Shown here piece after piece: positions 1 through 64,000 of a DNA stretch of 64,000 bases; position 1 is the first letter of the stretch; every line of letters starts with the position of its first letter. The notes under the pieces were generated by a model. That model was not told where the DNA came from, made no database searches, and was given only the letters and a program-made list of their open reading frames with translations. Source of the DNA: Anaerolineae bacterium (GTDB lineage Bacteria; Chloroflexota; Anaerolineae; Aggregatilineales; Aggregatilineaceae); contig JAHDLB010000043.1 in assembly GCA_018432315.1 (NCBI GenBank), forward strand, positions 1-64,000, read 5' to 3'. The position numbers and the translations under genes are program-made.

Positions 1-39
1 TGATGCTTCAATAGAAAGGGCGTCGCATGGGGCACTCTC

Positions 40-435
40 TCAGGCTGGCTCGATCTCGTACATGAATCGCTCGGTATGCCGCCCGATCCGTTTTTGCAGG
101 TTCTCGACTGCTTCGACGAGGTACACGAGCGGGCGATATTTTTCGTACAGAATCCGTTTGGCATCGGCGGCCTGGGCGGGATCGTCCAGGCGGCGCGCAC
201 GTCCGGGCACGGCGGGGCCGCGCGGCTTGCCGGTCATGGTGCACGGTCCGATCTCGACGCGGGGATTGTGCGCGATGCGCTTCACCTTCCAGGTGTTGGG
301 GTGGGTCGTGAAATAGACCCGGTCCCCGTGCTGCACGAACCAGACCGGCACTGCCACCGGCGTGCCGTCCCTGCGGAAGGTGGTCAGTCGCATGTACGAA
401 TGACCGTCGAGGTTCGAGAACGGGTGCGTGTCCAT
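40..435 (-). CDS. PPOX-class flavin/F420-dependent oxidoreductase
   Basis: This 131-residue protein has the size and opening strand pattern of the small split-barrel PPOX (pyridoxamine 5'-phosphate oxidase-like) proteins. Residues about 16-33 (RLTTFRRDGTPVAVPVWFV) form the typical first hairpin, followed by YFTTHPNTWKVKRI, the usual cofactor-contact region of the Rv3369-like F420/FMN group. Family knowledge suggests a cytosolic dimer binding FMN, F420 or a related cofactor; the substrate cannot be read from sequence. The ATG at 435 has no strong ribosome binding site. The gene ends close to the window edge and follows the homoserine-kinase homologue by about 30 nt, so the two are probably co-transcribed. 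Confidence 0.88.
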   Translation of the reverse strand: MDTHPFSNLDGHSYMRLTTFRRDGTPVAVPVWFVQHGDRVYFTTHPNTWKVKRIAHNPRVEIGPCTMTGKPRGPAVPGRARRLDDPAQAADAKRILYEKYRPLVYLVEAVENLQKRIGRHTERFMYEIEPA

Positions 436-466
436 CGCTGATTCGTCCGATCCGGCTCTGGCTCGA

Positions 467-1375
467 TTACTCCACGACGCTGATGACCACGCCCTGCTGA
501 TCGACGCCCAGCGACCACGTCCGCGCCTCGACGCCAGCCGAGCGGAACGCGCCGTGCATGGCGCTTTCGATGCTCTGGTGGTTGAAGGTGGCGAACGCCA
601 TCAGGGCCGGGCCTGCCCCGCACAGCGTCACCGCGACCGCGCCGGCTTCGGCGGCGGCGGCGACGACGGCATCGTAGCCGGGGATGAAGGTGCGCCGGTA
701 CGGCTCGTGCAGGCGGTCGGTCACGGCGTGGCGCAGCAGACGATAATCCCCGCCCCGCAGGGCTTCGATCAACAGCGCGGTGTGGCCCGCGTTGTGGACC
801 GCGTCGCGCAGCGGCACCTGGCGCGGCAGGGCGTCGCGCAGGCGCGGCTGGTAGTCCGGCAGCAGCGGCAGCGCCACCACCACGCGCAGCGGCGTGACCT
901 CCACCGACCGGTAGAGCAGCGTGTCCGGCCCTTCGGCGCACACGCCCAGCCCGCCGCGCATGGCGGTCACGACGGCGGCAGGCTCGCCGGACAGCTCGGC
1001 GGCGAGGTCGATCAGGTCCTCGCGCTGGAAGGGGCCGCCGAGCAGGTTATTGGCGCCCACCAGCCCGCCCACGATGAGCGCGGTTCGCGCGCCCAGGCCC
1101 GCGTCGAGCGGGATGTCGTTGGCGCACCGGACGTGCAGCCCGGCGGGCGCCTGTTCTAGCGCCTGAAACAGCCGGATCGCCGCCGCCATCACCGGGTTGT
1201 GGACGTTCTCCGGCAGGACGCCGCTCCCCTCGCCGCGCACCTCCACCCGCAGGTGGTCGTCGTTGGTCAGGCTCATCTCGACCACGTTGCGCAGATTCAG
1301 CGCCAGCCCGAGGATATCCAGGCCGGGGCCGATATTGGTGCTGACGGCGGGAACGGACACGTTTACTTTGTGCAT
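467..1375 (-). CDS. thrB: homoserine kinase (GHMP family) with altered phosphate loop
   Basis: This 302-residue protein has the full ThrB layout. The N-terminal motif VPAVSTNIGPGLD (residues 8-20) matches the homoserine-kinase signature and the C-terminal GHMP motif TLCGAGPALMAF lies near residue 260. ThrB phosphorylates L-homoserine for threonine synthesis. The frame stays open upstream, but those residues are low-complexity and the ThrB domain begins at the ATG at 1375, which I take as the start. The ATP phosphate loop normally reads GLGSSAA; here it reads GLGARTAL, so the usual serines are missing. It could therefore be a slow or divergent kinase, or a relative with another substrate. No other threonine-pathway gene is adjacent. 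Confidence 0.85.
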   Translation of the reverse strand: MHKVNVSVPAVSTNIGPGLDILGLALNLRNVVEMSLTNDDHLRVEVRGEGSGVLPENVHNPVMAAAIRLFQALEQAPAGLHVRCANDIPLDAGLGARTALIVGGLVGANNLLGGPFQREDLIDLAAELSGEPAAVVTAMRGGLGVCAEGPDTLLYRSVEVTPLRVVVALPLLPDYQPRLRDALPRQVPLRDAVHNAGHTALLIEALRGGDYRLLRHAVTDRLHEPYRRTFIPGYDAVVAAAAEAGAVAVTLCGAGPALMAFATFNHQSIESAMHGAFRSAGVEARTWSLGVDQQGVVISVVE

Positions 1376-1475
1376 AAGGTAGGCCGCCCAATACGGAGCG
1401 CCGGGACGGGCCGGCACAGGCGCATGGGCATTATAGTAGCGGCCTGCTCGCCGGAAGGCAAGCGGCGCCAGACGG

Positions 1476-2507
1476 TCACAGCCGGGCCAGGATCGTGTCT
1501 TCGGTGCCGTAATCGGGCTGGGGCGGGTCGGCGTGGGCGGGCGGGTTGGCGCGCTCCCATTCGACCGTCTCGCGGAGCGCGTCGTCCAGCGGCACCGGCT
1601 GCACGTAGCCCAGCTCATCGCGGATGCGGCTGCTGTCGGCGACCAGGTCCTGGTCGAAACCGGCCTGCGCGCGCATGTCTTCCGGAAGCTGGTAGTCGGG
1701 CGCGACGACGATCTTACCCTCCCACCCGGCGGCCTGCCCAATGCGCTCGATCCACTCGGCGAGGGTGAGCGCGGGCATCTCGCCCACGTTGTAGACGCGG
1801 CCCGCCGCCCGGTCGTCGGTGATGGCGAGCGCGATGGCGGCGGCAGCGTTTGCGACGTAGTCGCGCGTCCAGCGCCAGCGGGCCATCTGGTCGCTGACGA
1901 CGATAGCCGGGCGCCCGTCGTCCATCCGGCGCAGGTACTGGTAGACGCGGTGCTGGTAGTCGTGCGGCCCGTAGATCATCGGCAGGCGGAGCACCGTGCC
2001 GGGCAGCGACGGATCGCCCATGATCACGCGCTCGACGAGAATCTTGTCGTAGTCGTCGAGCAGGCGGGTAGAGTCGTCGGGCGGGCGCAGCGTGTCGCCG
2101 CGATAGGGGTACAGGCGCTCGCGCAGCGGGCTGTCTTCGGTGAGCGGCGTCGGATCGGGCGCACCCGGCTCGGTGCCGTTCACGCGTCCATAGGCGCGGT
2201 AGACGTCCTGGCTGCTGATGGCAACGACGCGGTAGGTCATCCCCTTGAACGTCCCGACGACCATCTGCGCGTCGCGCTCGGTGATCGGGATCATGTCCAC
2301 CACCACGTCCGGCTCGAACTGGCGAAACGTCTCGGCGTGATCGGCCAGGTGGCCGCGCCGGTCGCCCAGAATGTGCTGGACGCCGGGCGGGAGATCGATC
2401 TGCGCCGGGTGGCGGTGAAACAGGGCGACGTGGTGGCCCATGTCCACCAGCCGCCGGACCACGGGCGGGCCGATGAAGCGTGTGCCACCGATCATCAATA
2501 TGCGCAC
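1476..2507 (-). CDS. NAD-dependent epimerase/dehydratase-like SDR
   Basis: This 343-residue protein is an extended short-chain dehydrogenase/reductase. The glycine-rich dinucleotide loop GGTRFIG is at residues 7-13. The GGTRFIG form is typical of the atypical SDR branch that includes CSP41-like proteins. Residues around 95-105 (ISSQDVYRAYG) replace a classical YxxxK catalytic pair, so catalysis by the ordinary epimerase mechanism is uncertain. The start is a GTG at 2507: AAAGGA lies about 10 nt upstream and the Rossmann strand begins immediately, whereas the open frame before it is Arg/Ala-rich filler. Cytosolic; substrate unknown, possibly a nucleotide sugar. It is separated from the homoserine-kinase homologue by 100 nt. 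Confidence 0.85.
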   Translation of the reverse strand: MRILMIGGTRFIGPPVVRRLVDMGHHVALFHRHPAQIDLPPGVQHILGDRRGHLADHAETFRQFEPDVVVDMIPITERDAQMVVGTFKGMTYRVVAISSQDVYRAYGRVNGTEPGAPDPTPLTEDSPLRERLYPYRGDTLRPPDDSTRLLDDYDKILVERVIMGDPSLPGTVLRLPMIYGPHDYQHRVYQYLRRMDDGRPAIVVSDQMARWRWTRDYVANAAAAIALAITDDRAAGRVYNVGEMPALTLAEWIERIGQAAGWEGKIVVAPDYQLPEDMRAQAGFDQDLVADSSRIRDELGYVQPVPLDDALRETVEWERANPPAHADPPQPDYGTEDTILARL

Positions 2508-2685
2508 AGCACGCGTTCCTTTCTCTGCGGCAGCGACTGCCGCGCGCTGTCCTATCGATCGTGCAGACTGCGCCCATCTCCCACGCGAGGCGGTCGCCGG
2601 GCGCTGCGGCGATTTCACACAATGCGAACAGGTTCAGTGGGTTCCACAAGTCTAGACCGGTCGACGGTTTCCGGCAAAAGACCGG

Positions 2686-3543
2686 TCACGCCCGCCCGAA
2701 CAGGCTGACCGGCGGCGCCATGTACGCCGTCGTCCCGATCGTCCGGTAGCCCAGGCGCTCGTAAAGCGGCTGGCCGCTGGGGGACGCCAGCAGGATCGAG
2801 GTGGTGATCCCCCCGGCGGCCAGGTCGTCGAGGATGGCCTGCACGAGCGTCGCGGCGAAGCGCTGGCGGCGAAACACGCGGCGCGTGCCCACGTTCCACA
2901 GCGCGGCGACGTCGCCGCAGCGGGTGACGGTGGCGCACGAGGCAGGCGTGCCGTTCGCGTAGATCAGGTAGTGGGCCACGCCGGGGTCGTCCAGGTGTTC
3001 CGGGCGCGTGATGCGCCGGTTGACGGCGTCGCTGGTGCCGAATGCCTCGGCCATGATCGGGCGCATGTGGTGCAGGTGCTCCGGCGTCGTGGCGCGGATC
3101 GCGGCGGTGTCGTCCCGGACGCGCAGACGGTGCGGCGGGCGGTCGAGCGCCATCAGCGGCGAGCTCCAGCGCAGGGTGTAGCCGCGCTCGCCCAACAGAA
3201 CCGCCGCGTCCGGCATGTACGTGTCGGTATAGATCACGCTCCACGCGGCGCGGAAGGCGGCGAAAAAGCGCGTCGCCTCGTCCAGCACCGCGGGCGTCAG
3301 CGCGCCGGGCGCGCCCGGCCAGACGTGATTCGCGCCGGTCAGGTGGCCGTCCCCGCTGTAGCTCAGCGTGCAGCCCCCGGCGGATCGCGTCACGGCGCCG
3401 GGCCAGTCGCGGAACATGGCGGCGTAGAACGCGTCGATGCACGCCTGGGCCGCTTCGAGAATGCGCTGCGACGAGGGTGAGAGCGTAATCATGGCGTCAC
3501 TCACTTTCGCCCCGGCGAGCCCTTGCCCGGCGAACGCCGTCAC
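2686..3543 (-). CDS. GNAT-family N-acetyltransferase
   Basis: The 285-residue product has a C-terminal GNAT fold, roughly residues 140-275. RRVFRRQRFAATLVQAILDD looks like the acetyl-CoA-binding motif A region and LYERLGYRTIGTTAYM is the usual GNAT motif B ending. The N-terminal 120 residues are a second, poorly conserved half, as in double-GNAT proteins. The GTG at 3543 overlaps the stop of the upstream kinase-uridylyltransferase gene by 4 nt (GTGA), which suggests translational coupling, and the codons between it and the internal ATG at 3492 have the same GC-rich third positions. The ATG at 3492 is the alternative start. The acceptor substrate is unknown. Confidence 0.8.
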   Translation of the reverse strand: MTAFAGQGLAGAKVSDAMITLSPSSQRILEAAQACIDAFYAAMFRDWPGAVTRSAGGCTLSYSGDGHLTGANHVWPGAPGALTPAVLDEATRFFAAFRAAWSVIYTDTYMPDAAVLLGERGYTLRWSSPLMALDRPPHRLRVRDDTAAIRATTPEHLHHMRPIMAEAFGTSDAVNRRITRPEHLDDPGVAHYLIYANGTPASCATVTRCGDVAALWNVGTRRVFRRQRFAATLVQAILDDLAAGGITTSILLASPSGQPLYERLGYRTIGTTAYMAPPVSLFGRA

Positions 3544-5462
3544 GCTTCGTGGAACGTGCGCAGCGTCTCCAGGTAGTATTCCGGCAGGCCGATGTCATAG
3601 CGGCGGCCATCCACGATCACCCCCAGGAAGCCGTCCTCTTTGCGCTGGCGGTCCAGCGCGGACGTGAGCTGGAATTCGCCGCGCTCGCGGACGTTGTTGC
3701 GAATGTGCTCGTCCAGATAGGCGAACAACTGCGGCTTGATGATGTACTGCCCGAAGACCGTCAGGTATTCGTCATCCGGCAGGCCGGGCACGCGCAGGTG
3801 CTCGCGGGCGTAATCCACGGTGGGCTTTTCGGCGAACTCGGTGATGTTGAGCAGGTCGCTTCGCTCGGACCAGAAGCCGGTCGCCGTGCCGAAGTTGGCG
3901 AGCTGGTCTTCGGGCGTGCGGCGCAGGCCCAACACGCTGACGCTGTGCTGGTTGAACGCGTCGAGTAACTGCTGGGCGCACGAGCGCTCGCCGTCAGAGC
4001 GGTACAGGTGATCGCCGAGCATGAGCAAAAACGGCTCGTCGCCGATCATCTCGTGGGCGGCAAAGACGGCGTGGCCCAGGCCCTCCTGCGTGCGCTGAAT
4101 GCTGAACTTCACCCGCTGGCCGATGTCGAGCAGGCGGCGGGCGTAGTCCTGGAAATGGCGCGGCAGCTTGTTGTAGTTTTCGATGGATACCTGGACGTTG
4201 AAGAACGCCTCGAAATCGGGCAGGTCGTCTTCCTGCACGATGATGATCACCTCGTCCAGCCCGGCGTTGAGCGCCTCCTCGACGATCAGCAGGATGGCCG
4301 GTTTGGCGATGCCGTCGCGATCCACGATCGGGAACAGTTCTTTCTTGGTCGCTTTGGAGGCGGGGAACAGCCGCGTGCCGAATCCCGCCGCCGGGATGAG
4401 GGCCTTGCGCACCTTCGGGCCGCTGGTGAGCGTCAGCTTGAGGCAGGGCATCTGCAGGTCGCGCTCGATGATCTCGATGACCGCCTGCTGGTCGGCCTCG
4501 CTGCGGGCGATGAACTGCGCGGTGCCGTCGCCCTGCGAGCCGACGCCTTTGCCGCCCCAGATGTGGGGCTTGAGCGGCTCGTAGCTCAGGACGCGGTGCA
4601 GCACGGGCGCGGTGAGTTCCTCGGGGCAGGCCGGGATGGCATAGCGGTCGAAGAACTCCTGCGCCTCGACCATCAGCGCGCCGATGCGCTCGGCGTCGGA
4701 CGCGCGCAGCGCCTCCATGGCCTGGTGGACGATGCGCTTGTTGATCGGCCCCAGCAGTTCCTGCACGCCGCGCTCGGTGTCGTTGTCGGCGAAGGGGAAC
4801 GACCGGTTGAGCCGGGCGAGGATCTCCATGGTGTCTTTGTGCGCCTGCAGGTCCACGATCACGAAATACAGGCTGCTGTCGACGCGCAGCTCGGTCGTGT
4901 CGAGCCGCTCGCCGTCGAACGTCATCAGGACGGGCCGGCTGCCGAAGGCACAGCCCTGGTCCATGCGCCCGCAGCGCGACGGCGTCGTGATCTCGCCCTG
5001 GTAGGCGATCTCCATTTCGCCGCGCGTGGTCAGCTTCAGGTCGTAGACGCGGTTGAACGCCCGCGCCGTGAGCACGCTGATTGCCGCGCTGGACGACAGG
5101 CCCTTCTTGGTCGGCAGATCGGTCTGGTAGTTGTCGATGACCAGCCCGCGCACATGGTAATGGGTGAGCACCTGGTAGGCCACCCCGGCCATGTAGCTCC
5201 AAAAGCCGCCGCGCTCGGCCTCGGCCAGCAGGGCCTGGGGCTCCATCGGGATTTCGACCGGGCCGTGCCGCGTGCCATCGTAGGTGGTCGAGGTGAGCAC
5301 CAGCGAGGTCGGGTGCGGCTCCACCTCGGCATGGATTCCCTGGTTGGTGCCGGTGATCAGCGCGTGGCCCCGCTCGATGTCCGCGTTGATGCGCCGGTAG
5401 CCCCCGGCCCAGTCCGAATGCTCGCCAAACAGGCATATGCGCCCTGGAACAAAGATCTTCAA
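3540..5462 (-). CDS. fused GHMP sugar kinase / GalU-like UTP-sugar-1-phosphate uridylyltransferase
   Basis: This 640-residue protein joins two enzymes. Residues 1 to about 345 are a GHMP kinase: PGRICLFGEHSDWAGGY (6-22) resembles the galactokinase-type substrate motif, KKGLSSSAAIS (near 120) is the ATP loop, and IWGGKGVGSQGDGTAQF (near 300) is the third GHMP motif. Residues from about 350 to the end are a nucleotidyltransferase: IPAAGFGTRLFPASKATKKELFPIVD is the GalU signature, followed by LGDHLY and a FAEKP loop. The inferred role is phosphorylation of a free sugar at C1 and direct conversion to a UDP-sugar in one cytosolic enzyme. Start is TTG at 5462 behind AAAGGAG. The sugar (galactose, glucuronate or other) is not readable. 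It is followed by the GNAT gene with a 4-nt overlap. Confidence 0.9.
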   Translation of the reverse strand: MKIFVPGRICLFGEHSDWAGGYRRINADIERGHALITGTNQGIHAEVEPHPTSLVLTSTTYDGTRHGPVEIPMEPQALLAEAERGGFWSYMAGVAYQVLTHYHVRGLVIDNYQTDLPTKKGLSSSAAISVLTARAFNRVYDLKLTTRGEMEIAYQGEITTPSRCGRMDQGCAFGSRPVLMTFDGERLDTTELRVDSSLYFVIVDLQAHKDTMEILARLNRSFPFADNDTERGVQELLGPINKRIVHQAMEALRASDAERIGALMVEAQEFFDRYAIPACPEELTAPVLHRVLSYEPLKPHIWGGKGVGSQGDGTAQFIARSEADQQAVIEIIERDLQMPCLKLTLTSGPKVRKALIPAAGFGTRLFPASKATKKELFPIVDRDGIAKPAILLIVEEALNAGLDEVIIIVQEDDLPDFEAFFNVQVSIENYNKLPRHFQDYARRLLDIGQRVKFSIQRTQEGLGHAVFAAHEMIGDEPFLLMLGDHLYRSDGERSCAQQLLDAFNQHSVSVLGLRRTPEDQLANFGTATGFWSERSDLLNITEFAEKPTVDYAREHLRVPGLPDDEYLTVFGQYIIKPQLFAYLDEHIRNNVRERGEFQLTSALDRQRKEDGFLGVIVDGRRYDIGLPEYYLETLRTFHEA

Positions 5463-5533
5463 CGCCGCGCTCCTTTGGAGTGTATGGGATAGACTATCAA
5501 AACACTGATTGTACTGGTCTTGCGTCCCGGCGG

Positions 5534-8023
5534 CTAATCCGGGGCGGGCAGCAGCCCCTCGTCGGGCGGGCCGGATGCGCGGGGCGATGGCGGTGATGGC
5601 GGCGGCGCGGACGCGCGCCTGGCGTCGGGGTCGCGCACGACCTGCGGCGGCGCGTCCGGCTCCAGCGCGACCTGGTGCCCGGTCGGGAAGGCGATCGCCG
5701 TCCCATCGCCGCTGCGCTCGATCACGACGCCGTGCTGCGTCCAGCGCATCGACTCGCCGTCGAACGCGAACGGGCCGGTGATGGCGACCGCGCCCGAATC
5801 GAGCGCGTGAGCGCCGAACAGGCGCCCGAACCAGCCCAGCGAGACGACGCCGGTGATCACGTCGGCATCACCCAGGCCCTCGCCGCTGTCGGCATTGTAC
5901 AGGGCGCGGAAGGCGTGATCGCGGCGCAGGCTGGCGATCTGGGCGGCGAGGACGCGCTCGAACAACTCGACCGCCTCGCGGGTGTAGCCCCGGTCGAGCA
6001 GCGCCCACGCGATGCGGGCGTTCCACTGGGGCCACATGCCGCCGCAGCCGTTCTGGTGCGCCGGATCGTAGACCGGGCTGGTGGCCGGGCAGCCGGACAC
6101 GCCATACGCGCGCCAGTATTGGTCCGGGTCGGTGAGCATGGCGACCAGCCGCTCGACCTGTTCAGCGGCCAGCGTGCCGGTCCACAGCGGCATGAACAGC
6201 GATTGGTCGTGGGCGGACAGGTCGACGGTGCGCACCTCGACCGAGTACACGCGGCTGAGGCCGTCGAATTTGAGATACGTGATCTCGCGCCAGACGGTGC
6301 GCGTGGTGGCCGCGCCGCTGCCCCGGTACCACGTGAACGCCTCGCCGGGGATCGACTCGTTGGCCGGTTTGCCCGCCGCGTCGATGCCCTCGACCGTGCA
6401 GCCGAGGCGCGGTTTGTGGCTCAGCCCGCCGATGGCGCGCAGGATCAGGCGGCTGGGCGCGGGGAGCACCGTCCGGTCGCGCAGCGGCTGGTCGCCCTTG
6501 CCCTCGTAGACCAGCTCGCCGCGCGGCGCGGCGTGGCTGTCGCGATCGCGGTAATGAAACGCGCCGGACTCGGCGTCCCACATCTGCTCGAGGTGGCCTT
6601 GCAGCGTTTCCAGGCGCGGCTCGATAGCCTGGACGATGCCGGGGCGGTCGACCAGTTCCGCGATGCGCAGCAGGGTGTGCCCCTCGCGGATCAGGTAGGC
6701 GGCCAGGTCGGGCGCTTCGACCGTCGTCACGTCGAGGCTCTGCGCCCAGCGGTCGTTCTGGCCGAGCGTCGGGCTGCCCGCGAACGCGCCCTGGCCGAGC
6801 TGGCTCCATTCCGGCAGGCCGTCGCCGTCGCGATCGACGTCCGGCTGGAACCAGCGCTGGAAGAAGCTCACCAGCGGGTCCAGGCAGCGCGCCAGGAAGT
6901 CGCGGTCCTGGGTGACGTGGTAGACGGTATAGGCCAGCGACGCCAGCAGCGGCGGCGCCAGCACGTGGGCGCGCTGCCCGTCCAGGCCGGGGCAGGCGTC
7001 GATCCACCCGTCGTCGCGCTGCACGGCCAGGAAGTTGAGCACGATCCCCTTCGCCAGTTCCGGCGCGCTGCGGGCCACTTCGGGCGCGATCAGCAGGGCG
7101 TCGGGCATGGTCTGGCCGCCCCACGGCGCGTTGAACCCGCCCGCGTGCGCGCCCCCGGCGGCGAATCCCTGGTTGATCTTGCGCGAGGCGACGAACGAGG
7201 CATGCGGCAGGCTGCCGGTGGGCCCCAGGAAGCTGCGCAGGATCAACTGCTGGCTCCAGGCCAGGGCCGCGTCCCATTCCGGGCGCCCGGTCTCGATCTG
7301 GGCGCAGGACTTGGCGCGCGCTTCGATGGCGGTAATGTGCGCGTCCCAATCCGGTTCGGCGAGCCACTTGTAGGCGAGGCCGAGGCTCGCGTCACGTTCC
7401 GGCAGGCCGCCCAGCGCCCAGCGGACGGTGGCCCGCTCGCCCGGCGCCAGCGTGAGCGCGCGCGCCAGCCGCGAGTTCGACCCGGTGCCCGTCGCGCCCT
7501 CGACCATCAGCACAGGCTGGAGGTTGGGCAGGCGGGCGATCTGCAGCGCGGCCTGCTCGTTCTCCAGCGCGAGGAAGAACATCTGGAGCGTTTTGGTCTC
7601 GCGAGCCGCCCCGGCGCTCATCCCCGCCTGGAACGCCCGCGGCTGGTCGCCGGTGTTGTGGCAGGTCAGGCGCCCGCCGACGACCTGCGACTCGATGGCC
7701 CAGAACTCGATCGTCACGGGCAGATCGTACGTGACCGCCGCCTCCAGCCGCAGGTAGTCCGGCGCGAACGCGGTGAGCACCGGCGGCTGGTGATAGCCCT
7801 GGGCCAGATAGACCTCGCGCGAGTCAATCGTCCAGATCGGCACGAGGCGGACCAGCCCCACGCGCCCGCCATAGCGCGTTTCCAGGCTGATGGCGGGCTC
7901 CTCCGGTTTGCCCAGCCGGAGCTGCCACGTCTGGTCGTCGGCGACGTTCGTCCGCCCGGCGCGGGCGTCCGCCGAGATTCGGGGGGCCATCGGATCGGTT
8001 GCAGTCAGGCGCCATTCACGCAT
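5534..8023 (-). CDS. (alpha/alpha)6-barrel glycosidase, MGH1/GH63-like
   Basis: The 829-residue product has an N-terminal beta-rich domain (to about residue 240) and a long helical domain resembling the MGH1/GH63/GH37 six-hairpin glycosidases. Useful landmarks are GGFNAPWGGQTMPDAL (near 300), DVDRDGDGLPEWSQLGQG (near 400), a region typical of trehalase and glucosidase-like enzymes, and QNGCGGMWPQWNARIAWAL (near 670). A short Pro/Ser/Ala-rich tail ends the protein. There is no signal peptide, so it is probably cytosolic. It lies about 70 nt upstream of the kinase-uridylyltransferase and is likely co-transcribed with it, which would fit release of a sugar from an oligosaccharide followed by its activation; that link is inference. 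ATG at 8023 follows a GAGGG box. Confidence 0.82.
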   Translation of the reverse strand: MREWRLTATDPMAPRISADARAGRTNVADDQTWQLRLGKPEEPAISLETRYGGRVGLVRLVPIWTIDSREVYLAQGYHQPPVLTAFAPDYLRLEAAVTYDLPVTIEFWAIESQVVGGRLTCHNTGDQPRAFQAGMSAGAARETKTLQMFFLALENEQAALQIARLPNLQPVLMVEGATGTGSNSRLARALTLAPGERATVRWALGGLPERDASLGLAYKWLAEPDWDAHITAIEARAKSCAQIETGRPEWDAALAWSQQLILRSFLGPTGSLPHASFVASRKINQGFAAGGAHAGGFNAPWGGQTMPDALLIAPEVARSAPELAKGIVLNFLAVQRDDGWIDACPGLDGQRAHVLAPPLLASLAYTVYHVTQDRDFLARCLDPLVSFFQRWFQPDVDRDGDGLPEWSQLGQGAFAGSPTLGQNDRWAQSLDVTTVEAPDLAAYLIREGHTLLRIAELVDRPGIVQAIEPRLETLQGHLEQMWDAESGAFHYRDRDSHAAPRGELVYEGKGDQPLRDRTVLPAPSRLILRAIGGLSHKPRLGCTVEGIDAAGKPANESIPGEAFTWYRGSGAATTRTVWREITYLKFDGLSRVYSVEVRTVDLSAHDQSLFMPLWTGTLAAEQVERLVAMLTDPDQYWRAYGVSGCPATSPVYDPAHQNGCGGMWPQWNARIAWALLDRGYTREAVELFERVLAAQIASLRRDHAFRALYNADSGEGLGDADVITGVVSLGWFGRLFGAHALDSGAVAITGPFAFDGESMRWTQHGVVIERSGDGTAIAFPTGHQVALEPDAPPQVVRDPDARRASAPPPSPPSPRASGPPDEGLLPAPD

Positions 8024-8041
8024 ACTACCCTCGCTGATACG

Positions 8042-8785
8042 CTACTGGGCGGGCGTCATGCGCCAGGTCCCACCCTGGCAGTCCCCGCGAATCCGGTCTT
8101 CGTAGAACGAGATGCTTTCGTTGTACAGGGTGGTCAGACGGTGCTCGCCGGGGCCGGGATAGTACTGCCCGTCCTCGACGTAGCCGCCGGGGATGTAAAC
8201 GTAACTGCTGGTCAGCTCGAATTCCGGCGTGGTGGCCCATCCCAGGCCGTCCCGGATGTCGTCATGATTGCGCCACAGCTTGCCAAAGCCGCGCCGGGGC
8301 TGGTAGAGCGCCATCTCGCCGTTTTCGGGCGGGTAGAGATTCGGGTCGATCTCCATCTCGCCTTCCTCGAACGTGTCGTTATAGCAGAACCAGTCGCCGC
8401 TGTTCGGATCGTCGGGGCTGGCCTGCATCACCCAGATCTCGCGCGTGGGCCGGATCCAGAACATGCGCCCGCGCTGGTAGACCTGCTCGGCGATCTGCAC
8501 CTGGGCGATGGTGTTGGTCGGGAACGCTTCGGGCGCCGGGGTCGCGGTGGAGGCCGGAGCGGACGTGGGCGCGGGCGGGTTCGTGCTGGTGGGCTGCGCC
8601 GTCGGCATGGGCGAGGTGGTCGGCGGCGGCGCGATGGTCACGTCCGACGTGGGGCGCGGCGCGTCCGTCGTTTCCGGCTCCGGCGTGGGCGAGATGACGA
8701 CGTAAATCTGGGTGGGCGGTGGGTTGTCGCTGCACGCGGCCAGGGCCAGCGCCACGAGAATCAGGAAAATGACACGTTTATGCAT
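8042..8785 (-). CDS. lipoprotein with Thr/Pro-rich linker, function unknown
   Basis: The 247-residue product starts with a lipoprotein signal peptide ending in LALAAC, so lipidation at Cys18 is expected. Residues about 28-85 are a low-complexity Pro/Thr/Ser/Ala linker of the kind common in surface proteins of Gram-positive and Chloroflexi-like bacteria. The globular C-terminal half contains REIWVMQASPDDPNSGDWFCYNDTF and WATTPEFEL, and shows no family I recognise. The ATG at 8785 has GGAG 7 nt upstream and is preferred over an earlier possible start at 8797. A promoter-like pair is found just upstream at 8837-8865. The glycosidase gene follows after 18 nt. Confidence 0.85.
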   Translation of the reverse strand: MHKRVIFLILVALALAACSDNPPPTQIYVVISPTPEPETTDAPRPTSDVTIAPPPTTSPMPTAQPTSTNPPAPTSAPASTATPAPEAFPTNTIAQVQIAEQVYQRGRMFWIRPTREIWVMQASPDDPNSGDWFCYNDTFEEGEMEIDPNLYPPENGEMALYQPRRGFGKLWRNHDDIRDGLGWATTPEFELTSSYVYIPGGYVEDGQYYPGPGEHRLTTLYNESISFYEDRIRGDCQGGTWRMTPAQ

Positions 8786-8836
8786 CGAATGCTCCACAAG
8801 TGCGCGTCGAACCCCTTCCCGCCCAAACTGAGCGCC

Positions 8837-8865
8837 ATTGTAACAGAGGCTGGGTGGCCTGCAAA
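8837..8865 (-). promoter_or_regulatory. sigma70-like promoter of the lipoprotein gene
   Basis: Reading the minus strand, TTTGCA and TACAAT are separated by 17 nt, with the start codon about 45 nt beyond the expected transcription start. It lies in the 81-nt gap after the AMMECR1 gene. Confidence 0.45.
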
Positions 8866-8866
8866 G

Positions 8867-9448
8867 CTACGCCGGCTCTTCGATGACGGTGGCCTGGTAC
8901 GTTTCGACTTGCAGTTGGGGATCGCGCCAGGCATCGGGCGAGCGCCCCATCTTTTCGGAGAGCAGGCTGAGGAACAGGCGCGGATCGGGGTAGCTCTCCC
9001 ACACCTGGGGGAGGAACGTGGCGCGGCGGTCGTCGAGCATCAGCGTGACGCCGTCGATGCCGGGGTGCAGCTTGTGCAGCAGATCGTCCGGATTGTCGAA
9101 CTGGAGCGGTTGGGGCGGGCTCAGCACGCTGATCTCGACGTGCAGGCCGGGGACTTCGGGCGCCGTCACCGGCATGAAGCGCGGGTCGTTGAGCGCGGTC
9201 TGCTGCGTCATCTCGACCACCTCGAGCACCAGCGGGCGCCGCGCGACGAGCGTGCCCGTGCAGCCGCGCAGCGCGCCATCGGACCGGCGGCGCAGGGTGA
9301 CGAAACAGGCGCGCGGCTCCAGCAGGGCCGGCGGGAGCGCGTCCTGGTCGAGCGGCGGCGGGGGGTGGCCCCGCGTGACGGCCCGCAGCGTGTCGCGGGC
9401 GAGCGCGAGCAGGATGTGTTCTTCTTCCGGCGTATAGACGCGATCCAT
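8867..9448 (-). CDS. AMMECR1-domain protein (AmmeMemoRadiSam system protein A-like)
   Basis: The 193-residue protein is a complete AMMECR1 domain. Family landmarks are FVTLRRRSDGALRGCTGTL (residues 50-68, the conserved LRGCIG motif in variant form), ALNDPRFMPVT (near 87) and LPQVWESYPDPRLFLSLLSEKMG near the end. Members occur alone or with a radical SAM enzyme and a Memo-type dioxygenase; neither partner is seen in this window. The biochemical role of the family is not settled. ATG at 9448 lies 6 nt behind GAGGA and is preferred to the ATG two codons earlier, which would touch that box. A TATACT box sits at 9498-9503 on the minus strand but without a recognisable -35 element. Confidence 0.9.
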   Translation of the reverse strand: MDRVYTPEEEHILLALARDTLRAVTRGHPPPPLDQDALPPALLEPRACFVTLRRRSDGALRGCTGTLVARRPLVLEVVEMTQQTALNDPRFMPVTAPEVPGLHVEISVLSPPQPLQFDNPDDLLHKLHPGIDGVTLMLDDRRATFLPQVWESYPDPRLFLSLLSEKMGRSPDAWRDPQLQVETYQATVIEEPA

Positions 9449-9532
9449 CGGCATTCCTCGCGTGGGTTCGAGTTGGGGTGGCTCACCACTGAATCCAAGT
9501 ATAACCGAGATCACGCGCCGGGCGGAACGGCG

Positions 9533-10450
9533 TCACGCGCTGTCGAGCACGCGCAGAATGCCGGGCGTGATGCCGGTGAGGTCGTGGAGCCCGTCGGCGA
9601 AGCGGTGTCGCGCCGCACCGATCACCACGGTGGGCACGTCGTTCTCGGTATGGTGGCGCGTGCTCAGGTCTTCCATGTTGCCGTGATCGCTGGTGACGAT
9701 CACCAAGCCGCGCGCGTCGTCCCAGGCGTCGAGCAGCCCGGCCATGACGCCGTCGAACAATTCGAGGAGGGCCACGCCGCGCTCGAACGGCCCGCGATGG
9801 CCCACGACGTCGGTGATCCAGTGCGAAAACAGCGTGAAACGGCGTTGCTGGGCCAACCGCGCCAGCAGCGCGCCCGCCTCGGCCCGCTCGTAGAGCGGCG
9901 TGTCGGCATAGCCCAGTTCCTCGCGCCACCCCTCGCCGGTCCAATCGACGCTGAGGCCCGCCCCGGCATAGACGTCGTTTTCGTCGAACAGGCGCAGGCC
10001 CGCTGACAGCACGGCGTGCTGCATGGACGAGGGCAGGCGCTTGCCCCGGTTGATGGCCTCGAAGAAGCGCGGCGGGTAGGCGTCGACGGCGGCGGCATCG
10101 TGTCCCATCGCCACCAGCCGCTTGAACAGGTTGTCCTGGTCGAGGATGGCGCGCACGGCGGGATTGGGCCGCGGCCCGTAGTGCTCGCCGATCTCACGCG
10201 GGACGTTGCGCCCGGTCAGGATGGCCGCCTGCCCGGTGGCGCTTTGCGGGCGTCCGGGCACGGCCAGGCGCGGATCGGTGGGGATGAACAGCGCGCGCCC
10301 CGTGTCCAGGCGCGGCGTGGTGCGCAGCCAGCGGCGCCCGCCCGCGAGCGCGTCGAGGGTGGGCGTGTGGGCGGCGGCGAATGGGTTCGTAGCCGGATCG
10401 TCGTCACCCAGCCCGATCCCGTCGAGGAAGATCAGCAGAATGTGAGTCAT
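9533..10450 (-). CDS. alkaline-phosphatase/iPGM superfamily metalloenzyme
   Basis: The 305-residue protein belongs to the binuclear metal phosphatase/phosphomutase superfamily. The N-terminal LDGIGLGDDDPATNPF (residues 9-24) carries the first metal-binding aspartate, and VTSDHGNMEDL (near 250) is the DHGN metal motif shared with cofactor-independent phosphoglycerate mutase. SATGQAAILTGRN (near 72) occupies the position of the nucleophile-bearing strand. It is much shorter than a full iPGM (about 510 residues), so the mutase insert domain is absent and mutase activity is unlikely. It is translationally coupled to the upstream methyltransferase by an ATGA overlap. Probable cytosolic phosphohydrolase; substrate unknown. 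Confidence 0.85.
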   Translation of the reverse strand: MTHILLIFLDGIGLGDDDPATNPFAAAHTPTLDALAGGRRWLRTTPRLDTGRALFIPTDPRLAVPGRPQSATGQAAILTGRNVPREIGEHYGPRPNPAVRAILDQDNLFKRLVAMGHDAAAVDAYPPRFFEAINRGKRLPSSMQHAVLSAGLRLFDENDVYAGAGLSVDWTGEGWREELGYADTPLYERAEAGALLARLAQQRRFTLFSHWITDVVGHRGPFERGVALLELFDGVMAGLLDAWDDARGLVIVTSDHGNMEDLSTRHHTENDVPTVVIGAARHRFADGLHDLTGITPGILRVLDSA

Positions 10451-11070
10451 GAGGCATCATCCACGCGCCGCAGCGTGTACCACCCGCTGGGCACCGGCGT
10501 CGTGACTTCTTCGCCCAGCGTGACGTCGATCACGTCGAAGGCCGGGCCGAGCAGCGCTTCCAGTCCCGCCCGGTCGATCCCGACCTGGCGCGTACCGTTG
10601 CGGCTGGGGCGCGGCATGAAGGCGTACAGCAGGTAGGTCGCGCCGGGCCGCGTCAGGCGGATCAGGTGCGCCGCGTACGTTCGGCGCTGCGCAGTGGTCA
10701 GGCCGTGCAGGCAGCCCACGTCGATCGCCAGGTCGAACGGCGGCTCGCCGGCCAGGAAGCCCGGCTGCGTTACGTCCGCCACGCGAAACGAAACCGATTG
10801 CGCGGATGAGCGGCGCGCTTTCCATCGCGCCCGCCAGATCGCGTTCGGCACGAAATCGACGCCGACGGCGGTCCAGCCCCGCCCGGCGAGATAGAGCGTG
10901 GTGGTGCCGGTCCCACAGCCGATGTCCAGCGCGCGACCGGGCGCCGCACCAGCCGCGGCATGCGCTTCGGCCCAGGCGGTGATCTCCGGCGGGACGATCC
11001 CGGAATCCCACGGGACATCGCCGCGCAGGTAGCGCCAGATGAACCGTAAGCGGCGGCGGGTGACGCTCAT
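10447..11070 (-). CDS. class I SAM-dependent methyltransferase
   Basis: The 207-residue protein has motif I LDIGCGTGTTTLYLAGRG (near residues 44-61), an acidic loop VGVDFVPNAI and motif IV-like FDLAIDVGCLHGL, matching the Rossmann methyltransferase fold of the thiopurine/tellurite-resistance-like small methyltransferases. The N-terminal stretch PWDSGIVPPEI resembles the substrate-lid segment seen in that group. The 3' end overlaps the metalloenzyme start by 4 nt, and the gene follows the MBL hydrolase by 2 nt, so the three form an operon. Acceptor unknown. Confidence 0.88.
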   Translation of the reverse strand: MSVTRRRLRFIWRYLRGDVPWDSGIVPPEITAWAEAHAAAGAAPGRALDIGCGTGTTTLYLAGRGWTAVGVDFVPNAIWRARWKARRSSAQSVSFRVADVTQPGFLAGEPPFDLAIDVGCLHGLTTAQRRTYAAHLIRLTRPGATYLLYAFMPRPSRNGTRQVGIDRAGLEALLGPAFDVIDVTLGEEVTTPVPSGWYTLRRVDDAS

Positions 11071-11072
11071 CG

Positions 11073-11735
11073 TCAGTCGCCTTCGCGCTCGCGGAGGTAT
11101 TCGACGACGAACGGGTTGTTCTGCCGTTCGAAACCGATGGTGGTCGTCTCCATGTGGCCGGGCGCGACGGTCGTCGCGTCGCCCAGGGGCAGCAGCCGGG
11201 TGACGATCGAGTCCATCAGCGTGTCGTAGTCGGCGCCGGGCAGATCATACCGCCCGATGCTGCCGCGAAACAGGACGTCGCCGCTGAACACGAGCCCTTC
11301 GCCGCGCAGCACGTAACTCACGTGGCCCGGCGAATGCCCCGGCGTGAACAGGACGTCGAGGGCCATCGCGCCGACGGTGATCGTGTCGCCTTCGCTCACG
11401 AAGCCGTCCGGCTCGGCGGCGGGCGGCACGTCGAGCCCCGTCCACAGGCGGACGCTGTCGGGCATGGCGCGCAGCAGCGGCAGGTCGCGCTCGTGGAGCC
11501 GGAAGGGCGCCCCGGTCAGTTCTTTGAGGCGGGCGCTCGCCATGACGTGATCGAAGTGGGCGTGCGTGGCGAGGATCTCGCGGATGGTCCAGCCCGCCTC
11601 CTGGGCGGCCCGGAGGATTGTGTCGGCGCTGTCCACCGGGTCGATCACGACGGCGTCGGCGCTGGCGGTGTCGCCAATGATGTAACAATTGGTCTGGATG
11701 GGTCCCAGGACGAGCTGCTTAACCTGAATCGTCAT
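11073..11735 (-). CDS. MBL-fold metallohydrolase, glyoxalase II-like
   Basis: The 220-residue protein shows the beta-lactamase-fold metal motif THAHFDHV (near residue 57), the later GHSPGHVSYVL histidine motif and FSGDVLFRGSIGR with its metal-bridging aspartate. This arrangement is that of small glyoxalase II/hydroxyacylglutathione-hydrolase-like enzymes acting on thioesters, although bacteria lacking glutathione use the same fold for other esters. I choose the ATG at 11735 because the opening TIQVKQLVLGPIQTNCYII is the family N-terminus. A weak promoter pair lies upstream. First gene of a three-gene minus-strand operon. Confidence 0.9.
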   Translation of the reverse strand: MTIQVKQLVLGPIQTNCYIIGDTASADAVVIDPVDSADTILRAAQEAGWTIREILATHAHFDHVMASARLKELTGAPFRLHERDLPLLRAMPDSVRLWTGLDVPPAAEPDGFVSEGDTITVGAMALDVLFTPGHSPGHVSYVLRGEGLVFSGDVLFRGSIGRYDLPGADYDTLMDSIVTRLLPLGDATTVAPGHMETTTIGFERQNNPFVVEYLREREGD

Positions 11736-11778
11736 ATTGGCTGCCTTATGGATAGATGGCCGGGTGACTCTGTTCTCA

Positions 11779-11807
11779 ATACTAGCCTGATGAATGCGCG
11801 CCGCCAA
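11779..11807 (-). promoter_or_regulatory. possible promoter of the MBL-methyltransferase-metalloenzyme operon
   Basis: On the minus strand TTGGCG and TAGTAT are spaced by 17 nt, about 35 nt before the expected 5' untranslated region ends at ATG 11735. Each hexamer matches the consensus at 4 of 6 bases. The remainder of 11736-12026 is AT-richer leader sequence of the divergent plus-strand gene; an isolated TTGACA at 11834 has no matching -10 box. Confidence 0.4.
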
Positions 11808-12026
11808 GAAGGTAGGGCGATGTGAGGGAGAAATTGACAGATTTTGATCTCGCTTTAATGGGTTTTGCCCGCTGTCGATTTAGAATGTAAGTATCCCTTA
11901 ATGGGAGCCCAAGGAATTAAGGAAAAATTCACAATCAAGCCGGATCCTTGGGGAGATTCACAGTATGATTGATCTAAGTAGAACAGGATTCATCCTGCAA
12001 TCATCCAGCACCAGGAGGGCACGACG

Positions 12027-12704
12027 ATGAAACCGAGAGAATCGCGGTGGATCAAATGGCAGCGGGGCCAGGCTCTGATGGAATACTGGCCGACCATTCC
12101 CGCCTCAATCATCATCATGTTGATGGCGAGCGGGATTGCGACCTGGTTCAATAAGTCCATCCTGCAAACGGTGGACTACCTGAACCCGACCGATCTGCGT
12201 TGTGAAGAGCCGGTCGACGAGGAGGAAGGGCCGGATACGGCGTACCTGGACTGCCACACCATCGAACTGGTCACGAACACCTACGACGAAGTCAACGACC
12301 AGACGACGGTGGGCTACAAGGTGACCAACGGCTGCGATCCGGACATCAGCCATTGGGTCCTGGGCATCCCGCCCGGACTGGCCGGCAAGATCGTCGCAGC
12401 CAGCGAAAAGTATGAATATGGCACCGATCCCAAGACCGGTGTGACCGGCCTGAAATTCGACACCGAATATGGGACCGGCAAGCCGCCCAAGAAGTCCGAG
12501 AGCCTGAACGGCCTGATGCTCGCCAGCCGCAGCCTGACGGCGTCGGCGAGCGACTCGCGGGTCGTCCTGCTGACGCTCGCCGGGCACTACGACTGGTCGC
12601 TCACCCAGGTCACCATCAAAGCCGGCCAGGAAGTGTATCACAGCACGATCACGGCGCCGGTTTCGATCCGCCAGGGTACCAACGAAGAGTGCGGGCTCGA
12701 GTAG
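12027..12704 (+). CDS. pilin-like secreted protein with class III-type signal segment
   Basis: The 225-residue protein begins with a basic head and GQALMEYWPTIP followed by a single hydrophobic helix (residues about 22-42). A Gly-x-x-x-x-Glu-Tyr junction before the helix resembles prepilin/TadE-like class III signals cleaved ahead of the hydrophobic segment. The large exported part (about 180 residues) has CxExV repeats and the phrase VTNGCDPDISHWVLGIP, which recurs in extracellular proteins of several bacteria and archaea. A strong AGGAGG box precedes the ATG. No Tad, Flp or type IV pilus assembly gene is nearby, so if it is a pilin-like subunit its secretion machinery is elsewhere. It could simply be a membrane-anchored surface protein. 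Confidence 0.75.
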   Translation: MKPRESRWIKWQRGQALMEYWPTIPASIIIMLMASGIATWFNKSILQTVDYLNPTDLRCEEPVDEEEGPDTAYLDCHTIELVTNTYDEVNDQTTVGYKVTNGCDPDISHWVLGIPPGLAGKIVAASEKYEYGTDPKTGVTGLKFDTEYGTGKPPKKSESLNGLMLASRSLTASASDSRVVLLTLAGHYDWSLTQVTIKAGQEVYHSTITAPVSIRQGTNEECGLE

Positions 12705-12724
12705 ACTGTCCACTCACCTATCCG

Positions 12725-12748
12725 GGGCCGGGCGCATCTGCCCGGCCC
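12725..12748 (+). other. GC-rich hairpin between the pilin-like gene and its neighbour
   Basis: A perfect 9-bp stem, GGGCCGGGC with GCCCGGCCC, encloses a 6-nt loop directly after the pilin-like gene. No T-run follows, so it is more likely an mRNA-stabilising or attenuating structure than a complete terminator. Confidence 0.45.
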
Positions 12749-12824
12749 GGCGACTATGCGGGGAAGTCTTGACAGGTAACGATAACCGGGCGGGCGGTGG
12801 GCTCGCCCCTTCGAGGGACATCAC

Positions 12825-13706
12825 ATGAGCACGCGAAAACCCATTCTGGACCCCGAACGGCTTGACAGCCCGTTCACCGAACCTGAGTCGAAAGACATCC
12901 GCGAAGAGCTAGGGCTGGCTCGCGGCAAAAAACGGCGCAAATCACTGTTCGATCCCGAGGCGGGCGGCATTCGCGGCGGGATCGGCATGGTGCTGGCCGG
13001 GCTGGCGATCAACTTCGAGTGGTTGACGACTCGCGTCGACCGGATCAACACCCGCTTCGAGCAGCTTCCCGCCCGCCGGCGGGGGATCATCCTCATCGTG
13101 CTGTCGATGGTCATTCTCGCGCCGGTGGGATACGTGTTTTCCCGGCAGGTGGACGAGACCATCCTCGCCGAGCCGGTGCCGGTGCTCGAGCAGGCGCTCA
13201 CCGCGCCGTTCGAAATCGACAAGCGCCCGCTGCCGGTGTACAGCCTCGGCGCGGAATCGGCGCGACCGGAGCGATTCGGCGCGCACACGCTGCTGTCGTC
13301 CGCCGTGTCGGAGCGGGCGCCGTCGAGCTGGGTCAATCACTGCCTGCTGGGCATTCCGCTGACCGAGGCCGGCGACCAGCAGCAGGAAGCCTGCGACCGC
13401 CGCTACGGGGCGACCAGCACCGCTTTTGGACGGTATGTCTACAACAATATGCGCGTGGATATCGCTGTGGCGCAGTTCGTCGATGAGGGGGCGGCCAGGG
13501 GGACTCTGACCGATTTGCTGCGCTTTGCCCGCAGGACGGGGCAGGTGGGCAACTTCGCCATCGAGGGGGCAGGCGCGATCGATTACTTCTACAGTTCAGT
13601 CAACCGCATGGTGTCGTTCACGTGGTCGCGCGGGCCGTGGGTATTCTCGGTTTCGGGCCGCCTGTTCACCGACGTCGAGCGCGCCGTCACGCAGTTCGTG
13701 TATTAG
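12825..13706 (+). CDS. bitopic membrane protein of unknown function
   Basis: The 293-residue protein has a charged cytoplasmic region of about 85 residues, one transmembrane helix (87-106) and an exported domain of about 185 residues. Basic residues before the helix (GKKRRK, PARRR) agree with a cytoplasmic N-terminus. The exported part contains two cysteines (HCLLGIP and EACDRRYG) that could form a disulfide, and a C-terminal WSRGPWVFSVSGRLF segment with sensor-like beta strands. I recognise no family. It follows the pilin-like gene by 120 nt on the same strand behind a GAGGG box, so the pair may act together at the cell surface; a strong terminator closes the unit. Confidence 0.8.
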   Translation: MSTRKPILDPERLDSPFTEPESKDIREELGLARGKKRRKSLFDPEAGGIRGGIGMVLAGLAINFEWLTTRVDRINTRFEQLPARRRGIILIVLSMVILAPVGYVFSRQVDETILAEPVPVLEQALTAPFEIDKRPLPVYSLGAESARPERFGAHTLLSSAVSERAPSSWVNHCLLGIPLTEAGDQQQEACDRRYGATSTAFGRYVYNNMRVDIAVAQFVDEGAARGTLTDLLRFARRTGQVGNFAIEGAGAIDYFYSSVNRMVSFTWSRGPWVFSVSGRLFTDVERAVTQFVY

Positions 13707-13730
13707 TCGCTCTCCGCGATTCTCCGGCTG

Positions 13731-13773
13731 CTGCCCTGGGCGGCGCCCAATCGGGCCTGTCCAGGGCAGTTTT
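13731..13773 (+). terminator. rho-independent terminator
   Basis: CTGCCCTGG pairs perfectly with CCAGGGCAG around a GC-rich inner loop that itself contains GCCC/GGGC, followed by TTTT. It ends the plus-strand pilin-like unit facing murJ. Confidence 0.8.
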
Positions 13774-13820
13774 GATTCACTCCGCTTCGCCCGGCCAAGC
13801 GCGCCCCGATGTGCCGTGCC

Positions 13821-15554
13821 TTAGGGCAGGGCCGCGCTGCGCCGCAGCACCATCCCCGGCAGGGCGCGGATCTCGCGCAGGCCGGCCACGATCCCCGCGA
13901 CGGTGAAGGCCACCGCGCCGACGCCCGCCAGCGCCAGCACGCGCAGCGCGGTGCGGATCGTCCCGGCGTCGTGCCAGCCCAGCGCGCCCATCACGGCATC
14001 CGCCGCCAAAACCGCCGCCGCCATCACCGCCGTCGCCGCGACCGTCCGCAGCGCCGTCACGCCCAGCGCCCGCTCGTCGATGCCGTACCAGCGCCGCCGC
14101 AGGATGACCAGCAGCAGGATCAGCTCGATCAGGAACGTCGCGGAGTAGCCGAGCGCCAGCCCGCCGACCCCGGTCACCCCGGCCAGCAGGTCGTTCAACT
14201 TCACGCTGGCGGCGGCCAGGGCCTGCTGCGCGGCGGAATAGTCCCCGCTGGCGTACTGCTCGCCCCAGGCAGTCAGCGCTGCCCGCACGGTGTCGTCGAA
14301 CTGGTACACGTAGGCCATATACAGCCCGCCGACGATCACCACGTTGGCGACGGCAGCGATGATCGAGATCCAGAGCGGGGTGAGCGTGTCTTTGTCGGCG
14401 TAAAAGCTGCGCGCGATGACCTCGTGAATGCTCTGGAAGATGAGGCCGAGCGCGAAGAACCGCAGCGCGCCATAGACCAGGACGCTGTCTTCGGCGTCGA
14501 ACGCGCCGCGCTCCAGCAGGCTGATCATGGGCTTGCCGATCAGGATCAGCCCGGCGGCGGCGGGGATCGTCGCGATCAGGATGAAGCGCACCGCGCCGGA
14601 CATGGCATGGCGTTTGCTGTCGCCCGCGCCCAGCTCGCTGAAGGCGGCCAGCGTGGGGAAGATGACGAACCCCATCGCGCTGCCGATCAGCGTTTCGGGG
14701 ATGTTCATCAGCCGGTAGCCCCAGTCGAAGGCGCTGACCGCGCCGCTGCCCATGCGCGAGGCGACGTTGTTGAAGACCAGCGTGTTGAACGTGAGGACGC
14801 CCAGGCCCGCCACGCGCGGGATCATCAGGACGATCACCCGCCGGAGGGCCGGGTCGCGCCAGCCGAGGCGCGGCGCCCAGCGCATCCGGTAATGGACCAG
14901 GCCGGGAATCTGGATGCCGAGATGCATCAGCGAGCCGAGGACCGCGCCCCAGGCGATCCCGTAGACACCGAAGGGGCCGATCAGGAAGGCCGCGCCGAAC
15001 AGGATGCCCACGTCGAACAGGATCGGCGCCAGGGCGGGCAGCAGGAAATGGTTGTGGCTGTGCAGAATGCCCTGGAAGATGCCGCTGACGCTGAACACCA
15101 GCGTGCTGATCAACAGGATGCGCATCAGGCGCGCCGTCTGGTCGACCTTGTCCGCGTCGAAGCCGGGCGCGACGATCGTCTCCACCAGCCACGGCGCGAG
15201 GACGAAGCCGAGGACGCTCAGCAGCAGGGTGACGGTGAAGACGGTGTTGATCACGCTGCTCGCCAGCCGCCAAGCGTAATCGCGATCGCCGCGGGCCAGA
15301 AAGCCGCTGAAGACGGGGATGAACGCGTAGCTCAGCGCGCCGCCGCCGATCAGCAGCACGATCTGCTCCGGGATGCGGTTGGCGGTCACGAAGGCGTCCC
15401 ACTCGTCACCGACGCCAAACACGCTGGCGATGATGAATGTCTGAACGAGGCTAATCGCCTTGGCGGTGGCGAACGCGACCATCAGGATGATCGTGTTGCG
15501 GGCCATGCTCTGCGTGCTGGCTGTCGAAGGGGCATACTGTGCATCGGATGTCAT
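13821..15554 (-). CDS. murJ: MurJ lipid II flippase
   Basis: The 577-residue polytopic protein matches the MurJ/MviN family in length and in its opening FGVGDEWDAFVTANRIPE (residues 45-62), the segment that in characterised MurJ carries substrate-cavity residues. About 14 membrane segments are visible, including GVLTFNTLVFNNVASRMGSGAVSAFDWGYRL in the family's TM7-8 region. MurJ moves undecaprenyl-linked peptidoglycan precursor from the inner to the outer face of the membrane. The last 120 residues are an extra alanine-rich pair of helices. ATG at 15554. The next gene upstream on the same strand encodes an anchored C39-like protein, 96 nt away. Confidence 0.9.
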   Translation of the reverse strand: MTSDAQYAPSTASTQSMARNTIILMVAFATAKAISLVQTFIIASVFGVGDEWDAFVTANRIPEQIVLLIGGGALSYAFIPVFSGFLARGDRDYAWRLASSVINTVFTVTLLLSVLGFVLAPWLVETIVAPGFDADKVDQTARLMRILLISTLVFSVSGIFQGILHSHNHFLLPALAPILFDVGILFGAAFLIGPFGVYGIAWGAVLGSLMHLGIQIPGLVHYRMRWAPRLGWRDPALRRVIVLMIPRVAGLGVLTFNTLVFNNVASRMGSGAVSAFDWGYRLMNIPETLIGSAMGFVIFPTLAAFSELGAGDSKRHAMSGAVRFILIATIPAAAGLILIGKPMISLLERGAFDAEDSVLVYGALRFFALGLIFQSIHEVIARSFYADKDTLTPLWISIIAAVANVVIVGGLYMAYVYQFDDTVRAALTAWGEQYASGDYSAAQQALAAASVKLNDLLAGVTGVGGLALGYSATFLIELILLLVILRRRWYGIDERALGVTALRTVAATAVMAAAVLAADAVMGALGWHDAGTIRTALRVLALAGVGAVAFTVAGIVAGLREIRALPGMVLRRSAALP

Positions 15555-15650
15555 GGGCTGCCGTCCGTGTCCGCTCGGTTGGTGACAACAAGCCGCCGGG
15601 CGGATCGCGACCCGGCGTGATGGATGTGCGTGTTTCGGTCGGGGTTCCGG

Positions 15651-17270
15651 CTAGCGGCTGGCGCTGGCGAACTGGAACGTCCCGTTTTCGACCTGGGCTT
15701 TGGCCTCCTGGGCGGGGAAGAAGTTCTTGTTGTAGCGCAGCGCCTCGTCGAACTTGCTCAGCGCCTGGGACCGCTCGCCCTGGGCGGCCAGCACCATGCC
15801 CTGCCAGTAGTACGTCTCCTCGACGTACTTGGTCGTGCCGAGCGTGGCGTTGGTGTAGGCCATCACGTCGTTGAAGCGCCCGGTCTTGAAATACGCTTCG
15901 TAAGGGCCGAACTGGTACCACAACATGCGGAACGGCAGCCCCAGGTCCAGCGCCTGGTCGAACGCGATGGCGGCGTTGTCGTAATCGCCCAGGCCGACGT
16001 AGGACGTGCCCATGTTGAACCAGGCCCACTTGTCGGCGCTGTTCTTGGCCGCCTCGGTGCGGGACGTCTCGAGCGCCACGCGATAGCTGTATTCCGGATC
16101 GACGTAATCGCCAAGCACTTCGCGCAGTTCCAGCTCGCGAGACGGCTCGTAAACCACGATGAACACGCGGTTGAAGTGACGCCAATTTTCATCGAAGATG
16201 CTGTACGGGTGCGGCTTGCCCTGGCCCTGGCCGCTGCCCAGATAGCTGTCGTACAGCAGGAAATGCTGCTGGTTGTCGTCGTAGCCGATCAACAGCGTGT
16301 AATGGCCCATCCAACCTTCTTCGGCGGGCTGGATGCTTTCCTCGACGACGACCGGGAACCGCGCCGAGATCAGCCGCTTGAGCAGGGTGGTGTTGCCCCC
16401 GTAGCGATACAGCGCCTTGACGCCGCTGTTCTCGTTGACGAAGCGCACCATCTGCCAGGGACTCACGTTCTTGTCTTCGCTGTGCGGCTTCATCCAGGCC
16501 GCGGCGGTGTACTGGTTGTCCGACCAGCCAAAATGGCTGAGCGCCATCGTCATGGTCGTCGGGCCGCAGTTGTTCCAGCCCTGCTGCTCGTAGCGAAAGC
16601 CCTCGAGTTTGAACGACGCCGGCAGCGGGACGGACGTCGGCGCCATGTTCGGCGTCCAGGTGGGCGCCATCTCGACGATCGCCTCCGTGGGCGGCACATA
16701 GGTCGGCAGCATGGTCGGTTCGGGCGTGCTGGCCGCGCCGACCGGAATGCCGCCGTCCCCGGTGGGCGTGATCGTCGGGCTGTCGGTGGCGATGTCGTCG
16801 GCGGCCAGCGGCGCGTTCGGGTCGGGCGTTTCGGGCAGCGGCGTTTCTTCCTGGGTGAGCAGAAGCTGCTGCGCGTCCAGGTTGTCGTCTGCGCCGCCCA
16901 GCGTTGGAAGCACCTCGAATGGCACGGTGGGCCGCAGCGCGTCCAGGGGCGGGAACATGTCGATCAGCCGCTGCTGGTAGCGCGGCTCCAGGTTGCGGAA
17001 GAACGGTGGGAACGCGATGATCCCGATCACCAGCGCGACGATGCCAAACGCCAGCGCGCCGCCGCCCAGGGCCAGCAGGGCTTTGCCCCACGGCGGAATC
17101 CCGCCCCGGCGCCGGGCCTGCACGCGACGCCGGGCGCGCCCGCGGCGCGCATCATTCAGCGGCAGATCCAGCGAACCTGGAACGCCCAGGTGATCGTAAT
17201 CGTTGGGAACCTGTGAGGGGACGCGCCGCGATTCGGACGTTGCATGCTTGCCTGTATTGTGTGGTGCCAT
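15651..17270 (-). CDS. membrane-anchored C39-like peptidase with C-terminal TPRs
   Basis: The 539-residue protein has a basic cytoplasmic head, one transmembrane helix (about 64-88) and a Thr/Pro-rich spacer (about 125-200). A papain-like C39_2 domain follows: QGWNNCGPTTMTMAL carries the putative catalytic Cys near residue 234, GHYTLLIGYDD supplies the His near 321 and the following YDSY an acidic residue. The C-terminal 140 residues contain tetratricopeptide-like helices (AWFNMGTSYVGLGDYDNAAIAFDQAL and YYWQGMVLAAQGERSQALSKFDEAL). Topology places the protease and TPRs outside the membrane. Such proteins may process peptides or wall components; its position beside murJ hints at an envelope role. 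Start ATG 17270. Confidence 0.85.
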   Translation of the reverse strand: MAPHNTGKHATSESRRVPSQVPNDYDHLGVPGSLDLPLNDARRGRARRRVQARRRGGIPPWGKALLALGGGALAFGIVALVIGIIAFPPFFRNLEPRYQQRLIDMFPPLDALRPTVPFEVLPTLGGADDNLDAQQLLLTQEETPLPETPDPNAPLAADDIATDSPTITPTGDGGIPVGAASTPEPTMLPTYVPPTEAIVEMAPTWTPNMAPTSVPLPASFKLEGFRYEQQGWNNCGPTTMTMALSHFGWSDNQYTAAAWMKPHSEDKNVSPWQMVRFVNENSGVKALYRYGGNTTLLKRLISARFPVVVEESIQPAEEGWMGHYTLLIGYDDNQQHFLLYDSYLGSGQGQGKPHPYSIFDENWRHFNRVFIVVYEPSRELELREVLGDYVDPEYSYRVALETSRTEAAKNSADKWAWFNMGTSYVGLGDYDNAAIAFDQALDLGLPFRMLWYQFGPYEAYFKTGRFNDVMAYTNATLGTTKYVEETYYWQGMVLAAQGERSQALSKFDEALRYNKNFFPAQEAKAQVENGTFQFASASR

Positions 17271-17351
17271 GTCATATCTTCCAACTACGTCTCGTTGCTC
17301 GCTTTAGGATTACGTCGAATGTGCACTCGCACGGTACAATAACCGGCAGGC

Positions 17352-17381
17352 ACTATAGCGCATGTGGTATAAGTTTGCCAG
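17352..17381 (-). promoter_or_regulatory. possible promoter of the C39-TPR/murJ unit
   Basis: CTGGCA and TATAGT are separated by 18 nt on the minus strand. A second overlapping option, TTGATG then TATACC with 17 nt, lies a little further upstream, so the exact start is uncertain. Confidence 0.35.
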
Positions 17382-17494
17382 GGTTTTTCATCAAACCAGA
17401 GTATGACACAGGCCGCGCAAAATCGCATCCTGTCCACCCACCGCTTTCCGGACGCGTAACCTGCGCAGAGATCGGGTCGATTGGCGAAAAACCT

Positions 17495-17523
17495 TTGACT
17501 TTTACGGGTGCACCCCGTACAAT
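17495..17523 (+). promoter_or_regulatory. strong sigma70-type promoter of the EF-G-like gene
   Basis: TTGACT and TACAAT are separated by exactly 17 nt, each differing from consensus at one base. Transcription would start near 17530, leaving a leader of about 100 nt before ATG 17631. The spacer contains CGGGTGCACCCCG, a near-palindrome that could also bind a regulator. Confidence 0.8.
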
Positions 17524-17630
17524 CTCTTAATTCTTAATCAAGCTGAATGCGTCAAACACGGGCGGCGGCGCCGGGCGCTGCTGTTGTCGTTTGGACTGTG
17601 CGAAATTCACCGTTTGGAGGCTCCAACTCA

Positions 17631-19733
17631 ATGAAGGAATATACAACTGAACTCTTGAGGAATATTGCCCTGGTCGGACACCAGGGCGCCGGCAAGACAA
17701 GCCTGGCCGAAAGCCTGCTGTTCAACACCGGCGCCATCACCCGCATGGGCAAGGTCGAGGAAGGCAACACCGCCGCCGACTTCGACGAGGATGAGCGCTC
17801 GCGTACGCTGTCGATCTATTCCTCGCTGCTTCCCATCGAATTCAACGACCACAAGATCAACATCATCGACGCGCCGGGCTTCGTGGATTTTCAGGGCGAG
17901 GCCAAGAACGCGGTGCGCGTGGCGGATGCGGCGGTCGTGGTGGTGGACGCCGTGGCCGGGCCGGAAGTGGGGACCGAGCTGGCGTTTGATTACGCTCGCG
18001 AATTCAACCTGCCCGTGATGGCCGTCATCAACAAGATGGATCGCGAGAACGCCAATTTCAGCCAGGCGCTCGGCGCCATGCGCGAGCGGTTCCCCGACTA
18101 CCGGTTTGTCCCGGTCATGCTGCCGATTGGGGCGCAGGCCGATTTTTCGGGCGTGGTCAACGTGCTGACCCAGAAGGCGTACATGGGCGCGGGCAAAGAC
18201 GCCAGCGACCTGCCGGGCGACATGGCCGACGACCTGGAGATGGCCCGCCTGGAGCTGATCGAAGCCGCCGCTGAATCCGATGACGCGCTGATGGAGAAAT
18301 ACTTCGAGACGGAGACGCTGGCGGACGACGAGATCAAAGAGGGGATGCGCGCGGCGGCCAAGAACCCGGACCAGAACGTGGTGCCCGTCTTCGTGACGAG
18401 CGCAACGCACAGCATCGGCATCGTGCCGCTGCTCGAGGCGCTGATCGTCTACGTGGCGCCGCCCGACGCCCGGCGGGTGGCCGTCGAGGCGGAGCGCGGC
18501 GGTGAGGTCGAGTACCTCGACGGCCCGCTGAGCGACAGCGGCCCTGTGGTGGCATACGTCTTCCACAGCCACACCGACAAGTACGGCACGCTGACCTATT
18601 TCCGCCTGTTCAACGGGATGCTCAAGCCGAACGACACGCTCATCAACCTGGACGGCGATCACGAGGAGCGGCTCGGCGGCTTGATGACCATGCGCGGCGA
18701 AACCCAGATCCCGCTGGAGGTGCTGCACGCCGGGGATATCGGTGTTGTGGCGAAACTGCGCGACACGCACACAGGTCACACGCTGGCGGCCAAGGGGTTC
18801 AAGAAGTTCGTCACCCGGCCCAGGTTCTCGATGCCGATCTACGCCGTGGCGCTGCACCCGCGCACCCAGAGCGACAGCGCCAAGATGGGCGAGGTGCTCA
18901 CCGGGCTGACCAACGCCGATCCGACGCTGAACTGGTACCAGGACGGCGCGCTCAAGCAGACGATCCTCGAAGGCATGGGCGGCACCCATATCGACATCGC
19001 CATCAGCCGCGCCGAACGGATGGGCGTGGGGCTGGACACCAGTGTGCCGAAGGTGCCCTACCAGGAAACCGTCACCAAGTCGGCGACTGCGGTGTACCGC
19101 CACAAGAAGCAGACCGGCGGCGCGGGCCAGTTCGCCGAAGTGCATCTGCGCGTCGAGCCGCTGCCCTCGCCCACCGGGGACGAGGAGGAAGTGCCCGAAT
19201 TCGAGTTCGGCAACGAGGTGTTCGGCGGCGCGATCAGCGGGGCGTTCATCGGCTCGACCGAGAAGGGCGTGCGCCAGGTGCTGGACGGCGGCGTGATCGC
19301 CGGCTACCCGGTGAAGTTCGTCAAGGCGACCGTGTTCGACGGCAAGATGCACCCGGTCGACTCGAAGGACATCGCCTTCCAGATCGCCGGGCGCGGCGCG
19401 TTCCGCGAGGCCTTCGAGGGCGCGGGGCCGGTCCTGCTGGAGCCGATCATGCGTATCGAGATCACCGTGCCCGAGGACGCGATGGGCGACATCATGGGCG
19501 ACATGAACACCCGCCGCGGGCGCGTGCTGGGCATGGAAACCGAGGCCGGGCGCAGCGTCGTCACCGCGGAAGTGCCGCTGGCCGAAATTCAGCGCTACAG
19601 CAACGATTTGCGCTCGATGACCGGCGGGCGCGGCGTATATACCATGGAGTTCCTGCGCTACGAGCGGGTCCCGGCCCACATCCAGGCCGAGATCATCGCC
19701 AAGGCGGAGAAGGCCAAAGAGGAAGAAGACTAG
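17631..19733 (+). CDS. EF-G-like translational GTPase (EF-G paralogue)
   Basis: The 700-residue protein has the complete EF-G domain order: G domain with P-loop GHQGAGKT (16-23), NKMD (134-137), domain II, domain III, the domain IV region with TGGAGQFAEVHLRVEP and the domain V ending. Switch II reads DAPGF (80-84) instead of DTPGH, so the catalytic histidine of EF-G is replaced by phenylalanine, and the G2 region reads RSRTLSIYSS rather than RERGITI. These changes place it in the EF-G-like paralogue group rather than the housekeeping fusA. I start at the ATG at 17631 with GGAGG 9 nt upstream; the longer frame adds a non-conserved leader. It probably binds the ribosome, with unknown timing and role. 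Confidence 0.9.
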   Translation: MKEYTTELLRNIALVGHQGAGKTSLAESLLFNTGAITRMGKVEEGNTAADFDEDERSRTLSIYSSLLPIEFNDHKINIIDAPGFVDFQGEAKNAVRVADAAVVVVDAVAGPEVGTELAFDYAREFNLPVMAVINKMDRENANFSQALGAMRERFPDYRFVPVMLPIGAQADFSGVVNVLTQKAYMGAGKDASDLPGDMADDLEMARLELIEAAAESDDALMEKYFETETLADDEIKEGMRAAAKNPDQNVVPVFVTSATHSIGIVPLLEALIVYVAPPDARRVAVEAERGGEVEYLDGPLSDSGPVVAYVFHSHTDKYGTLTYFRLFNGMLKPNDTLINLDGDHEERLGGLMTMRGETQIPLEVLHAGDIGVVAKLRDTHTGHTLAAKGFKKFVTRPRFSMPIYAVALHPRTQSDSAKMGEVLTGLTNADPTLNWYQDGALKQTILEGMGGTHIDIAISRAERMGVGLDTSVPKVPYQETVTKSATAVYRHKKQTGGAGQFAEVHLRVEPLPSPTGDEEEVPEFEFGNEVFGGAISGAFIGSTEKGVRQVLDGGVIAGYPVKFVKATVFDGKMHPVDSKDIAFQIAGRGAFREAFEGAGPVLLEPIMRIEITVPEDAMGDIMGDMNTRRGRVLGMETEAGRSVVTAEVPLAEIQRYSNDLRSMTGGRGVYTMEFLRYERVPAHIQAEIIAKAEKAKEEED

Positions 19734-19761
19734 CGCGGGCGCAAGCCTCAGCACAGCGTGG

Positions 19762-19793
19762 ACGGGATCGCCCAGCCGGGCGGTCCCGTTTTT
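19762..19793 (+). terminator. rho-independent terminator of the EF-G-like gene
   Basis: ACGGGATCGCCC pairs with GGGCGGTCCCGT (12 bp with one G-U) around the loop AGCC, followed by a T-run. It also sits at the end of the convergent GT2 gene. Confidence 0.88.
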
Positions 19794-19809
19794 GGTTGGG
19801 TGGGGGGCG

Positions 19810-21006
19810 TCACTCGATGCGGCGCGTCTTGCCGCCCTGCGCGATCTCGTAGGTGCGCCCGCGGCAGACGAAGGTCCGCTCGATCAGGGCGCGCGCCCAC
19901 AGCGCGGGCGAGATGAACGTGTCGAGCATGAAAAGCTGGGCGTAGGCCGTCCAGGTGAAGGCGCGCCCGAACCGCAGCCGGTCGAGCTGGTGGGCGACGA
20001 TCATGCGCAGCGCGACGAAGCCCCACCACGTCCGGCGGCCCCACCAGCGGCCCTCGCGCTCCGTGATCAGGCCGAGCATGAAGCCGACCGTGAGCGGGTT
20101 GGTGAACGGCCACGCGATGAACTCCGGCAGGGCAGCGGCGCGGCTGACGATCAGCCGGCGGAGCAGGGTGGCGGTCGCCTCGTTGAACGACTGGGGCGGC
20201 GGCACGATCGGCGCGGGGACGGGGATCGTCGCGATCTGGTAGCCGTTTTCGCGCACCAGGCTGCCCAGGGCGACGTCTTCCGCGGCCCGATCCAGCAGGT
20301 ACAGCAGGCCGCCCGCCTGCTCGATGACGGATCGGCGGACCAGCATGAAGCCCGCCGTCATCGACCTGACGCGACCGCTCAGCGCCGCGAAGGGCAGCCC
20401 GGCGGTGCGCGCGTGGTTGACGTGCAGCGCGGTGATCATCTCGCCGCCGGTGGGCACCGGCGAACTGCTGCGACGCTCCGGCTCCAGGTACAGTGGCGGC
20501 GCGAACGCCGCGCCGATGGACGGGTCCTCCAGCACGGCCAGGGCGGCATTCCACAACTCGGCTTTCATGTGCAGGTTCGGGTCCACGAACGCGATCAGGT
20601 CGCCGCGCGCGGCCTGGTAACCCGCGTCGAAGTCGTGCATGGGGCTGGCGTGCGCGCCGGCTGGCCCGCTGGTCACGATCCGCGCGGTGGCCGGGTAGTG
20701 CCCGGCGATGGCTGCCGCCGCGGGATAGGCGGGCGCAGCTTCGTCCTCGACCACCAGCAGCAGCTCGTAGTCGTCGCTGGGGCCGCTGATCGCCATGACG
20801 TGCAGCAGGGCCAGCGTGTCGAGCGTCTTCTCGTGGAGCGGCACCACGACGCTGATCGATGGCGCGGCCTCTGCCGGGGGCGGCGGCGGCTGGCGCCAGA
20901 AGCGGCGGTTCGCTAGGTAGACGAGGAGCTGGTACAGCGAGGACAGCACCAGCAAATTGACCAGCAGTGTTTCGATCGTGTAGCGGAGCGGTTTCGGCAG
21001 CATCAT
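19810..21006 (-). CDS. family 2 glycosyltransferase, membrane-associated
   Basis: The 398-residue protein has an N-terminal hydrophobic helix (about 11-31) and a GT-A domain. ISVVVPLHEK (50-59) is the first strand, LLLVVEDEA the second, and FVDPNLHM supplies the metal-site acidic residue in place of a classical DXD. RAAEDVALGSLVRENGYQIATIP is the ED-type catalytic region seen in ceramide-glucosyltransferase-like (GT21) and other processive GT2 enzymes. The C-terminal 120 residues have further membrane-associated helices. Acceptor and donor are not readable. It is separated from the upstream kinase gene by 9 nt and is presumably co-transcribed. Confidence 0.85.
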   Translation of the reverse strand: MMLPKPLRYTIETLLVNLLVLSSLYQLLVYLANRRFWRQPPPPPAEAAPSISVVVPLHEKTLDTLALLHVMAISGPSDDYELLLVVEDEAAPAYPAAAAIAGHYPATARIVTSGPAGAHASPMHDFDAGYQAARGDLIAFVDPNLHMKAELWNAALAVLEDPSIGAAFAPPLYLEPERRSSSPVPTGGEMITALHVNHARTAGLPFAALSGRVRSMTAGFMLVRRSVIEQAGGLLYLLDRAAEDVALGSLVRENGYQIATIPVPAPIVPPPQSFNEATATLLRRLIVSRAAALPEFIAWPFTNPLTVGFMLGLITEREGRWWGRRTWWGFVALRMIVAHQLDRLRFGRAFTWTAYAQLFMLDTFISPALWARALIERTFVCRGRTYEIAQGGKTRRIE

Positions 21007-21015
21007 CGGCGGCGC

Positions 21016-22137
21016 TCAGCGTAGAATGGCGAACGCGATCAAGGCCACGACCGCCGCCAGCATGGCGGCGACGGCCAGCCACATCCACAGCCACGCGCGC
21101 CGGTCCGGCTCGGCGGTCACGTCGGCGAGCAGCGGGGAGATGGCCGGTTCGGGCGACGATTGGGACGCCGGGGCGGGCGGTTGGGGCGCGAGATCGCGCA
21201 GGAGCCGGTCGGGAATGGGCGGCGGCGACGAATAGCTGTGCGGCGGCTTGTCGAAGACCGGGTCCGGGCCGATCGGCGGCGCGTTCTCAGCCAGCGGCTG
21301 GGTGCCCAACAGCTCGCGCAGGGCATGTCTGACCGCCTCGCTCATGGCGCTGGCGGACCGGTAGCGGATGCCGGGCAGCTTGGCGAGCGCCTTGCGCAGC
21401 ACTTCGGTGATGTCCAGCGGCAGGTCGGGCCGGTGTTTGAGCGGGTTGGGAACCGGCTCGCTGATGTGCTGGTGGATGATCGCCAGGGGCGTGGGGCCGT
21501 CGAAGGGCAGGGTACCGGTCAGCATTTCGAACAGCACGACGCCCAGCGAATAGATGTCGGAGGCGGGGGTCAGTTCCTCGCCGCGGCATTGTTCGGGCGA
21601 CGCATAGGCGGCGGTGCCCAGGAATCCACCGGCGGCTGTCAGGTGTTCGTCAGCGTTCATCAGGCGGGCGATGCCAAAATCGGCGAGCAAGGCGCTCCCC
21701 CGGTCGTCGAACAGGATGTTGCCCGGCTTGATGTCGCGGTGGATGATGCCCCGCGCATGAGCGTGATCGAGCGCCCCGGCGACCTCGGCCAGGATGCACA
21801 CCACGTCGGCGACGGGCAGCGGGCCGCTCTCCAGCCGCTTTTCGAGCGTGTCGCCGTCCGCGTATTGCATCACGAGGTAGGGCATGCCGGCTTCTTCACC
21901 GAAATCGATGAGCGGCAAAATGTGCGGGTGCTGCAGGTGGGCGGCGGTCTCCGCCTCGCGCAGGAACCGGTGCCGCAGGGTGTCGTTGGCGGCCAGGTGC
22001 AGGGGCAGGATCTTGAGGGCGACCTGGTAGTTGTCCGGCAGCCGCCGCGCGCGGTAGACGCTCGCCATGCCGCCCGCGCCGAGATGCTCGATTACGAAAT
22101 AGCTGCCGAAGGTCGTGCCGATCAAGGTGTTGTTCAT
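21016..22137 (-). CDS. Ser/Thr protein kinase, PknB type
   Basis: The 373-residue protein has a complete eukaryotic-type kinase domain (about 10-275): GAGGMASVYRARRL (nucleotide loop), VALKIL with the ATP lysine, IIHRDIKPGNILF catalytic loop and DFGIARL metal motif, all with intact HRD and DFG residues. A proline/serine-rich stretch leads to a single C-terminal transmembrane helix (about 346-370) and no extracellular sensor domain, so it is a tail-anchored cytoplasmic kinase. Directly followed by the GT2 gene (9 nt), which may be a functional partner or only a co-expressed neighbour. The start is ATG 22137 with no clear Shine-Dalgarno; see the extended -10 promoter upstream. Confidence 0.93.
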   Translation of the reverse strand: MNNTLIGTTFGSYFVIEHLGAGGMASVYRARRLPDNYQVALKILPLHLAANDTLRHRFLREAETAAHLQHPHILPLIDFGEEAGMPYLVMQYADGDTLEKRLESGPLPVADVVCILAEVAGALDHAHARGIIHRDIKPGNILFDDRGSALLADFGIARLMNADEHLTAAGGFLGTAAYASPEQCRGEELTPASDIYSLGVVLFEMLTGTLPFDGPTPLAIIHQHISEPVPNPLKHRPDLPLDITEVLRKALAKLPGIRYRSASAMSEAVRHALRELLGTQPLAENAPPIGPDPVFDKPPHSYSSPPPIPDRLLRDLAPQPPAPASQSSPEPAISPLLADVTAEPDRRAWLWMWLAVAAMLAAVVALIAFAILR

Positions 22138-22178
22138 CGGGTTTCACTTGTGCGGGCTTGTGTTTGCCACCTACAGCC

Positions 22179-22211
22179 AGTGTATCACAGCCGGCTAAAA
22201 GGATATGTCAA
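22179..22211 (-). promoter_or_regulatory. extended -10 promoter of the kinase gene
   Basis: TGATACACT on the minus strand is an extended -10 (TGnTACACT). A perfect TTGACA lies 21 nt upstream of the -10, longer than the normal 17-nt spacer, so the extended -10 may dominate. Confidence 0.4.
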
Positions 22212-22268
22212 AGCCGTGCAAGGGTTTTGTAACAACCCCATGCCCCCGGCAGCGTTTCCCGGCGTGGG

Positions 22269-23027
22269 CTAGCGCGGCGGCAGGTGCTCGCTCAGCCAGC
22301 GCGTGGTCGTCTCGAAGACGTCGCGCCGCCAGTCCGGATGGCGGAAGGCGTGATCGGCACCCAGGACGAGATGCAGCGTCCCACGTTCGCCCAGCGCCTG
22401 CCGGAGTGTCTCGGCCTCGCGGACCGACACGACCTCGTCGCTGGTCGCCTGGATAACCAGGCCCGGACCGGCATAACCGGCCAGCGCGCCGGCGACGTCG
22501 GTTTCGTGGAAGGACGTGACGAACTGCTCGCCGACCTGCAAGCCGCCGACGATGCCCGAATGGATGCCGCGCTGAGGGATGTCGTTGAAGTGCTCGCGGG
22601 GGAGGCCGGCGGCGTTCCAGAACACCGCTGCGCGGACGCGCGCATCGCGCCCGGCCAGCAGCGCGGCAACCGCCCCGCCCAGGCTCAGGCCCAGGAGGGC
22701 GATCCGGCTGGCGTCGATGCCGGGCTGCGCCTCCAGCCAGCCGAGCATGGCGGCGGCATCGTCGACTTGGGTGTGGATGGTGAAGTCCGCGAAGGTCCCG
22801 TCGCTGTCGCCGGAGCCGTAGAAACTCACGCGCAGGGCCGCATAACCGGCGGCGGCGAGGTGCCGCCCCATCTGCACGTAGAGCCGGTGATCTTCGACGT
22901 GGTGGCCCGTGAAGCCGTGCAGCAGGACGACGACCGGCGCGGGGCCCGCGCCGTCGGGCAGGTGCAGCACGCCGCGCAGCGTGCCCAGCGGGCCGGGGAT
23001 CTCGACCGAACGGCAGGTCCCGCTCAT
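22269..23027 (-). CDS. alpha/beta hydrolase
   Basis: The 252-residue protein has the oxyanion HGFTGHH region (37-43), the nucleophile elbow GLSLGG (118-123 with Ser120), and likely catalytic aspartate and histidine at TSDEVVS and GADHAFRHPDWR. This is the layout of dienelactone-hydrolase or esterase-like alpha/beta hydrolases, cytosolic. The start overlaps the TPR stop by 4 nt, so the two are translationally coupled. Substrate is unknown. Confidence 0.9.
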   Translation of the reverse strand: MSGTCRSVEIPGPLGTLRGVLHLPDGAGPAPVVVLLHGFTGHHVEDHRLYVQMGRHLAAAGYAALRVSFYGSGDSDGTFADFTIHTQVDDAAAMLGWLEAQPGIDASRIALLGLSLGGAVAALLAGRDARVRAAVFWNAAGLPREHFNDIPQRGIHSGIVGGLQVGEQFVTSFHETDVAGALAGYAGPGLVIQATSDEVVSVREAETLRQALGERGTLHLVLGADHAFRHPDWRRDVFETTTRWLSEHLPPR

Positions 23028-23584
23028 GACTGCTCGTCAGCCTGGTCGCCGCCGGTGCCGGTGATCTTGTCACGCAGCGAGAGCAGGTTTTTCATCAGGC
23101 GCTGGCGCGCGTTGGGCTGCTTGACGTACTCCAACCCGACTTCGTACGTGGCCGCGGCCTGCATGATCTTGCCGCTGCGAAGCTGGAGGTCGGCAATCGC
23201 CATCACCGTCTGGCCGTAATTCTCTTCGTCGCCCAGGTCCATGAACATGGCCGAGGCTTCGCGGTAGTTAGTGATGGCTTGCTCGGTGTTGCCCATCTTG
23301 GCGTACACGCGGGCCATGTTGCCCAATGCCTGGGCGGTGCGGGTGGTGTCGTCGATCTGGACGAAGAGCGCGCGCGCCATGTTCATCTGTTCGAGCGCGT
23401 TCTCGTGCTGGCCGAGCATGTGCAGCGCCAGCCCCAGGTTGACCTGCATCTCGGCGACCATGTCCGCCGCGCCGTCCTCTTCGTACTGGTCGATGGCCTG
23501 GCGGAACGTGTCGGCTGCCTGCTCGTAATCCTGCTGCATGAACTGCTCGATGCCCCGATCCTTGAGCGTGTCTGCCGTTGACAT
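23024..23584 (-). CDS. tetratricopeptide-repeat protein
   Basis: The 186-residue protein consists almost entirely of helical repeats (about four TPRs): DRGIEQFMQQDYEQAADTFRQAI, MQVNLGLALHMLGQHENALEQMNMA, ALGNMARVYAKMGNTEQAITNY and YGQTVMAIADLQLRSGKIMQAAATYEVGL. No signal or catalytic motif is visible, so it is a cytosolic scaffold of unknown partners. I start at ATG 23584 behind AAGGAG; the upstream residues are not repeat-like. It precedes the hydrolase in an overlapping pair. Confidence 0.88.
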   Translation of the reverse strand: MSTADTLKDRGIEQFMQQDYEQAADTFRQAIDQYEEDGAADMVAEMQVNLGLALHMLGQHENALEQMNMARALFVQIDDTTRTAQALGNMARVYAKMGNTEQAITNYREASAMFMDLGDEENYGQTVMAIADLQLRSGKIMQAAATYEVGLEYVKQPNARQRLMKNLLSLRDKITGTGGDQADEQS

Positions 23585-23624
23585 GTGTTCACTCCTTCGA
23601 ACGACGAAAGCCGGGTTCGCCCTT

Positions 23625-23653
23625 ATTGTCTGTGCTTCGGGGCAGATGCGCAA
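23625..23653 (-). promoter_or_regulatory. possible promoter of the TPR-hydrolase pair
   Basis: TTGCGC and GACAAT are separated by 17 nt on the minus strand and lie about 40 nt before ATG 23584. Both hexamers are only partial matches. Confidence 0.35.
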
Positions 23654-23666
23654 CCAGGCGCGCAAT

Positions 23667-24587
23667 TCACGCGCGGGGCTGTGCCCGGTGGCGTTGTTCT
23701 GCCGGGATCGATGTCGTCACCGGGCGCCGCGCGCCAATCCACCGGTCGAGGGGCAGGTAGATGAGCAGGAACGCGGCGAGCGAGAGCAGCGCCCCGGCCA
23801 GCGCATCGATGATGTAATGGTGGCCCAGGTACACCGTCGCGAAAACCACGCCCAGCGGCAGCAGCACGACCGGCAGCGCCTTGCGGCCCCAAACGGCGAT
23901 CGCTACCAGCGCGATATAGGTGGGATAGGCGGCGTGCAGCGACGGCATGGCGGCTACCGGGTTGGCCCCCTTGGCGACGGTGTCCGCCGAGACAGCGAAG
24001 TGATCGAGGACGATCGGGTCATCGGGCAGGTAGCCGTACATGGTGGCCCACCACGGCGGGGCGGCGGGGAACAGGACATAGACCGCGAAGGCGACGTACG
24101 ACAGCACCACCAGCCCGACCGCGTAGCTCCAATAGAGGCGCCGGGCGCGCTGCCAGAGGAACACGGCCAGCACCAGCGGCGAGAGGAAGTGCGACAGGTA
24201 CAGCGTGTTGGTGATCAGGTCGAGGGCGGGCGTGTACCAGCGATCCCACAACTGCTCCTGGACGACCACGCCGGGCAGTGTGCCGCCGAACAGCGACCGT
24301 TCCCAGGCGATCAGGTTCTCGACGTTGATCTCCGTCCGCGAGAAATCGTCGGCGAAATTGCGCGCCTGTTTGTAGGCCACCAGCAGCATCAGGAACGGCG
24401 CGAATTCGATCAGAAACGCGCGCCCGTTGGCCGTCCAGAAGAAGGCGAAGATGAACGCCGCCGCGATCCGCTCGGTGGACGGGAACGTGCCGTTGAGCGA
24501 CATGGCGATCATGATCACGGGGACCAGCCCCAACTGGAGCAGGAAGGTTCGATTCTTGAAATCGACGATGGGCGTGTCCGTTGTCAC
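23667..24587 (-). CDS. PAP2-family phosphatase/phosphotransferase
   Basis: The 306-residue polytopic protein has about seven membrane helices and the PAP2_3-type active-site pair PSLHAAYPT (near residue 211) and GHHYIIDALAG (near 256). The histidines and arginine-poor active site resemble the inositolphosphotransferase/lipid phosphatase branch. A catalytic role on a lipid phosphate or undecaprenyl pyrophosphate at the membrane is plausible but not specific. Start is GTG 24587 with GAGG upstream. It lies immediately upstream of the TPR gene and has its own good promoter. Confidence 0.85.
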   Translation of the reverse strand: MTTDTPIVDFKNRTFLLQLGLVPVIMIAMSLNGTFPSTERIAAAFIFAFFWTANGRAFLIEFAPFLMLLVAYKQARNFADDFSRTEINVENLIAWERSLFGGTLPGVVVQEQLWDRWYTPALDLITNTLYLSHFLSPLVLAVFLWQRARRLYWSYAVGLVVLSYVAFAVYVLFPAAPPWWATMYGYLPDDPIVLDHFAVSADTVAKGANPVAAMPSLHAAYPTYIALVAIAVWGRKALPVVLLPLGVVFATVYLGHHYIIDALAGALLSLAAFLLIYLPLDRWIGARRPVTTSIPAEQRHRAQPRA

Positions 24588-24633
24588 AGCAGCCTCACTT
24601 CATCCGGTGCGAATGCCTGCGTCTCGGCCCGTT

Positions 24634-24661
24634 ATGGTAGTCCGTTGGGGCCGTTTGTCAA
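24634..24661 (-). promoter_or_regulatory. promoter of the PAP2 gene
   Basis: A perfect TTGACA and TACCAT are spaced by 16 nt on the minus strand, about 45 nt before GTG 24587. Confidence 0.55.
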
Positions 24662-24682
24662 GTCCGGCCCTGTTCGGTCCGC

Positions 24683-26581
24683 TCATTCGACGGCCAGATA
24701 GCCCGCGATGGCGTAATCGTCGCCGCCCGCCGGCAGGATGGCACCGTCCCAGTAGGTGTACAGTTTCACGCCCACCGCGTACTCGCCGGGCGGCAGGCCC
24801 TCCGGCAGGGTCAGGCTGTGCCCGTCGAACACGAGCGTGCCGGGCGCCCACCCGCTGGTGGGAGCCGCCCCGTTGGCGGGGTAGCTGTCGTGCTGGGCCC
24901 GCAGCGCGCCCGACGGATCGAGCAGGAACACCGACACGCTGTAGTCGACGCCGGGCGGCGCGCTGGCGCTCCACCACAGCCGGACCGGGACCGTGTCACC
25001 GGGCCGGGCGCGGGCGGGCAGGTCGAGCTTGTGCAGCGCGATCAGGTCGCCATAGGTGGCGATCGCCTCGTCCCGGATCGCGGCGCGGTCGTAGCGGAAC
25101 GCGAAAATCGGCGAGTCGTGGTGCGCGTAGGCGAGACGGCCCGTGCGGACGAAACCCTCGGCTTCGATCAGGTCCAGCGTGTCGTTGTTGGCCGTCTCAC
25201 TGCCCCAATAGGCGACCCACAGGCCGGGCGTCCGGTCGAGGATGGCCTTGACGGCGGGCATGTACAACTCTTTGTACCGCTTGCGGTAGTCGTACAGCGA
25301 GACGACGACCGGCTCCGGCTCCTCGGCGGGCAGCAGCGCGACGATCTCGTCTTCCGACAGGTCGGGGATGGCCTGGATCAGGTGGTACCACAGCGCGGCG
25401 TGGGCGCCGCCGACCTCGACCAGCACCGGCTCCTCGTCCACGTGGCGGGCGGCGATGTCCGTCGCCATCTGCCGCCAGGGCGGCTTGACGTAAAACGAGC
25501 TGGTGACCAGCAGCCCGTTCACGACCACCAGCGCGATCACCCACGTGCGGCCAAATTTCTCGAACGCGGTCATGCCGTGCCCCACCAGCAGCGCGATAGC
25601 TGGCATGATCACCGAGATGTTGCGATCGGTGAGCAGCGGGTAGCGGTTGTGCAGCGCCGCGGTGATGATGATCGGCAGGCCGAACCACAGCACCGCCAGC
25701 AGCGCGCCGGACAGCCGCCGGTCGCGAGCGGTGTCGCGCATGGGGCCGGGCGGGCGGGCGGCCAGCGGGGCCAGCCAGCCGGTCAGCAGCAGCAGCCCGT
25801 ACAGCGCCAGCGGGTCGCCGAGCGATTCCGAGGCCAGGTATTCGAGCGTGGCGCGGTTGAACGGCATCCCGTGAATCGTCAGGACGGCGCCATCGACCGG
25901 CGTGTTGATGAACTGGTGGATGGCGACGAACACCCACGGCAAGAAGGCCAGCGCGACCAGCGCGTTGACCGCGAAGAAGTGCTTCAGCCGCCCGCGATCG
26001 CGCAGCGTGAGCAGGCCGTGGGCGAGGATCGCCAGGTTGACCATGTAGCAGTAGTAATGCAGGTGGAGGCCGGTCACGCTCAGCAGCACGAAGCCAAACG
26101 CGCTGCCGCCCTGCGGACGGCGCAGCCAGCGCACGTAGAAATAGGCGATCGCGATCATGACGAAGAAGACCATCGGGTAGTCGCGGACTTCCTGTGTCAG
26201 CACGACGTGCTTGTCCATCAGCGTGAAGGCCAGCGCCGCGAACACGCCCGCCGCCGGGCTGAACATGGCGCGGCCCAGCCGGTAGAGCAGGGCGATGCTG
26301 GCGACGGAGAACAGCACGGTGAGATAGCGCAGCGCGAACACCGTCCACCCGGCGACCACGTCCCAGGCGCGCAGCAGCGCGGAGAACACCGGCCCGTGGT
26401 GGTCGATGACCATCGTCATCGTCAGGTCGCGCAGGGAATCGCCGCGGGCCAGCCAGATCGACCAGCCCTCGTCGCCCCACAGGCCCTGGGCGTTCAGGTC
26501 GTGGATGCGCAGGGCCGCCGCCAACAGCAGGATGGCGATCATGGCCGGTAGTGTCCAGGTGGGGTGTGTGCGTGTGGTCAT
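24683..26581 (-). CDS. ArnT-like (GT39/PMT superfamily) membrane glycosyltransferase
   Basis: The 632-residue protein has about ten N-terminal membrane helices and a soluble C-terminal domain of about 180 residues. LRIHDLNAQGLWGDEGWSI (near 20-40) contains the GDE catalytic-acid loop characteristic of dolichol/polyprenyl-phosphate-mannose glycosyltransferase-like proteins, and HGPVFSALLRAWD the second loop. They transfer sugar from a polyprenyl phosphate to lipids or proteins on the outer membrane face. The C-terminal region with VRLWWSASAPPGVDYSV is beta-rich and similar to the equivalent domain of the 862-residue protein at 28010. The start at ATG 26581 has no Shine-Dalgarno; a promoter only 7 nt away suggests leaderless translation. 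Acceptor is unknown. Confidence 0.85.
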   Translation of the reverse strand: MTTRTHPTWTLPAMIAILLLAAALRIHDLNAQGLWGDEGWSIWLARGDSLRDLTMTMVIDHHGPVFSALLRAWDVVAGWTVFALRYLTVLFSVASIALLYRLGRAMFSPAAGVFAALAFTLMDKHVVLTQEVRDYPMVFFVMIAIAYFYVRWLRRPQGGSAFGFVLLSVTGLHLHYYCYMVNLAILAHGLLTLRDRGRLKHFFAVNALVALAFLPWVFVAIHQFINTPVDGAVLTIHGMPFNRATLEYLASESLGDPLALYGLLLLTGWLAPLAARPPGPMRDTARDRRLSGALLAVLWFGLPIIITAALHNRYPLLTDRNISVIMPAIALLVGHGMTAFEKFGRTWVIALVVVNGLLVTSSFYVKPPWRQMATDIAARHVDEEPVLVEVGGAHAALWYHLIQAIPDLSEDEIVALLPAEEPEPVVVSLYDYRKRYKELYMPAVKAILDRTPGLWVAYWGSETANNDTLDLIEAEGFVRTGRLAYAHHDSPIFAFRYDRAAIRDEAIATYGDLIALHKLDLPARARPGDTVPVRLWWSASAPPGVDYSVSVFLLDPSGALRAQHDSYPANGAAPTSGWAPGTLVFDGHSLTLPEGLPPGEYAVGVKLYTYWDGAILPAGGDDYAIAGYLAVE

Positions 26582-26588
26582 GGCGCGA

Positions 26589-26618
26589 ATTGTACCGCGC
26601 TGCATGGGCGGGAGACAA
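26589..26618 (-). promoter_or_regulatory. leaderless-type promoter directly before ATG 26581
   Basis: On the minus strand TTGTCT and TACAAT are spaced by 18 nt, and the -10 box ends only 7 nt before ATG 26581, which has no Shine-Dalgarno. Transcription would begin at or within a base or two of the start codon. Confidence 0.6.
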
Positions 26619-26632
26619 TACCGGAGGAGAAT

Positions 26633-26665
26633 CAAAAGCGCCCTGCACACGGATGCACAGGGCGC
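26633..26665 (-). terminator. rho-independent terminator of the cold-shock gene
   Basis: On the minus strand GCGCCCTG pairs with CAGGGCGC (8 bp plus a weak inner extension) and is followed by TTTTGA, about 20 nt after the csp stop codon. Confidence 0.8.
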
Positions 26666-26687
26666 GAATGACCAGAACCGGGAGAGG

Positions 26688-26903
26688 TTAGCCGCCCAGA
26701 CGGACGACGTTGCTGGCCTGCGGACCCTTGGGGCCCTGGGTGATTTCGAACTCGACGCGCTCGCCCTCGTTCAGCTCACGATAACCATCCGACTGGATGG
26801 CGGTGTGGTGCACGAAGACGTCGGGGCCGTTCTCAGGCTGAATGAAGCCGAAGCCCTTCTGCGAGTTGAACCATTTGACAGTGCCGTTTACACGTTCGGA
26901 CAT
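26688..26903 (-). CDS. csp: cold-shock protein (CSD RNA chaperone)
   Basis: The 71-residue protein is a single cold-shock domain of ordinary length. RNP1-like KGFGFIQ (residues 16-22) and RNP2-like VFVHH (29-33) carry the aromatic residues that bind single-stranded nucleic acid. Such proteins unwind RNA secondary structure and act in cold adaptation or as antiterminators; some are constitutive. ATG 26903 lies 7-10 nt behind AAGGAG, and the longer open frame upstream is not conserved. It has its own promoter, a leader of about 144 nt and a terminator, so it is monocistronic. Confidence 0.95.
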
Positions 26904-26977
26904 TTTGGGGATACTCCTTCCCACATAGAATTGAGATACGTGTTGTTGTGTGAGGAGGAGCTGCTTTTCCAAAACAA

Positions 26978-27010
26978 CACACCCGGGCATATGGTATCGC
27001 GCCGGGTGTG
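26978..27010 (-). promoter_or_regulatory. hairpin within the cold-shock gene leader
   Basis: In the leader, CACACCCGG pairs with CCGGGTGTG on the minus strand around a 15-nt loop containing CATATG, roughly 75 nt before the start codon. Such structured leaders are known from cspA-type mRNAs. Structure is predicted by eye only. Confidence 0.5.
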
Positions 27011-27053
27011 ATTTCGTCCGGTACTGCGAACAACCTTCTCCACTACGCCACCG

Positions 27054-27082
27054 ATTCTACGCCGTAAACGATCCGGCGTCAA
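27054..27082 (-). promoter_or_regulatory. strong promoter of the cold-shock gene
   Basis: TTGACG and TAGAAT are separated by exactly 17 nt on the minus strand. Transcription should start near 27047, giving a 5' untranslated leader of about 144 nt before ATG 26903. Confidence 0.75.
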
Positions 27083-27111
27083 GAGCCAGTTTTCCGCTTT
27101 CGGGGAGTCGA

Positions 27112-27858
27112 TCAGAGCGTGATGTTGAGAATCGCCTCGGCGATCCCGCGCAGCTCGCCGCTGGACATCTTCGACAGGCGCATCGCCAGCTCGATGTACG
27201 ACTGGTTGACCGGCGACGCCACGAAATGGCGCACGTCTTCCGGCAGCTCCGCGAAGTTCTTGAGGTCCTCCTGCAGGTTCAAGAACCGGCTGATCCGGTT
27301 GCCGTCCTCCAGGAAATAGCCCAGGTTGACCTGGCACACCTGCGCCAGCGTGACCAGGACCGGCACCGGGATCGGCTGGCGGCCAAGCTCGAAGGACTGG
27401 ACCTGGCTGGCCGTGAGCCCGGCGGTCTCGGCGAGTTGCTCCGGCGTCATGTTCTGCCGCTCGCGCGCGGCGCGCAGCAGGCCGCCCAGCAGTCTGCCGC
27501 GCAGCGCCGTATATTCGGCGGCGTCGATCTCCCCCTGTTTGGCGCGGCGCTGGAGGGTCTGGGTGCCCCAGAAATGGCTGATCGGCAGGTTGAGCGCGTA
27601 GGCGAGCAGTTCAAGCTGGGGCAGGCTGGGCATCGCCTGGCCGAGTTCCCACTGCTGGAGCTGTGCGGTCGCGACGCCGACCCGGTCGGCACAATCCGCC
27701 TGGCTCATATCCGCCGCTTCGCGCGCGTCGCGGATCAGCACGCCGAGGATGCGCGCGCGCAGCAGGTACAGCTCGTCGAAGTTGCGGGGGCTGTCGCCGG
27801 TCTGTCCGGCGCTGTCGGTGTGCTGGCGCAGCCGACCGGCAATATCGCTGAAACTCAT
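27112..27858 (-). CDS. XRE-type regulator with two tandem helix-turn-helix domains
   Basis: The 248-residue protein contains two consecutive lambda-repressor-like domains. The first (about 33-95) includes LIRDAREAADMSQADCADRVGVATAQL and WELGQAMPSLPQLELLA; the second (about 118-175) includes LLRAARERQNMTPEQLAETAGLTASQV and FELGRQPIPVPVLVTLA. A helical C-terminal region of about 70 residues could dimerise. Tandem XRE domains could recognise two half-sites on one face of DNA. The gene is divergent from the large membrane protein at 28010 with 151 nt between them, so it may control itself and that gene. Start ATG 27858 follows GGAGG. No ligand-binding domain is visible. Confidence 0.9.
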   Translation of the reverse strand: MSFSDIAGRLRQHTDSAGQTGDSPRNFDELYLLRARILGVLIRDAREAADMSQADCADRVGVATAQLQQWELGQAMPSLPQLELLAYALNLPISHFWGTQTLQRRAKQGEIDAAEYTALRGRLLGGLLRAARERQNMTPEQLAETAGLTASQVQSFELGRQPIPVPVLVTLAQVCQVNLGYFLEDGNRISRFLNLQEDLKNFAELPEDVRHFVASPVNQSYIELAMRLSKMSSGELRGIAEAILNITL

Positions 27859-27900
27859 CTCATCCTCCCCAGATCGTTGGGCGAGCGGCAGTCTGGTGTC

Positions 27901-27929
27901 ATTATACGAGGTGTGTCGCGGGGGCGCAA
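27901..27929 (-). promoter_or_regulatory. promoter of the double-HTH regulator
   Basis: A perfect TATAAT -10 box follows TTGCGC by 17 nt on the minus strand, about 36 nt before ATG 27858. No equally good box is seen for the divergent gene, although TACACT at about 27945 is a weak candidate. Confidence 0.6.
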
Positions 27930-28009
27930 AGCTGTGGTACACTGGGCGCGTTTTCGCGACGAGAGGCGGGGCCGCGGGCCGGCTCCGGCACAGGCATAAT
28001 GGGGAACGC

Positions 28010-30598
28010 ATGATTCCGGCCAAAGGCACGGACCGGGCGCGACAGTTCTGGACCTGGGTAGGGCTTCCGGCGGCGGTTTACCTGGCGGCGGCGCTGTGGC
28101 TGACGTGGCCGCTGGCGCGGCAGATCGCCACGCACGCCGCGGGCGCGGGCTACGGCGACAGCTACGAGGTGATCCGCCACGTCTGGTGGGCGCGCGAGGC
28201 CCTGCTCGACGGGCAGAATCCCTTCGACCAGCCGTTGTTGGCCTACCCGGACGGGTTCACGAGTTGGGTGCAGTGGTCCCACCCGCTGCAATATCTGCCC
28301 CCGGCGCTGCTGGCGCTGGTCCTCAGCCCGCTGGCAGCGTTCAACCTCACCCTGTTGATCGTTCTCGTCCTGAACGGGATGGCGGCGTACTGGCTCGGCA
28401 TGGCGCTCACCGGGCGGCGCACGGCGCCGTCGCTGGTGGGCGGGCTGGTATTCCTGGCCTATCCGGCCATGCAGGGCCACCTCAGCGTGGGGCACCTGGG
28501 CATCCTGACGCTGTACCCGCTGCCGCTGTTCGCCTTGTGCGCGTGGCGGGTGGTGATGGAGCGCGCCGGGTGGCGAACCGCGCTGTGGGGCGGCGTCTGG
28601 TTCGCGTTGGCGGCGCTGGCCTACGTGTCGCAAATCACCTACGTGCTGTTCCCGCTTCTGCTGTTTGGCGCGGCGTATTTCCTGGTGTGGGACCGTCCCC
28701 GCCTGCTGGACCGGGACGCACCGCTGCGCCGCCGGGCCTGGGTGAAACTCGCGGGTATGGTGGCCGTTGGCGGGGCGCTGCTGGTCCCGTTCTACGCGGC
28801 GCTGCTGACCGCCGCCGGGCAGGACGAACTGGGCGACGTCGCGGAGACGGGGCGCGTGACGTTCAGCACGGACCTCCTGGGCTTCGCCAGCCCGTCGCCG
28901 TTCGGCCCGCTGGCGGACGTGGCGCCGGATTATGCCTGGGACGTGCTCGGCACCAACGCCGCCGAAGGCTCGGCCTACCTGGGCATCGTGGCCGCCGGGC
29001 TGGCCGGGCTGGCCCTGTGGCGGCGTCCGGCGGCGCGAGTGTGGCTGGTGATCGCGCTGGGCGCGATGCTGTTCTCGCTGGGGCCGCTGCTCAAGTGGCG
29101 CGACGACCCGGTGACGGTTCGCATCGAGTCGTTCGATTCTTATGTTACACTTCCCTGGGCGCTGTTCCAGACGCTGCCGGTCGTCGACGCGACGCGCACG
29201 CCGGGGAGGTTCAACCTGGCGACCGGGCTGGCGATGAGCGCCCTGGCGAGCCTGGGCGCGGGCGTCCTGTTCGAGCGGCTCCGGCGGCGCGAGGTGCGGG
29301 CCGGGCTGGCCGCGCTGCTGGGCGTGGTGATCCTGGTCGAATACCGGTTGTTCGCGCCGTTCCCCACCGACGAGGCGCGCCAGCCGGACGTTTTCCGCGA
29401 GCTGGCCGCGAACGACGAGGTGCGCGCCGTGCTGAACGTGCCGGTCGACAACCTGCTGGTGGGCAAGTTCGGCCTCTACCAGCAGACGCTGCACCACAAG
29501 CCGCTGATCGCCGGGCACGCGCTGCGCCGGACGCCGCAGGATCCCGCCGTGCTGGGCCTGCTCGACGCGGCGGCGCTCGGCGGCGAGGGCGTGTCGCCCG
29601 ATGCGGTTCCGTTGTTGTTCGCGACGGCGGGCGCGGACCGCGTGATCGTGCACAAGTCCTTCGTGGCCGATCCGGGCGCGGTGGTCGGGCGGCTGGGCGC
29701 GATCCTCGGCGGGCCGGAGTACGAGGACGACCGGCTGGCTGTTTTCGCCGTCCCGCGCGCGGGCGATGCTCCACCCCCTGACGCGCCGGTCGTCGTGGCG
29801 GACGCCGGGGATTGGTCGCTGACCGCGGGGGAGGGCTCCCCGGCGCTGATGGGCGAGGCGGGGCGCTGGTCCGTCTACGCGGCGGCGGAGGTGCGGGGCG
29901 ACCTGGTCTTCCGCGGCTGGGCGTACGGCAGCCCGCGCCGCGTCGCCGCCTGGGTGGACGATCACCTGGTGGCCGGCTGGGCGGTCGGCGAGGGGACGCT
30001 GCGCCTGCCGATCGCGCTGGCGCCCGGCTTCCACACGGTCCGCTTCGAGGCGCTGGACGGCTGCACCCCGTATCCGTTCGAGCCAGCGTGCTGGGACCGG
30101 CCCCCGTTCGCCGCCGGTGCCTGCCAGCCCGTCGATCCGCCAGCCTGCACCAGCGTGGCGCTGGGGCGGCCCACCTGGGAGCCTGCGGGGCGCCTGCCGC
30201 AGGCGCTGCCGGTCGAATTGGACGAGGGGCTGCGGCTGAGCGCGTATGATGTGCACATTGACCCGGACGCGCGGGCGGTCGACGTGCGCCTGTTCTGGGA
30301 GGCGAGCGGCCCCTTGGCGCGGGATTACGCGCTGTTCGTCCACGTGGCGAACCCGGCCACCGGGGAGCCGCTCGCCCAGGCGGACGGGTTCCCCGTCGTA
30401 GCGACGAGCCAGTGGGACGCCGATACGCGCTGGCAGTCCGCGGTGCACGTCGCGCTGCCGGACGATCTGCCCGGCGGGACCTACGCGATCAACGTGGGCT
30501 GGTTCGACCCCGGCACGGGCCTGCGCCTGGACGTCTCCGGCGAGCGCCCGTGGGCCCAGGCGGGCGCGGTGTTCCTCGAAAACGTCGCGATCGAGTGA
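28010..30598 (+). CDS. large polytopic membrane protein with C-terminal beta domain (YfhO/GT-C-like)
   Basis: The 862-residue protein has about ten N-terminal membrane helices (to about residue 480), followed by a large soluble region. The YGDSYEVIRHVWW segment after the first helix, with an acidic residue in an extracellular loop, and the overall shape resemble GT-C glycosyltransferases and YfhO-type proteins, which decorate envelope polymers. The final 150 residues (DYALFVHVANPATGEPLAQADG) form a beta domain like that of the ArnT-like protein nearby. ATG 28010 is preceded by GGGGAA; the longer frame upstream overlaps the regulator's promoter region. It is divergent from the double-HTH regulator and ends at a hairpin. 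Substrate unknown. Confidence 0.8.
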   Translation: MIPAKGTDRARQFWTWVGLPAAVYLAAALWLTWPLARQIATHAAGAGYGDSYEVIRHVWWAREALLDGQNPFDQPLLAYPDGFTSWVQWSHPLQYLPPALLALVLSPLAAFNLTLLIVLVLNGMAAYWLGMALTGRRTAPSLVGGLVFLAYPAMQGHLSVGHLGILTLYPLPLFALCAWRVVMERAGWRTALWGGVWFALAALAYVSQITYVLFPLLLFGAAYFLVWDRPRLLDRDAPLRRRAWVKLAGMVAVGGALLVPFYAALLTAAGQDELGDVAETGRVTFSTDLLGFASPSPFGPLADVAPDYAWDVLGTNAAEGSAYLGIVAAGLAGLALWRRPAARVWLVIALGAMLFSLGPLLKWRDDPVTVRIESFDSYVTLPWALFQTLPVVDATRTPGRFNLATGLAMSALASLGAGVLFERLRRREVRAGLAALLGVVILVEYRLFAPFPTDEARQPDVFRELAANDEVRAVLNVPVDNLLVGKFGLYQQTLHHKPLIAGHALRRTPQDPAVLGLLDAAALGGEGVSPDAVPLLFATAGADRVIVHKSFVADPGAVVGRLGAILGGPEYEDDRLAVFAVPRAGDAPPPDAPVVVADAGDWSLTAGEGSPALMGEAGRWSVYAAAEVRGDLVFRGWAYGSPRRVAAWVDDHLVAGWAVGEGTLRLPIALAPGFHTVRFEALDGCTPYPFEPACWDRPPFAAGACQPVDPPACTSVALGRPTWEPAGRLPQALPVELDEGLRLSAYDVHIDPDARAVDVRLFWEASGPLARDYALFVHVANPATGEPLAQADGFPVVATSQWDADTRWQSAVHVALPDDLPGGTYAINVGWFDPGTGLRLDVSGERPWAQAGAVFLENVAIE

Positions 30599-30684
30599 GG
30601 CGTTGAGGCTTGAGTTTTGCGGGAGGCCACCGGGAGCGGGCGCGCTGGGAATAACCGCCCGCCGGGACACTTCACGACGATCAA

Positions 30685-30709
30685 ACAGGGGCGCATCACG
30701 CGCCCCTGT
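30685..30709 (-). terminator. rho-independent hairpin at the end of the ABC exporter operon
   Basis: ACAGGGGCGC pairs perfectly with GCGCCCCTGT around a 5-nt loop, just beyond the permease stop at 30721. The T-run is short (TTT), so termination may be partial, but its place between convergent genes supports the call. Confidence 0.65.
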
Positions 30710-30720
30710 CGATTCGGCGG

Positions 30721-32097
30721 CTAGCCTTTCAGCAGCAGCCGGGGAATTTCGCGCAGCTTCGGCGTGTTGCCGGTCAGCAGCGTGTTGACGCGGAACAGCC
30801 GCCCCGCGATCCACACGGCGAAGACCACGCCCACGGACACGAGCGCCGCGCTCGCGGCTACCTGGAGCAGGGGCACGTCGGTCACGGCCACGCGCATGAT
30901 CATCGAGAGCGGCGCGGTGATGGGGATCAGGCTGAGGACGACCGCGAGCGTGCTGTTTGGCTCCTCGGCGAAGATGGTCAGGAAGAAGAAGGGCAGCATC
31001 GCCGGGAGCGTCACGAACGTGACGAAGTTCTGGCTCTCGCGCGAGTTGTTGACGAGCGCGCCGATGGCGGCCATCAGGCTGCCGAACAGCAGGAAGCCCA
31101 GCAGGAAGAACACGCCCATGATCGCGATGCGCTCCGGCACGATCTCAATCTCGCCCAGCGAGTCGACGATCTCATTGGCCCGCGACACCAGGAAGATGAA
31201 CGTGCCCACGATGGCGACCACCTGGATCAGCGCGATCGTACCCATCGCCAGGACCTTTCCGGCCAGCAGGGGCACGGGCCGCACCGACGACAGGATGATC
31301 TCGATGATGCGCGATTCCTTCTCCTGGACGACGCTCTGCATGAGGTAGCCGCCGCCCCAGAACAGCGCCAGCATCATCGACAGACCGAAGCCGTACACCA
31401 GGATGAAGCTCTGGTCCTCGTTATCCTGCGCGGCTTCGCCGGTGTCGTCGATGCGGTGCTGGACGATGTTGGCCGGGTCCCGCAGCCGCAGATACAACGC
31501 CTCGTAGGAATCCGGCTCGACGGTGACCAGCAGGCTGCGCACCAGGTAGTCCCTGAACACGCCATCATTCGACGCGGTTTCGAGGCTGAAACTCTCGGAA
31601 TACACCGACAGATTGCCCGTGTCGGGATAGTCTTCCTCCACGACGTACAGCGTTTCGACTGCGCCATCTTTGAGGGCCCGCTCACCCGCCTCGAAGCTGT
31701 CGAAATAGCGGATGCTGCTGCGCATGCAGTACGGCGAGCTGATGCGCTTGATGAGTTCGCGCCGGATGTCCGGTGAGCCATCGCTGGCGACCAGCGCGGT
31801 CGTTTCTTCCGGCGTGGGCTGGCATTCCGCGGGCGGGTAGGTGGTTGGCGCCGGGAAGAGTTTCTCGGCAGTCCGGTCTACGTAGCCGATCACCGCCGGC
31901 GTCTCGTTGACCTCGGTGAAGGGCTGGGCCGGCTCGTCCTGGCCCTCGCGCGAGTTCTGATACGCCCGGTAGCCGAAGAAGAGGACGATGGCGAGCAGCG
32001 GGATGCCGAACGTGACCAACAGGTAGCTTTTGCTGCGCAGCTTCTGCCGAACCTCGTATTTGAACACGGTCCACACGTTGTTCATCGTCGCAGCCAT
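30721..32097 (-). CDS. ABC-2 exporter permease (NatB-like), second
   Basis: The 458-residue protein has an N-terminal membrane helix (about 27-45), an extracytoplasmic domain of about 180 residues and a C-terminal bundle of five to six helices typical of ABC-2 permeases of the NatB group. Landmarks are FKYEVRQKLRSKSYLL at the N-terminus and the conserved VVQEKESRIIEIILSSVRP elbow (near 250). This group exports Na+, lipids, drugs or peptides; the substrate cannot be inferred. Its start overlaps the other permease by 16 nt. It is the last gene of the ABC operon. Confidence 0.9.
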   Translation of the reverse strand: MAATMNNVWTVFKYEVRQKLRSKSYLLVTFGIPLLAIVLFFGYRAYQNSREGQDEPAQPFTEVNETPAVIGYVDRTAEKLFPAPTTYPPAECQPTPEETTALVASDGSPDIRRELIKRISSPYCMRSSIRYFDSFEAGERALKDGAVETLYVVEEDYPDTGNLSVYSESFSLETASNDGVFRDYLVRSLLVTVEPDSYEALYLRLRDPANIVQHRIDDTGEAAQDNEDQSFILVYGFGLSMMLALFWGGGYLMQSVVQEKESRIIEIILSSVRPVPLLAGKVLAMGTIALIQVVAIVGTFIFLVSRANEIVDSLGEIEIVPERIAIMGVFFLLGFLLFGSLMAAIGALVNNSRESQNFVTFVTLPAMLPFFFLTIFAEEPNSTLAVVLSLIPITAPLSMIMRVAVTDVPLLQVAASAALVSVGVVFAVWIAGRLFRVNTLLTGNTPKLREIPRLLLKG

Positions 32098-33440
32098 CCT
32101 TTCCGGGTCTTTGTGCGCCGTTGGGGAACTTCGTCGGTGGCGGTCGTGAGGGTCACGCGGCCTTCACGCAGCGCCCGCCACAACGCGCGCGGCGTGAGGG
32201 GCTTGCCGTACATCAGCATCCCCAGCCGGAAGACTTTCGCCGCCAGCCACATCACCAGCAGGACGGATCCGATCTGGATGCCCAGGCTCAGCAGAATCTG
32301 CCAGGTGGGCAGCGTGGTGATGCCCATGCGCAGGATCAGCCCGGTGGCCGCTGTGAATGGGAAGAACGTGAAGAAGATGGGCACCACACCGTTCGGGTTT
32401 TCGAAGAAGGTGACCAGCAGCATCAACGGCGTGACGGTGACGAACGTGAATATCCCGGCGAACTGGCGGCTCTCGGTTTCGGCGGTGACCGACGCGCCGA
32501 TGCCCAGCATGATCGCCGCGTAGAGCGTGAAGTTGATCAGGAACAGGACCGCGATCAGGGCGAGATCGCCGGCGCGGAAGGTGACACCGCTGATGAACTC
32601 GCGGGCGTCGTCGTTGACCTGCATGATGATCAGCCCCGCCGCCAACCACAGCGCGACCTGGGTGAGCGACAGCGCGCCCAGTCCCAACAGCTTGCCCCAC
32701 AACAGCTCCAGCGGGCGCAGGCTGGTCGCCAGGATCTCCATCAGGCGATTCTCTTTCTCCTCGACCACGCCATTCATCAGGAACTGGGCGGTGGTGTTGG
32801 TCGCCATCACGTAAACGAGCACGAAGACGAACGGCAGGATGAACCGCCCGACGAGCGCCGTCTCGCTCAGTTCGTCGTTGCTGTCGAGGTCGCGGATCGT
32901 GATCTCCGGGTCCTCGCGGATCCGGTCGTGGGGCACGGGCAGGTCAGCCGGCGCCAGGGCCGCGATCTGGGTCCGCATGAAGTCGTCGATCTCGCCATAC
33001 AGCGCCTGGGGTACCTTTCGGCGCGTGTACAGATCGATCTGGCCGCTGAGCACGTACTGGTCGGTGACGACGAAATAGGCGTCGATCGTCCCGTCGATGA
33101 CCTGCTGCGTGGCGGCTTCTTCCAGCGCGTCGAAATAGGCGGCGCGCGCCTCATCGCTCGCGTCACTGGCGGGCGGCGCGAGGTCCGGGGCGGTCACCGG
33201 CTGGTAGGTGATTTCCGAGTCGTCGATCTCGTCCTGCACGATGACGTCCGCCCGGTCGATGTAGCCGACGGTCTGGAACTTGCTCAAGTCCGTTTCGCGG
33301 CTGGACGTGGACTGGAACATGAGGAACATCACGCCGATCATGAGCGCCGGCAGACCGATCGCGGTGAACAGGAAGCTGGGCCGCTTGAAGTTGAACCGAA
33401 ACTCGCGCCACAGCACGAGCCGAATTTTGTGCCAGGACAT
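32082..33440 (-). CDS. ABC-2 exporter permease (NatB-like), first
   Basis: The 452-residue protein has the same layout as its neighbour: one N-terminal helix (about 25-45), a large extracytoplasmic domain and a C-terminal permease bundle. LWREFRFNFKRPSFLFTAIG opens the protein, and GVVEEKENRLMEILATSLRP (near 228) is the elbow motif. The two permeases are diverged tandem copies and likely form a heterodimer with the single ATPase encoded next. It begins 2 nt after the ATPase stop. Confidence 0.9.
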   Translation of the reverse strand: MSWHKIRLVLWREFRFNFKRPSFLFTAIGLPALMIGVMFLMFQSTSSRETDLSKFQTVGYIDRADVIVQDEIDDSEITYQPVTAPDLAPPASDASDEARAAYFDALEEAATQQVIDGTIDAYFVVTDQYVLSGQIDLYTRRKVPQALYGEIDDFMRTQIAALAPADLPVPHDRIREDPEITIRDLDSNDELSETALVGRFILPFVFVLVYVMATNTTAQFLMNGVVEEKENRLMEILATSLRPLELLWGKLLGLGALSLTQVALWLAAGLIIMQVNDDAREFISGVTFRAGDLALIAVLFLINFTLYAAIMLGIGASVTAETESRQFAGIFTFVTVTPLMLLVTFFENPNGVVPIFFTFFPFTAATGLILRMGITTLPTWQILLSLGIQIGSVLLVMWLAAKVFRLGMLMYGKPLTPRALWRALREGRVTLTTATDEVPQRRTKTRKGWLRR

Positions 33441-33442
33441 CG

Positions 33443-34378
33443 TCAGCGCCCTCCATTGACGTTGTTGCCGCCGGCCACCTCAATGAAGATCTGGTTGAGG
33501 CTGGGGACGGCCAGCTCGAAGCGGCGGAGGTGGTAATCCTGGCCGATGGCGGCAGCCTGCATGATCTGGTCGGGCGTCACGCCTTCGGCCAGACGCAGCA
33601 GGGCCTCGCGCCCGTTGTCGTGCACTTCGACCGCGCTCACGCCGTCTAGCCTGGACCAGTCCCCCTCGCCTTCGACGATGACCGCGTTTTGAGCGAACCG
33701 CTCGCGCACTTCCTGCACGCTGCCGTACAACACGCGGCGCCCGTGGCTGATCATCACCAGGCGATCGGCCATCTCCTCGATCTGGTGCATCTGGTGCGTG
33801 GACATGACGATCGTCATGCCCTCGCGATTCATCTCGTACAACAGGTCTTTGACGACCTGCGTGTTCACCGGGTCCAGGCCGGCGAACGGCTCGTCGATGA
33901 TGACCAGTTCGGGGCGGTGCAGGATGGTGGCGATGATCTGGACCTTCTGCTGCATGCCTTTCGACAGCTCGCTGACCTTGCTCTTGATGAAGTCGCCGAG
34001 ATCGACGTGGTGCAGCAGCTCGGTTGCGCGGCGCTCGGCTTCGTGCTGCGACATGCCTTTGAGCTGGCCGAGATATGTCAGGACTTCGATGACGGGCACG
34101 TTGCGGTACAGCCCGCGTTCCTCCGGCAGATAGCCGATGCGTTCTTTGGCGGCTTCGGTGATCGGCCCGCCGAGCACGTGGACCGTACCGGTGTCCGGCT
34201 TGAGGATGTCGAGGATCATCCGGATCGTGGTGGTTTTTCCGGCACCGTTGGGGCCCAACATGGCGAAGATCTCACCGGCGCGCACGTCGAAGCTGAAGTC
34301 GTCGACGGCGGTGAAATTGCCATAGCGCTTGGTGACGTGCTGGACCGAAATTGCATGGTCGTGAGATGAGGGTGTCAT
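33443..34378 (-). CDS. ABC exporter ATPase (NatA-like)
   Basis: The 311-residue protein carries a complete ATP-binding domain: Walker A GPNGAGKTTT (39-48), Q-loop, signature LSKGMQQKV (near 138), Walker B LVIIDEPFAGLDP and the switch histidine STHQM. The C-terminal 90 residues are a DUF4162-like extension typical of NatA-type exporters. It powers the two permeases downstream. ATG 34378 has AAGGAG about 10 nt upstream, and a promoter candidate lies in the divergent gap to the branching-enzyme gene. Confidence 0.93.
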   Translation of the reverse strand: MTPSSHDHAISVQHVTKRYGNFTAVDDFSFDVRAGEIFAMLGPNGAGKTTTIRMILDILKPDTGTVHVLGGPITEAAKERIGYLPEERGLYRNVPVIEVLTYLGQLKGMSQHEAERRATELLHHVDLGDFIKSKVSELSKGMQQKVQIIATILHRPELVIIDEPFAGLDPVNTQVVKDLLYEMNREGMTIVMSTHQMHQIEEMADRLVMISHGRRVLYGSVQEVRERFAQNAVIVEGEGDWSRLDGVSAVEVHDNGREALLRLAEGVTPDQIMQAAAIGQDYHLRRFELAVPSLNQIFIEVAGGNNVNGGR

Positions 34379-34489
34379 GGGTATTGGCTCCTTATGACCT
34401 TCCCAGAGGAAAATACGGTGATGTATACAGGCGCTCGGAAAAGGGATAATCTGATCAGTTCTACGCGGAATGTGGTGAGATCGGTGTTG

Positions 34490-34518
34490 ATTATAACAAA
34501 ACGTCAGCGCCCGATAAA
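34490..34518 (-). promoter_or_regulatory. possible promoter of the ABC exporter operon
   Basis: A perfect TATAAT at 34490-34495 is preceded on the minus strand by TTTATC with a 17-nt spacer. The leader would be about 105 nt. Confidence 0.4.
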
Positions 34519-34578
34519 GGGTGTCAGGTAAGTTTCAGCGCGCCGTCAGCCAATCCTGGCCGGGCGCTGGCGGGGCGT

Positions 34579-34608
34579 TTGTGTTTTCACCCGGCCTGTC
34601 GCTACAAT
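34579..34608 (+). promoter_or_regulatory. possible promoter of the glycogen biosynthesis operon
   Basis: TTGTGT and TACAAT are separated by 18 nt, about 60 nt before ATG 34670. The -35 is poor but the -10 is strong. Confidence 0.45.
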
Positions 34609-34669
34609 GAAGGATGGGGCTGCCTGGACCACTCGACACGGGCACAGTGATGAGGAAAAGAGGGGAGCG

Positions 34670-36508
34670 ATGAGTGCATTAGGAGCGTTTACATTTGTCC
34701 TGCACAGTCATTTGCCTTATGCTCGGCTGGCGGGGCGGTGGCCGCACGGCGAGGAGTGGATTCACGAGGCGGCCAGCGAGACTTACATCCCGCTCTTGAA
34801 CGCGTTATACGACCTGCGCGACGAAGGCGTCCGGTACAAGATCACGATCGGGCTCACGCCCGTGCTGGCCGAGCAGTTGGCCGATCCGGACGTGCTCGAT
34901 CACCTCGACGAGTACCTGGAAGACAAGATAGCCCGCGCCAAGCAGGACGTGCTGCGCTTTCGCGGCGAAGAAGAGTCCAGGGGCGTCCCACGCGAGGAAG
35001 CCGAGGAAGGCGAACTGCCGCCGGTGGATCGCGCGGCAGTGAGCGCCGCCCTGGCAGAGTCCGGGCCGGCGGATCGGATCGCGCCGCCGGAAGAAAAACC
35101 CTGGTGGGCCGGCCACCAGCACCTCGAATACCTGGCCGGGTTCTACCAGCGCTATTACGAGCACATCAAGGATTCGTTCGACCGGCGCTACAACCGCGAC
35201 CTGTTGGGCGCGTTCAAGCAGCTCCAGGACGAGGGCTACATCGAGATCACGACCAGCGCGGCCACACACGGCTACCTGCCGCTGCTGGGGACGGACAGCG
35301 CCATTCGCGGGCAGCTTCGCGCGGGGGTCGAGAGCTATCGCCGGTTCTTCAAGCGCGCACCGCGCGGCATCTGGCTCCCGGAGTGCGCCTATCGCCCGGC
35401 CTATTACGACGAGCGAGGCGCGATCCGGCCCGGCATCGAGCATTTCGTGGCGCAGCAGGGGCTGAAGCTGTTCTTCAGCGAGACGCACCTGATCACCGGC
35501 GGGGCGCCGGTCGGCGTGGCAGCGGGCGAGGCGCTCGGTCCGTACGGCGAGATCAAGCGGCGCTACCTGATCCCGATGTCGGCGGCCCCCACGCCTCGCG
35601 AGCCGATGACGACCTTCCGCCCGTATTACGTTAGCGACACCACGCACGGCCCGCAGGCGGACCAACACAGCGGCGTGGCGGTCATCGGGCGCAACAACGA
35701 AACCGGCCAGCGCGTCTGGTCGGCGGACTGGGGCTATCCGGGCGATTTCGACTACCGCGAATTTCACCGTAAGGACGGCGTGAGCGGCCTGCAATACTGG
35801 CGCGTGACCGGCGCGAAGGTGGACCTGGGCAGCAAGGATTTCTACCATCCGGACTGGGCCGAGCACAAGGTGCGGATGCACGCCCAGGACTTCGCCGGGC
35901 TGGTCGAGCGCATCCTGCGGGCGCAGCACGATCACGGGCTGGGCTACGGGATCATCGCGTCGAACTACGACACCGAGCTGTTCGGTCACTGGTGGTTCGA
36001 GGGCGTGGACTGGCTCAAGCAGGTGCTGCGGCTGCTGGCCGAGAATCCGAACGTGGAACTCACCACCGCCAGCGAGTTCGTCGAGCAGCACCCGCCCCAG
36101 CAGGTGATCCACCTGCCGGAGGGCAGTTGGGGCGCGGGCGGCACGCACTTCACCTGGGACAACAACGACACCCATTGGATGTGGGCGCCGATCCACGAGG
36201 CGGAGGAGCGGATGCAGCGGCTGGCGGACACGTACCGGGATCGCTATGACGACGCGAACCTGCGCGGCGTGCTCAACCAGGCGGCGCGCGAGCTGGTGCT
36301 GCTCGAAAGCTCGGACTGGCCGTTCCTGGTCACGACCGGGCAGGCGCGGCAGTACGCCATCCAGCGGTTCAGCCAGCACCTGGAGCGCTTCCTGTCGCTG
36401 GCCGACAGCGTGGAGAGCGGCGCGCCCGATGGTGGGCTGGCGGCCAGCCTGTGGGAGCGCGATCGGCTGTTCCCGAACATCGATTTTCGCTGGTGGTGCA
36501 GCGCCTAG
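34670..36508 (+). CDS. GH57/DUF1957 1,4-alpha-glucan branching enzyme
   Basis: The 612-residue enzyme is a GH57 branching enzyme. FVLHSHLPYARLAGRWPHGEEW (residues 8-29) is the substrate-cleft opening, WLPECAYRP (near 240) carries the nucleophile glutamate, and SNYDTELFGHWWFEG (near 430) the acid/base aspartate, with a DUF1957 helical C-terminus. It forms alpha-1,6 branches in glycogen. A charged, Glu/Arg-rich insert at about 85-140 is longer than in typical GH57 branching enzymes. ATG 34670 follows GAGGGGAGCG. It is the first gene of the glycogen synthesis cluster and is read divergently to the ABC exporter. In this organism it probably replaces a GH13 GlgB. Confidence 0.93.
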   Translation: MSALGAFTFVLHSHLPYARLAGRWPHGEEWIHEAASETYIPLLNALYDLRDEGVRYKITIGLTPVLAEQLADPDVLDHLDEYLEDKIARAKQDVLRFRGEEESRGVPREEAEEGELPPVDRAAVSAALAESGPADRIAPPEEKPWWAGHQHLEYLAGFYQRYYEHIKDSFDRRYNRDLLGAFKQLQDEGYIEITTSAATHGYLPLLGTDSAIRGQLRAGVESYRRFFKRAPRGIWLPECAYRPAYYDERGAIRPGIEHFVAQQGLKLFFSETHLITGGAPVGVAAGEALGPYGEIKRRYLIPMSAAPTPREPMTTFRPYYVSDTTHGPQADQHSGVAVIGRNNETGQRVWSADWGYPGDFDYREFHRKDGVSGLQYWRVTGAKVDLGSKDFYHPDWAEHKVRMHAQDFAGLVERILRAQHDHGLGYGIIASNYDTELFGHWWFEGVDWLKQVLRLLAENPNVELTTASEFVEQHPPQQVIHLPEGSWGAGGTHFTWDNNDTHWMWAPIHEAEERMQRLADTYRDRYDDANLRGVLNQAARELVLLESSDWPFLVTTGQARQYAIQRFSQHLERFLSLADSVESGAPDGGLAASLWERDRLFPNIDFRWWCSA

Positions 36509-36577
36509 CATCCAGGCACGACCGCCGGGTGGCAGGTTCACCGGTGCTTCACCGCACTCTGAAGGAGATCGGACATC

Positions 36578-38095
36578 ATGCGCGTGCTGTTCATTGCATC
36601 GGAGATGGCGCCCTTTGCCAAGGCGGGCGGGCTGGGCGACGTCGTGGGGAGCCTGCCGCGCGCGCTGCGGGCGCACGGCATCGACGCGCGCGTGTTGATG
36701 CCGCTTTATGGGCCGGTCAAGGACAGGTTCCACCGCCAGATCGAGTACGCGTTTTCGTTCCCGTTTCACCGGCAGCCGGGCACCGCCGACGTGCACATCC
36801 ACACCACCGAGCAGGACGGCGTCCCGGTGTACTTCCTGGAAAGCTGGCCGTTTTTCAGCGGCGGGAATTACCTGTACACCGACCTGAACTGGGACCGCGA
36901 GCGGTTCATCTTCTTCAGCCAGGCCGCGCTGGGCGTTGCCTGGGAGCTGGGCCAGGGGCGCCACAATGGCGAAGCGTGGTTTCCGGACGTGCTGCACGCC
37001 CACGATTGGCACACCGGGCTGGTCCCCTTCCTGCTGCACGAGGCCCGTTTCTCGCCGGGGTGGGAGGACGTCGCCAGCGTGCTCACCATCCACAACATGG
37101 CCTACCAGGGCTGGGAGGCAGGCGGCTGGCTGTGGATGGCGGGCGTGCCGGGGCGCCACCATCCCGACCTGGTGTACCAGGACAAGACCGACAACCTGCT
37201 GGGGATCGGGATCGCGTACGCGCACAAGCTCAACACCGTGAGCCACCGCCACGCCATCGAGCTGCACTATCCCCGGTTTGGCGAGGGGCTGGAGGGGCTG
37301 ATCTGGGCGCGCGACGCCGACTTTACCGGCATCCTCAACGGCCTGGATATGGACCACATCAACCCCGCCGCCGATCCGCACATCCCGTATCGCTATGACG
37401 TGTCGAACTTCCGGACCGAGCGCGTAAAGAACAAGCTGGCGCTGCAATCGGAGCTGTACCTGGAGCAGAACCCGGACACCCCGCTGATCGGCATCGTCAG
37501 CCGGTTGGTGGCGCAGAAAGGGATGGACTTCGCCGCGCCGGGGTTGCGCCGCCTGCTGGCCGAGACGGATGCCCAACTGGTCGTGGTGGGCACCGGCGAG
37601 CCGGAGATCGAGCAGCAGATGCGCACGCTCGAATGGGACTTTGGCTGGAAGGCGCGCATCGTGATCGATTACCGGGCCGACCTCGCCCAGCGGATCTACG
37701 CCGGGGCCGACGTGCTGCTGGTGCCGAGCCGGTACGAGCCGTGCGGCCTCACGCAGATGATCGCGATGCGCTACGGCGCGCTGCCGGTCGTCCGCGAGAC
37801 GGGTGGCCTGGCCGACACGGTGACCAGTTTCGATAACGCCGACGGCGAACAGGGGACCGGGTTCGTGTTCCTGTTCGAAGACCCCGACGCCGTCCGGCTG
37901 ACGCTGCGCTGGGCGATCGACACGTACCGCCACCGGCGCGCCGCCTTCGAGCGAATGCAGGAGCGGGCGATGCGCCTGGATCTGGGCTGGGAGCGCGCGG
38001 TGAAGCAGTATCTCGCGCTGTATGAGGGCGCCCTGGTCAACGCCGGACGCCCCGAGGCGGCGCTGGCGACGATGGGGCGCGGGCGTCCGCATTAA
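36578..38095 (+). CDS. glgA: glycogen/starch synthase, GT5
   Basis: The 505-residue protein is a GT5 ADP-glucose glucosyltransferase. FIASEMAPFAKAGGLGDVVGSLP (residues 5-27) contains the KxGGL nucleotide-sugar loop and PSRYEPCGLTQMIAMRYG (near 382) the GT-B acidic donor motif. It extends alpha-1,4-glucan from ADP-glucose supplied by GlgC. An AAGGAG box lies 11 nt before ATG 36578. The 70-nt spacing from the branching enzyme fits a shared operon. Slightly longer than the usual 480 residues because of C-terminal extension. Confidence 0.95.
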   Translation: MRVLFIASEMAPFAKAGGLGDVVGSLPRALRAHGIDARVLMPLYGPVKDRFHRQIEYAFSFPFHRQPGTADVHIHTTEQDGVPVYFLESWPFFSGGNYLYTDLNWDRERFIFFSQAALGVAWELGQGRHNGEAWFPDVLHAHDWHTGLVPFLLHEARFSPGWEDVASVLTIHNMAYQGWEAGGWLWMAGVPGRHHPDLVYQDKTDNLLGIGIAYAHKLNTVSHRHAIELHYPRFGEGLEGLIWARDADFTGILNGLDMDHINPAADPHIPYRYDVSNFRTERVKNKLALQSELYLEQNPDTPLIGIVSRLVAQKGMDFAAPGLRRLLAETDAQLVVVGTGEPEIEQQMRTLEWDFGWKARIVIDYRADLAQRIYAGADVLLVPSRYEPCGLTQMIAMRYGALPVVRETGGLADTVTSFDNADGEQGTGFVFLFEDPDAVRLTLRWAIDTYRHRRAAFERMQERAMRLDLGWERAVKQYLALYEGALVNAGRPEAALATMGRGRPH

Positions 38096-38109
38096 AGGTA
38101 GCTGATGTT

Positions 38110-38625
38110 ATGGATGAAAAAGGCAAACAAAAACCGGCGTATTACACGGTCGATTTCGTCACGGCGCTGTCGAAAACGGAGTGCGTCGAGCGGCTGGAGC
38201 GGCAGGTGATCCTGGCGTCGAACAGCGTGGGGACGTGGCTCGCCCCCATGACGCAGCGCACCACCGTGCAGGACAGCGGGCAATTCCTGGTCGAGCGCGG
38301 CTTTCCGGGGGCGCTCCACCCGATCCGGCTGGAGGGGCGTCTCGAAGACCATGCCGAGGGCGGCACCTGGGTCAATGGGGCGATCACGCACGACACGTAC
38401 AACCAGGTCCTGGTCGAGGGCCTGATCCTGTTCGTGCTGTTCTTCGTGATGTCGGCGCTGTTATATCTGCGCCTCAAGACGCGCGGCCTGGTGATCACGC
38501 TACCGATGCTGCTGGCGGTGCTGGTGCTGTTTTCCATCCGCTGGCGGGCGCTGCGCGCCCAGACGCACGATCTCACGCGCTGGCTGCGCCGCCGCCTGTA
38601 CGTGACCGCCGGGCAGGTCCGCTAG
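38110..38625 (+). CDS. small membrane protein between glgA and glgC, unknown function
   Basis: The 171-residue protein has a soluble N-terminus of about 95 residues and two membrane helices (about 102-120 and 126-143), with a basic cytoplasmic tail. It begins 14 nt after the glgA stop and sits 132 nt before glgC, so it is read with glgA. I recognise no domain. The soluble part (SKTECVERLERQVILASN) could fold as a START/SRPBCC-like half-barrel, but that is only an impression. It may be a membrane tether or unrelated passenger of the glycogen operon. Confidence 0.75.
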   Translation: MDEKGKQKPAYYTVDFVTALSKTECVERLERQVILASNSVGTWLAPMTQRTTVQDSGQFLVERGFPGALHPIRLEGRLEDHAEGGTWVNGAITHDTYNQVLVEGLILFVLFFVMSALLYLRLKTRGLVITLPMLLAVLVLFSIRWRALRAQTHDLTRWLRRRLYVTAGQVR

Positions 38626-38658
38626 GCGCTGCGGGGCGATCTGCTGGCGGCCCAGCCA

Positions 38659-38667
38659 TGCTATACT
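38659..38667 (+). promoter_or_regulatory. extended -10 element before glgC
   Basis: TGCTATACT is a TGn-extended -10 box about 90 nt before the glgC start codon, with no recognisable -35. It suggests glgC can also be transcribed apart from glgA. Confidence 0.4.
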
Positions 38668-38757
38668 ACAGGTGGGCACGCGGCGCATGTCATCCGGCGT
38701 TGTCGATGTGATGTCGATGGTAAATACTGGGTTCTTTTCCGCCAATGAGGAGATGCT

Positions 38758-40020
38758 ATGCGAACGAGAGCGGTTATTCTGGCCGGCGGTGAGGGAAGCC
38801 GGTTGGGCGTGTTGACCTCGAAGCGCGCCAAGCCAGCGGTGCCCTTTGCCGGAAAATATCGAATCATCGATTTTGCCCTGAGCAACTGCGTCAATTCAGG
38901 CATTTTCGACGTGCTGGTGCTGACCCAGTACCGGCCCCACAGCCTGAACGAGCACATTGCGCTGGGCCGCCCGTGGGACCTGGACCGCAGTTTTACCGGT
39001 GGGGTCAAACTGCTGCAGCCCTTTCAGGGGCGTCAAGACACCGATTGGTACGCCGGCACCGCCGACGCAGTAACCCAGAATATCAACTTCATCCGGCGCG
39101 GACATCCGAACAACATTTTGATCCTGTCCGGCGATCACATTTACGAGATGGAATACGACATGCTCGTGGAATACCACGAGGATCAGGACGCCGACGCGAC
39201 CGTGTGCGTGATTCGCGTCCCGCTGGACGAAGCCTCTCGCTATGGCATCATGGCCGTGGACGACCGCCATCACATCGTGGATTTTGTCGAGAAACCGGCC
39301 AAGCCGCCCGGAGATCTCGCGAACATGGGTGTCTACGTCTTCAAGCTGGACGTGCTCGAAGAGATGCTGCGTGAAGACGCCGCCCGGACCGATTCGCGCC
39401 ACGACTTCGGCTACAACATCATCCCGCGCATGATGGAGCGGGGCATGAAGGTCATGGCGTACCCGTTCGGCGGGTACTGGATCGACGTGGGGACCATCGA
39501 CGCGTATTGGGAAGCCCACATGGATCTGCTGGCCTCGCCGCCCTCGCTCGATCTCAATGACCGGTCGTGGATCATCCACACCCGCAGCGAGGAGCGCCCG
39601 CCGGTCCGGATCGACAAAGGGGCCATCGTCGAGGACAGCATGATCACGGATGGCAGCATCGTCTGCGCGGGCGCGCGCGTGGTGCGCAGCGTATTGTCGC
39701 CCGGCGTGTACGTGGGGCCGAACGCGCTGGTCTATGAGAGCGTGGTCCTGACCGACAGCTACATCGAAAAAGACGCGTCCATCGAGCGCGCTATCATCGA
39801 CAAGGGCGTCGTCGTGGGCCAGGGCGCGCGCGTCGGCGAGCGGACGGATGTGGGCGATCTCGGCATCGCGTGCGTGGGCAAGAACACGACCGTGCCGCCG
39901 GGGTTCGTCGTCAAGCGCGACGCCGTGCTGGGGACCGATCTGCGGGCCGAAGAAATCGCGGACAAGTATCCCGAGGGCGTGGTGCCGTCCGGCGCGCGGT
40001 ACGGGTACAAAGTCAAGTGA
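38758..40020 (+). CDS. glgC: glucose-1-phosphate adenylyltransferase
   Basis: The 420-residue protein is Glg[24 protein letters not shown] (residues 9-31) is the nucleotide-binding loop, [16 protein letters not shown] the second block, [12 protein letters not shown] the third, and FVEKPAKP the sugar-phosphate loop; the C-terminal third is a left-handed beta-helix ([19 protein letters not shown]) where allosteric effectors bind in characterised enzymes. It makes ADP-glucose from ATP and glucose-1-phosphate, the committed step of glycogen synthesis. GAGGAG lies upstream of the ATG, and a good terminator follows. Confidence 0.96.
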
Positions 40021-40046
40021 CGCGCGCCATGTCCGACCAAAAGCAT

Positions 40047-40077
40047 ACGCCGGGGCGGCCAACCGCTCCGGCGTTTT
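40047..40077 (+). terminator. rho-independent terminator of glgC
   Basis: ACGCCGGGGCGG pairs with CCGCTCCGGCGT (12 bp, one G-U) around CCAA, followed by TTTT. It closes the plus-strand glycogen operon. Confidence 0.88.
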
Positions 40078-40079
40078 CG

Positions 40080-40676
40080 TTAGCTGCCGGGGTCGGTAGG
40101 CCCGGCCTGGCGGAGCGTCAGCGCGGCGTGGTTGCGCTCGCAGTCGCCCGCCTCGAAGACGACGGCCACCGGGGGCGAGACGGGCTGCTCGCCATCGACG
40201 AGCTGCACCCAGACGTGGCGGCTGGTCGTGCCGTCGAGAGTGAAGGCCCAGGTGCCGGGCTGTTCGGCATCGTCGCCGGCGGTCTCGACGAGGATGGGCG
40301 CGAGCGCGCTGCCCCAGATCATGACGCTGAGGCCGGGGTAGGGCTGCCCGTCACGATCCAGCACCTGGCCGGACACCGTCTGGCTCGCGCACGTTTCGCC
40401 CGCGCTCAGGGTCAGCGAGCCGGGCACCAGCGCGAACGGCAGCGCAAACGGCCCGCTGAGCGCCGAGCCGGTCAGGTCTGCCACGGCGGTCTGGGTGGCC
40501 GCGCTGTCGTTCCAGACGGCGGTGAGCGTCGAGGAGAATTCTCGCTCCTGGCGTTCGTCGCGCGCGTTGGCGATGACCAGGATCACGATCACGGCAGTGA
40601 GCGTAATCAGAAACAGCAGGACCGCGACTTTCAAGCCTATCTTGTACGGGCGGCTCGTGTAGATGTCGTCACTCAC
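40080..40676 (-). CDS. single-pass membrane protein with carboxypeptidase-regulatory-like domain
   Basis: The 198-residue protein has one N-terminal transmembrane helix (13-36) and an exported domain whose second half (QTVSGQVLDRDGQPYPGLSVMIWGS) has the GxVxDxxGxPxxGxxV pattern of the CarboxypepD_reg/Ig-like fold. The function is unknown; such domains are often surface or accessory modules. It starts with GTG 40676, overlapping the debranching enzyme stop by 4 nt (GTGA), so it is translationally coupled to it. Confidence 0.8.
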   Translation of the reverse strand: MSDDIYTSRPYKIGLKVAVLLFLITLTAVIVILVIANARDERQEREFSSTLTAVWNDSAATQTAVADLTGSALSGPFALPFALVPGSLTLSAGETCASQTVSGQVLDRDGQPYPGLSVMIWGSALAPILVETAGDDAEQPGTWAFTLDGTTSRHVWVQLVDGEQPVSPPVAVVFEAGDCERNHAALTLRQAGPTDPGS

Positions 40677-42718
40677 ACGCCGATCCTCACCGCTTCTTGC
40701 AGGCCGGTTGGGGCCAGCGCGGCCTCAAGCTCGCGCCACACGCGCAGAACCTCGGCCACGCTCCACGCCTGGGCGATGGCACCGCGCGGCGTGTGGGGCG
40801 GATCGCCGTCGAAGATCTCGCTGATGGTGCCCAGCCCGTGGCTCTTGAGATGGTCGGCCAATGGCTTGAGGTAGCTGTAAGCGACGTCGGCGTCGCGGTA
40901 GACCTTGTAGTGGGCGCTGACGAACGGGCCGAGCAGCCACGACCAGACCGTGCCCTGGTGGTAACAGCTATCGCGCTGGAGCCGGTCGCCGCCGTAGTGC
41001 CCGACGTAATCCGTCTCGTCCGGCGCCAGGCTGCGCAGTCCGTACGAGGTCACCAGCTCGCGGGCACAGATGTCGACCACGGCGCGCGCTTTCCGCTCGT
41101 CGAGCAGGTTAATCGGCAGCGACACCGCGAAAATCTGGTTGGGGCGCAGCGTGGGATCGTCGCCCTCGGGACCGTCGATCACGTCGTACAGGTAACCGCC
41201 GCTGTACCAAAAGCGCGCGCTGAAGCTGGCATGGGCGCGCTCGGCCATCTGCCCGAAGCGCTCCGCCGCGGCGCGGTCGCCATAGTGGTCGGCCAGATCG
41301 GCCACGATCCGCAGCGCGTGGGCCCACAGCGCGTTGATCTCGACCGGCTTGCCCACGCGGGGCGTCACGACCCAGTCGTCGATCTTGGCGTCCATCCAGG
41401 TGAGCTGGAGTCCCGCCTCGCCCGCGTACAGCAGGCCGTCGGACGTGTCGCAGCCGATGTTGAAGCGCGTCCCCTTGACGTGCCATTCCAGAATGTCGAT
41501 CAACACCGGGTACAACTCGCGCACTGCCGGGTGATCCGGTCCGGCCTGCTGGGCCAGGGCGCGAACCGCCTGGAAATACCACAGCGTGGCGTCGGCAGTG
41601 TTATATTCCGGCGCCCGGCCCTCGTCCGGAAAGCGGTTGGGCAGCATCCCCCGGTCGACGTACCGGGCAAACGTGCGGAGCACCGCTGCCGCTTCGTCCT
41701 GGCGGCCAACGGCCAGCGTCAGGCCGGGGAGGGCGATCATCGTGTCGCGGCCCCAGTCGCTGAACCACGGATAGCCCGCCAGCACGCTGGTGCCGGACGC
41801 GCGGCCAATCTCGCGCGTGACGATGAACTGGTCGGCGGCGAGGCCGAGCTGGCGGATCCACGGTGGAGCGTCGTCCAGGCTGGCCTGTCGGAGCAAGGCG
41901 TCCTGCCGGTCGCGCTCGGCCTGCAAGGCCGTCTGCCAATCGGCTGGCGGATCGTCCTCGATGGTGAAGGCGAGCGCCAGCGTGTCCTGCAAGGCCAGCT
42001 CGGCGCTGATGGTCGCCGCCGAGAACAGGTCTTCCTGGTTGTCCATGCCGCGTTTTTTCTCCTGCGCCAGGTGGAACGACCACCACCATTCCGGCGCGGG
42101 AGTCATGTTGCCCAGGCTGGTGAGGATGTGCACCGAGCGCGGCGGCACGGTGGCGCGCTCGTTGTCGGCGCGGACGGTGAGCATCTGTCCGGACGGCCAC
42201 GGGCTGTCAGCGGCCAGCCGGACATCGACGGGATAGCCGCCTTTCGTCACGCTGTGATGATCGCGGTAGGCGCACAGCGGCTTGATCACCAGCCGCACGT
42301 TCGACGCGCCGCGCGTGTAGGTGTAGGTGATATACGTGGTGTTCTTGCCGTGCGCCATCCAGATGCGCTGGACGATCTGCACGTCGCCCAGCGTCCACAC
42401 GAAGGTGGGGATCGTCCCGTCCAGGTGGAAGCTCTCCAGGTGGCGATAGCCGTCCGGCAGGACCACGCCCGCCGCCCACTCGTGCGTCACCAGCGGCGAG
42501 CGCCGCCCATTGATGTCGATCCAGGCGTCGAGCCCGGCGACCATCAGCGTGCGCTGGGTGGGGGGCTGGAGCGAGGCGGTCAGCAGGCTGTGGTAGCGCC
42601 GCGTGCGCGCGCCGGAGATCGAGCCCATCGCGTAGCCGCCGAGGCCGTTCGTCACCAGCCATTCGCGGCTCATCACGGCGTCCAGGTGACCGGTCAGTTC
42701 GCGTCCAAAATGAATCAT
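40673..42718 (-). CDS. glycogen debranching enzyme (amylo-alpha-1,6-glucosidase)
   Basis: The 681-residue protein has the GDE layout: an N-terminal domain with REWLVTNGLGGYAMGSISG (residues 22-40) and RRYHSLL, and a C-terminal (alpha/alpha)6 domain with LAGYPWFSDWGRDTMIALPGL (near 310-330), DATLWYFQAVRAL and HQGTVWSWLLGPF. It hydrolyses alpha-1,6 branches of glycogen, complementing the neighbouring branching enzyme. I start at ATG 42718 (IHFGREL), since homologues begin near there; an ATG at 42739 is an alternative but is separated from a terminator-like hairpin by only 5-9 nt. It precedes the small membrane protein in an overlapping pair. Confidence 0.93.
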   Translation of the reverse strand: MIHFGRELTGHLDAVMSREWLVTNGLGGYAMGSISGARTRRYHSLLTASLQPPTQRTLMVAGLDAWIDINGRRSPLVTHEWAAGVVLPDGYRHLESFHLDGTIPTFVWTLGDVQIVQRIWMAHGKNTTYITYTYTRGASNVRLVIKPLCAYRDHHSVTKGGYPVDVRLAADSPWPSGQMLTVRADNERATVPPRSVHILTSLGNMTPAPEWWWSFHLAQEKKRGMDNQEDLFSAATISAELALQDTLALAFTIEDDPPADWQTALQAERDRQDALLRQASLDDAPPWIRQLGLAADQFIVTREIGRASGTSVLAGYPWFSDWGRDTMIALPGLTLAVGRQDEAAAVLRTFARYVDRGMLPNRFPDEGRAPEYNTADATLWYFQAVRALAQQAGPDHPAVRELYPVLIDILEWHVKGTRFNIGCDTSDGLLYAGEAGLQLTWMDAKIDDWVVTPRVGKPVEINALWAHALRIVADLADHYGDRAAAERFGQMAERAHASFSARFWYSGGYLYDVIDGPEGDDPTLRPNQIFAVSLPINLLDERKARAVVDICARELVTSYGLRSLAPDETDYVGHYGGDRLQRDSCYHQGTVWSWLLGPFVSAHYKVYRDADVAYSYLKPLADHLKSHGLGTISEIFDGDPPHTPRGAIAQAWSVAEVLRVWRELEAALAPTGLQEAVRIGV

Positions 42719-42743
42719 ATTATTTCGCTGCTGCTCCATTCGT

Positions 42744-42775
42744 AAAATCCGCCCGTACGGAGCTGTGACGGGCGG
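42744..42775 (-). terminator. terminator-like hairpin between the CBM48 gene and the debranching enzyme
   Basis: On the minus strand CCGCCCGT pairs perfectly with ACGGGCGG around an 11-nt loop and is followed by TTTT, only 5 nt before a possible ATG at 42739 and 26 nt before the ATG at 42718. It could end the CBM48 message or act as an attenuator for the debranching gene. Confidence 0.6.
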
Positions 42776-42868
42776 AGATAAGAACGACCTGGGGCACGGG
42801 AATGATCTTCCCGGCGACGTGCGGATCACAGCGCCGGGACGTGCCAGGCGAAAACCAGAGACAGCAGC

Positions 42869-43177
42869 CTAACCGGGGTAGGTGCTGATGACCGAATTGT
42901 CACCACTGAAAGGATTGGGGACGTATTTGTCGGCGTCCCAATCGTTGTGCCACTGGTTGCCGTTCACCAGGTAGCGGAACTGGTATTCGCGGTTGGGCTC
43001 CAGGTCGAGCGTGATCTTGAAGGTCCCGTTCTTGAGCTGGTTCATCGGCGTGGCTTTTTCGTCCCAATCATTAAAATCGCCGACGAGGTAGGCCGTATCG
43101 GCGTCGGCGGCAATGGCATCTGGCAGGATGAAGTCGACTTTGACGGCACCCTTTTTCAGGAAGCGCTTTTTGAACAT
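42869..43177 (-). CDS. stand-alone CBM48 (AMPK1-type) glycogen-binding protein
   Basis: The 102-residue protein is a single carbohydrate-binding module of the CBM48/isoamylase-N family. AYLVGDFNDWDEKATPM (residues 29-45) and YQFRYLVNGNQWHNDWDADKY (66-86) are the family motifs with conserved Trp. CBM48 modules are usually N-terminal parts of branching or debranching enzymes, here encoded alone beside the debranching enzyme, about 150 nt away. It might bind glycogen or tether enzymes to it. ATG 43177 lies 9 nt behind AAGGAG; an extended -10 box (TGGTAGAAT) at 43217-43225 gives a likely promoter. Confidence 0.92.
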   Translation of the reverse strand: MFKKRFLKKGAVKVDFILPDAIAADADTAYLVGDFNDWDEKATPMNQLKNGTFKITLDLEPNREYQFRYLVNGNQWHNDWDADKYVPNPFSGDNSVISTYPG

Positions 43178-43216
43178 TGGCACATTCTCCTTGTGCAAGC
43201 GGGCTTGCTTGTCCGT

Positions 43217-43225
43217 ATTCTACCA
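43217..43225 (-). promoter_or_regulatory. extended -10 promoter of the CBM48 gene
   Basis: TGGTAGAAT on the minus strand is a TGn-extended -10 box about 40 nt before ATG 43177. A hairpin lies about 15 nt further upstream. Confidence 0.45.
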
Positions 43226-43239
43226 TGTTTTAGGGCTGC

Positions 43240-43263
43240 GACCAGGGTTGTTTCTCCCTGGTC
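43240..43263 (-). terminator. hairpin after the methyltransferase gene
   Basis: GACCAGGG pairs perfectly with CCCTGGTC around an 8-nt loop downstream of the methyltransferase stop at 43339. It probably ends that transcript before the CBM48 promoter. The T-run is weak. Confidence 0.45.
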
Positions 43264-43338
43264 TTACAGGCTCTCAGTCTGGGTTTTTCTAGCTAGGTTT
43301 TACTAGGTGTTGGAGTTTTCGCCAACAAGCCGGGATCG

Positions 43339-44241
43339 TCACGCGGGTTTTTGGGCGACCAGCACCGGCGGCGCGGGAGACTCGCGGCCTGCCAGCCGGT
43401 CGCGCAAGGTGAGCAGCATCCCGCGCCAGCCCCCCCGCCGTGGCGCGCCGAGCAGCTCCAGCCCGGCGTCGGCCAGCAGCGTCTGGACGGTTTCGGCGTC
43501 GCTGTCGGGCAAGGGGAGCGCGTTCATCACCGCCACCCAGCCGCCGGGGCGCAGAGCATCCAGCGCGCGCTCGAAGGCGGCCCGCTGCTCGTTGTCGTCC
43601 GCCGAGTTCGCCAGCCCTTCCTGAAACAGGACGAGATCGAACGCGGAAGGGGCCAGCGGCGGCTGGCGCACGTCGGCCTGGACGCGGAAGTAGCGCGCGA
43701 TAGGATACACCCCCAGGCCGTAACGCGGCCCGGCATGGGCGCCGAGCGCGACGGTCGTGAACCCGGCCACGTCCAGCGCGTAGGCCAGCCAGCCCATGCC
43801 CGCGCCAATGACGGCGGCTTCGCCCATCGGCCCGACGGGGAGCTTGCCTTCGCGGCGGCGAATGGCTTCCAGAAAGCGCCACAACAGGGCGGTCGCCCCG
43901 GCGTAGTAGGGCCAGTGATTTTCGGGGTAACCGTCCAGGCCGGTCTGCGGCAGGCTCTTGAAGGCCGCCTCGTCGGGGATGCTCCAGCCCTGGGCCGCGC
44001 CGCGCTGCTCGTGCGCGTCGGAGAGGGCGTCCAGCTCGCCCCGCCGGTCGGGCGGGACGAGGCGCAGAATGCCGTCTTCGACCGGGTAATGGTGCGCCGG
44101 GCTGGCGGCGCATTCGACCGCGTCCCCGGCGGCGTGCAGCGGCGCGCCGTCGAGCGGGCACGCCAGCAGCGACAGGTACTGGGGACCGCGGCCCTTGAAG
44201 GTCGTGTCGATTGTCGTGGCGGGCCGGTGGTTGGAAGTCAT
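43339..44241 (-). CDS. methyltransferase with N-terminal Trm112-like segment
   Basis: The 300-residue protein has an N-terminal segment (about 20-60) resembling a Trm112-type zinc module: YLSLLACPLDGAPL and HHYPVEDGILRLVPP, but only two of the four usual cysteines are present. A class I methyltransferase domain follows (VIGAGMGWLAYALDVAGFTTVALG near 140-165, FDLVLFQEGLANS near 205). Trm112-like fused methyltransferases often act on RNA, lipids or quinones; the target is not identifiable. ATG 44241 overlaps the stop of the upstream methyltransferase by 4 nt, so they are translationally coupled. Confidence 0.85.
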   Translation of the reverse strand: MTSNHRPATTIDTTFKGRGPQYLSLLACPLDGAPLHAAGDAVECAASPAHHYPVEDGILRLVPPDRRGELDALSDAHEQRGAAQGWSIPDEAAFKSLPQTGLDGYPENHWPYYAGATALLWRFLEAIRRREGKLPVGPMGEAAVIGAGMGWLAYALDVAGFTTVALGAHAGPRYGLGVYPIARYFRVQADVRQPPLAPSAFDLVLFQEGLANSADDNEQRAAFERALDALRPGGWVAVMNALPLPDSDAETVQTLLADAGLELLGAPRRGGWRGMLLTLRDRLAGRESPAPPVLVAQKPA

Positions 44242-45134
44242 GAAGGTGCGTCTGATCCCTGCTCGACTGGCGGTGGCGAGTCGGCCCGGCGGAGGACCAT
44301 CAAGAAGTGGTCGCCCCAGGCGCGCAGTCCGGGCCAGCCGCGCATGCGGCGGTCCCATGCTTCCCAGCGCGCTAGCGAGCCCGGCTGCTGGTCGAGAATG
44401 TCGTGCATGTGCACCGGCGGCAGCCACAGCGGAAACGCCTGTACCGACTCGACCGCGAAGTACGGTGCGAAGATCTTAGCAAATTCGCGCGGGCTGTAAA
44501 AACGGGCCAGGGCCGTCACGCCGCCCGCCCCGGCGCGCGTCTCGTGCCAGCCGGGTTGCCGGGCGAGAGTCCGGCGCGGCTGGCCGTGCACCAGGTTCCA
44601 GAGCCGCTCGAAGGCGCAGCGGCGGCTCATGACGGTGGCGACGAATGGCGCGCCCGGTTCCAGCAGGGCGTGGAGGCCCCTGGCCGCCCCGGCGAGGTTC
44701 GGCTCGGTGTTGAGCGTGCCCTGGCTGGCATACGCGCCATGGAACGGCCCGCGCTCGTCCAGCGCGTCGAGCTGGCCCGCCGCCAGCTTGCGGAAGCTGA
44801 TCCCACGGCGAATCCCGTACACGACGGCTTTCGTCTGCGCCTGGCGCACCATGCCGGGGCTGACGTCGATGCCGAGCACGCTGTACCCCGCCTGGGCGAA
44901 CATCAGGGCTTCCTGGCCGGTGCCGCTGCCGATGTCGAGCAGGGCGCGCCCGGCTGGCACCAGCCCGCTGACGATATCCTGGTGCCGCTGCCGCAGCCAG
45001 CCCATCAGCGTGCTGCCGCGCCCGTTGGCGTCGGGCGGGCCGTACGTCGCGTCGTACAACTGGGCCGCGCCGTCGAATCGCTGCGCCAGCGTCGCGTAAT
45101 ACTCAGTCAGATCGATTCCGTCGAGTTGGCCCAT
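44238..45134 (-). CDS. class I SAM-dependent methyltransferase
   Basis: The 298-residue protein has motif I LLDIGSGTGQEALMFAQAGY (near 65-84), acidic loop GIDVSPGM and downstream Rossmann elements, and ends with a helical C-terminus. The LTEYYATLAQRFDGAAQLYDATYGP opening resembles ubiquinone/menaquinone or small-molecule methyltransferases. I prefer ATG 45134 behind GGGGGAAG to the upstream TTG at 45167. It overlaps the preceding small membrane gene's end and the following methyltransferase start. Acceptor unknown. Confidence 0.88.
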   Translation of the reverse strand: MGQLDGIDLTEYYATLAQRFDGAAQLYDATYGPPDANGRGSTLMGWLRQRHQDIVSGLVPAGRALLDIGSGTGQEALMFAQAGYSVLGIDVSPGMVRQAQTKAVVYGIRRGISFRKLAAGQLDALDERGPFHGAYASQGTLNTEPNLAGAARGLHALLEPGAPFVATVMSRRCAFERLWNLVHGQPRRTLARQPGWHETRAGAGGVTALARFYSPREFAKIFAPYFAVESVQAFPLWLPPVHMHDILDQQPGSLARWEAWDRRMRGWPGLRAWGDHFLMVLRRADSPPPVEQGSDAPS

Positions 45135-45408
45135 CTTCCCCCATCCCTCGTGGTTCGTGGCCTTCAAGCGGGCTGCCAGGGCCGAGCGCCGGGCGGCGAA
45201 CCACCCACCACGCGGCGATGATCCCGATCGCGATCACCGGGCCGGCGCCCATCGCGCACAGCGCCCGGAGCGTGCCCGACCAGCCGAGCAGGCCCATCAA
45301 GCCAAAGACGCCGGCTGTTGCCAGGACGAAAACACCCAGCCATTGCAGGCCCAGCAGCGCGCCACGACGCCACACCGGCCAGCCCAGCGGATTGTTCGGA
45401 TCGTTCAT
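45103..45408 (-). CDS. small two-helix membrane protein, unknown function
   Basis: The 101-residue protein has two hydrophobic segments (about 17-43 and 50-70) followed by a polar C-terminal tail with repeated Gly/Pro/Arg. No family is recognised. Its 3' end overlaps the next methyltransferase start by about 30 nt and it begins 15 nt after the secreted paralogue gene, so it lies in the same transcript. Confidence 0.7.
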   Translation of the reverse strand: MNDPNNPLGWPVWRRGALLGLQWLGVFVLATAGVFGLMGLLGWSGTLRALCAMGAGPVIAIGIIAAWWVVRRPALGPGSPLEGHEPRGMGEDGPTRRNRSD

Positions 45409-45423
45409 GCGTCTGCCGCCGCC

Positions 45424-46995
45424 TCAGTCGTCCGCGCCGTTGTCGTTGGCTGCGCCGGGTTCCAGCGGCCACACCCAGATATCACCGAACGCGCAGTCGG
45501 TGACTTCGTCCTCGTAGTTGAGCAGCGCCACGCCCACCCGTCCCCGGCCAGGGAGCACCTGCTCCTGAGTCGCCAGCGCGCCGTTGATGTACAGCGAAAC
45601 GCGGTCGCCCTGGGCGATCACGATCAGCCGGTTGAGCCCGTCGCCGATCATGCTGCTGTGATCGTATACGTTGGTGCTCAGTTCGGCGTCGCGCGCCTGG
45701 ACGATGCCGAAGCCGCCGCCCGTGTCGATGTACGCCAGGTCGAGATTGCGCTCGTCCTGCCAGCGGTAAACGAGGCCGCAGCCGGCGCTCGCCCCGGTCG
45801 TCACGGTCGTGATGTTGGTCCCGAAAATGAAATCGTCGTAGAGCGCCTGCTCCGAGCCGATGAGCTCGAAAATGGAGTTGGGATCGTCGTCGTTCACCGT
45901 TCGTTCCAGCAGAAACAGGTCGCGCGCGTTGGCGGGCTGCACCTGGCCCGAATCGGCCAGCTCGGCGGTGATCAACGCCGGGTCATGGGAGTCCCAGGTA
46001 GTCAGCGCGAGCGGCAGCCCGTGGTAGGTTGTGCCCAGCCGTGCCGTGACGATCACGTCGTCGAACAGCACGGTGGCCGGGTCGGGCTGGTCTTCGCGCG
46101 TGCCGACCAGCAGGCCGTAAGTGCCGGGCCCCGGCAGCCGGTCGTCGGAAACCGTGCCGAGCAAAACCCCGTTGGCGAAAAATGACAGGTCATTGCCGCG
46201 CGCCAGCACGCCGAGCGTCCACGGCGACGCGCTGAGGGCTTCGTTGGAGGCCCAGGTGCGCAGCACGTATTCGCCCGACGCATCGCGAACGGCGACCGTC
46301 CAGCGGCCCTCGGTGTTGACCTTGAACGTGACCATGCCCAGCACGCCGCCGGTGGTCTGCGCGCGCGTGACGATCCCGAACTCGGCGTAGGACATCTGGC
46401 CGAACAGGCTCGCGGTGGCCTGCACGTACAGGTCGTCGAGCGCCTCGGCATCGGTCGGGATGGCGGTGATCGTCGTGCCGGCGGGCAGCACGCGCATTCG
46501 CAGCCGGTTCTGCGCCAGCGCTACCGACTCGTTTTCGGGCGTCACCCAGGGCGATTCGGGCGCGTCGAACCCGTCGCGCAGGACGACGTCGGCAAAGCCC
46601 GGCGTCAGCGCGAGCCGGTACGTCCCCGACGTGGAGGCGTCGTAGCGCGACACGCGGACGGTGTAAACGCCGTCCCGCGGCAAGGCGAACGCTTCCAGCC
46701 CGGCATCCGTCACCAGCGAGTCCAGGTCGTCGTTTTCGGCCACCTGGCTGCCGTCCGGGCCGATCAGGGTGAGGACGGGGTCCAGGTCGTCGAGCGTGGC
46801 GGCGATCAGGGACACCACCTGCCCGGCGGATCCCTCGAAGACCCACTCGTCTACAGGGTTGGAAGCAGTGAGCGTGCTTTGAACCGGGTCGAAAAAGCTG
46901 AGAGGACGGGCGTCCCCGTCCTGGGCAGAGGCGAGCGGCGCGACCGGTGCCAGCACCAGCGCGGCGCAGATCGCCAACCATGTCAATTTGGGCAC
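45424..46995 (-). CDS. secreted protein with PPC-like and LamG-like domains (tandem paralogue 3)
   Basis: The 523-residue protein starts with a Sec signal peptide (cleavage likely after PLASA, near residue 24). The first domain (about 30-130) resembles the bacterial pre-peptidase C-terminal (PPC) domain: VDEWVFEGSAGQVVSLIAATLDDLDPVLTLIGPDG and GVYTVRVSRYD. Two jelly-roll LamG/DUF1080-like domains follow, with FKVNTEGRWTVAVRDASGEY and SLYINGALATQEQVLPGRGRVGVAL. No catalytic motif and no membrane anchor is visible, so it is likely a secreted adhesion or binding protein. It is the last of three tandem copies. Start GTG 46995 is weakly supported. Confidence 0.82.
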   Translation of the reverse strand: MPKLTWLAICAALVLAPVAPLASAQDGDARPLSFFDPVQSTLTASNPVDEWVFEGSAGQVVSLIAATLDDLDPVLTLIGPDGSQVAENDDLDSLVTDAGLEAFALPRDGVYTVRVSRYDASTSGTYRLALTPGFADVVLRDGFDAPESPWVTPENESVALAQNRLRMRVLPAGTTITAIPTDAEALDDLYVQATASLFGQMSYAEFGIVTRAQTTGGVLGMVTFKVNTEGRWTVAVRDASGEYVLRTWASNEALSASPWTLGVLARGNDLSFFANGVLLGTVSDDRLPGPGTYGLLVGTREDQPDPATVLFDDVIVTARLGTTYHGLPLALTTWDSHDPALITAELADSGQVQPANARDLFLLERTVNDDDPNSIFELIGSEQALYDDFIFGTNITTVTTGASAGCGLVYRWQDERNLDLAYIDTGGGFGIVQARDAELSTNVYDHSSMIGDGLNRLIVIAQGDRVSLYINGALATQEQVLPGRGRVGVALLNYEDEVTDCAFGDIWVWPLEPGAANDNGADD

Positions 46996-47010
46996 AACTG
47001 TCCAGTCCTG

Positions 47011-48036
47011 TCAGTTCGCCGTCGCGGTGTTGGGACTGGTGATCACCAGATTGTCGTAGTTCAACACCAGCGAGTCGGCCTGGCTGTTCGACGTACACGC
47101 CAACAGGCCGATAGTTCCCGCCGGGCTGCTGAAGGCAGGATCGTGAACTTCGCCGACCAGTTGACCATTGAAGTATGCCCTGAAGGTGTTGCCCTGCGCA
47201 AATACGCCAATGTGGGGCGTGGTGTCGGTCGGGTCGATGGCGGGGGATACGGTCCAATCCTGGATCGAGGTCCACAGGCCCATGTTGTAATGCATCAGCG
47301 TCCAGTCGCCGTCGCTGCTGAACATCAGCGCGTAGAACGCGTCGCCGGTGGCGTTGGCGCGCAGGATGAAGCCGTACTGCGCATAGCTGGGCGAGCCTTC
47401 GATCTGGATCTCGGCCTCGACGTACACGTCGGACCAGGACACGTTGTCGGACGGGAGGATGTAGCTGAACGTGCCGGTTGCCATCACCTGCATGTTCAGC
47501 GCGCCGTTGGACACGTCCGCGATGGAATCGATGTCCAGCATCGGTTCCCAATTCAACGACAAGGTCTGGTCGAACGACTGGAAATCGTCCCACTTGTCGA
47601 GCACGCTGTAGCCGGGCAGCAGCAGCAGGCGAAACTCGCCGGCGGTGTTGCCGGAGCGCTCGATGGTGAGGGTGTAGGTTCCGTCCACCCCGGTCATGGC
47701 GTCGATCACCCGGCTGTTGAGGCCCGGTTCCGGGGGAACGCCCGTCGCGACAGGCTGGCCCGCCGGGCCGGTGAGCGTCATCTCAGGCGCCAGATCGCCG
47801 AACCGGGTCCAGGCGACGAGCGAGAAGATGTAGCCGGGCTCGACCTCGAAGACGTAGGTCATTTCCGGGACAGAGGCATCCAGCGTGCCGGTCATGGGCT
47901 GCATGGGGAACAACTGGCCGGGCGCCGTCTGGTTACCCGACGTTGCTTCGACATGGGCGGGCGCAATTACGACAAAACCCCAAATTGCACACAGCGACAC
48001 CAGTAAAACCAGCCGCCCGCGTGGTCCGAACGTCAT
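47011..48036 (-). CDS. secreted protein with PPC-like and LamG-like domains (tandem paralogue 2)
   Basis: The 341-residue protein has a signal peptide (cleavage probably after HVEA, about residue 30), a PPC-like domain with GTLDASVPEMTYVFEVEPGY and GTYTLTIERSGNTAGEFRLLLLPGY, and a jelly-roll domain with QYGFILRANATGDAFYALMFSSDGDWTLMHY. It shares the same phrases as its two neighbours and differs mainly by lacking the extra C-terminal LamG domain of the others. ATG 48036 follows GGAGG. It ends 16 nt before the next copy's start. Confidence 0.82.
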   Translation of the reverse strand: MTFGPRGRLVLLVSLCAIWGFVVIAPAHVEATSGNQTAPGQLFPMQPMTGTLDASVPEMTYVFEVEPGYIFSLVAWTRFGDLAPEMTLTGPAGQPVATGVPPEPGLNSRVIDAMTGVDGTYTLTIERSGNTAGEFRLLLLPGYSVLDKWDDFQSFDQTLSLNWEPMLDIDSIADVSNGALNMQVMATGTFSYILPSDNVSWSDVYVEAEIQIEGSPSYAQYGFILRANATGDAFYALMFSSDGDWTLMHYNMGLWTSIQDWTVSPAIDPTDTTPHIGVFAQGNTFRAYFNGQLVGEVHDPAFSSPAGTIGLLACTSNSQADSLVLNYDNLVITSPNTATAN

Positions 48037-48216
48037 ACAAATCCTCCAGAAACCTTATGCCCCGGTGGGCGCTGTCCCCTCGTTTGTGGCCGATCTTAGC
48101 CGGTGAGGGGGCTCGCTTCAATACTACCTTTATCCTATCTTACGCTAATTCGGAGGCGATGTATGCCCACAAATATCAAAGACTCATGAAAAATCGCGCC
48201 AAGGGTCGCAAACGGT

Positions 48217-48244
48217 GAGGGGCTGACCTGCACGGTCGCCCCTC
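48217..48244 (-). terminator. hairpin after the third secreted paralogue
   Basis: GAGGGGC and GACC pair with GGTC and GCCCCTC across a bulged base on the minus strand, followed by ACCGTTTG. It lies 40-70 nt beyond the stop of the gene at 48287. Confidence 0.5.
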
Positions 48245-48286
48245 GACCCAAAATGGCTATTCAAAATACCGCGACTTGGGAAAAGA

Positions 48287-50056
48287 TCAAAATTCCCACA
48301 GCCAGATGTTGTCGAGCTGGCAGTAGGTCCGCTGCGTGCTGCCGAAATCGTCCTCGGCCACGTAGACCTCCAGGGCGACGGTTCCGCTGTACACGTCGAA
48401 CGTGCCGGAGGCGGACAGCTCGCCATTGACGTACAGTTGCAGCACATCCTCGACTGCGACGACCGTCAGGCGGTTGACCGCGCCCCGGCCCGCCAGCACG
48501 GCAGGGGCGAACTCGAACGCGCTGGACGCGTGCAGATCGCCCGAGTTGATCTGCCCGAGAAAGGCCGCGCCGTCCTCGGTGACCATTGCGATCGAGACCG
48601 AGGTGCTGCCGTTGTTGCGGAAGTGCATCCCGCAGCCGGACTCAGGGCCGGTGATGTCGAGGTGGGCGTCGAACGTGAGCACGAAGTTGCGGAAGCGGCG
48701 CCCCTGGCCGAGCGGGTAGAAGTTGAACCCGCTGGACGAGGTATCCCCAAAGCTGGTGGGCACGGTCAGGGTGACCGATCCGCCCGCCGGGACGATGCCC
48801 TTTTGCTGCAGCTCGCCCACGATGTCGGACGGGCGGCTGCTGGCCCAGTTGGCGAGCGATGCGCTCGGCGTGGGCGAGGTTGTGGGGAGCACGGGTACAG
48901 CGGTGGGCGGCGGCGGGCTGGTGGGTTTGGGCGTGGCCTGGCCCGCCATGCCGAACGGGAGTCCGGAGGTGGTGGGCGTGGCGTCCGCCCCCGACGCGCC
49001 GGACAGCATCCCCGCCAGGCCGCTCAACACGCCGCTGGCCTGCGGCGCATCATCGAGCAGCGGCGTCGTGATCACGACGTTGTCGTGATAGACGGTGAGC
49101 GTGTCGGTCTGTCCGTCGCGCGTGGCGGCCACCACCGCGATCGATCCCGCCGTGCCGCGCGCATCGGGATCGGTAACTTCGCCCACAAACTGGTCGTTGA
49201 AGTAGGCGCGAAACGTGTTGTCGCGCACCATTACGCCCACGCGCGGGTTTTTGTCGTCGCCATCGACGACCGGCGTCTGGGTCCATTCCTGAATCGCCGT
49301 CCACTCGCCACCGGCGAAGTAATAGACAGACCAATCGCTGTCGCTGCTGAACGTGATGGCGTAGAACGCTTCCGGGTCCTGGCCCAGGTGCACCAGCACC
49401 CCGTACTCGTAATAGCTCGGCGAGCCTTCCACCCGGACATCGCTCTCGATGTACAGGTTGTCGTAGGATAGGTCGTCGTCGGGCTGGAAGTAGCTGAGCA
49501 TGTTCGGGGCGAAGACGGTCAACTGGGCGGCCCCGCCCACGACGTCCCACGAGTTCGCATCCGAGGACGAGGGCGTCCAGGTCATCGACAGATCGTCGCC
49601 GGAGCTTTCGAAGTCGTCGTATTTTTGCAGGATGGCAAACCCCGGCAGCAGCAGCAAGCTGTATTCCCCGCTGACCGTCCCTGCCCGCGTCACGGTGGCG
49701 GTGTAGGTCCCGGCAGCCGGGGCGAGAACCGCGTCGATCACGTGGAAGGTCGGGTCTTCGCTCCACGGCTGGCTGGTGGCGAGCGTCTGTCCCGCCGGGC
49801 CGGTCACCGTCAGGCTGAGGCCCAGTGTCCCGGTCACGTCGCGCCCGGTGATCGAAAACGGAAACCCTTCGTTGAGTTGGAAAGTGTAGCTGGCCGACGG
49901 CGTCGCCGCGTCCAACGTCCCCTCGACCAGCTCCAGCAGGTTGAGGGACGTGCCGGTTTGCGCCGGCGGCGCGGCGGCGGCGAAGTGGGGCCACCCGGCC
50001 AGGGCGAACATCGCGATGAGGATTCCTGCGGCCAGTTGCGCAGTTCGGTGTTTCAC
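48287..50056 (-). CDS. secreted protein with PPC-like and LamG-like domains (tandem paralogue 1)
   Basis: The 589-residue protein has a signal peptide (cleavage near FAAAAPP, about residue 28), a PPC-like domain (GTLDAATPSASYTFQLNEGFPFSI), a jelly-roll domain (YYEYGVLVHLGQDPEAFYAITFSSDSDWSVYYF), a Pro/Thr-rich linker of about 60 residues and a final LamG-like domain (DVLQLYVNGELSASGTFDVYSGTVALEVYVAE). It is the largest of the three copies. Start GTG 50056 lies behind GGGAGGG. Such modular secreted proteins bind polysaccharide or cell surfaces, but no ligand is evident. Confidence 0.83.
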   Translation of the reverse strand: MKHRTAQLAAGILIAMFALAGWPHFAAAAPPAQTGTSLNLLELVEGTLDAATPSASYTFQLNEGFPFSITGRDVTGTLGLSLTVTGPAGQTLATSQPWSEDPTFHVIDAVLAPAAGTYTATVTRAGTVSGEYSLLLLPGFAILQKYDDFESSGDDLSMTWTPSSSDANSWDVVGGAAQLTVFAPNMLSYFQPDDDLSYDNLYIESDVRVEGSPSYYEYGVLVHLGQDPEAFYAITFSSDSDWSVYYFAGGEWTAIQEWTQTPVVDGDDKNPRVGVMVRDNTFRAYFNDQFVGEVTDPDARGTAGSIAVVAATRDGQTDTLTVYHDNVVITTPLLDDAPQASGVLSGLAGMLSGASGADATPTTSGLPFGMAGQATPKPTSPPPPTAVPVLPTTSPTPSASLANWASSRPSDIVGELQQKGIVPAGGSVTLTVPTSFGDTSSSGFNFYPLGQGRRFRNFVLTFDAHLDITGPESGCGMHFRNNGSTSVSIAMVTEDGAAFLGQINSGDLHASSAFEFAPAVLAGRGAVNRLTVVAVEDVLQLYVNGELSASGTFDVYSGTVALEVYVAEDDFGSTQRTYCQLDNIWLWEF

Positions 50057-50098
50057 GGTTCCCTCCCTTTTGTCTATCCGTGTGCGGTACGGGTGCGA

Positions 50099-50782
50099 TC
50101 AGGCCCAGCCGGGTACGTGGCGTTGAAGGGTGGACAGCAGGGCGCGGAAATCGTCCTGGCTGATCTCGCCCCCGTCGTTCCAGCGGGCGTCTTCGAGCTT
50201 GAGCAAGCGCCGCTGTTCGGCCACCGTGCTCAGGTCCGGATTCGACTGGGTTTCGTTGCGCGGGCGCAGCCGGATAAACCGGTCGTACCCGATCGCGGCC
50301 TCGGCGTCGCCGGGTGACATGAACGTGTAGAGAATGACTTCGGTATCGTCTTGCAGCAGGTGGACGGCCAGGCAGTACCATCCCTTGGGGATGCGCGTCC
50401 GGCGGCGGACGGTGAAGCGCCACGCCTTGACGTTGACCGTCTGCCCCCAGTCGATCCGGCTCACGACCGGCGGGTTGCTGCGGCCATCGGTCACGGTCAG
50501 CGCGTCGTCGCTCAGCGTGGCGCCGCGACGGCTGGGCATCAACCGCTTGAGCAGCGCCTCCGCGCCGAAGCCGGCGGCCAGCACGACGACGACGTCCAGC
50601 GGCAGGATGATGCACAGCGGGTCGACGCTGTCGATCACGCTGTCGAGCAGCGCCTTGCCTCCGAAATGGGTGAGCAGCGCCGCTCCGATCGCGATGATGG
50701 GAACCAGGAAACGGATGGAAAAATGCTCGGCGTCGATGGTGATCTGGCGCTCGCCGCCGGTTGAGCTAAACTTCGCGGTCAT
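50099..50782 (-). CDS. membrane protein with two N-terminal helices, unknown function
   Basis: The 227-residue protein has two membrane helices (about 21-41 and 53-78) and a cytoplasmic domain with a PH-like beta pattern (TLSDDALTVTDGRSNPPVVSRIDWG and GWYCLAVHLLQDDTEVILYTFMS). A helical tail ends it. Layout and length resemble YcxB/bPH2-like proteins, but I would not assign a family. It lies about 42 nt upstream of the secreted paralogue cluster on the same strand and is divergent from the GCS2-like gene. Confidence 0.78.
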   Translation of the reverse strand: MTAKFSSTGGERQITIDAEHFSIRFLVPIIAIGAALLTHFGGKALLDSVIDSVDPLCIILPLDVVVVLAAGFGAEALLKRLMPSRRGATLSDDALTVTDGRSNPPVVSRIDWGQTVNVKAWRFTVRRRTRIPKGWYCLAVHLLQDDTEVILYTFMSPGDAEAAIGYDRFIRLRPRNETQSNPDLSTVAEQRRLLKLEDARWNDGGEISQDDFRALLSTLQRHVPGWA

Positions 50783-50872
50783 GGGGTATCCTACGAGTGC
50801 TCTGATCTGGGAAAGTCTGTTCTAGCATACCACGTTTTTAGCGCTGCACATGCATTTCGCACCGGCGCGCTG

Positions 50873-50900
50873 TTGCGAAACCGGATGGGCGGAGTATAGT
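50873..50900 (+). promoter_or_regulatory. promoter of the carboxylate-amine ligase gene
   Basis: TTGCGA and TATAGT are separated by 16 nt, about 55 nt before ATG 50958. Confidence 0.55.
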
Positions 50901-50957
50901 CGTAGCGCAGTTCGTCTTTCGAGCTGGCAACTCGCAGCTTTTGGCGGAGAGAAGATC

Positions 50958-52151
50958 ATGCCCAACGCACCGCTCACCATTGGAATTGAAGAAGAATACC
51001 AGCTCGTCGATCCCGAAACGCGCGAGCTTACGTCGTACGTGCAGCAGATGATGAACCGCGGGCGCATGGTGTTGGGCGACCAGCTCAAACAGGAATTCAT
51101 GCAGTCCCAAATCGAAGTGGGGAGCCACATCTGCCGCAACGTCACCGAGGCGCGCCAGGAGATCATCCGGCTGCGGCGGACGGTGAGTGAGGTTGCCCAG
51201 GAGAACGGCGCCCAGATCGTCGCGGCCTCGACGCACCCGTTTTCGCGCTGGATGGAGCAGCAGATCAGCGAGGGCGCGCGCTACGACGACCTGGCCTCGG
51301 AGATGAAAGACGCCGCGCGCCGCCTGTTGATCTTCGGGCTGCACATTCACCTGGGGTTCGGCAAGACGCCCGAGGCGATGGAGCTGGTCGTCGATATTCT
51401 CAACCAGTTTCGCTACTTCCTGCCGCACATCCTGGCGCTGACCACGTCTTCGCCGTTCTGGCATGGGCGCGACACGGGCCTGAAGAGCTATCGCAGCCTG
51501 GTGTTCGAAAACATGCCCCGCTCCGGCATTCCGCCCCATTTCAGCAGTTACGCCGAATACGACCGCTACGTGACCCTGATGGGCAAGGTAGGCTCGCTGA
51601 GAGGCGGCCCCACCACGCGAAAGCCGACCGATGCCGGCACCCTGAGCGGCGATCCGACAAAAATCTGGTGGGATGCGCGCCCGCACCCGAACCTGGGCAC
51701 GCTCGAAATCCGCATCTGCGACATGTGCACGCGCATCGACGAGGCGGTCGCGGTGGCGGCGCTCGTTCAGGCGATTGCCGCCAAGCTGATCAAGCTGCGC
51801 AACCAGAACCTGTCGTGGCGGATCTATCGCGGCGTGTACCTGCAAGAGAACAAGTGGCGGGCCGTGCGCTATGGCGTGGACGGCAAGCTGATCGATTTCG
51901 GGATCGAGCAGGAAGTGCCGATGCGCTTCCTGGTGAACGAACTGCTGGAGATCGTCGATGACGTGGTCGACGATCTCGGCTCGCGCGAGGCGATCGGCGG
52001 GATCGCGAAGATCGTCGAGGACGGCACCAGCGCCGACCGCCAGCTTCGCGTCTACCGGCGGGCACTGGGGCAGGGGGCCACCGAGCGCGAGGCGCTGTTC
52101 GCCGTGGTCGATCACCTGATGGCCGAGACGGCGGAAGGGTGGTCGGCCTGA
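50958..52151 (+). CDS. carboxylate-amine ligase, YbdK/GCS2 family
   Basis: The 397-residue protein belongs to the glutamate-cysteine ligase type 2 family. GIEEEYQLVD (residues 9-18) is the glutamate-binding strand with conserved EEE, STHPFSRW and LIFGLHIHLGFG (about 120-130) carry ATP/metal residues, and ARPHPNLGTLEIRICD (about 235-250) is the family's C-terminal acidic block. Family members ligate glutamate to cysteine or other amines, but the YbdK branch often has other, weak activities. ATG 50958 follows GGAGAG; the upstream frame is not conserved. The next gene starts directly after its stop. Confidence 0.9.
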   Translation: MPNAPLTIGIEEEYQLVDPETRELTSYVQQMMNRGRMVLGDQLKQEFMQSQIEVGSHICRNVTEARQEIIRLRRTVSEVAQENGAQIVAASTHPFSRWMEQQISEGARYDDLASEMKDAARRLLIFGLHIHLGFGKTPEAMELVVDILNQFRYFLPHILALTTSSPFWHGRDTGLKSYRSLVFENMPRSGIPPHFSSYAEYDRYVTLMGKVGSLRGGPTTRKPTDAGTLSGDPTKIWWDARPHPNLGTLEIRICDMCTRIDEAVAVAALVQAIAAKLIKLRNQNLSWRIYRGVYLQENKWRAVRYGVDGKLIDFGIEQEVPMRFLVNELLEIVDDVVDDLGSREAIGGIAKIVEDGTSADRQLRVYRRALGQGATEREALFAVVDHLMAETAEGWSA

Positions 52152-53000
52152 GTGCGCGGTACGAGCCGCGCGCGCGTGGTCGCCGGGTGGTTCGACGAGG
52201 CGGCGGCGCGGGCCGAGCGCGACGTCGTCCCCGTGTTGGCGCCGCTGGTTGCCGATTTCGTCCGCTACGCGCAGCCTGGGCCGGCGGACGTCGTGCTGGA
52301 CGTGGGAACCGGCACCGGGCCGGTCGCCCGCCTGATCGCGCCACACGTGCGGCAGGTCGTCGGGCTGGACGTCTCGGCGCGCTCGCTGGCGATTGCCCGG
52401 CACAGCCTCGCGCCGGGCCGGGGCGCGGTCGTCCAGGCGGCAATCGAGGATGCGCCGTTCCGGCGCGGGACGTTCTCGTTGGTCCTGGCGTCGTTCGGGC
52501 TGAACGCGACCGAGCCGGGCCGGGCGCTGCGGGCTATCTGGCGCTGCCTGGCGCCGGGGGGCAGGCTGGCGATCCAGGAGTGGGGGCCAGCGGATGCGGC
52601 CAGCCACGCGCTCGACGAACTGCTGGCGGCTCACGCCGTCGCCGAGCCGGATGGTGCGCTGGCGGCGCTGCGCGCGTCGCCGGACGAGCTGGGACCCCTC
52701 TGGCGCGACTATCTCCAGGACCCCGACGATGTCCGTGACTGGCTGGAAGATGCCGGGTTCGCCGTGCTGGACGCGGTCGAAGTCGCCCCGGTGACCCTCC
52801 GGCTGGAGACGCCGGACGTGTTTTTGCGCTACCTGCTGGCCCCGGCGTTCCGGCATCGCGAGGTCACGGCGATGCCGCCCGGCGCGCGGTCGGCCTTTCT
52901 GGAGGCGGCCCGCGCCCGGCTGGCGGCGGATGCCGGACCCGGCGGCGCGCTGACGTGGCAGCCGGTCGTGCTGCGCGCGCGGGCGCAGCTCAAGGGATGA
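52152..53000 (+). CDS. class I SAM-dependent methyltransferase
   Basis: The 282-residue protein has motif I VVLDVGTGTGPVARLIAPH (near 48-66) and VVGLDVSARSLAIARHSL, the usual Rossmann methyltransferase start, and a helical C-terminus. The GTG start at 52152 directly abuts the stop of the ligase gene, so translation is probably coupled. The N-terminal extension VAGWFDEAAARAERDVVPVLAPLVADFVRYAQP is typical of small-molecule or ubiquinone/menaquinone-like methyltransferases. Acceptor unknown; possibly acts on the ligase product. Confidence 0.86.
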   Translation: MRGTSRARVVAGWFDEAAARAERDVVPVLAPLVADFVRYAQPGPADVVLDVGTGTGPVARLIAPHVRQVVGLDVSARSLAIARHSLAPGRGAVVQAAIEDAPFRRGTFSLVLASFGLNATEPGRALRAIWRCLAPGGRLAIQEWGPADAASHALDELLAAHAVAEPDGALAALRASPDELGPLWRDYLQDPDDVRDWLEDAGFAVLDAVEVAPVTLRLETPDVFLRYLLAPAFRHREVTAMPPGARSAFLEAARARLAADAGPGGALTWQPVVLRARAQLKG

Positions 53001-53204
53001 TCAGTCGGTGTAAATGGCGACCAGCCCGGACAGCACGCCCAGACCTAGCGTGATCATCAGGCTGACCCCGAAAATGGACGTCAGCCGGTCGGACGGGTAG
53101 TACAGGAGATACACGCCGATCGCGGTGAACGCGATCAGCGAGGCGAACGCGGCCCAGTACACGGGCACTTCTTTGGATGGGGGGCGGGAAAACTCAGTGG
53201 TCAT
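53001..53204 (-). CDS. small two-helix membrane protein
   Basis: The 67-residue protein has two hydrophobic helices (about 15-35 and 41-63) joined by a short polar turn. No family is recognised. It is the last gene of the minus-strand addAB operon and its stop codon abuts that of the convergent methyltransferase gene, with no space for a terminator of normal size between them. Confidence 0.7.
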   Translation of the reverse strand: MTTEFSRPPSKEVPVYWAAFASLIAFTAIGVYLLYYPSDRLTSIFGVSLMITLGLGVLSGLVAIYTD

Positions 53205-53209
53205 TGGTT

Positions 53210-53857
53210 TCAGGGTTGGGTGGCAAACCGGATCAGGCCGAATCCCTGCCAGGGAGTCGACGGGGGATAGTATATCGTTTCTGCGGCGGGCGGCGAGTCC
53301 CCGCTGATGACGAACAGCCCGATCACGGCGTCGCCGGGGAGCAGTTCCGCCTGGTCGAGATCGGACCGGGATGGCACGACCAATACCTCCAGCCGCCGCC
53401 CCGCGTATTGCAGGCTGACCTGGTCGGCCAACAGGCTCACGCGGTCCGGCGGCCCCAGGGCGGCCAGCACGTCGCCAGCGCTCATCAGCGCGGGGTTGGC
53501 GTCCTGCCGCCAGTCGCGCGTCAGGTGGTAGCTGTGCGTCGCCCAGTAGAGCAGCACCGGCAGGGGCCGCTCCGCACTATTCGTCCACGTGAAGGCGATC
53601 AGCGGATCGTACCCGCCCGGCTGGAGCCCTTCGACGACGGTTACGCTGGCCGGCGCGACGCGGCGCGATTCGCGCAGCCCGGCGAGCACGTCATCGGGCG
53701 ACAGGGACGCGAAGCACAGCCCGTTCCAGCAGCCGCTTTCGTCGGGGAACGGGAAGCCCGCCCCGTTGTGGCCCTGCTGGCCGAGCCAGCGCGCCCCCGC
53801 CGCGCCCGCGATCAGGACCGCGAAGAGGGCGGCGAGCAGCCACCCGAACAGCTTCAC
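53210..53857 (-). CDS. single-pass membrane protein, unknown function
   Basis: The 215-residue protein has an N-terminal membrane helix (about 3-24) and an exported domain with two cysteines (SGCWNGLCFASL) and a beta-rich middle. No family is recognised. I use GTG 53857, which lies 5 nt after the permease-like stop; an in-frame ATG at 53887 is an alternative. It lies inside the addAB transcript. Confidence 0.7.
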   Translation of the reverse strand: MKLFGWLLAALFAVLIAGAAGARWLGQQGHNGAGFPFPDESGCWNGLCFASLSPDDVLAGLRESRRVAPASVTVVEGLQPGGYDPLIAFTWTNSAERPLPVLLYWATHSYHLTRDWRQDANPALMSAGDVLAALGPPDRVSLLADQVSLQYAGRRLEVLVVPSRSDLDQAELLPGDAVIGLFVISGDSPPAAETIYYPPSTPWQGFGLIRFATQP

Positions 53858-53861
53858 CGTC

Positions 53862-54845
53862 TCATTCCCGGCCCGGCAGCGAGGCATGCCGGGCGGCCAG
53901 CCGCAGCAGGCCATTGGTGATCAGCCCCAGCGCGAGGACGATCACCAGCACCAGCCCGCCGACCAGCACCCCGTACTCGACGTCGGCCCACATCTCGAAC
54001 TGCGTGCGCAGGTCCATCAGGCGCAGGCCGTGGTCCCCGGCCAGCGCGAGGATCACGTGATCGCGCCACGAGCCCGCGTCGGACGTGTACCACGATGCCC
54101 GGCCATTCACGTCGATCGCCAGCAGCGCCAGCCCAAAGGCGAACCATTGACCGATCACCACGGCCAGCCGCAGCAGGCTCGCGATCTGGCGGCGGCGAAT
54201 GACCGTCGCCAGGCTGAGCCCCAGCGCGGCGTTGAAGCCGATCAGGGCCAGCGGCAGGACGAGCGAGGCGGTCATCCCGGCGGCGAGCAGGGCCAGCCCG
54301 GCTTCGAGCGGCACGTCCGGCGTGATCCCGACCAGGTACAGGTCCAGGTGGCGGCCCTGGTAGGCGGTCAGGTCGACCAGCATCCGCCCGGCGAAGAACA
54401 GGCGTGGCACGATGATGATCGCCAGCAGCCAGCGCAGTTGGTAGAACATGGCCGCCCAGCGCGCCCAGATCGCCAGCTCGCCGCCGTGGCTGGTGATCTT
54501 GAGTGTTTCCCAGGTGCCGCGCGCCTGCTCGATCGCCAGGGCGTTCGCCGGGCCCAAGATGGCGAGGAGCATGGCGAAGAACTGGACGAGCGCCAGCGGG
54601 AAATACAGGACGGCGAACAACGGCGAGCCGTGAAAACTACTCAGGCCCAGGGGCGTGTCCTGCTGGGCCATGCGGTAGCTGAACAGCAGCACGGCGATGA
54701 GCACCCCGGCGCCGATCACGTTGATCGCCAGCCGGATGAGCGGCGGGTGGCGGCGTTCTTCGCGCTGGAGCATGTAGCGCAGCATCGGGTTGCCGGGCCG
54801 CGCCCAGGGTGGGACCTGCGCCAACAGGTAATCGTGCGCTCGCAT
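53862..54845 (-). CDS. ABC-2-like permease without an adjacent ATPase
   Basis: The 327-residue protein has about six membrane helices and the overall form of an ABC-2 membrane subunit: NPMLRYMLQREERRHPPLI (cytoplasmic head), ALAIEQARGTWETLKITSHGGELAIWAR (near 108-135, an elbow-like segment) and a helical end. No ATPase lies in the same operon, so a partner would have to come from elsewhere, or the protein may work otherwise. It is 18 nt downstream of addA. Start ATG 54845. Confidence 0.72.
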   Translation of the reverse strand: MRAHDYLLAQVPPWARPGNPMLRYMLQREERRHPPLIRLAINVIGAGVLIAVLLFSYRMAQQDTPLGLSSFHGSPLFAVLYFPLALVQFFAMLLAILGPANALAIEQARGTWETLKITSHGGELAIWARWAAMFYQLRWLLAIIIVPRLFFAGRMLVDLTAYQGRHLDLYLVGITPDVPLEAGLALLAAGMTASLVLPLALIGFNAALGLSLATVIRRRQIASLLRLAVVIGQWFAFGLALLAIDVNGRASWYTSDAGSWRDHVILALAGDHGLRLMDLRTQFEMWADVEYGVLVGGLVLVIVLALGLITNGLLRLAARHASLPGRE

Positions 54846-54863
54846 GTGGCTCCCCAGGTCCGG

Positions 54864-57800
54864 TCAGCGCCCGGTGTCCAGCGCCGCCCGGATGTCCTCT
54901 TCGAGATGATTCAGGGCCGCGCGCCAGTCGTCCGGCTTCACCTTCACCAGCCGCCCCGGATAGATGTAGTATAAGAAAGTCTGCGGATATTGCCCGATCC
55001 TGGCTTCGACCGCCGCCGCGTAGACGCCGACCTGCAGCGCGTAGCGCGGGGCGTCCTGTTCGACACGCGGCCAATTGAGGGGCGGCGTCTTGTAGTCCAG
55101 CACGTGCCACTGGCCGCGCCGGTCGCGGTACAGCACGTCGATCGTCCCGTGGATGGCGCGCACCCCGGTATGGTAGACGAACGTCACCTCGCGGTGGACT
55201 TCCTCCGCCCGCTCGATCTCGTGGCGGATGGAGCTGGCCTCGAACCGGCCCAGCAGGTCCAGCGCGCGGCGGATCGCCTCGTCGACCAGGGGCGAATCGG
55301 TCAGCCCGGCGCTCCAGGCGTAGGTTTGCAGCCAGCGGCGCAGGTCGTCGGGGGCCGTCTGGGCGGGCAGCAGCCAGCTTTGCAGCGCCCGGTGGACCAT
55401 GTCGCCGATGATCTGGCCGATGCGCTGCGCTCCGGTCGGGTGGGCGGGCAGGGGGCGGATTGGCTCGGGCATGTCGTAGAGCACGGAGTGGCGGAACGCG
55501 GCCCAGCCATCATCGACCGGCTCGTAATGGCGCGCGCTGCCCAGGCGAGCGATCTGGGTGACCGTGAGGGCGCGGGCCGGGGCGGTGGGGTCGAGGGGGA
55601 TCGCGTCCATCAGTGGGGGCAGCGCTGCCGGCGTGTCGGGGAACGGGCGCCCCGCTCGCACGTTGGGATCATCCCAGAGCGTACCGCGATCGGGCGGGCG
55701 CGGCGACAGGACGTGATCGGGCGGCGGCTGGGCCGGGACGTGGAGCACGCACGCGCCCCAGTCGAAGGCCAGCTTTTCCGGATCGGGATTCGGCTCGCAG
55801 CCGTCAATGTCGAGCGCGGCCAGCCACTGGTCGAGCCACGTGCTGTCCCCGCGCGTCTTCTTCGACTGCGCGCCGCTGACGATCAGCGCGTCCTGGGCGC
55901 GGGTAGCGCCCACGTAGAGCAGGCGGCGGTGCTCGGCAGCTTCGCGCCGGTCGGCCAGCGCGGCGGCCCGGTGCCAGGCGAAGGGCGGCGTTTTGTCGTC
56001 AGGATCGTCGAGCGGGACCTTGCAGGCCGGGCCGCATTCGGGATCGACCAGCAGCGTGCCGTGGCGCGCCTTGTGCTCCCAGGCGGCGTCCGCCAGCACG
56101 ACGACCGGGAATTCCAGCCCCTTGCTCTTGTGGACCGTCATCAGTTTGACGGCGCCTTCGGCCTCGACCGCCGCTTCGCCCTCGCGGACCTCGCGCGTGG
56201 TCAGCTCCTGCGCATAGGCGTTGAACGCGCTCAGCGAGATGCGCCCCGATGCGCGCGCCAGCGTGAACAGCTTTTCCACGTTGCCGCGCCGCCGGGCGCC
56301 GTCGCTCAACCCGGTGAGCGTCGCGGCGTACCCGGTGAGGCTCAGCGCGCGGGCTAGCAGGTCCGCGATGGGCGCGCGCCCGGCCATGTCGCGCAGCTCG
56401 TCCAGCGTGGCGCGGGCGAACTGGCGCGCCTCGGCATCGCGTGCGGGGAACAGCGGCAGGTCGTCGTCGAACAGGGCATCCCACAGCAGGGGCCGCGATC
56501 CGTCCGGCTGGCGAGCCGCCCGCAGCGCGTAGAGCGCGTCGTCGCTCAGGCCGAACAGCGGCGAGCGCAGCGCCACGGCCAGCGAGAGATTGTCCGCCGG
56601 GTCGTGCAGCGCCCGCAGCAGGTGCAGCAGGTCCCAGACTTCCTGGCGGTCGAAATAGCCTTTCCCGGCCACGGTGACATAGGGCAGTCCCGCCGCCTTG
56701 AACACGTCCTCGTACAGCGGCGCGCGGGTCATGGCGCGGAACAGGATCGCGACGTCGCCGTACCCCACCGGGCGGTACGCGCCGCGCCCGCCCTCGCGAG
56801 CGTGATCGGGGACGAAGGCGAGGTCCGGCAGCGCGGCGTGATCCAGCCCGGCATCCCACACGAGCGCGCCGCTTTGCACCAGGGCGTGAATCTGCCCGGC
56901 GATCTCCCACGCTTCCCAGCGCCGCCGCTCGTCGAGCAGCGGGCCATCCTCCAGTTGGGGGATGACGATCACGCGCAGCGGGGCATCGTGCAGCGCCACC
57001 GCGCCCGGCTGGGCGGGGCGGTGCGCGGCCATCTCGCGGTCGAGCGCGATCTCGTAGCGCAAGGCCGGGCCGTCACCGGGCTGGAGCACGCGCCCGAAGA
57101 TGGCGTTGCAGGCGGCTACCAGCCGGCTGTGCGTCCGGAATGAGGTGGACAGCGGCAGGTCCTGGCCGCCGCTGGCGGTGAAGTCGGCCCGCACGCGCCC
57201 AAAGACGCTGACGTCCGCGCCGCGAAAGGCGTAGATGCTCTGCTTGGGATCGCCCACCACGAACAGCCGCCCCTCCGCACCCGCCCGGCCCACCCCCGCG
57301 AGGCGGTAGACGATCTCGCGCTGGGCGTCGTTCGTGTCCTGGAATTCGTCGACCAGGATGTGCCGGATCTCCTCGCCGTAGAACGCCGCCACGCCGGGCG
57401 CCCCTTCGAGCAGCCGCCGCGCCCGGCTCTCCAGGTCGTCGAAATCGAGCGCGGCGCGGGCGTCTTTGGCGCTCTGGTACGTCTCCGCTGCCAGCGCGAT
57501 CGCGGCCCGCCACAGCCCCAGCAGGCGCGCGGCCTGCTCGTCGCGCTTGCAGATCGCCGGCGGGTAGGCTTCCAGCCACGCCTTGAGCGTCTCGCGGACC
57601 GTCTTCAGGGCGGCTTTCGCCCAGTCGACGGCGTCTTTGCTGCCCCAGTTCTTCGCCGAGCCAACGTTCAGTTTGATGGCGGCGATCGTTTCCTGGCCGG
57701 TGGCGAAGAACGCATCGGGCTCGCAGGTCAGCAGGACGTCGCGCCGGGTGTGGACGACCCGCCAGACGTCGGACAGCTTGTCGTCCGGCGGGAGCGCGCC

Positions 57801-58490
57801 GGGCGGCACGGCGTCCAGCGCGGCCCGCCAGTCCGGGTCCCCGCGCAGCGCGTCCAGCCGGGCGCGGACGTCCGTTTGCCAGTCGTTCCGCCACCTGTCC
57901 AGCAGCGTTTCCGGCGGGGTGCCCAGCGCTTCCAGCGCGGGCCGGGCCGTGCTGCTGGGCGCGTACTCGCGCAGCACGGCGCGCACCTCGCGCACGTCAT
58001 AGCGCGCCAGCAGCGCCGCCGCGGGGTGATCGTCCCGGCTCAGCCGGGCGAGCGCCAGCTCGATCGCGTCGTCGAGCACGATCGCGGCCTCGTTCTCGTC
58101 CAGCACCTCGAACCCCGGATCGATCCCGGCCTCGGCGGGGTGGGCGCGCAGCACCTGGGCGCACAGCGTGTGAATGGTGCTGATGCGCGCCGTGGTGAGC
58201 TCGGCCTGCCGTTCCAGCCAGTGATCCAGCGCGGCGGAGTCGCCCCTGGCGGCGGCCTCGGCGAGGCGCGCCTCGATGCGCATCCGCACCCGGTCGCGCA
58301 TTTCGCGCGCGGCCTTCTCGGTGAACGTGATCGCGACGATGGACGACAGCGGCCGGTCCCGGTGCGCGTCGAGCAGGGCGAGGTAGCGCTCGACCAGGAC
58401 GTGCGTCTTGCCACTGCCCGCGCCCGCCGTCACGATCAGGTTGCGGTCGTGGATGGAGATGGCGGCGGCCTGTTCGTCGGTGAATCGCAT
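54864..58490 (-). CDS. addA: AddA-like helicase-nuclease, UvrD family
   Basis: The 1208-residue protein is an AddA-type double-strand-break resection enzyme. Walker A TAGAGSGKTH (about 22-31) and VDEFQDTND (near 380, motif II with DExQ) belong to the UvrD helicase core. LMTVHKSKGLEFPVVVLAD (near 780) is motif V, and AIHGTIDVLYRDRRGQWHVLDYKTPP (near 1115-1140) holds the C-terminal PD-(D/E)XK nuclease residues. AddA pairs with AddB to resect broken DNA for RecA-mediated repair. I start at ATG 58490 (RFTDEQ), the family N-terminus; about 105 residues of open frame upstream are Arg-rich non-coding filler. The 85-residue membrane gene separates it from addB. Confidence 0.92.
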   Translation of the reverse strand: MRFTDEQAAAISIHDRNLIVTAGAGSGKTHVLVERYLALLDAHRDRPLSSIVAITFTEKAAREMRDRVRMRIEARLAEAAARGDSAALDHWLERQAELTTARISTIHTLCAQVLRAHPAEAGIDPGFEVLDENEAAIVLDDAIELALARLSRDDHPAAALLARYDVREVRAVLREYAPSSTARPALEALGTPPETLLDRWRNDWQTDVRARLDALRGDPDWRAALDAVPPGALPPDDKLSDVWRVVHTRRDVLLTCEPDAFFATGQETIAAIKLNVGSAKNWGSKDAVDWAKAALKTVRETLKAWLEAYPPAICKRDEQAARLLGLWRAAIALAAETYQSAKDARAALDFDDLESRARRLLEGAPGVAAFYGEEIRHILVDEFQDTNDAQREIVYRLAGVGRAGAEGRLFVVGDPKQSIYAFRGADVSVFGRVRADFTASGGQDLPLSTSFRTHSRLVAACNAIFGRVLQPGDGPALRYEIALDREMAAHRPAQPGAVALHDAPLRVIVIPQLEDGPLLDERRRWEAWEIAGQIHALVQSGALVWDAGLDHAALPDLAFVPDHAREGGRGAYRPVGYGDVAILFRAMTRAPLYEDVFKAAGLPYVTVAGKGYFDRQEVWDLLHLLRALHDPADNLSLAVALRSPLFGLSDDALYALRAARQPDGSRPLLWDALFDDDLPLFPARDAEARQFARATLDELRDMAGRAPIADLLARALSLTGYAATLTGLSDGARRRGNVEKLFTLARASGRISLSAFNAYAQELTTREVREGEAAVEAEGAVKLMTVHKSKGLEFPVVVLADAAWEHKARHGTLLVDPECGPACKVPLDDPDDKTPPFAWHRAAALADRREAAEHRRLLYVGATRAQDALIVSGAQSKKTRGDSTWLDQWLAALDIDGCEPNPDPEKLAFDWGACVLHVPAQPPPDHVLSPRPPDRGTLWDDPNVRAGRPFPDTPAALPPLMDAIPLDPTAPARALTVTQIARLGSARHYEPVDDGWAAFRHSVLYDMPEPIRPLPAHPTGAQRIGQIIGDMVHRALQSWLLPAQTAPDDLRRWLQTYAWSAGLTDSPLVDEAIRRALDLLGRFEASSIRHEIERAEEVHREVTFVYHTGVRAIHGTIDVLYRDRRGQWHVLDYKTPPLNWPRVEQDAPRYALQVGVYAAAVEARIGQYPQTFLYYIYPGRLVKVKPDDWRAALNHLEEDIRAALDTGR

Positions 58491-58510
58491 AGTGTCGGAC
58501 TCCGTGCTCG

Positions 58511-58768
58511 TTACAGGGGAAGGTCGGCGATCAGCAGGCCGGCGGTCAGCGTGATGGCAGCGATGATCGCGAACGCGGCCAACTGGTTGCGCCGGGTCCA
58601 CTCGATGCGCTTGCGCCCGTACCGGTCCACGCTGGGCGAAAACAACAGCAGGCCGCAGCCGAGCAGCGTCCAGACCGCGCCCACGTAGAAATCGCCGAAC
58701 AGCAGCGTGACGTTGCCCAGCACGAAAAACGCGCCGCCCATGATCTGCTCGGTGGTCCACCCGTTCAT
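58511..58768 (-). CDS. 85-residue three-helix membrane protein between addB and addA
   Basis: The 85-residue protein has about three hydrophobic segments (about 9-27, 29-45 and 61-83). Its ATG overlaps the addB stop by 4 nt (ATGA), and its stop lies 20 nt before addA. No family is known to me. It is a real translationally coupled gene by context, though too small for confident function. Confidence 0.75.
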   Translation of the reverse strand: MNGWTTEQIMGGAFFVLGNVTLLFGDFYVGAVWTLLGCGLLLFSPSVDRYGRKRIEWTRRNQLAAFAIIAAITLTAGLLIADLPL

Positions 58769-61700
58769 GCCACCTCCTCGCCGGGCTGCGGCCCGTCACC
58801 GGCACCGGGTTTCTGGCGGTACGCGCGCGACACGCGGCACAGCGGGCCGAACTCGCAGTAGCTGACGCACTTGCCGCCGTCGAGTTTGCGCGGCTGGACC
58901 GGGAAGCGCCCCTCCCGCGCGGCCAGGACGTGGGCGTGCAGGTGCGCCTGCGCCTGCGCGATCTCGCCGTCCTGGGCGGCGACTTCGCCGCTGGAGTCGC
59001 GGTTGGTGATGTGCCAGAACACGCCCCCGGCCACGCTCAGGCCGCCGTCGATCTGCGCCACGACGTCCTGGGCGGCCAGCAGGTAGATCAGCATCTGGAA
59101 GTCGATCCCGGCGGCCATGTCCGACGCGGAGCGCCGGGCCGAACCGGTCTTGTAGTCGATCACGATGGCGTGCTGGCCCACCACGTCGATCCGGTCGATC
59201 TTGCCGCGGGCGCGCAGCGTCCCCGCCGGGCCGTCGATGCGCAGCGGCGGCTGGCCGCCGAAGCCGAACGCCGCTTCGTGAACCAGCGCGCGGCGCGATC
59301 CGGCAGCGCCCAGTTTGGCGATCGCGCTCCTGCCGCCGGGCTTGAAGGGGCCGGTCCCTTCGAAGTCCTGCCGGACCAGCCACGTCAGGCGGCGCAGCAT
59401 GTTCTCCTGCTCGTGCTGCCACACCGGGCCGGGCCGGAACGCGAACGTCTCCGGCGCGCTGGCGAAGACCTCGGCGGCCTCCTCGCCCAGGATCGCCAGG
59501 GCGCGGTCGGCGTTGTCCGGCGCGAAGTCCAGCCCTTCGGCGGCCAGCCGGCGGTAGGTGCGCTCCAGGATGGCGTGGTAGACCGAGCCGAGCTGGCGCA
59601 CGTCGAGCCCTTCCTCCGGCTCGACCAGTTCCTCGAGGCCCAGCAGCCGCCCGGCGAAAAACCGGAACGGGCACAGGCCGTAGTCGTTGAACTGGCTGGC
59701 GCTCCAGACGCGCTCGGGGCCCAGCCGCCGCGCGACGTGCTCGATCAGATCCGGCTCACCGAGCACGCCGGTGAAGGGGTCGAACCCGGCGGCGCGGTCC
59801 TCGCGGCGCGCCTCGATCGCCTGCCCGCGCAGCACGGCTCGCCAGCGATCGGTTGCCAGCAGGGCATTGTAGGCCGCCGCGGCGCTGGCGAGGTCGCCGG
59901 GGTGCTCGCCGCTGAAAATGGCCGCGGTGGCGACGGCGGCTTCGTCCAGGGTGGCGGCCTGGTGGAGGAGGGGCGCGCCGCCGACCGGCACGCGCTCGAT
60001 TGCGCTGGCGGAAACGTCCACGATGGCGCGGACGGCGGCCCAGAATGGCGAGGGCGGGCAGGGGTTGCCCTTGTCGTCGATGGTGAACCGGCTGAGCGTC
60101 AGCGTGCGGCGGGCGAGGCCGATTGCCTGGTAGAACAGGCTGGCGTCGTCGGCGCGCTCACCCGCGGTCTGGACGGGCAGGCCGCCCGCGGCCAGCGCCA
60201 GCCGCTCGCGGTCGCTGTAGAACACGTCCTGCGCATCCGGCGCGGGGAAGATGCCCTCCGCCAGCCCGAGCAGGAATACGTGATCGTGGGGCAGGCCGCG
60301 CGCTTCCAGGATGTCCGTCGCCAGCACGCGGCCCAACCGGCTCCGCCCGCCGGGCGGCACCACGGTCGCCTGATCGACGGCCAGCGCCAGCTCGGCGCGG
60401 AAATCGGCCCACGCCAGCGGCTCAAGCTCGCCCGCTCCGGCCAGCAGGTCGTACGCGCCGCGCAGCCCGGACAGAATGCGCATGAATTCGCCCAGCGCCG
60501 TGACGTCGCGGGCGGCCCGTTCGGGGCCGGTCGTGGCGCGGATCCGCTCCAGCAGGTGCACGTGAGCGGGCGGCGCGGGGTCCGTCTCGACGCCGTGGGC
60601 GGCGTCCTCGGTGGCGGCTTGCGGGTCCGGCCCGATGAGCTGTTCGATCCAGGCGGTCAGTTCGGTGATCGTGCCGCGCGCCGGGGGCGTGACGCGATCC
60701 ATGAAGCGCGCGAGCGCGTCCGCCAGCGCCGCCGCGTCCGGCGCGTTGTCCTCGTCGGGGCGCTCGCCGTCTTCGTCGGGCGGCGCGTGGCCGGCGGTGC
60801 GCAGGGTGTCGAGCCACGTGTCGCGCCCGCGCACGATCTGGCGCTCCATGCTGACCCGGCTCAATTGCGCGACCTGGTCGCGGGTCAGGTGGGGCGGGAC
60901 GAAATAGGGGCTGTGCAGCGCGTCGAGCAGGTCGCGGCGGCGAAAGTCTCGCTCGTGCAGGTCGATCAGGTCGAGCAGCGCGGCCACTGCCGGATTCTCG
61001 CGGAGCGGCACGTCCTCGCGGACGACGAGCGGCACGTCGTAGGCCCTCGCCGTTTCGCGCAGGGCGCCGCTGTACAGGTCCAGGCGGCGGGTGACGATCG
61101 CGATCGATTCCGGCGGCGCGCCGTCGAGCAGCAGGCGCTTGACGCGTCGCAGCACCGCGCTCACCTCGCGGCCCACGTCCGGCGCTTCGATCAGGCGCAG
61201 GTCTTCCGCGCCGTCGTCGAGCGCGTGGACCGGGGCCGCGCTGTCGAAGACGTGCCCGACGAGGTGATCGAGGGCCGGGACGCGCGCGGTCGCGTCACAT
61301 GGGTCGAGCGCCTGCTCGCGCCACAGGTCCCCGCCGGCAGCCAGCACGCGGCGCCGGGCCTGCTCGAAGCGCCGGAAGCGGCGCCCCTGGTGCGCGTTCG
61401 CGGCGCGCGTCAGGGTGAGGATGGTCTGCTTGGCGTGACGGGCCAGGGCGGTCAACAGCCGGGCGTGGATGTGGTTGAACTGGTCGAATCCGTCGATCAC
61501 CAGCAGGTCCAGCGCCAGCGGGAGCCGCTCGGCGGCGTCCAGGTATTCGAGAGCCAGCCAGCCTGCGCCGTGCCGGTCGACGAGGTGTTTCTCGCGCAGG
61601 ATGTCCTGGTAGCCGCGGTAAATCCGCGCCAGGTCGCGATCTTTCGGGCCGCGCGTTTCGGCCAGCGCGGCGAAGTTTTCGGGGAAGATCAGGGCCTGTT

Positions 61701-62136
61701 TCAGCTCGTGGATCAGGCCGGCGATCTGCCCGACGAAACCGGGCAGGCTGGCGACCTGCCCGAAAAGCTCCAGCTCGCCGCGGCGCTGTAAGCCACTGGC
61801 GACGTGGTGTAGAATGCGGTAGCGCGCCGTGCCCTCGATCTGGCGCTGGGGGTTGCCGGCCAGCTCCAACAGCCGGGCGTACAGGTGGTGAAAGTTGTAG
61901 AATTCCACGCCGAACTGGACGCCATCGTCGCTGTGGGCGACGAGGCGCTCGCGAAAGGCGTGGATCTGCTCGTTGGTCGCCAGCACCACCCAGATCGTGT
62001 TGAATGCCGAGCCCATCCGGCGCGCGTCGACGATGGCGTCCAGCGCGGCCCGGGTCTTGCCGCAGCCCACCGGCCCGGTGATAATCGCGGCGTCGGGCGG
62101 GAGATCGAGATCGAAGATGTCGTCGGCGAAGTTCAT
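58765..62136 (-). CDS. addB: AddB-like nuclease subunit with Fe-S cluster motif
   Basis: The 1123-residue protein is an AddB-type partner. The N-terminal Walker A GPVGCGKTRAAL (about 21-32) is kept, as in several AddB proteins. A C-terminal PD-(D/E)XK nuclease has RARGKIDRIDVVGQHAIVIDYKTGSA (near 970-1000). Four cysteines, one in NDYGLCPFRFF (near 822) and three in CVSYCEFGPLC (near 1091-1101), match the iron-sulfur cluster pattern that staples AddB's nuclease domain. ATG 62136 lies 9 nt behind AAGGAG; the extra 41 residues upstream are not conserved. First gene of the addAB operon. Confidence 0.92.
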   Translation of the reverse strand: MNFADDIFDLDLPPDAAIITGPVGCGKTRAALDAIVDARRMGSAFNTIWVVLATNEQIHAFRERLVAHSDDGVQFGVEFYNFHHLYARLLELAGNPQRQIEGTARYRILHHVASGLQRRGELELFGQVASLPGFVGQIAGLIHELKQALIFPENFAALAETRGPKDRDLARIYRGYQDILREKHLVDRHGAGWLALEYLDAAERLPLALDLLVIDGFDQFNHIHARLLTALARHAKQTILTLTRAANAHQGRRFRRFEQARRRVLAAGGDLWREQALDPCDATARVPALDHLVGHVFDSAAPVHALDDGAEDLRLIEAPDVGREVSAVLRRVKRLLLDGAPPESIAIVTRRLDLYSGALRETARAYDVPLVVREDVPLRENPAVAALLDLIDLHERDFRRRDLLDALHSPYFVPPHLTRDQVAQLSRVSMERQIVRGRDTWLDTLRTAGHAPPDEDGERPDEDNAPDAAALADALARFMDRVTPPARGTITELTAWIEQLIGPDPQAATEDAAHGVETDPAPPAHVHLLERIRATTGPERAARDVTALGEFMRILSGLRGAYDLLAGAGELEPLAWADFRAELALAVDQATVVPPGGRSRLGRVLATDILEARGLPHDHVFLLGLAEGIFPAPDAQDVFYSDRERLALAAGGLPVQTAGERADDASLFYQAIGLARRTLTLSRFTIDDKGNPCPPSPFWAAVRAIVDVSASAIERVPVGGAPLLHQAATLDEAAVATAAIFSGEHPGDLASAAAAYNALLATDRWRAVLRGQAIEARREDRAAGFDPFTGVLGEPDLIEHVARRLGPERVWSASQFNDYGLCPFRFFAGRLLGLEELVEPEEGLDVRQLGSVYHAILERTYRRLAAEGLDFAPDNADRALAILGEEAAEVFASAPETFAFRPGPVWQHEQENMLRRLTWLVRQDFEGTGPFKPGGRSAIAKLGAAGSRRALVHEAAFGFGGQPPLRIDGPAGTLRARGKIDRIDVVGQHAIVIDYKTGSARRSASDMAAGIDFQMLIYLLAAQDVVAQIDGGLSVAGGVFWHITNRDSSGEVAAQDGEIAQAQAHLHAHVLAAREGRFPVQPRKLDGGKCVSYCEFGPLCRVSRAYRQKPGAGDGPQPGEEVA

Positions 62137-62156
62137 GCTACGCTCCTTCACCGGCG

Positions 62157-62185
62157 AGTGTAGTGGGTCTGGCGGCAAAGGGCAA
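62157..62185 (-). promoter_or_regulatory. promoter of the addAB operon
   Basis: TTGCCC and TACACT are separated by 17 nt on the minus strand, and the leader to ATG 62136 would be only about 15 nt but still contains the AAGGAG box. Confidence 0.55.
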
Positions 62186-62336
62186 ACGCGGCGCGTCCTG
62201 ACCAGTCTGCACGCTCGGCGCGTACAACAGGATGGCGCGCGCTCCGGATTCGTTGACAAACCGTCATTTCGTGTTCAAACTTATGTTCGCATATCCTCAC
62301 CGTCTCTGCGGAGTCTAATCGGGAGATAACAACATC

Positions 62337-62972
62337 ATGATCGAGGGCAAACTGGTCGATCTCGTCCCATTCGAGGACGATTTCGCGATCCACATGGAAA
62401 CGTGGATGAACGAGGAAGCGTGGTTTCGGGCGCGGCTCTGGGAGCGGCGTGAGCCACACACCGAGGACGACGTCAAGAAATTCATCGAGAAGATGGAGAA
62501 GAGTGAGCGCGGCGCGCTGATTGGCTTCCAGAGCAAAGACGGCGACCCGATCGGCGGCGTGATCTTCGACCACGAGTGGCAGCGGGTGCGCAAGGCCGAC
62601 GCGATGTTCTTCGCGGGGGATACCCGCTACGAGGGCACCGACGAGCATCTCGACGGGCTGCTGATGCTGCTGCGCTACTGCTTCGAGACGCGCAACCTGC
62701 ACCGCCTGGACGCGTCCGCGCTGGCCTTCGACGAGGTGAGGATCGACCTGCTGCGCCGCGCCGGGTTCGTCCACGAGGGCACGCTGCGCCAGCACATCCG
62801 CTACGATGGCGATTACGTCGACGTCGAGATGTTCGGCATTCTGGCCGAGGATTGGCCGGGCTACGAGCAGAAAGTGGCCGCGCTGGACCTGCAGCCGAGC
62901 GGCATCGAGCCGAAGCCCAAGCCCGAAAAGAAGGACGATAAAGAAACAGAAGCGGGCGAGGCCAAATCGTGA
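62337..62972 (+). CDS. GNAT-family N-acetyltransferase (tandem copy 1)
   Basis: The 211-residue protein has a full GNAT domain of the RimJ/RimL type: LVDLVPFEDDFAIHMETWMNEEAW opening, GGVIFDHEWQ strand and the NLHRLDASALAFDEVRIDLLRRAGFVHEG region containing the acetyl-CoA loop. The last 25 residues are a charged Lys/Glu tail. Acceptor unknown. ATG 62337 follows GGGAGAT. A TTGACA at 62253 has only a weak -10 partner (CAAACT), so the promoter is uncertain. First of three adjacent GNAT genes on the same strand. Confidence 0.9.
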   Translation: MIEGKLVDLVPFEDDFAIHMETWMNEEAWFRARLWERREPHTEDDVKKFIEKMEKSERGALIGFQSKDGDPIGGVIFDHEWQRVRKADAMFFAGDTRYEGTDEHLDGLLMLLRYCFETRNLHRLDASALAFDEVRIDLLRRAGFVHEGTLRQHIRYDGDYVDVEMFGILAEDWPGYEQKVAALDLQPSGIEPKPKPEKKDDKETEAGEAKS

Positions 62973-63000
62973 TCCGGCGGACGAGGCAGGGGATCAACCC

Positions 63001-63612
63001 ATGACCACTCTACACGGCCTGCTGGTCGACCTGGAACCGTTCGTGCCGGCGTTCCACCAGGAGAAGATGCATGCCTATTGGAACAACGAGTCGCGCCTGT
63101 GGGCGACGATGGGCGACTGCGAGCCGACCACGCGCGCCCAGATCGCGCGCATCCACGAGGAGCGCAGCGGCGCCCGCGAGCGGGGCTACACCGGCGTCCA
63201 CTTCATGATGCGCGCCAGGGACGGCAATATCATCGGCTCGATCGGCCTCAACTGGGTGGACTACTGGAACCGCACGGCATGGCTGGGCGCGTGGATTGGC
63301 GAGAAGGACTACTGGGGCGGCGGGCACGGCACCGACGCGCTGCTGCTGACCGTCGATTACGCGTTTCGCTGGCTGGATATGCGCCGCCTGTGCCTGGGGA
63401 CGATGGACATCAACGAGCGCGCCCAGCGCAACGTGGAGAAGGCCGGCTTCCGGTTCGAGACGCGCGAGCGCAAGGCGGCCCTGGTCAACGGGCGCTGGAT
63501 CGATGCCCTGAACTACGGCCTGCTACGCGACGACTGGCCGGGCCGCGAGGCCCTGGTCGACCAGTTGGGGCTGCGCGAGAAGGCCGAGCGACGTTACGGA
63601 AAGGGTGATTGA
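63001..63612 (+). CDS. GNAT-family N-acetyltransferase (tandem copy 2)
   Basis: The 203-residue protein is a RimJ/RimL-type GNAT: LLVDLEPFVPAFHQEKMHAYWNNESRLW opening, WIGEKDYWGGGHGTDALLLTVDYAF (about 102-126, containing the R/Q-x-x-G-x-G/A-type acetyl-CoA loop as GGGHGTDA) and RNVEKAGFRFETRERK. It shares the opening pattern with the following gene, indicating recent tandem duplication. AGGGGATC lies before ATG 63001. Acceptor unknown. Confidence 0.9.
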   Translation: MTTLHGLLVDLEPFVPAFHQEKMHAYWNNESRLWATMGDCEPTTRAQIARIHEERSGARERGYTGVHFMMRARDGNIIGSIGLNWVDYWNRTAWLGAWIGEKDYWGGGHGTDALLLTVDYAFRWLDMRRLCLGTMDINERAQRNVEKAGFRFETRERKAALVNGRWIDALNYGLLRDDWPGREALVDQLGLREKAERRYGKGD

Positions 63613-63613
63613 G

Positions 63614-64000
63614 ATGCTAGAGGGGTTGCTGGTCGATCTGGTACCCTATGGGAAGGCATTCACCGACCTGGAGCATAAGTGGCGGAACAACGACTCGTCG
63701 TTCTTCGGCAGCGGCGGCGACCGGTATTTCGCGACCAGGGCGATGGTCCGGCGGCATATGGAGCGCTGGGCCGAGGAACGCGAGCGCGGCGCCGACGATG
63801 ACGTGGCGTTCGGGATCCGGACCAAGGACGGCGAGCCGATCGGCTTCATCGGCATCAACTGGATGGTACCGTACCACCGGCTGGCGATGCTGGGCGCCAA
63901 GATCGGCGAGCCGGAATACTGGGGCGGCGGTTATGGCACCGACGCGCTGCTGCTGTTGCTCGAATACGCCTTCGACTGGCTGGACATCCACAAGGCGTGG
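63614..64000 (+). CDS. GNAT-family N-acetyltransferase (tandem copy 3, truncated by window end)
   Basis: The frame starts at ATG 63614, 1 nt after the previous stop, and runs for 129 codons to the window edge. The opening LEGLLVDLVPYGKAFTDLEHKW and the WGGGYGTDALLLLLEYAF acetyl-CoA loop closely match copy 2. Only the C-terminal third is missing. There is no gap for another promoter, so copies 2 and 3 are one transcript. Confidence 0.88.
   Translation, partial: MLEGLLVDLVPYGKAFTDLEHKWRNNDSSFFGSGGDRYFATRAMVRRHMERWAEERERGADDDVAFGIRTKDGEPIGFIGINWMVPYHRLAMLGAKIGEPEYWGGGYGTDALLLLLEYAFDWLDIHKAW

Follow-up and report, generated by a model that had tools for sequence, protein, structure and literature searches.

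The fusion gene and its neighbours

The window, by which we mean the whole 64,000-nucleotide stretch of DNA that was analysed, carries on its minus strand an unbroken open reading frame for a protein of 640 amino acids, which starts with TTG at 5462, stops at 3540 and has no internal stops or frameshifts. The sequence AAAGGAG lies 7 bases 5' of the TTG. An earlier note on this DNA had claimed a sugar kinase fused to a UDP-sugar pyrophosphorylase at 3540-5462, and the reading frame bears this out; separate open reading frames for the two halves, or a frameshift at their junction, either of which the note had said would count against its claim, do not occur in this genome. The genome (G000, 5.69 Mb) gives a single match to the fusion protein (G000:C48). 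The features of the locus are as follows.

2686..3543, minus: GNAT acetyltransferase gene, downstream neighbour; its start overlaps the fusion stop by 4 bases
3540..5462, minus: fusion gene, 640 aa (open reading frame and sequence; stop codon within the coordinates)
3543..4415, minus: C-terminal GalU-type nucleotidyltransferase half, residues 350-640 (Pfam NTP_transferase, TIGR01099, Foldseek)
3822..3830, minus: EKP (E545-P547), invariant in 52 fusions
4008..4019, minus: LGDH (D484); L482, G483, D484 and H485 invariant in 52 fusions
4338..4391, minus: nucleotidyltransferase signature AAGFGTRLFPASKATKKE, residues 358-375 (sequence and 52-fusion alignment)
4416..5462, minus: N-terminal GHMP (galactokinase-fold) kinase half, residues 1-349 (Pfam GHMP_kinases_N, AF2 model, VIA)
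4524..4556, minus: GGKGVGSQGDG, third GHMP motif (sequence and 52-fusion alignment)
4956..4973, minus: CGRMDQ; C164, G165, R166, D168 and Q169 invariant in 52 fusions
5082..5102, minus: GLSSSAA, GHMP motif 2; L122-A127 invariant, G121 with one exception in 52 fusions
5412..5426, minus: GEHSD (E14, H15, D17), invariant in 52 fusions and aligned with six galactokinase-like rows
5534..8023, minus: MGH1-like glycoside hydrolase gene, upstream neighbour (Pfam PF22422, 103.1 bits), 71 bases before the TTG

The glycosidase, fusion and GNAT genes are all read in one direction. The fusion does lie directly downstream of an MGH1/GH63-like glycosidase, as had been claimed, on the same strand and with a gap of 71 bases. 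The further proposal, that release, phosphorylation and activation of a sugar form one salvage module with this glycosidase, was rejected because only 2 of 80 relatives (L004 and L005) had a homologue of the glycosidase in their fetched flanks, which extended to 6 kb at most and were often shorter; in both it was on the opposite strand. At E ≤ 1e-15, the ORFs called in the fetched neighbourhoods included no GNAT homologue.

Structure and conservation of the two halves

A domain search of each half, which the earlier note had recommended, placed both above their Pfam cut-offs: GHMP_kinases_N matches residues 93-173 at 40.2 bits (cut-off 22.3) and NTP_transferase matches residues 353-632 at 66 bits (cut-off 21.2). 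All three of the claimed GHMP motifs are present (GEHSDWAGG 13-21, GLSSSAA 121-127 and GKGVGSQGDG 304-313), which together with the Pfam score places the kinase half in the GHMP superfamily; the C-terminal half belongs by its gathering score to the NTP_transferase superfamily. Foldseek matches the C-terminal half at E 3e-22 to GalU structures that contain uridine or UDP-glucose (5i1f, 8f73), and the description of this half as GalU-like thus holds. Among the best 25 of 31 NCBIfam matches, none of the curated cut-offs was exceeded by the fusion protein. The GalU equivalog TIGR01099 scored 169.5-170.7 bits against a cut-off of 326.8, and the curated galactokinase models scored 45 against 226.65 (TIGR00131) and 60 against 443 (PRK03817).

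A full-length AlphaFold2 model, built with 58 fusions, had a mean pLDDT of 87.3 and a pTM of 0.60, a value too low to fix how the halves sit relative to each other. In this model the halves abut, with the last kinase strand ending at 345 and the first nucleotidyltransferase strand beginning at 353, and the block 361-370 of the AAGFGTRLFPASKATKKE signature has a pLDDT of only 55. The kinase half modelled alone gave a pLDDT of 92.4 and a pTM of 0.89. Its VIA Z score was 32.9 to 1s4e_F, the P. furiosus galactokinase with galactose and ADP (313 aligned, 2.4 Å), compared with 28.3 for the best mevalonate kinase, 28.0 for human GalNAc kinase, 27.9 for the heptokinase WcbL and 27.4 for the kinase part of FKP (9iit). 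The top-50 fold lists name no arabinokinase or galacturonokinase structure, an absence that is uninformative on kinship, and no paper on AbGHMP (9ulx) was found in the open-access literature.

Conservation was assessed in an alignment of 52 fusions with 46-83% identity to the window protein. In all, 156 columns show no variation or a single exception, and these include catalytic positions of both halves. Among the close relatives from genome_contigs (see below), invariant positions are slightly more frequent in the kinase half (35%) than in the nucleotidyltransferase half (29%). We take E14, H15 and D17 to be the counterparts of sugar-contact positions in galactokinase, D168 to be at the catalytic-base position, D484 to be the expected metal-binding position and E545-P547 to provide the expected sugar/phosphate contacts. 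The kinase half shares with GalK its fold, GEH.D, GLSSSA and CG..DQ, but has ∼11 more residues after motif 1 and ∼27 fewer in its later part; CGRMDQ aligns with the galactokinase CGIMDQ, with R166 in place of I. Likewise, the nucleotidyltransferase half has the fold and signature of GalU, but, set against four GalU-type rows from related genomes, carries two insertions. The protein has two intact folds in one chain, and these are conserved jointly. The fusion is genuine and conserved and, by its domain content, probably a bifunctional enzyme.

Distribution and history of the fusion

At least 530 of 587 pattern-matching stretches in genome_contigs encode a relative of the fusion; the best 80 of these, with 62-84% identity to the window protein, were analysed. 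The matched stretches of 77 of the 80 could be translated as full-length, stop-free fusions, the exceptions being L050 (one stop), L051 (ended by its contig) and L031 (aligned over 1-601 only). Since 77 of the 80 closest kept relatives are clean full-length fusions, the fusion is no assembly accident, and an assembly or frameshift artefact was rejected on this basis, together with the unbroken reading frame. By their labels, relatives come from Chloroflexota, Acidobacteria, Latescibacterota, Aminicenantes, Planctomycetota, Kiritimatiellales, Sumerlaeota, Fibrobacteres/Chitinivibrionales, Poribacteria and Lentisphaerae, where individual labels may be wrong because most relatives are metagenome-assembled genomes. 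L035, with 73% identity to the window protein, belongs to a named strain, Anaerolinea thermolimosa.

In an even sample of the window's phylum, the fusion was found in 1 of 201 genomes, and in 112 other genomes of this sample the matches cover the nucleotidyltransferase half at 29-41% identity. Within the window's class, 19 of 298 sampled genomes have a complete or nearly complete fusion, and 9 further genomes have a single half or a contig-end fragment. A second phylum (that of G474) has the fusion in 27 of 288 genomes, at 46-64% identity. Thus the earlier description of the fusion as unusual is right as to its patchiness, but not if it is taken to mean rare overall: the fusion is patchy yet widespread, in many bacterial phyla.

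Relatives of single halves also occur in the class sample, as kinase-only (G324, G231, G209, G238) and nucleotidyltransferase-only (G299, G249, G276, G215) genes, some of the latter in apparent sugar-catabolism clusters, so each half can work without the other. In a kinase-half tree (62 rows, made by a quick method), the kinase-only proteins of G209 and G238 (48-49% identical) branch outside all fusions, and those of G324, G231 and G757 branch inside them, from which it appears that the fusion has been undone in places. In G757 the two halves persist on two contigs, each as a gene of its own. The kinase-only protein of G231, encoded ∼1.2 kb from a pair of GalU-type and glucuronokinase-like genes, looks as if it borrows its nucleotidyltransferase. 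Two Acidobacteria rows and the Aminicenantes row sit within the Chloroflexota group of the kinase tree. A nucleotidyltransferase tree (56 rows) shows the same large groups, with the stand-alone proteins L154-L157 inside fusion groups and L107, L109, L111 and L158 near the base in a placement that the tree does not fix. These trees, in which the root and long branches are uncertain, fit a single fusion event, followed by descent and transfer.

Proposed function and candidate sugars

We put a probability of roughly 0.75 on the fusion being a bifunctional sugar-activating enzyme, for which we infer both reactions, their order and the use of UTP as donor. The N-terminal GHMP kinase would transfer phosphate from ATP to the anomeric carbon of a free monosaccharide, with E14, H15 and D17 holding the sugar and D168 acting as base, and the C-terminal GalU-type domain would then use UTP to convert the sugar-1-phosphate to UDP-sugar and pyrophosphate. 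The overall role would be salvage of free sugars for glycan synthesis. The earlier note's remark that the two reactions are consecutive is sound, these being chemically successive steps of the two domain types in one polypeptide. That the pairing recurs in other forms supports this assignment: G757 has the two halves as separate genes and, by their coordinates, a GalU-type gene lies beside a different, glucuronokinase-like kinase gene in at least 10 genomes (G231, G324, G218, G317, G474, G476, G478, G479, G484 and the non-carrier G430).

Enzymes of this kind are already known. FKP of Bacteroides fragilis is an L-fucokinase/GDP-fucose pyrophosphorylase of 949 aa that uses GTP, with the pyrophosphorylase first, the kinase last, and also a beta-helix part and a helical linker (PMC11982464). 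Zebrafish DrGKUP is a glucuronokinase/putative UDP-glucuronate pyrophosphorylase, again with the pyrophosphorylase first; its type of nucleotidyltransferase is said to occur alone in bacteria and archaea, and its example shows that such a domain may have almost no activity in vitro, which counts against the activity proposed here (PMC3938481). FKP likewise joins a GHMP sugar-1-kinase and a sugar-nucleotide pyrophosphorylase for consecutive salvage steps in one chain, and DrGKUP joins a GHMP sugar-1-kinase to a bacterial-type nucleotidyltransferase with a UDP-sugar product. The FKP and fusion kinase halves also have a common fold. The fusion differs from FKP in its GalU-type nucleotidyltransferase, its practically absent linker and its length of 640 aa, and from both in its order: with the kinase at 1-349 and the nucleotidyltransferase at 350-640, it has neither the FKP-type nor the DrGKUP-type arrangement, and its kinase-first order is the reverse of that in these two, the characterized bifunctional enzymes that were found. 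No description of a kinase-first, GalU-type fusion was found in the open-access literature, which omits most subscription journals.

Gene neighbourhoods were examined for indications of the sugar (n = 117, with some genomes counted twice). Genes for UDP-glucuronate decarboxylase (UXS), a nucleotide-sugar dehydrogenase or PAPS synthesis were found in 9 of these, all from other groups, and 108 have no such link. UXS is the immediate neighbour on the same strand in five loci, upstream of the fusion in L059 (45 bases) and L137 (16 bases) and downstream in L061 (21 bases), L128 (213 bases) and L142 (overlapping); these five are all the UXS homologues of >50% identity among the called ORFs, and that of L059 matches human UXS1 at 415 bits. 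A nucleotide-sugar dehydrogenase above the TIGR03026 cut-off lies directly upstream in L152 and L046. Calling these UDP-glucose dehydrogenases was dropped, since NCBIfam assigns them to no more than the general subfamily TIGR03026; among equivalogs, those of UDP-HexNAc type score best, but under cut-off. L057 and L074 each have a CysNC-type gene that overlaps the fusion by 4 bases; another belongs to the L152 cluster, which reads dehydrogenase, fusion, GalU-type, glucuronokinase-like, CysD and CysNC-like. The L074 order is epimerase, WecB (above cut-off), CysD, CysNC with APS kinase, fusion, Gfo/Idh-like and aminotransferase-like, the last two named by sequence start only, and this locus looks like a surface-polysaccharide operon. 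The linked genes hint at UDP-sugar supply for surface polysaccharide, and the context inclines to a sugar from the UDP-uronate/UDP-pentose network, with no locus fixing which. Since these genes were found only in other groups, and the neighbours in Chloroflexota vary, with none widely shared, the context may not transfer to the window's group. All 43 of the 43 class genomes, carriers and non-carriers alike, have UXS, and its co-occurrence is therefore uninformative. A binomial estimate for the adjacency of UXS was set aside, as it takes no account of relatedness.

The adjoining UXS genes would be explained if free glucuronate were converted to UDP-glucuronate for the decarboxylase. It is also consistent with glucuronate that G000 has no glucuronokinase-like gene, and that R166 and K209, which are invariant, and R163, which has one exception among the 52 fusions, could, by our inference, hold a carboxylate. 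However, the fusion kinase is distinct from a separate glucuronokinase-like kinase, a label that we rest on its starting motif, present in many carriers. When 43 carriers were examined (19 of the class and 24 outside it, with one fusion split), 16 had a close relative of this gene (E ≤ 1e-76; 2 in the class and 14 outside) and 8 more had a diverged one (E 1e-18 to 1e-28; 7 and 1); 4 of the 5 genomes with an adjacent UXS are among these carriers. E14, whose counterpart in galactokinase presumably faces the C6 hydroxyl, is moreover invariant in the 52 fusions. Given that many carriers own a distinct glucuronokinase-like kinase, glucuronate is rather unlikely. At E ≤ 1e-15, this gene was found in 9 of 19 class carriers and 1 of 20 non-carriers (Fisher p 0.003). 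We do not take this co-occurrence as proof: diverged matches (E 1e-18 to 1e-22) make up 7 of the 9, the window's order contributes 16 of the 20 non-carriers, and the gene is likewise missing from the five carriers in this order. With galactose as the sugar, the kinase half would make galactose-1-phosphate and the nucleotidyltransferase half UDP-galactose directly, by-passing GalT. Galactokinases are the closest solved folds, and GEH.D and CG..DQ are retained, but G000 has galT (C50:3600-4127) beside galK (C50:4749), and the galT family is present in 18 of 19 class carriers (and in 16 of 20 class non-carriers). Judged from sequence alignment alone, the tyrosine of S.Y..RR, which we take to be a galactose contact in galactokinase, is kept in 6 of 6 galactokinase-like rows and not in the fusion, R166 replaces I, an extra 11-residue stretch follows motif 1, and the fusion kinases have W18 for Y relative to the six proteins. 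Because G000 owns a galT-galK pair and the kinase half, by sequence alignment, lacks the pocket tyrosine, the galactose by-pass is disfavoured and quite improbable. The glucuronate and galactose proposals are variants of the sugar-activating reading that differ in the sugar, and the likelihoods given here do not add to one.

Two explanations depart from the sugar-activating reading. The nucleotidyltransferase half might supply the cell's UDP-glucose in place of GalU, with the kinase half secondary, as could be suggested by the absence of a GalU above the TIGR01099 cut-off from all 43 class genomes, and by the fusion being the best GalU-type match in G000, ahead of a match at 101 bits and one at 80 bits (this last an RmlA above its own cut-off). 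Against this, 19 of 20 class non-carriers lack the fusion and match GalU only weakly (in G430, a GalU-type gene scores 268.7 bits), so something else does the UDP-glucose job there. Of the 23 class genomes that carry the fusion or its kinase, 10 have another GalU-type gene (249-294 bits); in a mixed set of 19 carriers, 9 have a GalU above cut-off; and the kinase half is, if anything, the better conserved. The non-carriers with neither gene, and the mixed-set carriers with their own GalU, indicate that UDP-glucose supply is not the general role, and a stand-in for GalU is improbable. A non-sugar, mevalonate-like substrate for the kinase half, in a join without metabolic meaning, is very improbable: mevalonate kinase is the best NCBIfam score of the kinase half, but its 69 bits are far under the 163.05 cut-off, the fold is closer to galactokinase, and a jointly conserved nucleotidyltransferase is fused to it.

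Within the sugar-activating reading, we tentatively place the sugar in the UDP-uronate/UDP-pentose network, as neither galactose nor glucuronate, an assignment with somewhat less than even odds. It is possible, if doubtful, that the fusions form an undescribed family of kinase-first, UDP-specific salvage enzymes, spread over about ten bacterial phyla by descent and transfer, with a kinase specificity new among GHMP kinases (again neither galactose nor glucuronate), which would supply the UDP-uronate/UDP-pentose pools of sulfated surface polysaccharides. If true, a two-step route in one protein would explain sugar reuse in many uncultured bacteria, 'GalU' and 'galactokinase' labels in these genomes would be corrected, and the protein would be a possible one-pot enzyme for making UDP-sugars.

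Fusion records of uncertain origin or frame

Several records with fusions carry Acidobacteria or Aminicenantes titles (loci L045, L046 and L049; by title also L023, L034, L037 and L051). The first three were included in a tree of kinase halves (62 rows, quick method) and group within Chloroflexota, reflecting either transfer or mis-binned contigs. For the fusion at L031 (G429:C1:1618118), the alignment covers only 1-601, the frame there being 868 codons, and its last part may contain a frame-shift.

Relatives of the separate halves

The galactokinase signature family has two further matches in the genome holding the window, at G000:C29:46034 (L116) and G000:C51:134309 (L117). In the L116 protein GEHTDY is replaced by GSHTDY, hinting at a different sugar. 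Relatives of the nucleotidyltransferase half (48%) stand alone at L107, L108 and L109, in clusters with genes that, named from sequence, appear Gfo/Idh-like, sugar-isomerase-like and hexosaminidase-like.

Two-gene kinase–nucleotidyltransferase pairs

Several fusion carriers (G270, G274, G212, G239) have a diverged second pair (L118, L120, L121, L122), comprising a GalU-like gene and a kinase gene whose product starts with a SAPGRAG.IGNP.DMYGG-type motif. Locus L158 (genome G580) is a further example of kinase–nucleotidyltransferase pairing: the kinase matches the solved AbGHMP structure (9ulx; E 1.9e-100), and the stand-alone nucleotidyltransferase is a relative of the fusion's corresponding half.

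A GalU-type gene also directly adjoins a GHMP kinase gene, classed as glucuronokinase-like by its motif, in genomes G231, G324, G218, G317, G430, G474, G476, G478, G479 and G484 and at locus L152.

Kinase and nucleotidyltransferase gene pairs
L158:5936-8557 (G580): kinase directly upstream of stand-alone nucleotidyltransferase
G231:C75:10267-12139 (L103): glucuronokinase-like/GalU-type pair
L152:10337-12265: glucuronokinase-like/GalU-type pair

Some GalU-labelled genes may in truth encode UDP-glucuronate pyrophosphorylase. Compared with the zebrafish fusion DrGKUP (glucuronokinase/putative UDP-glucuronate pyrophosphorylase), the glucuronokinase-like and GalU-type pair is a two-gene bacterial counterpart.
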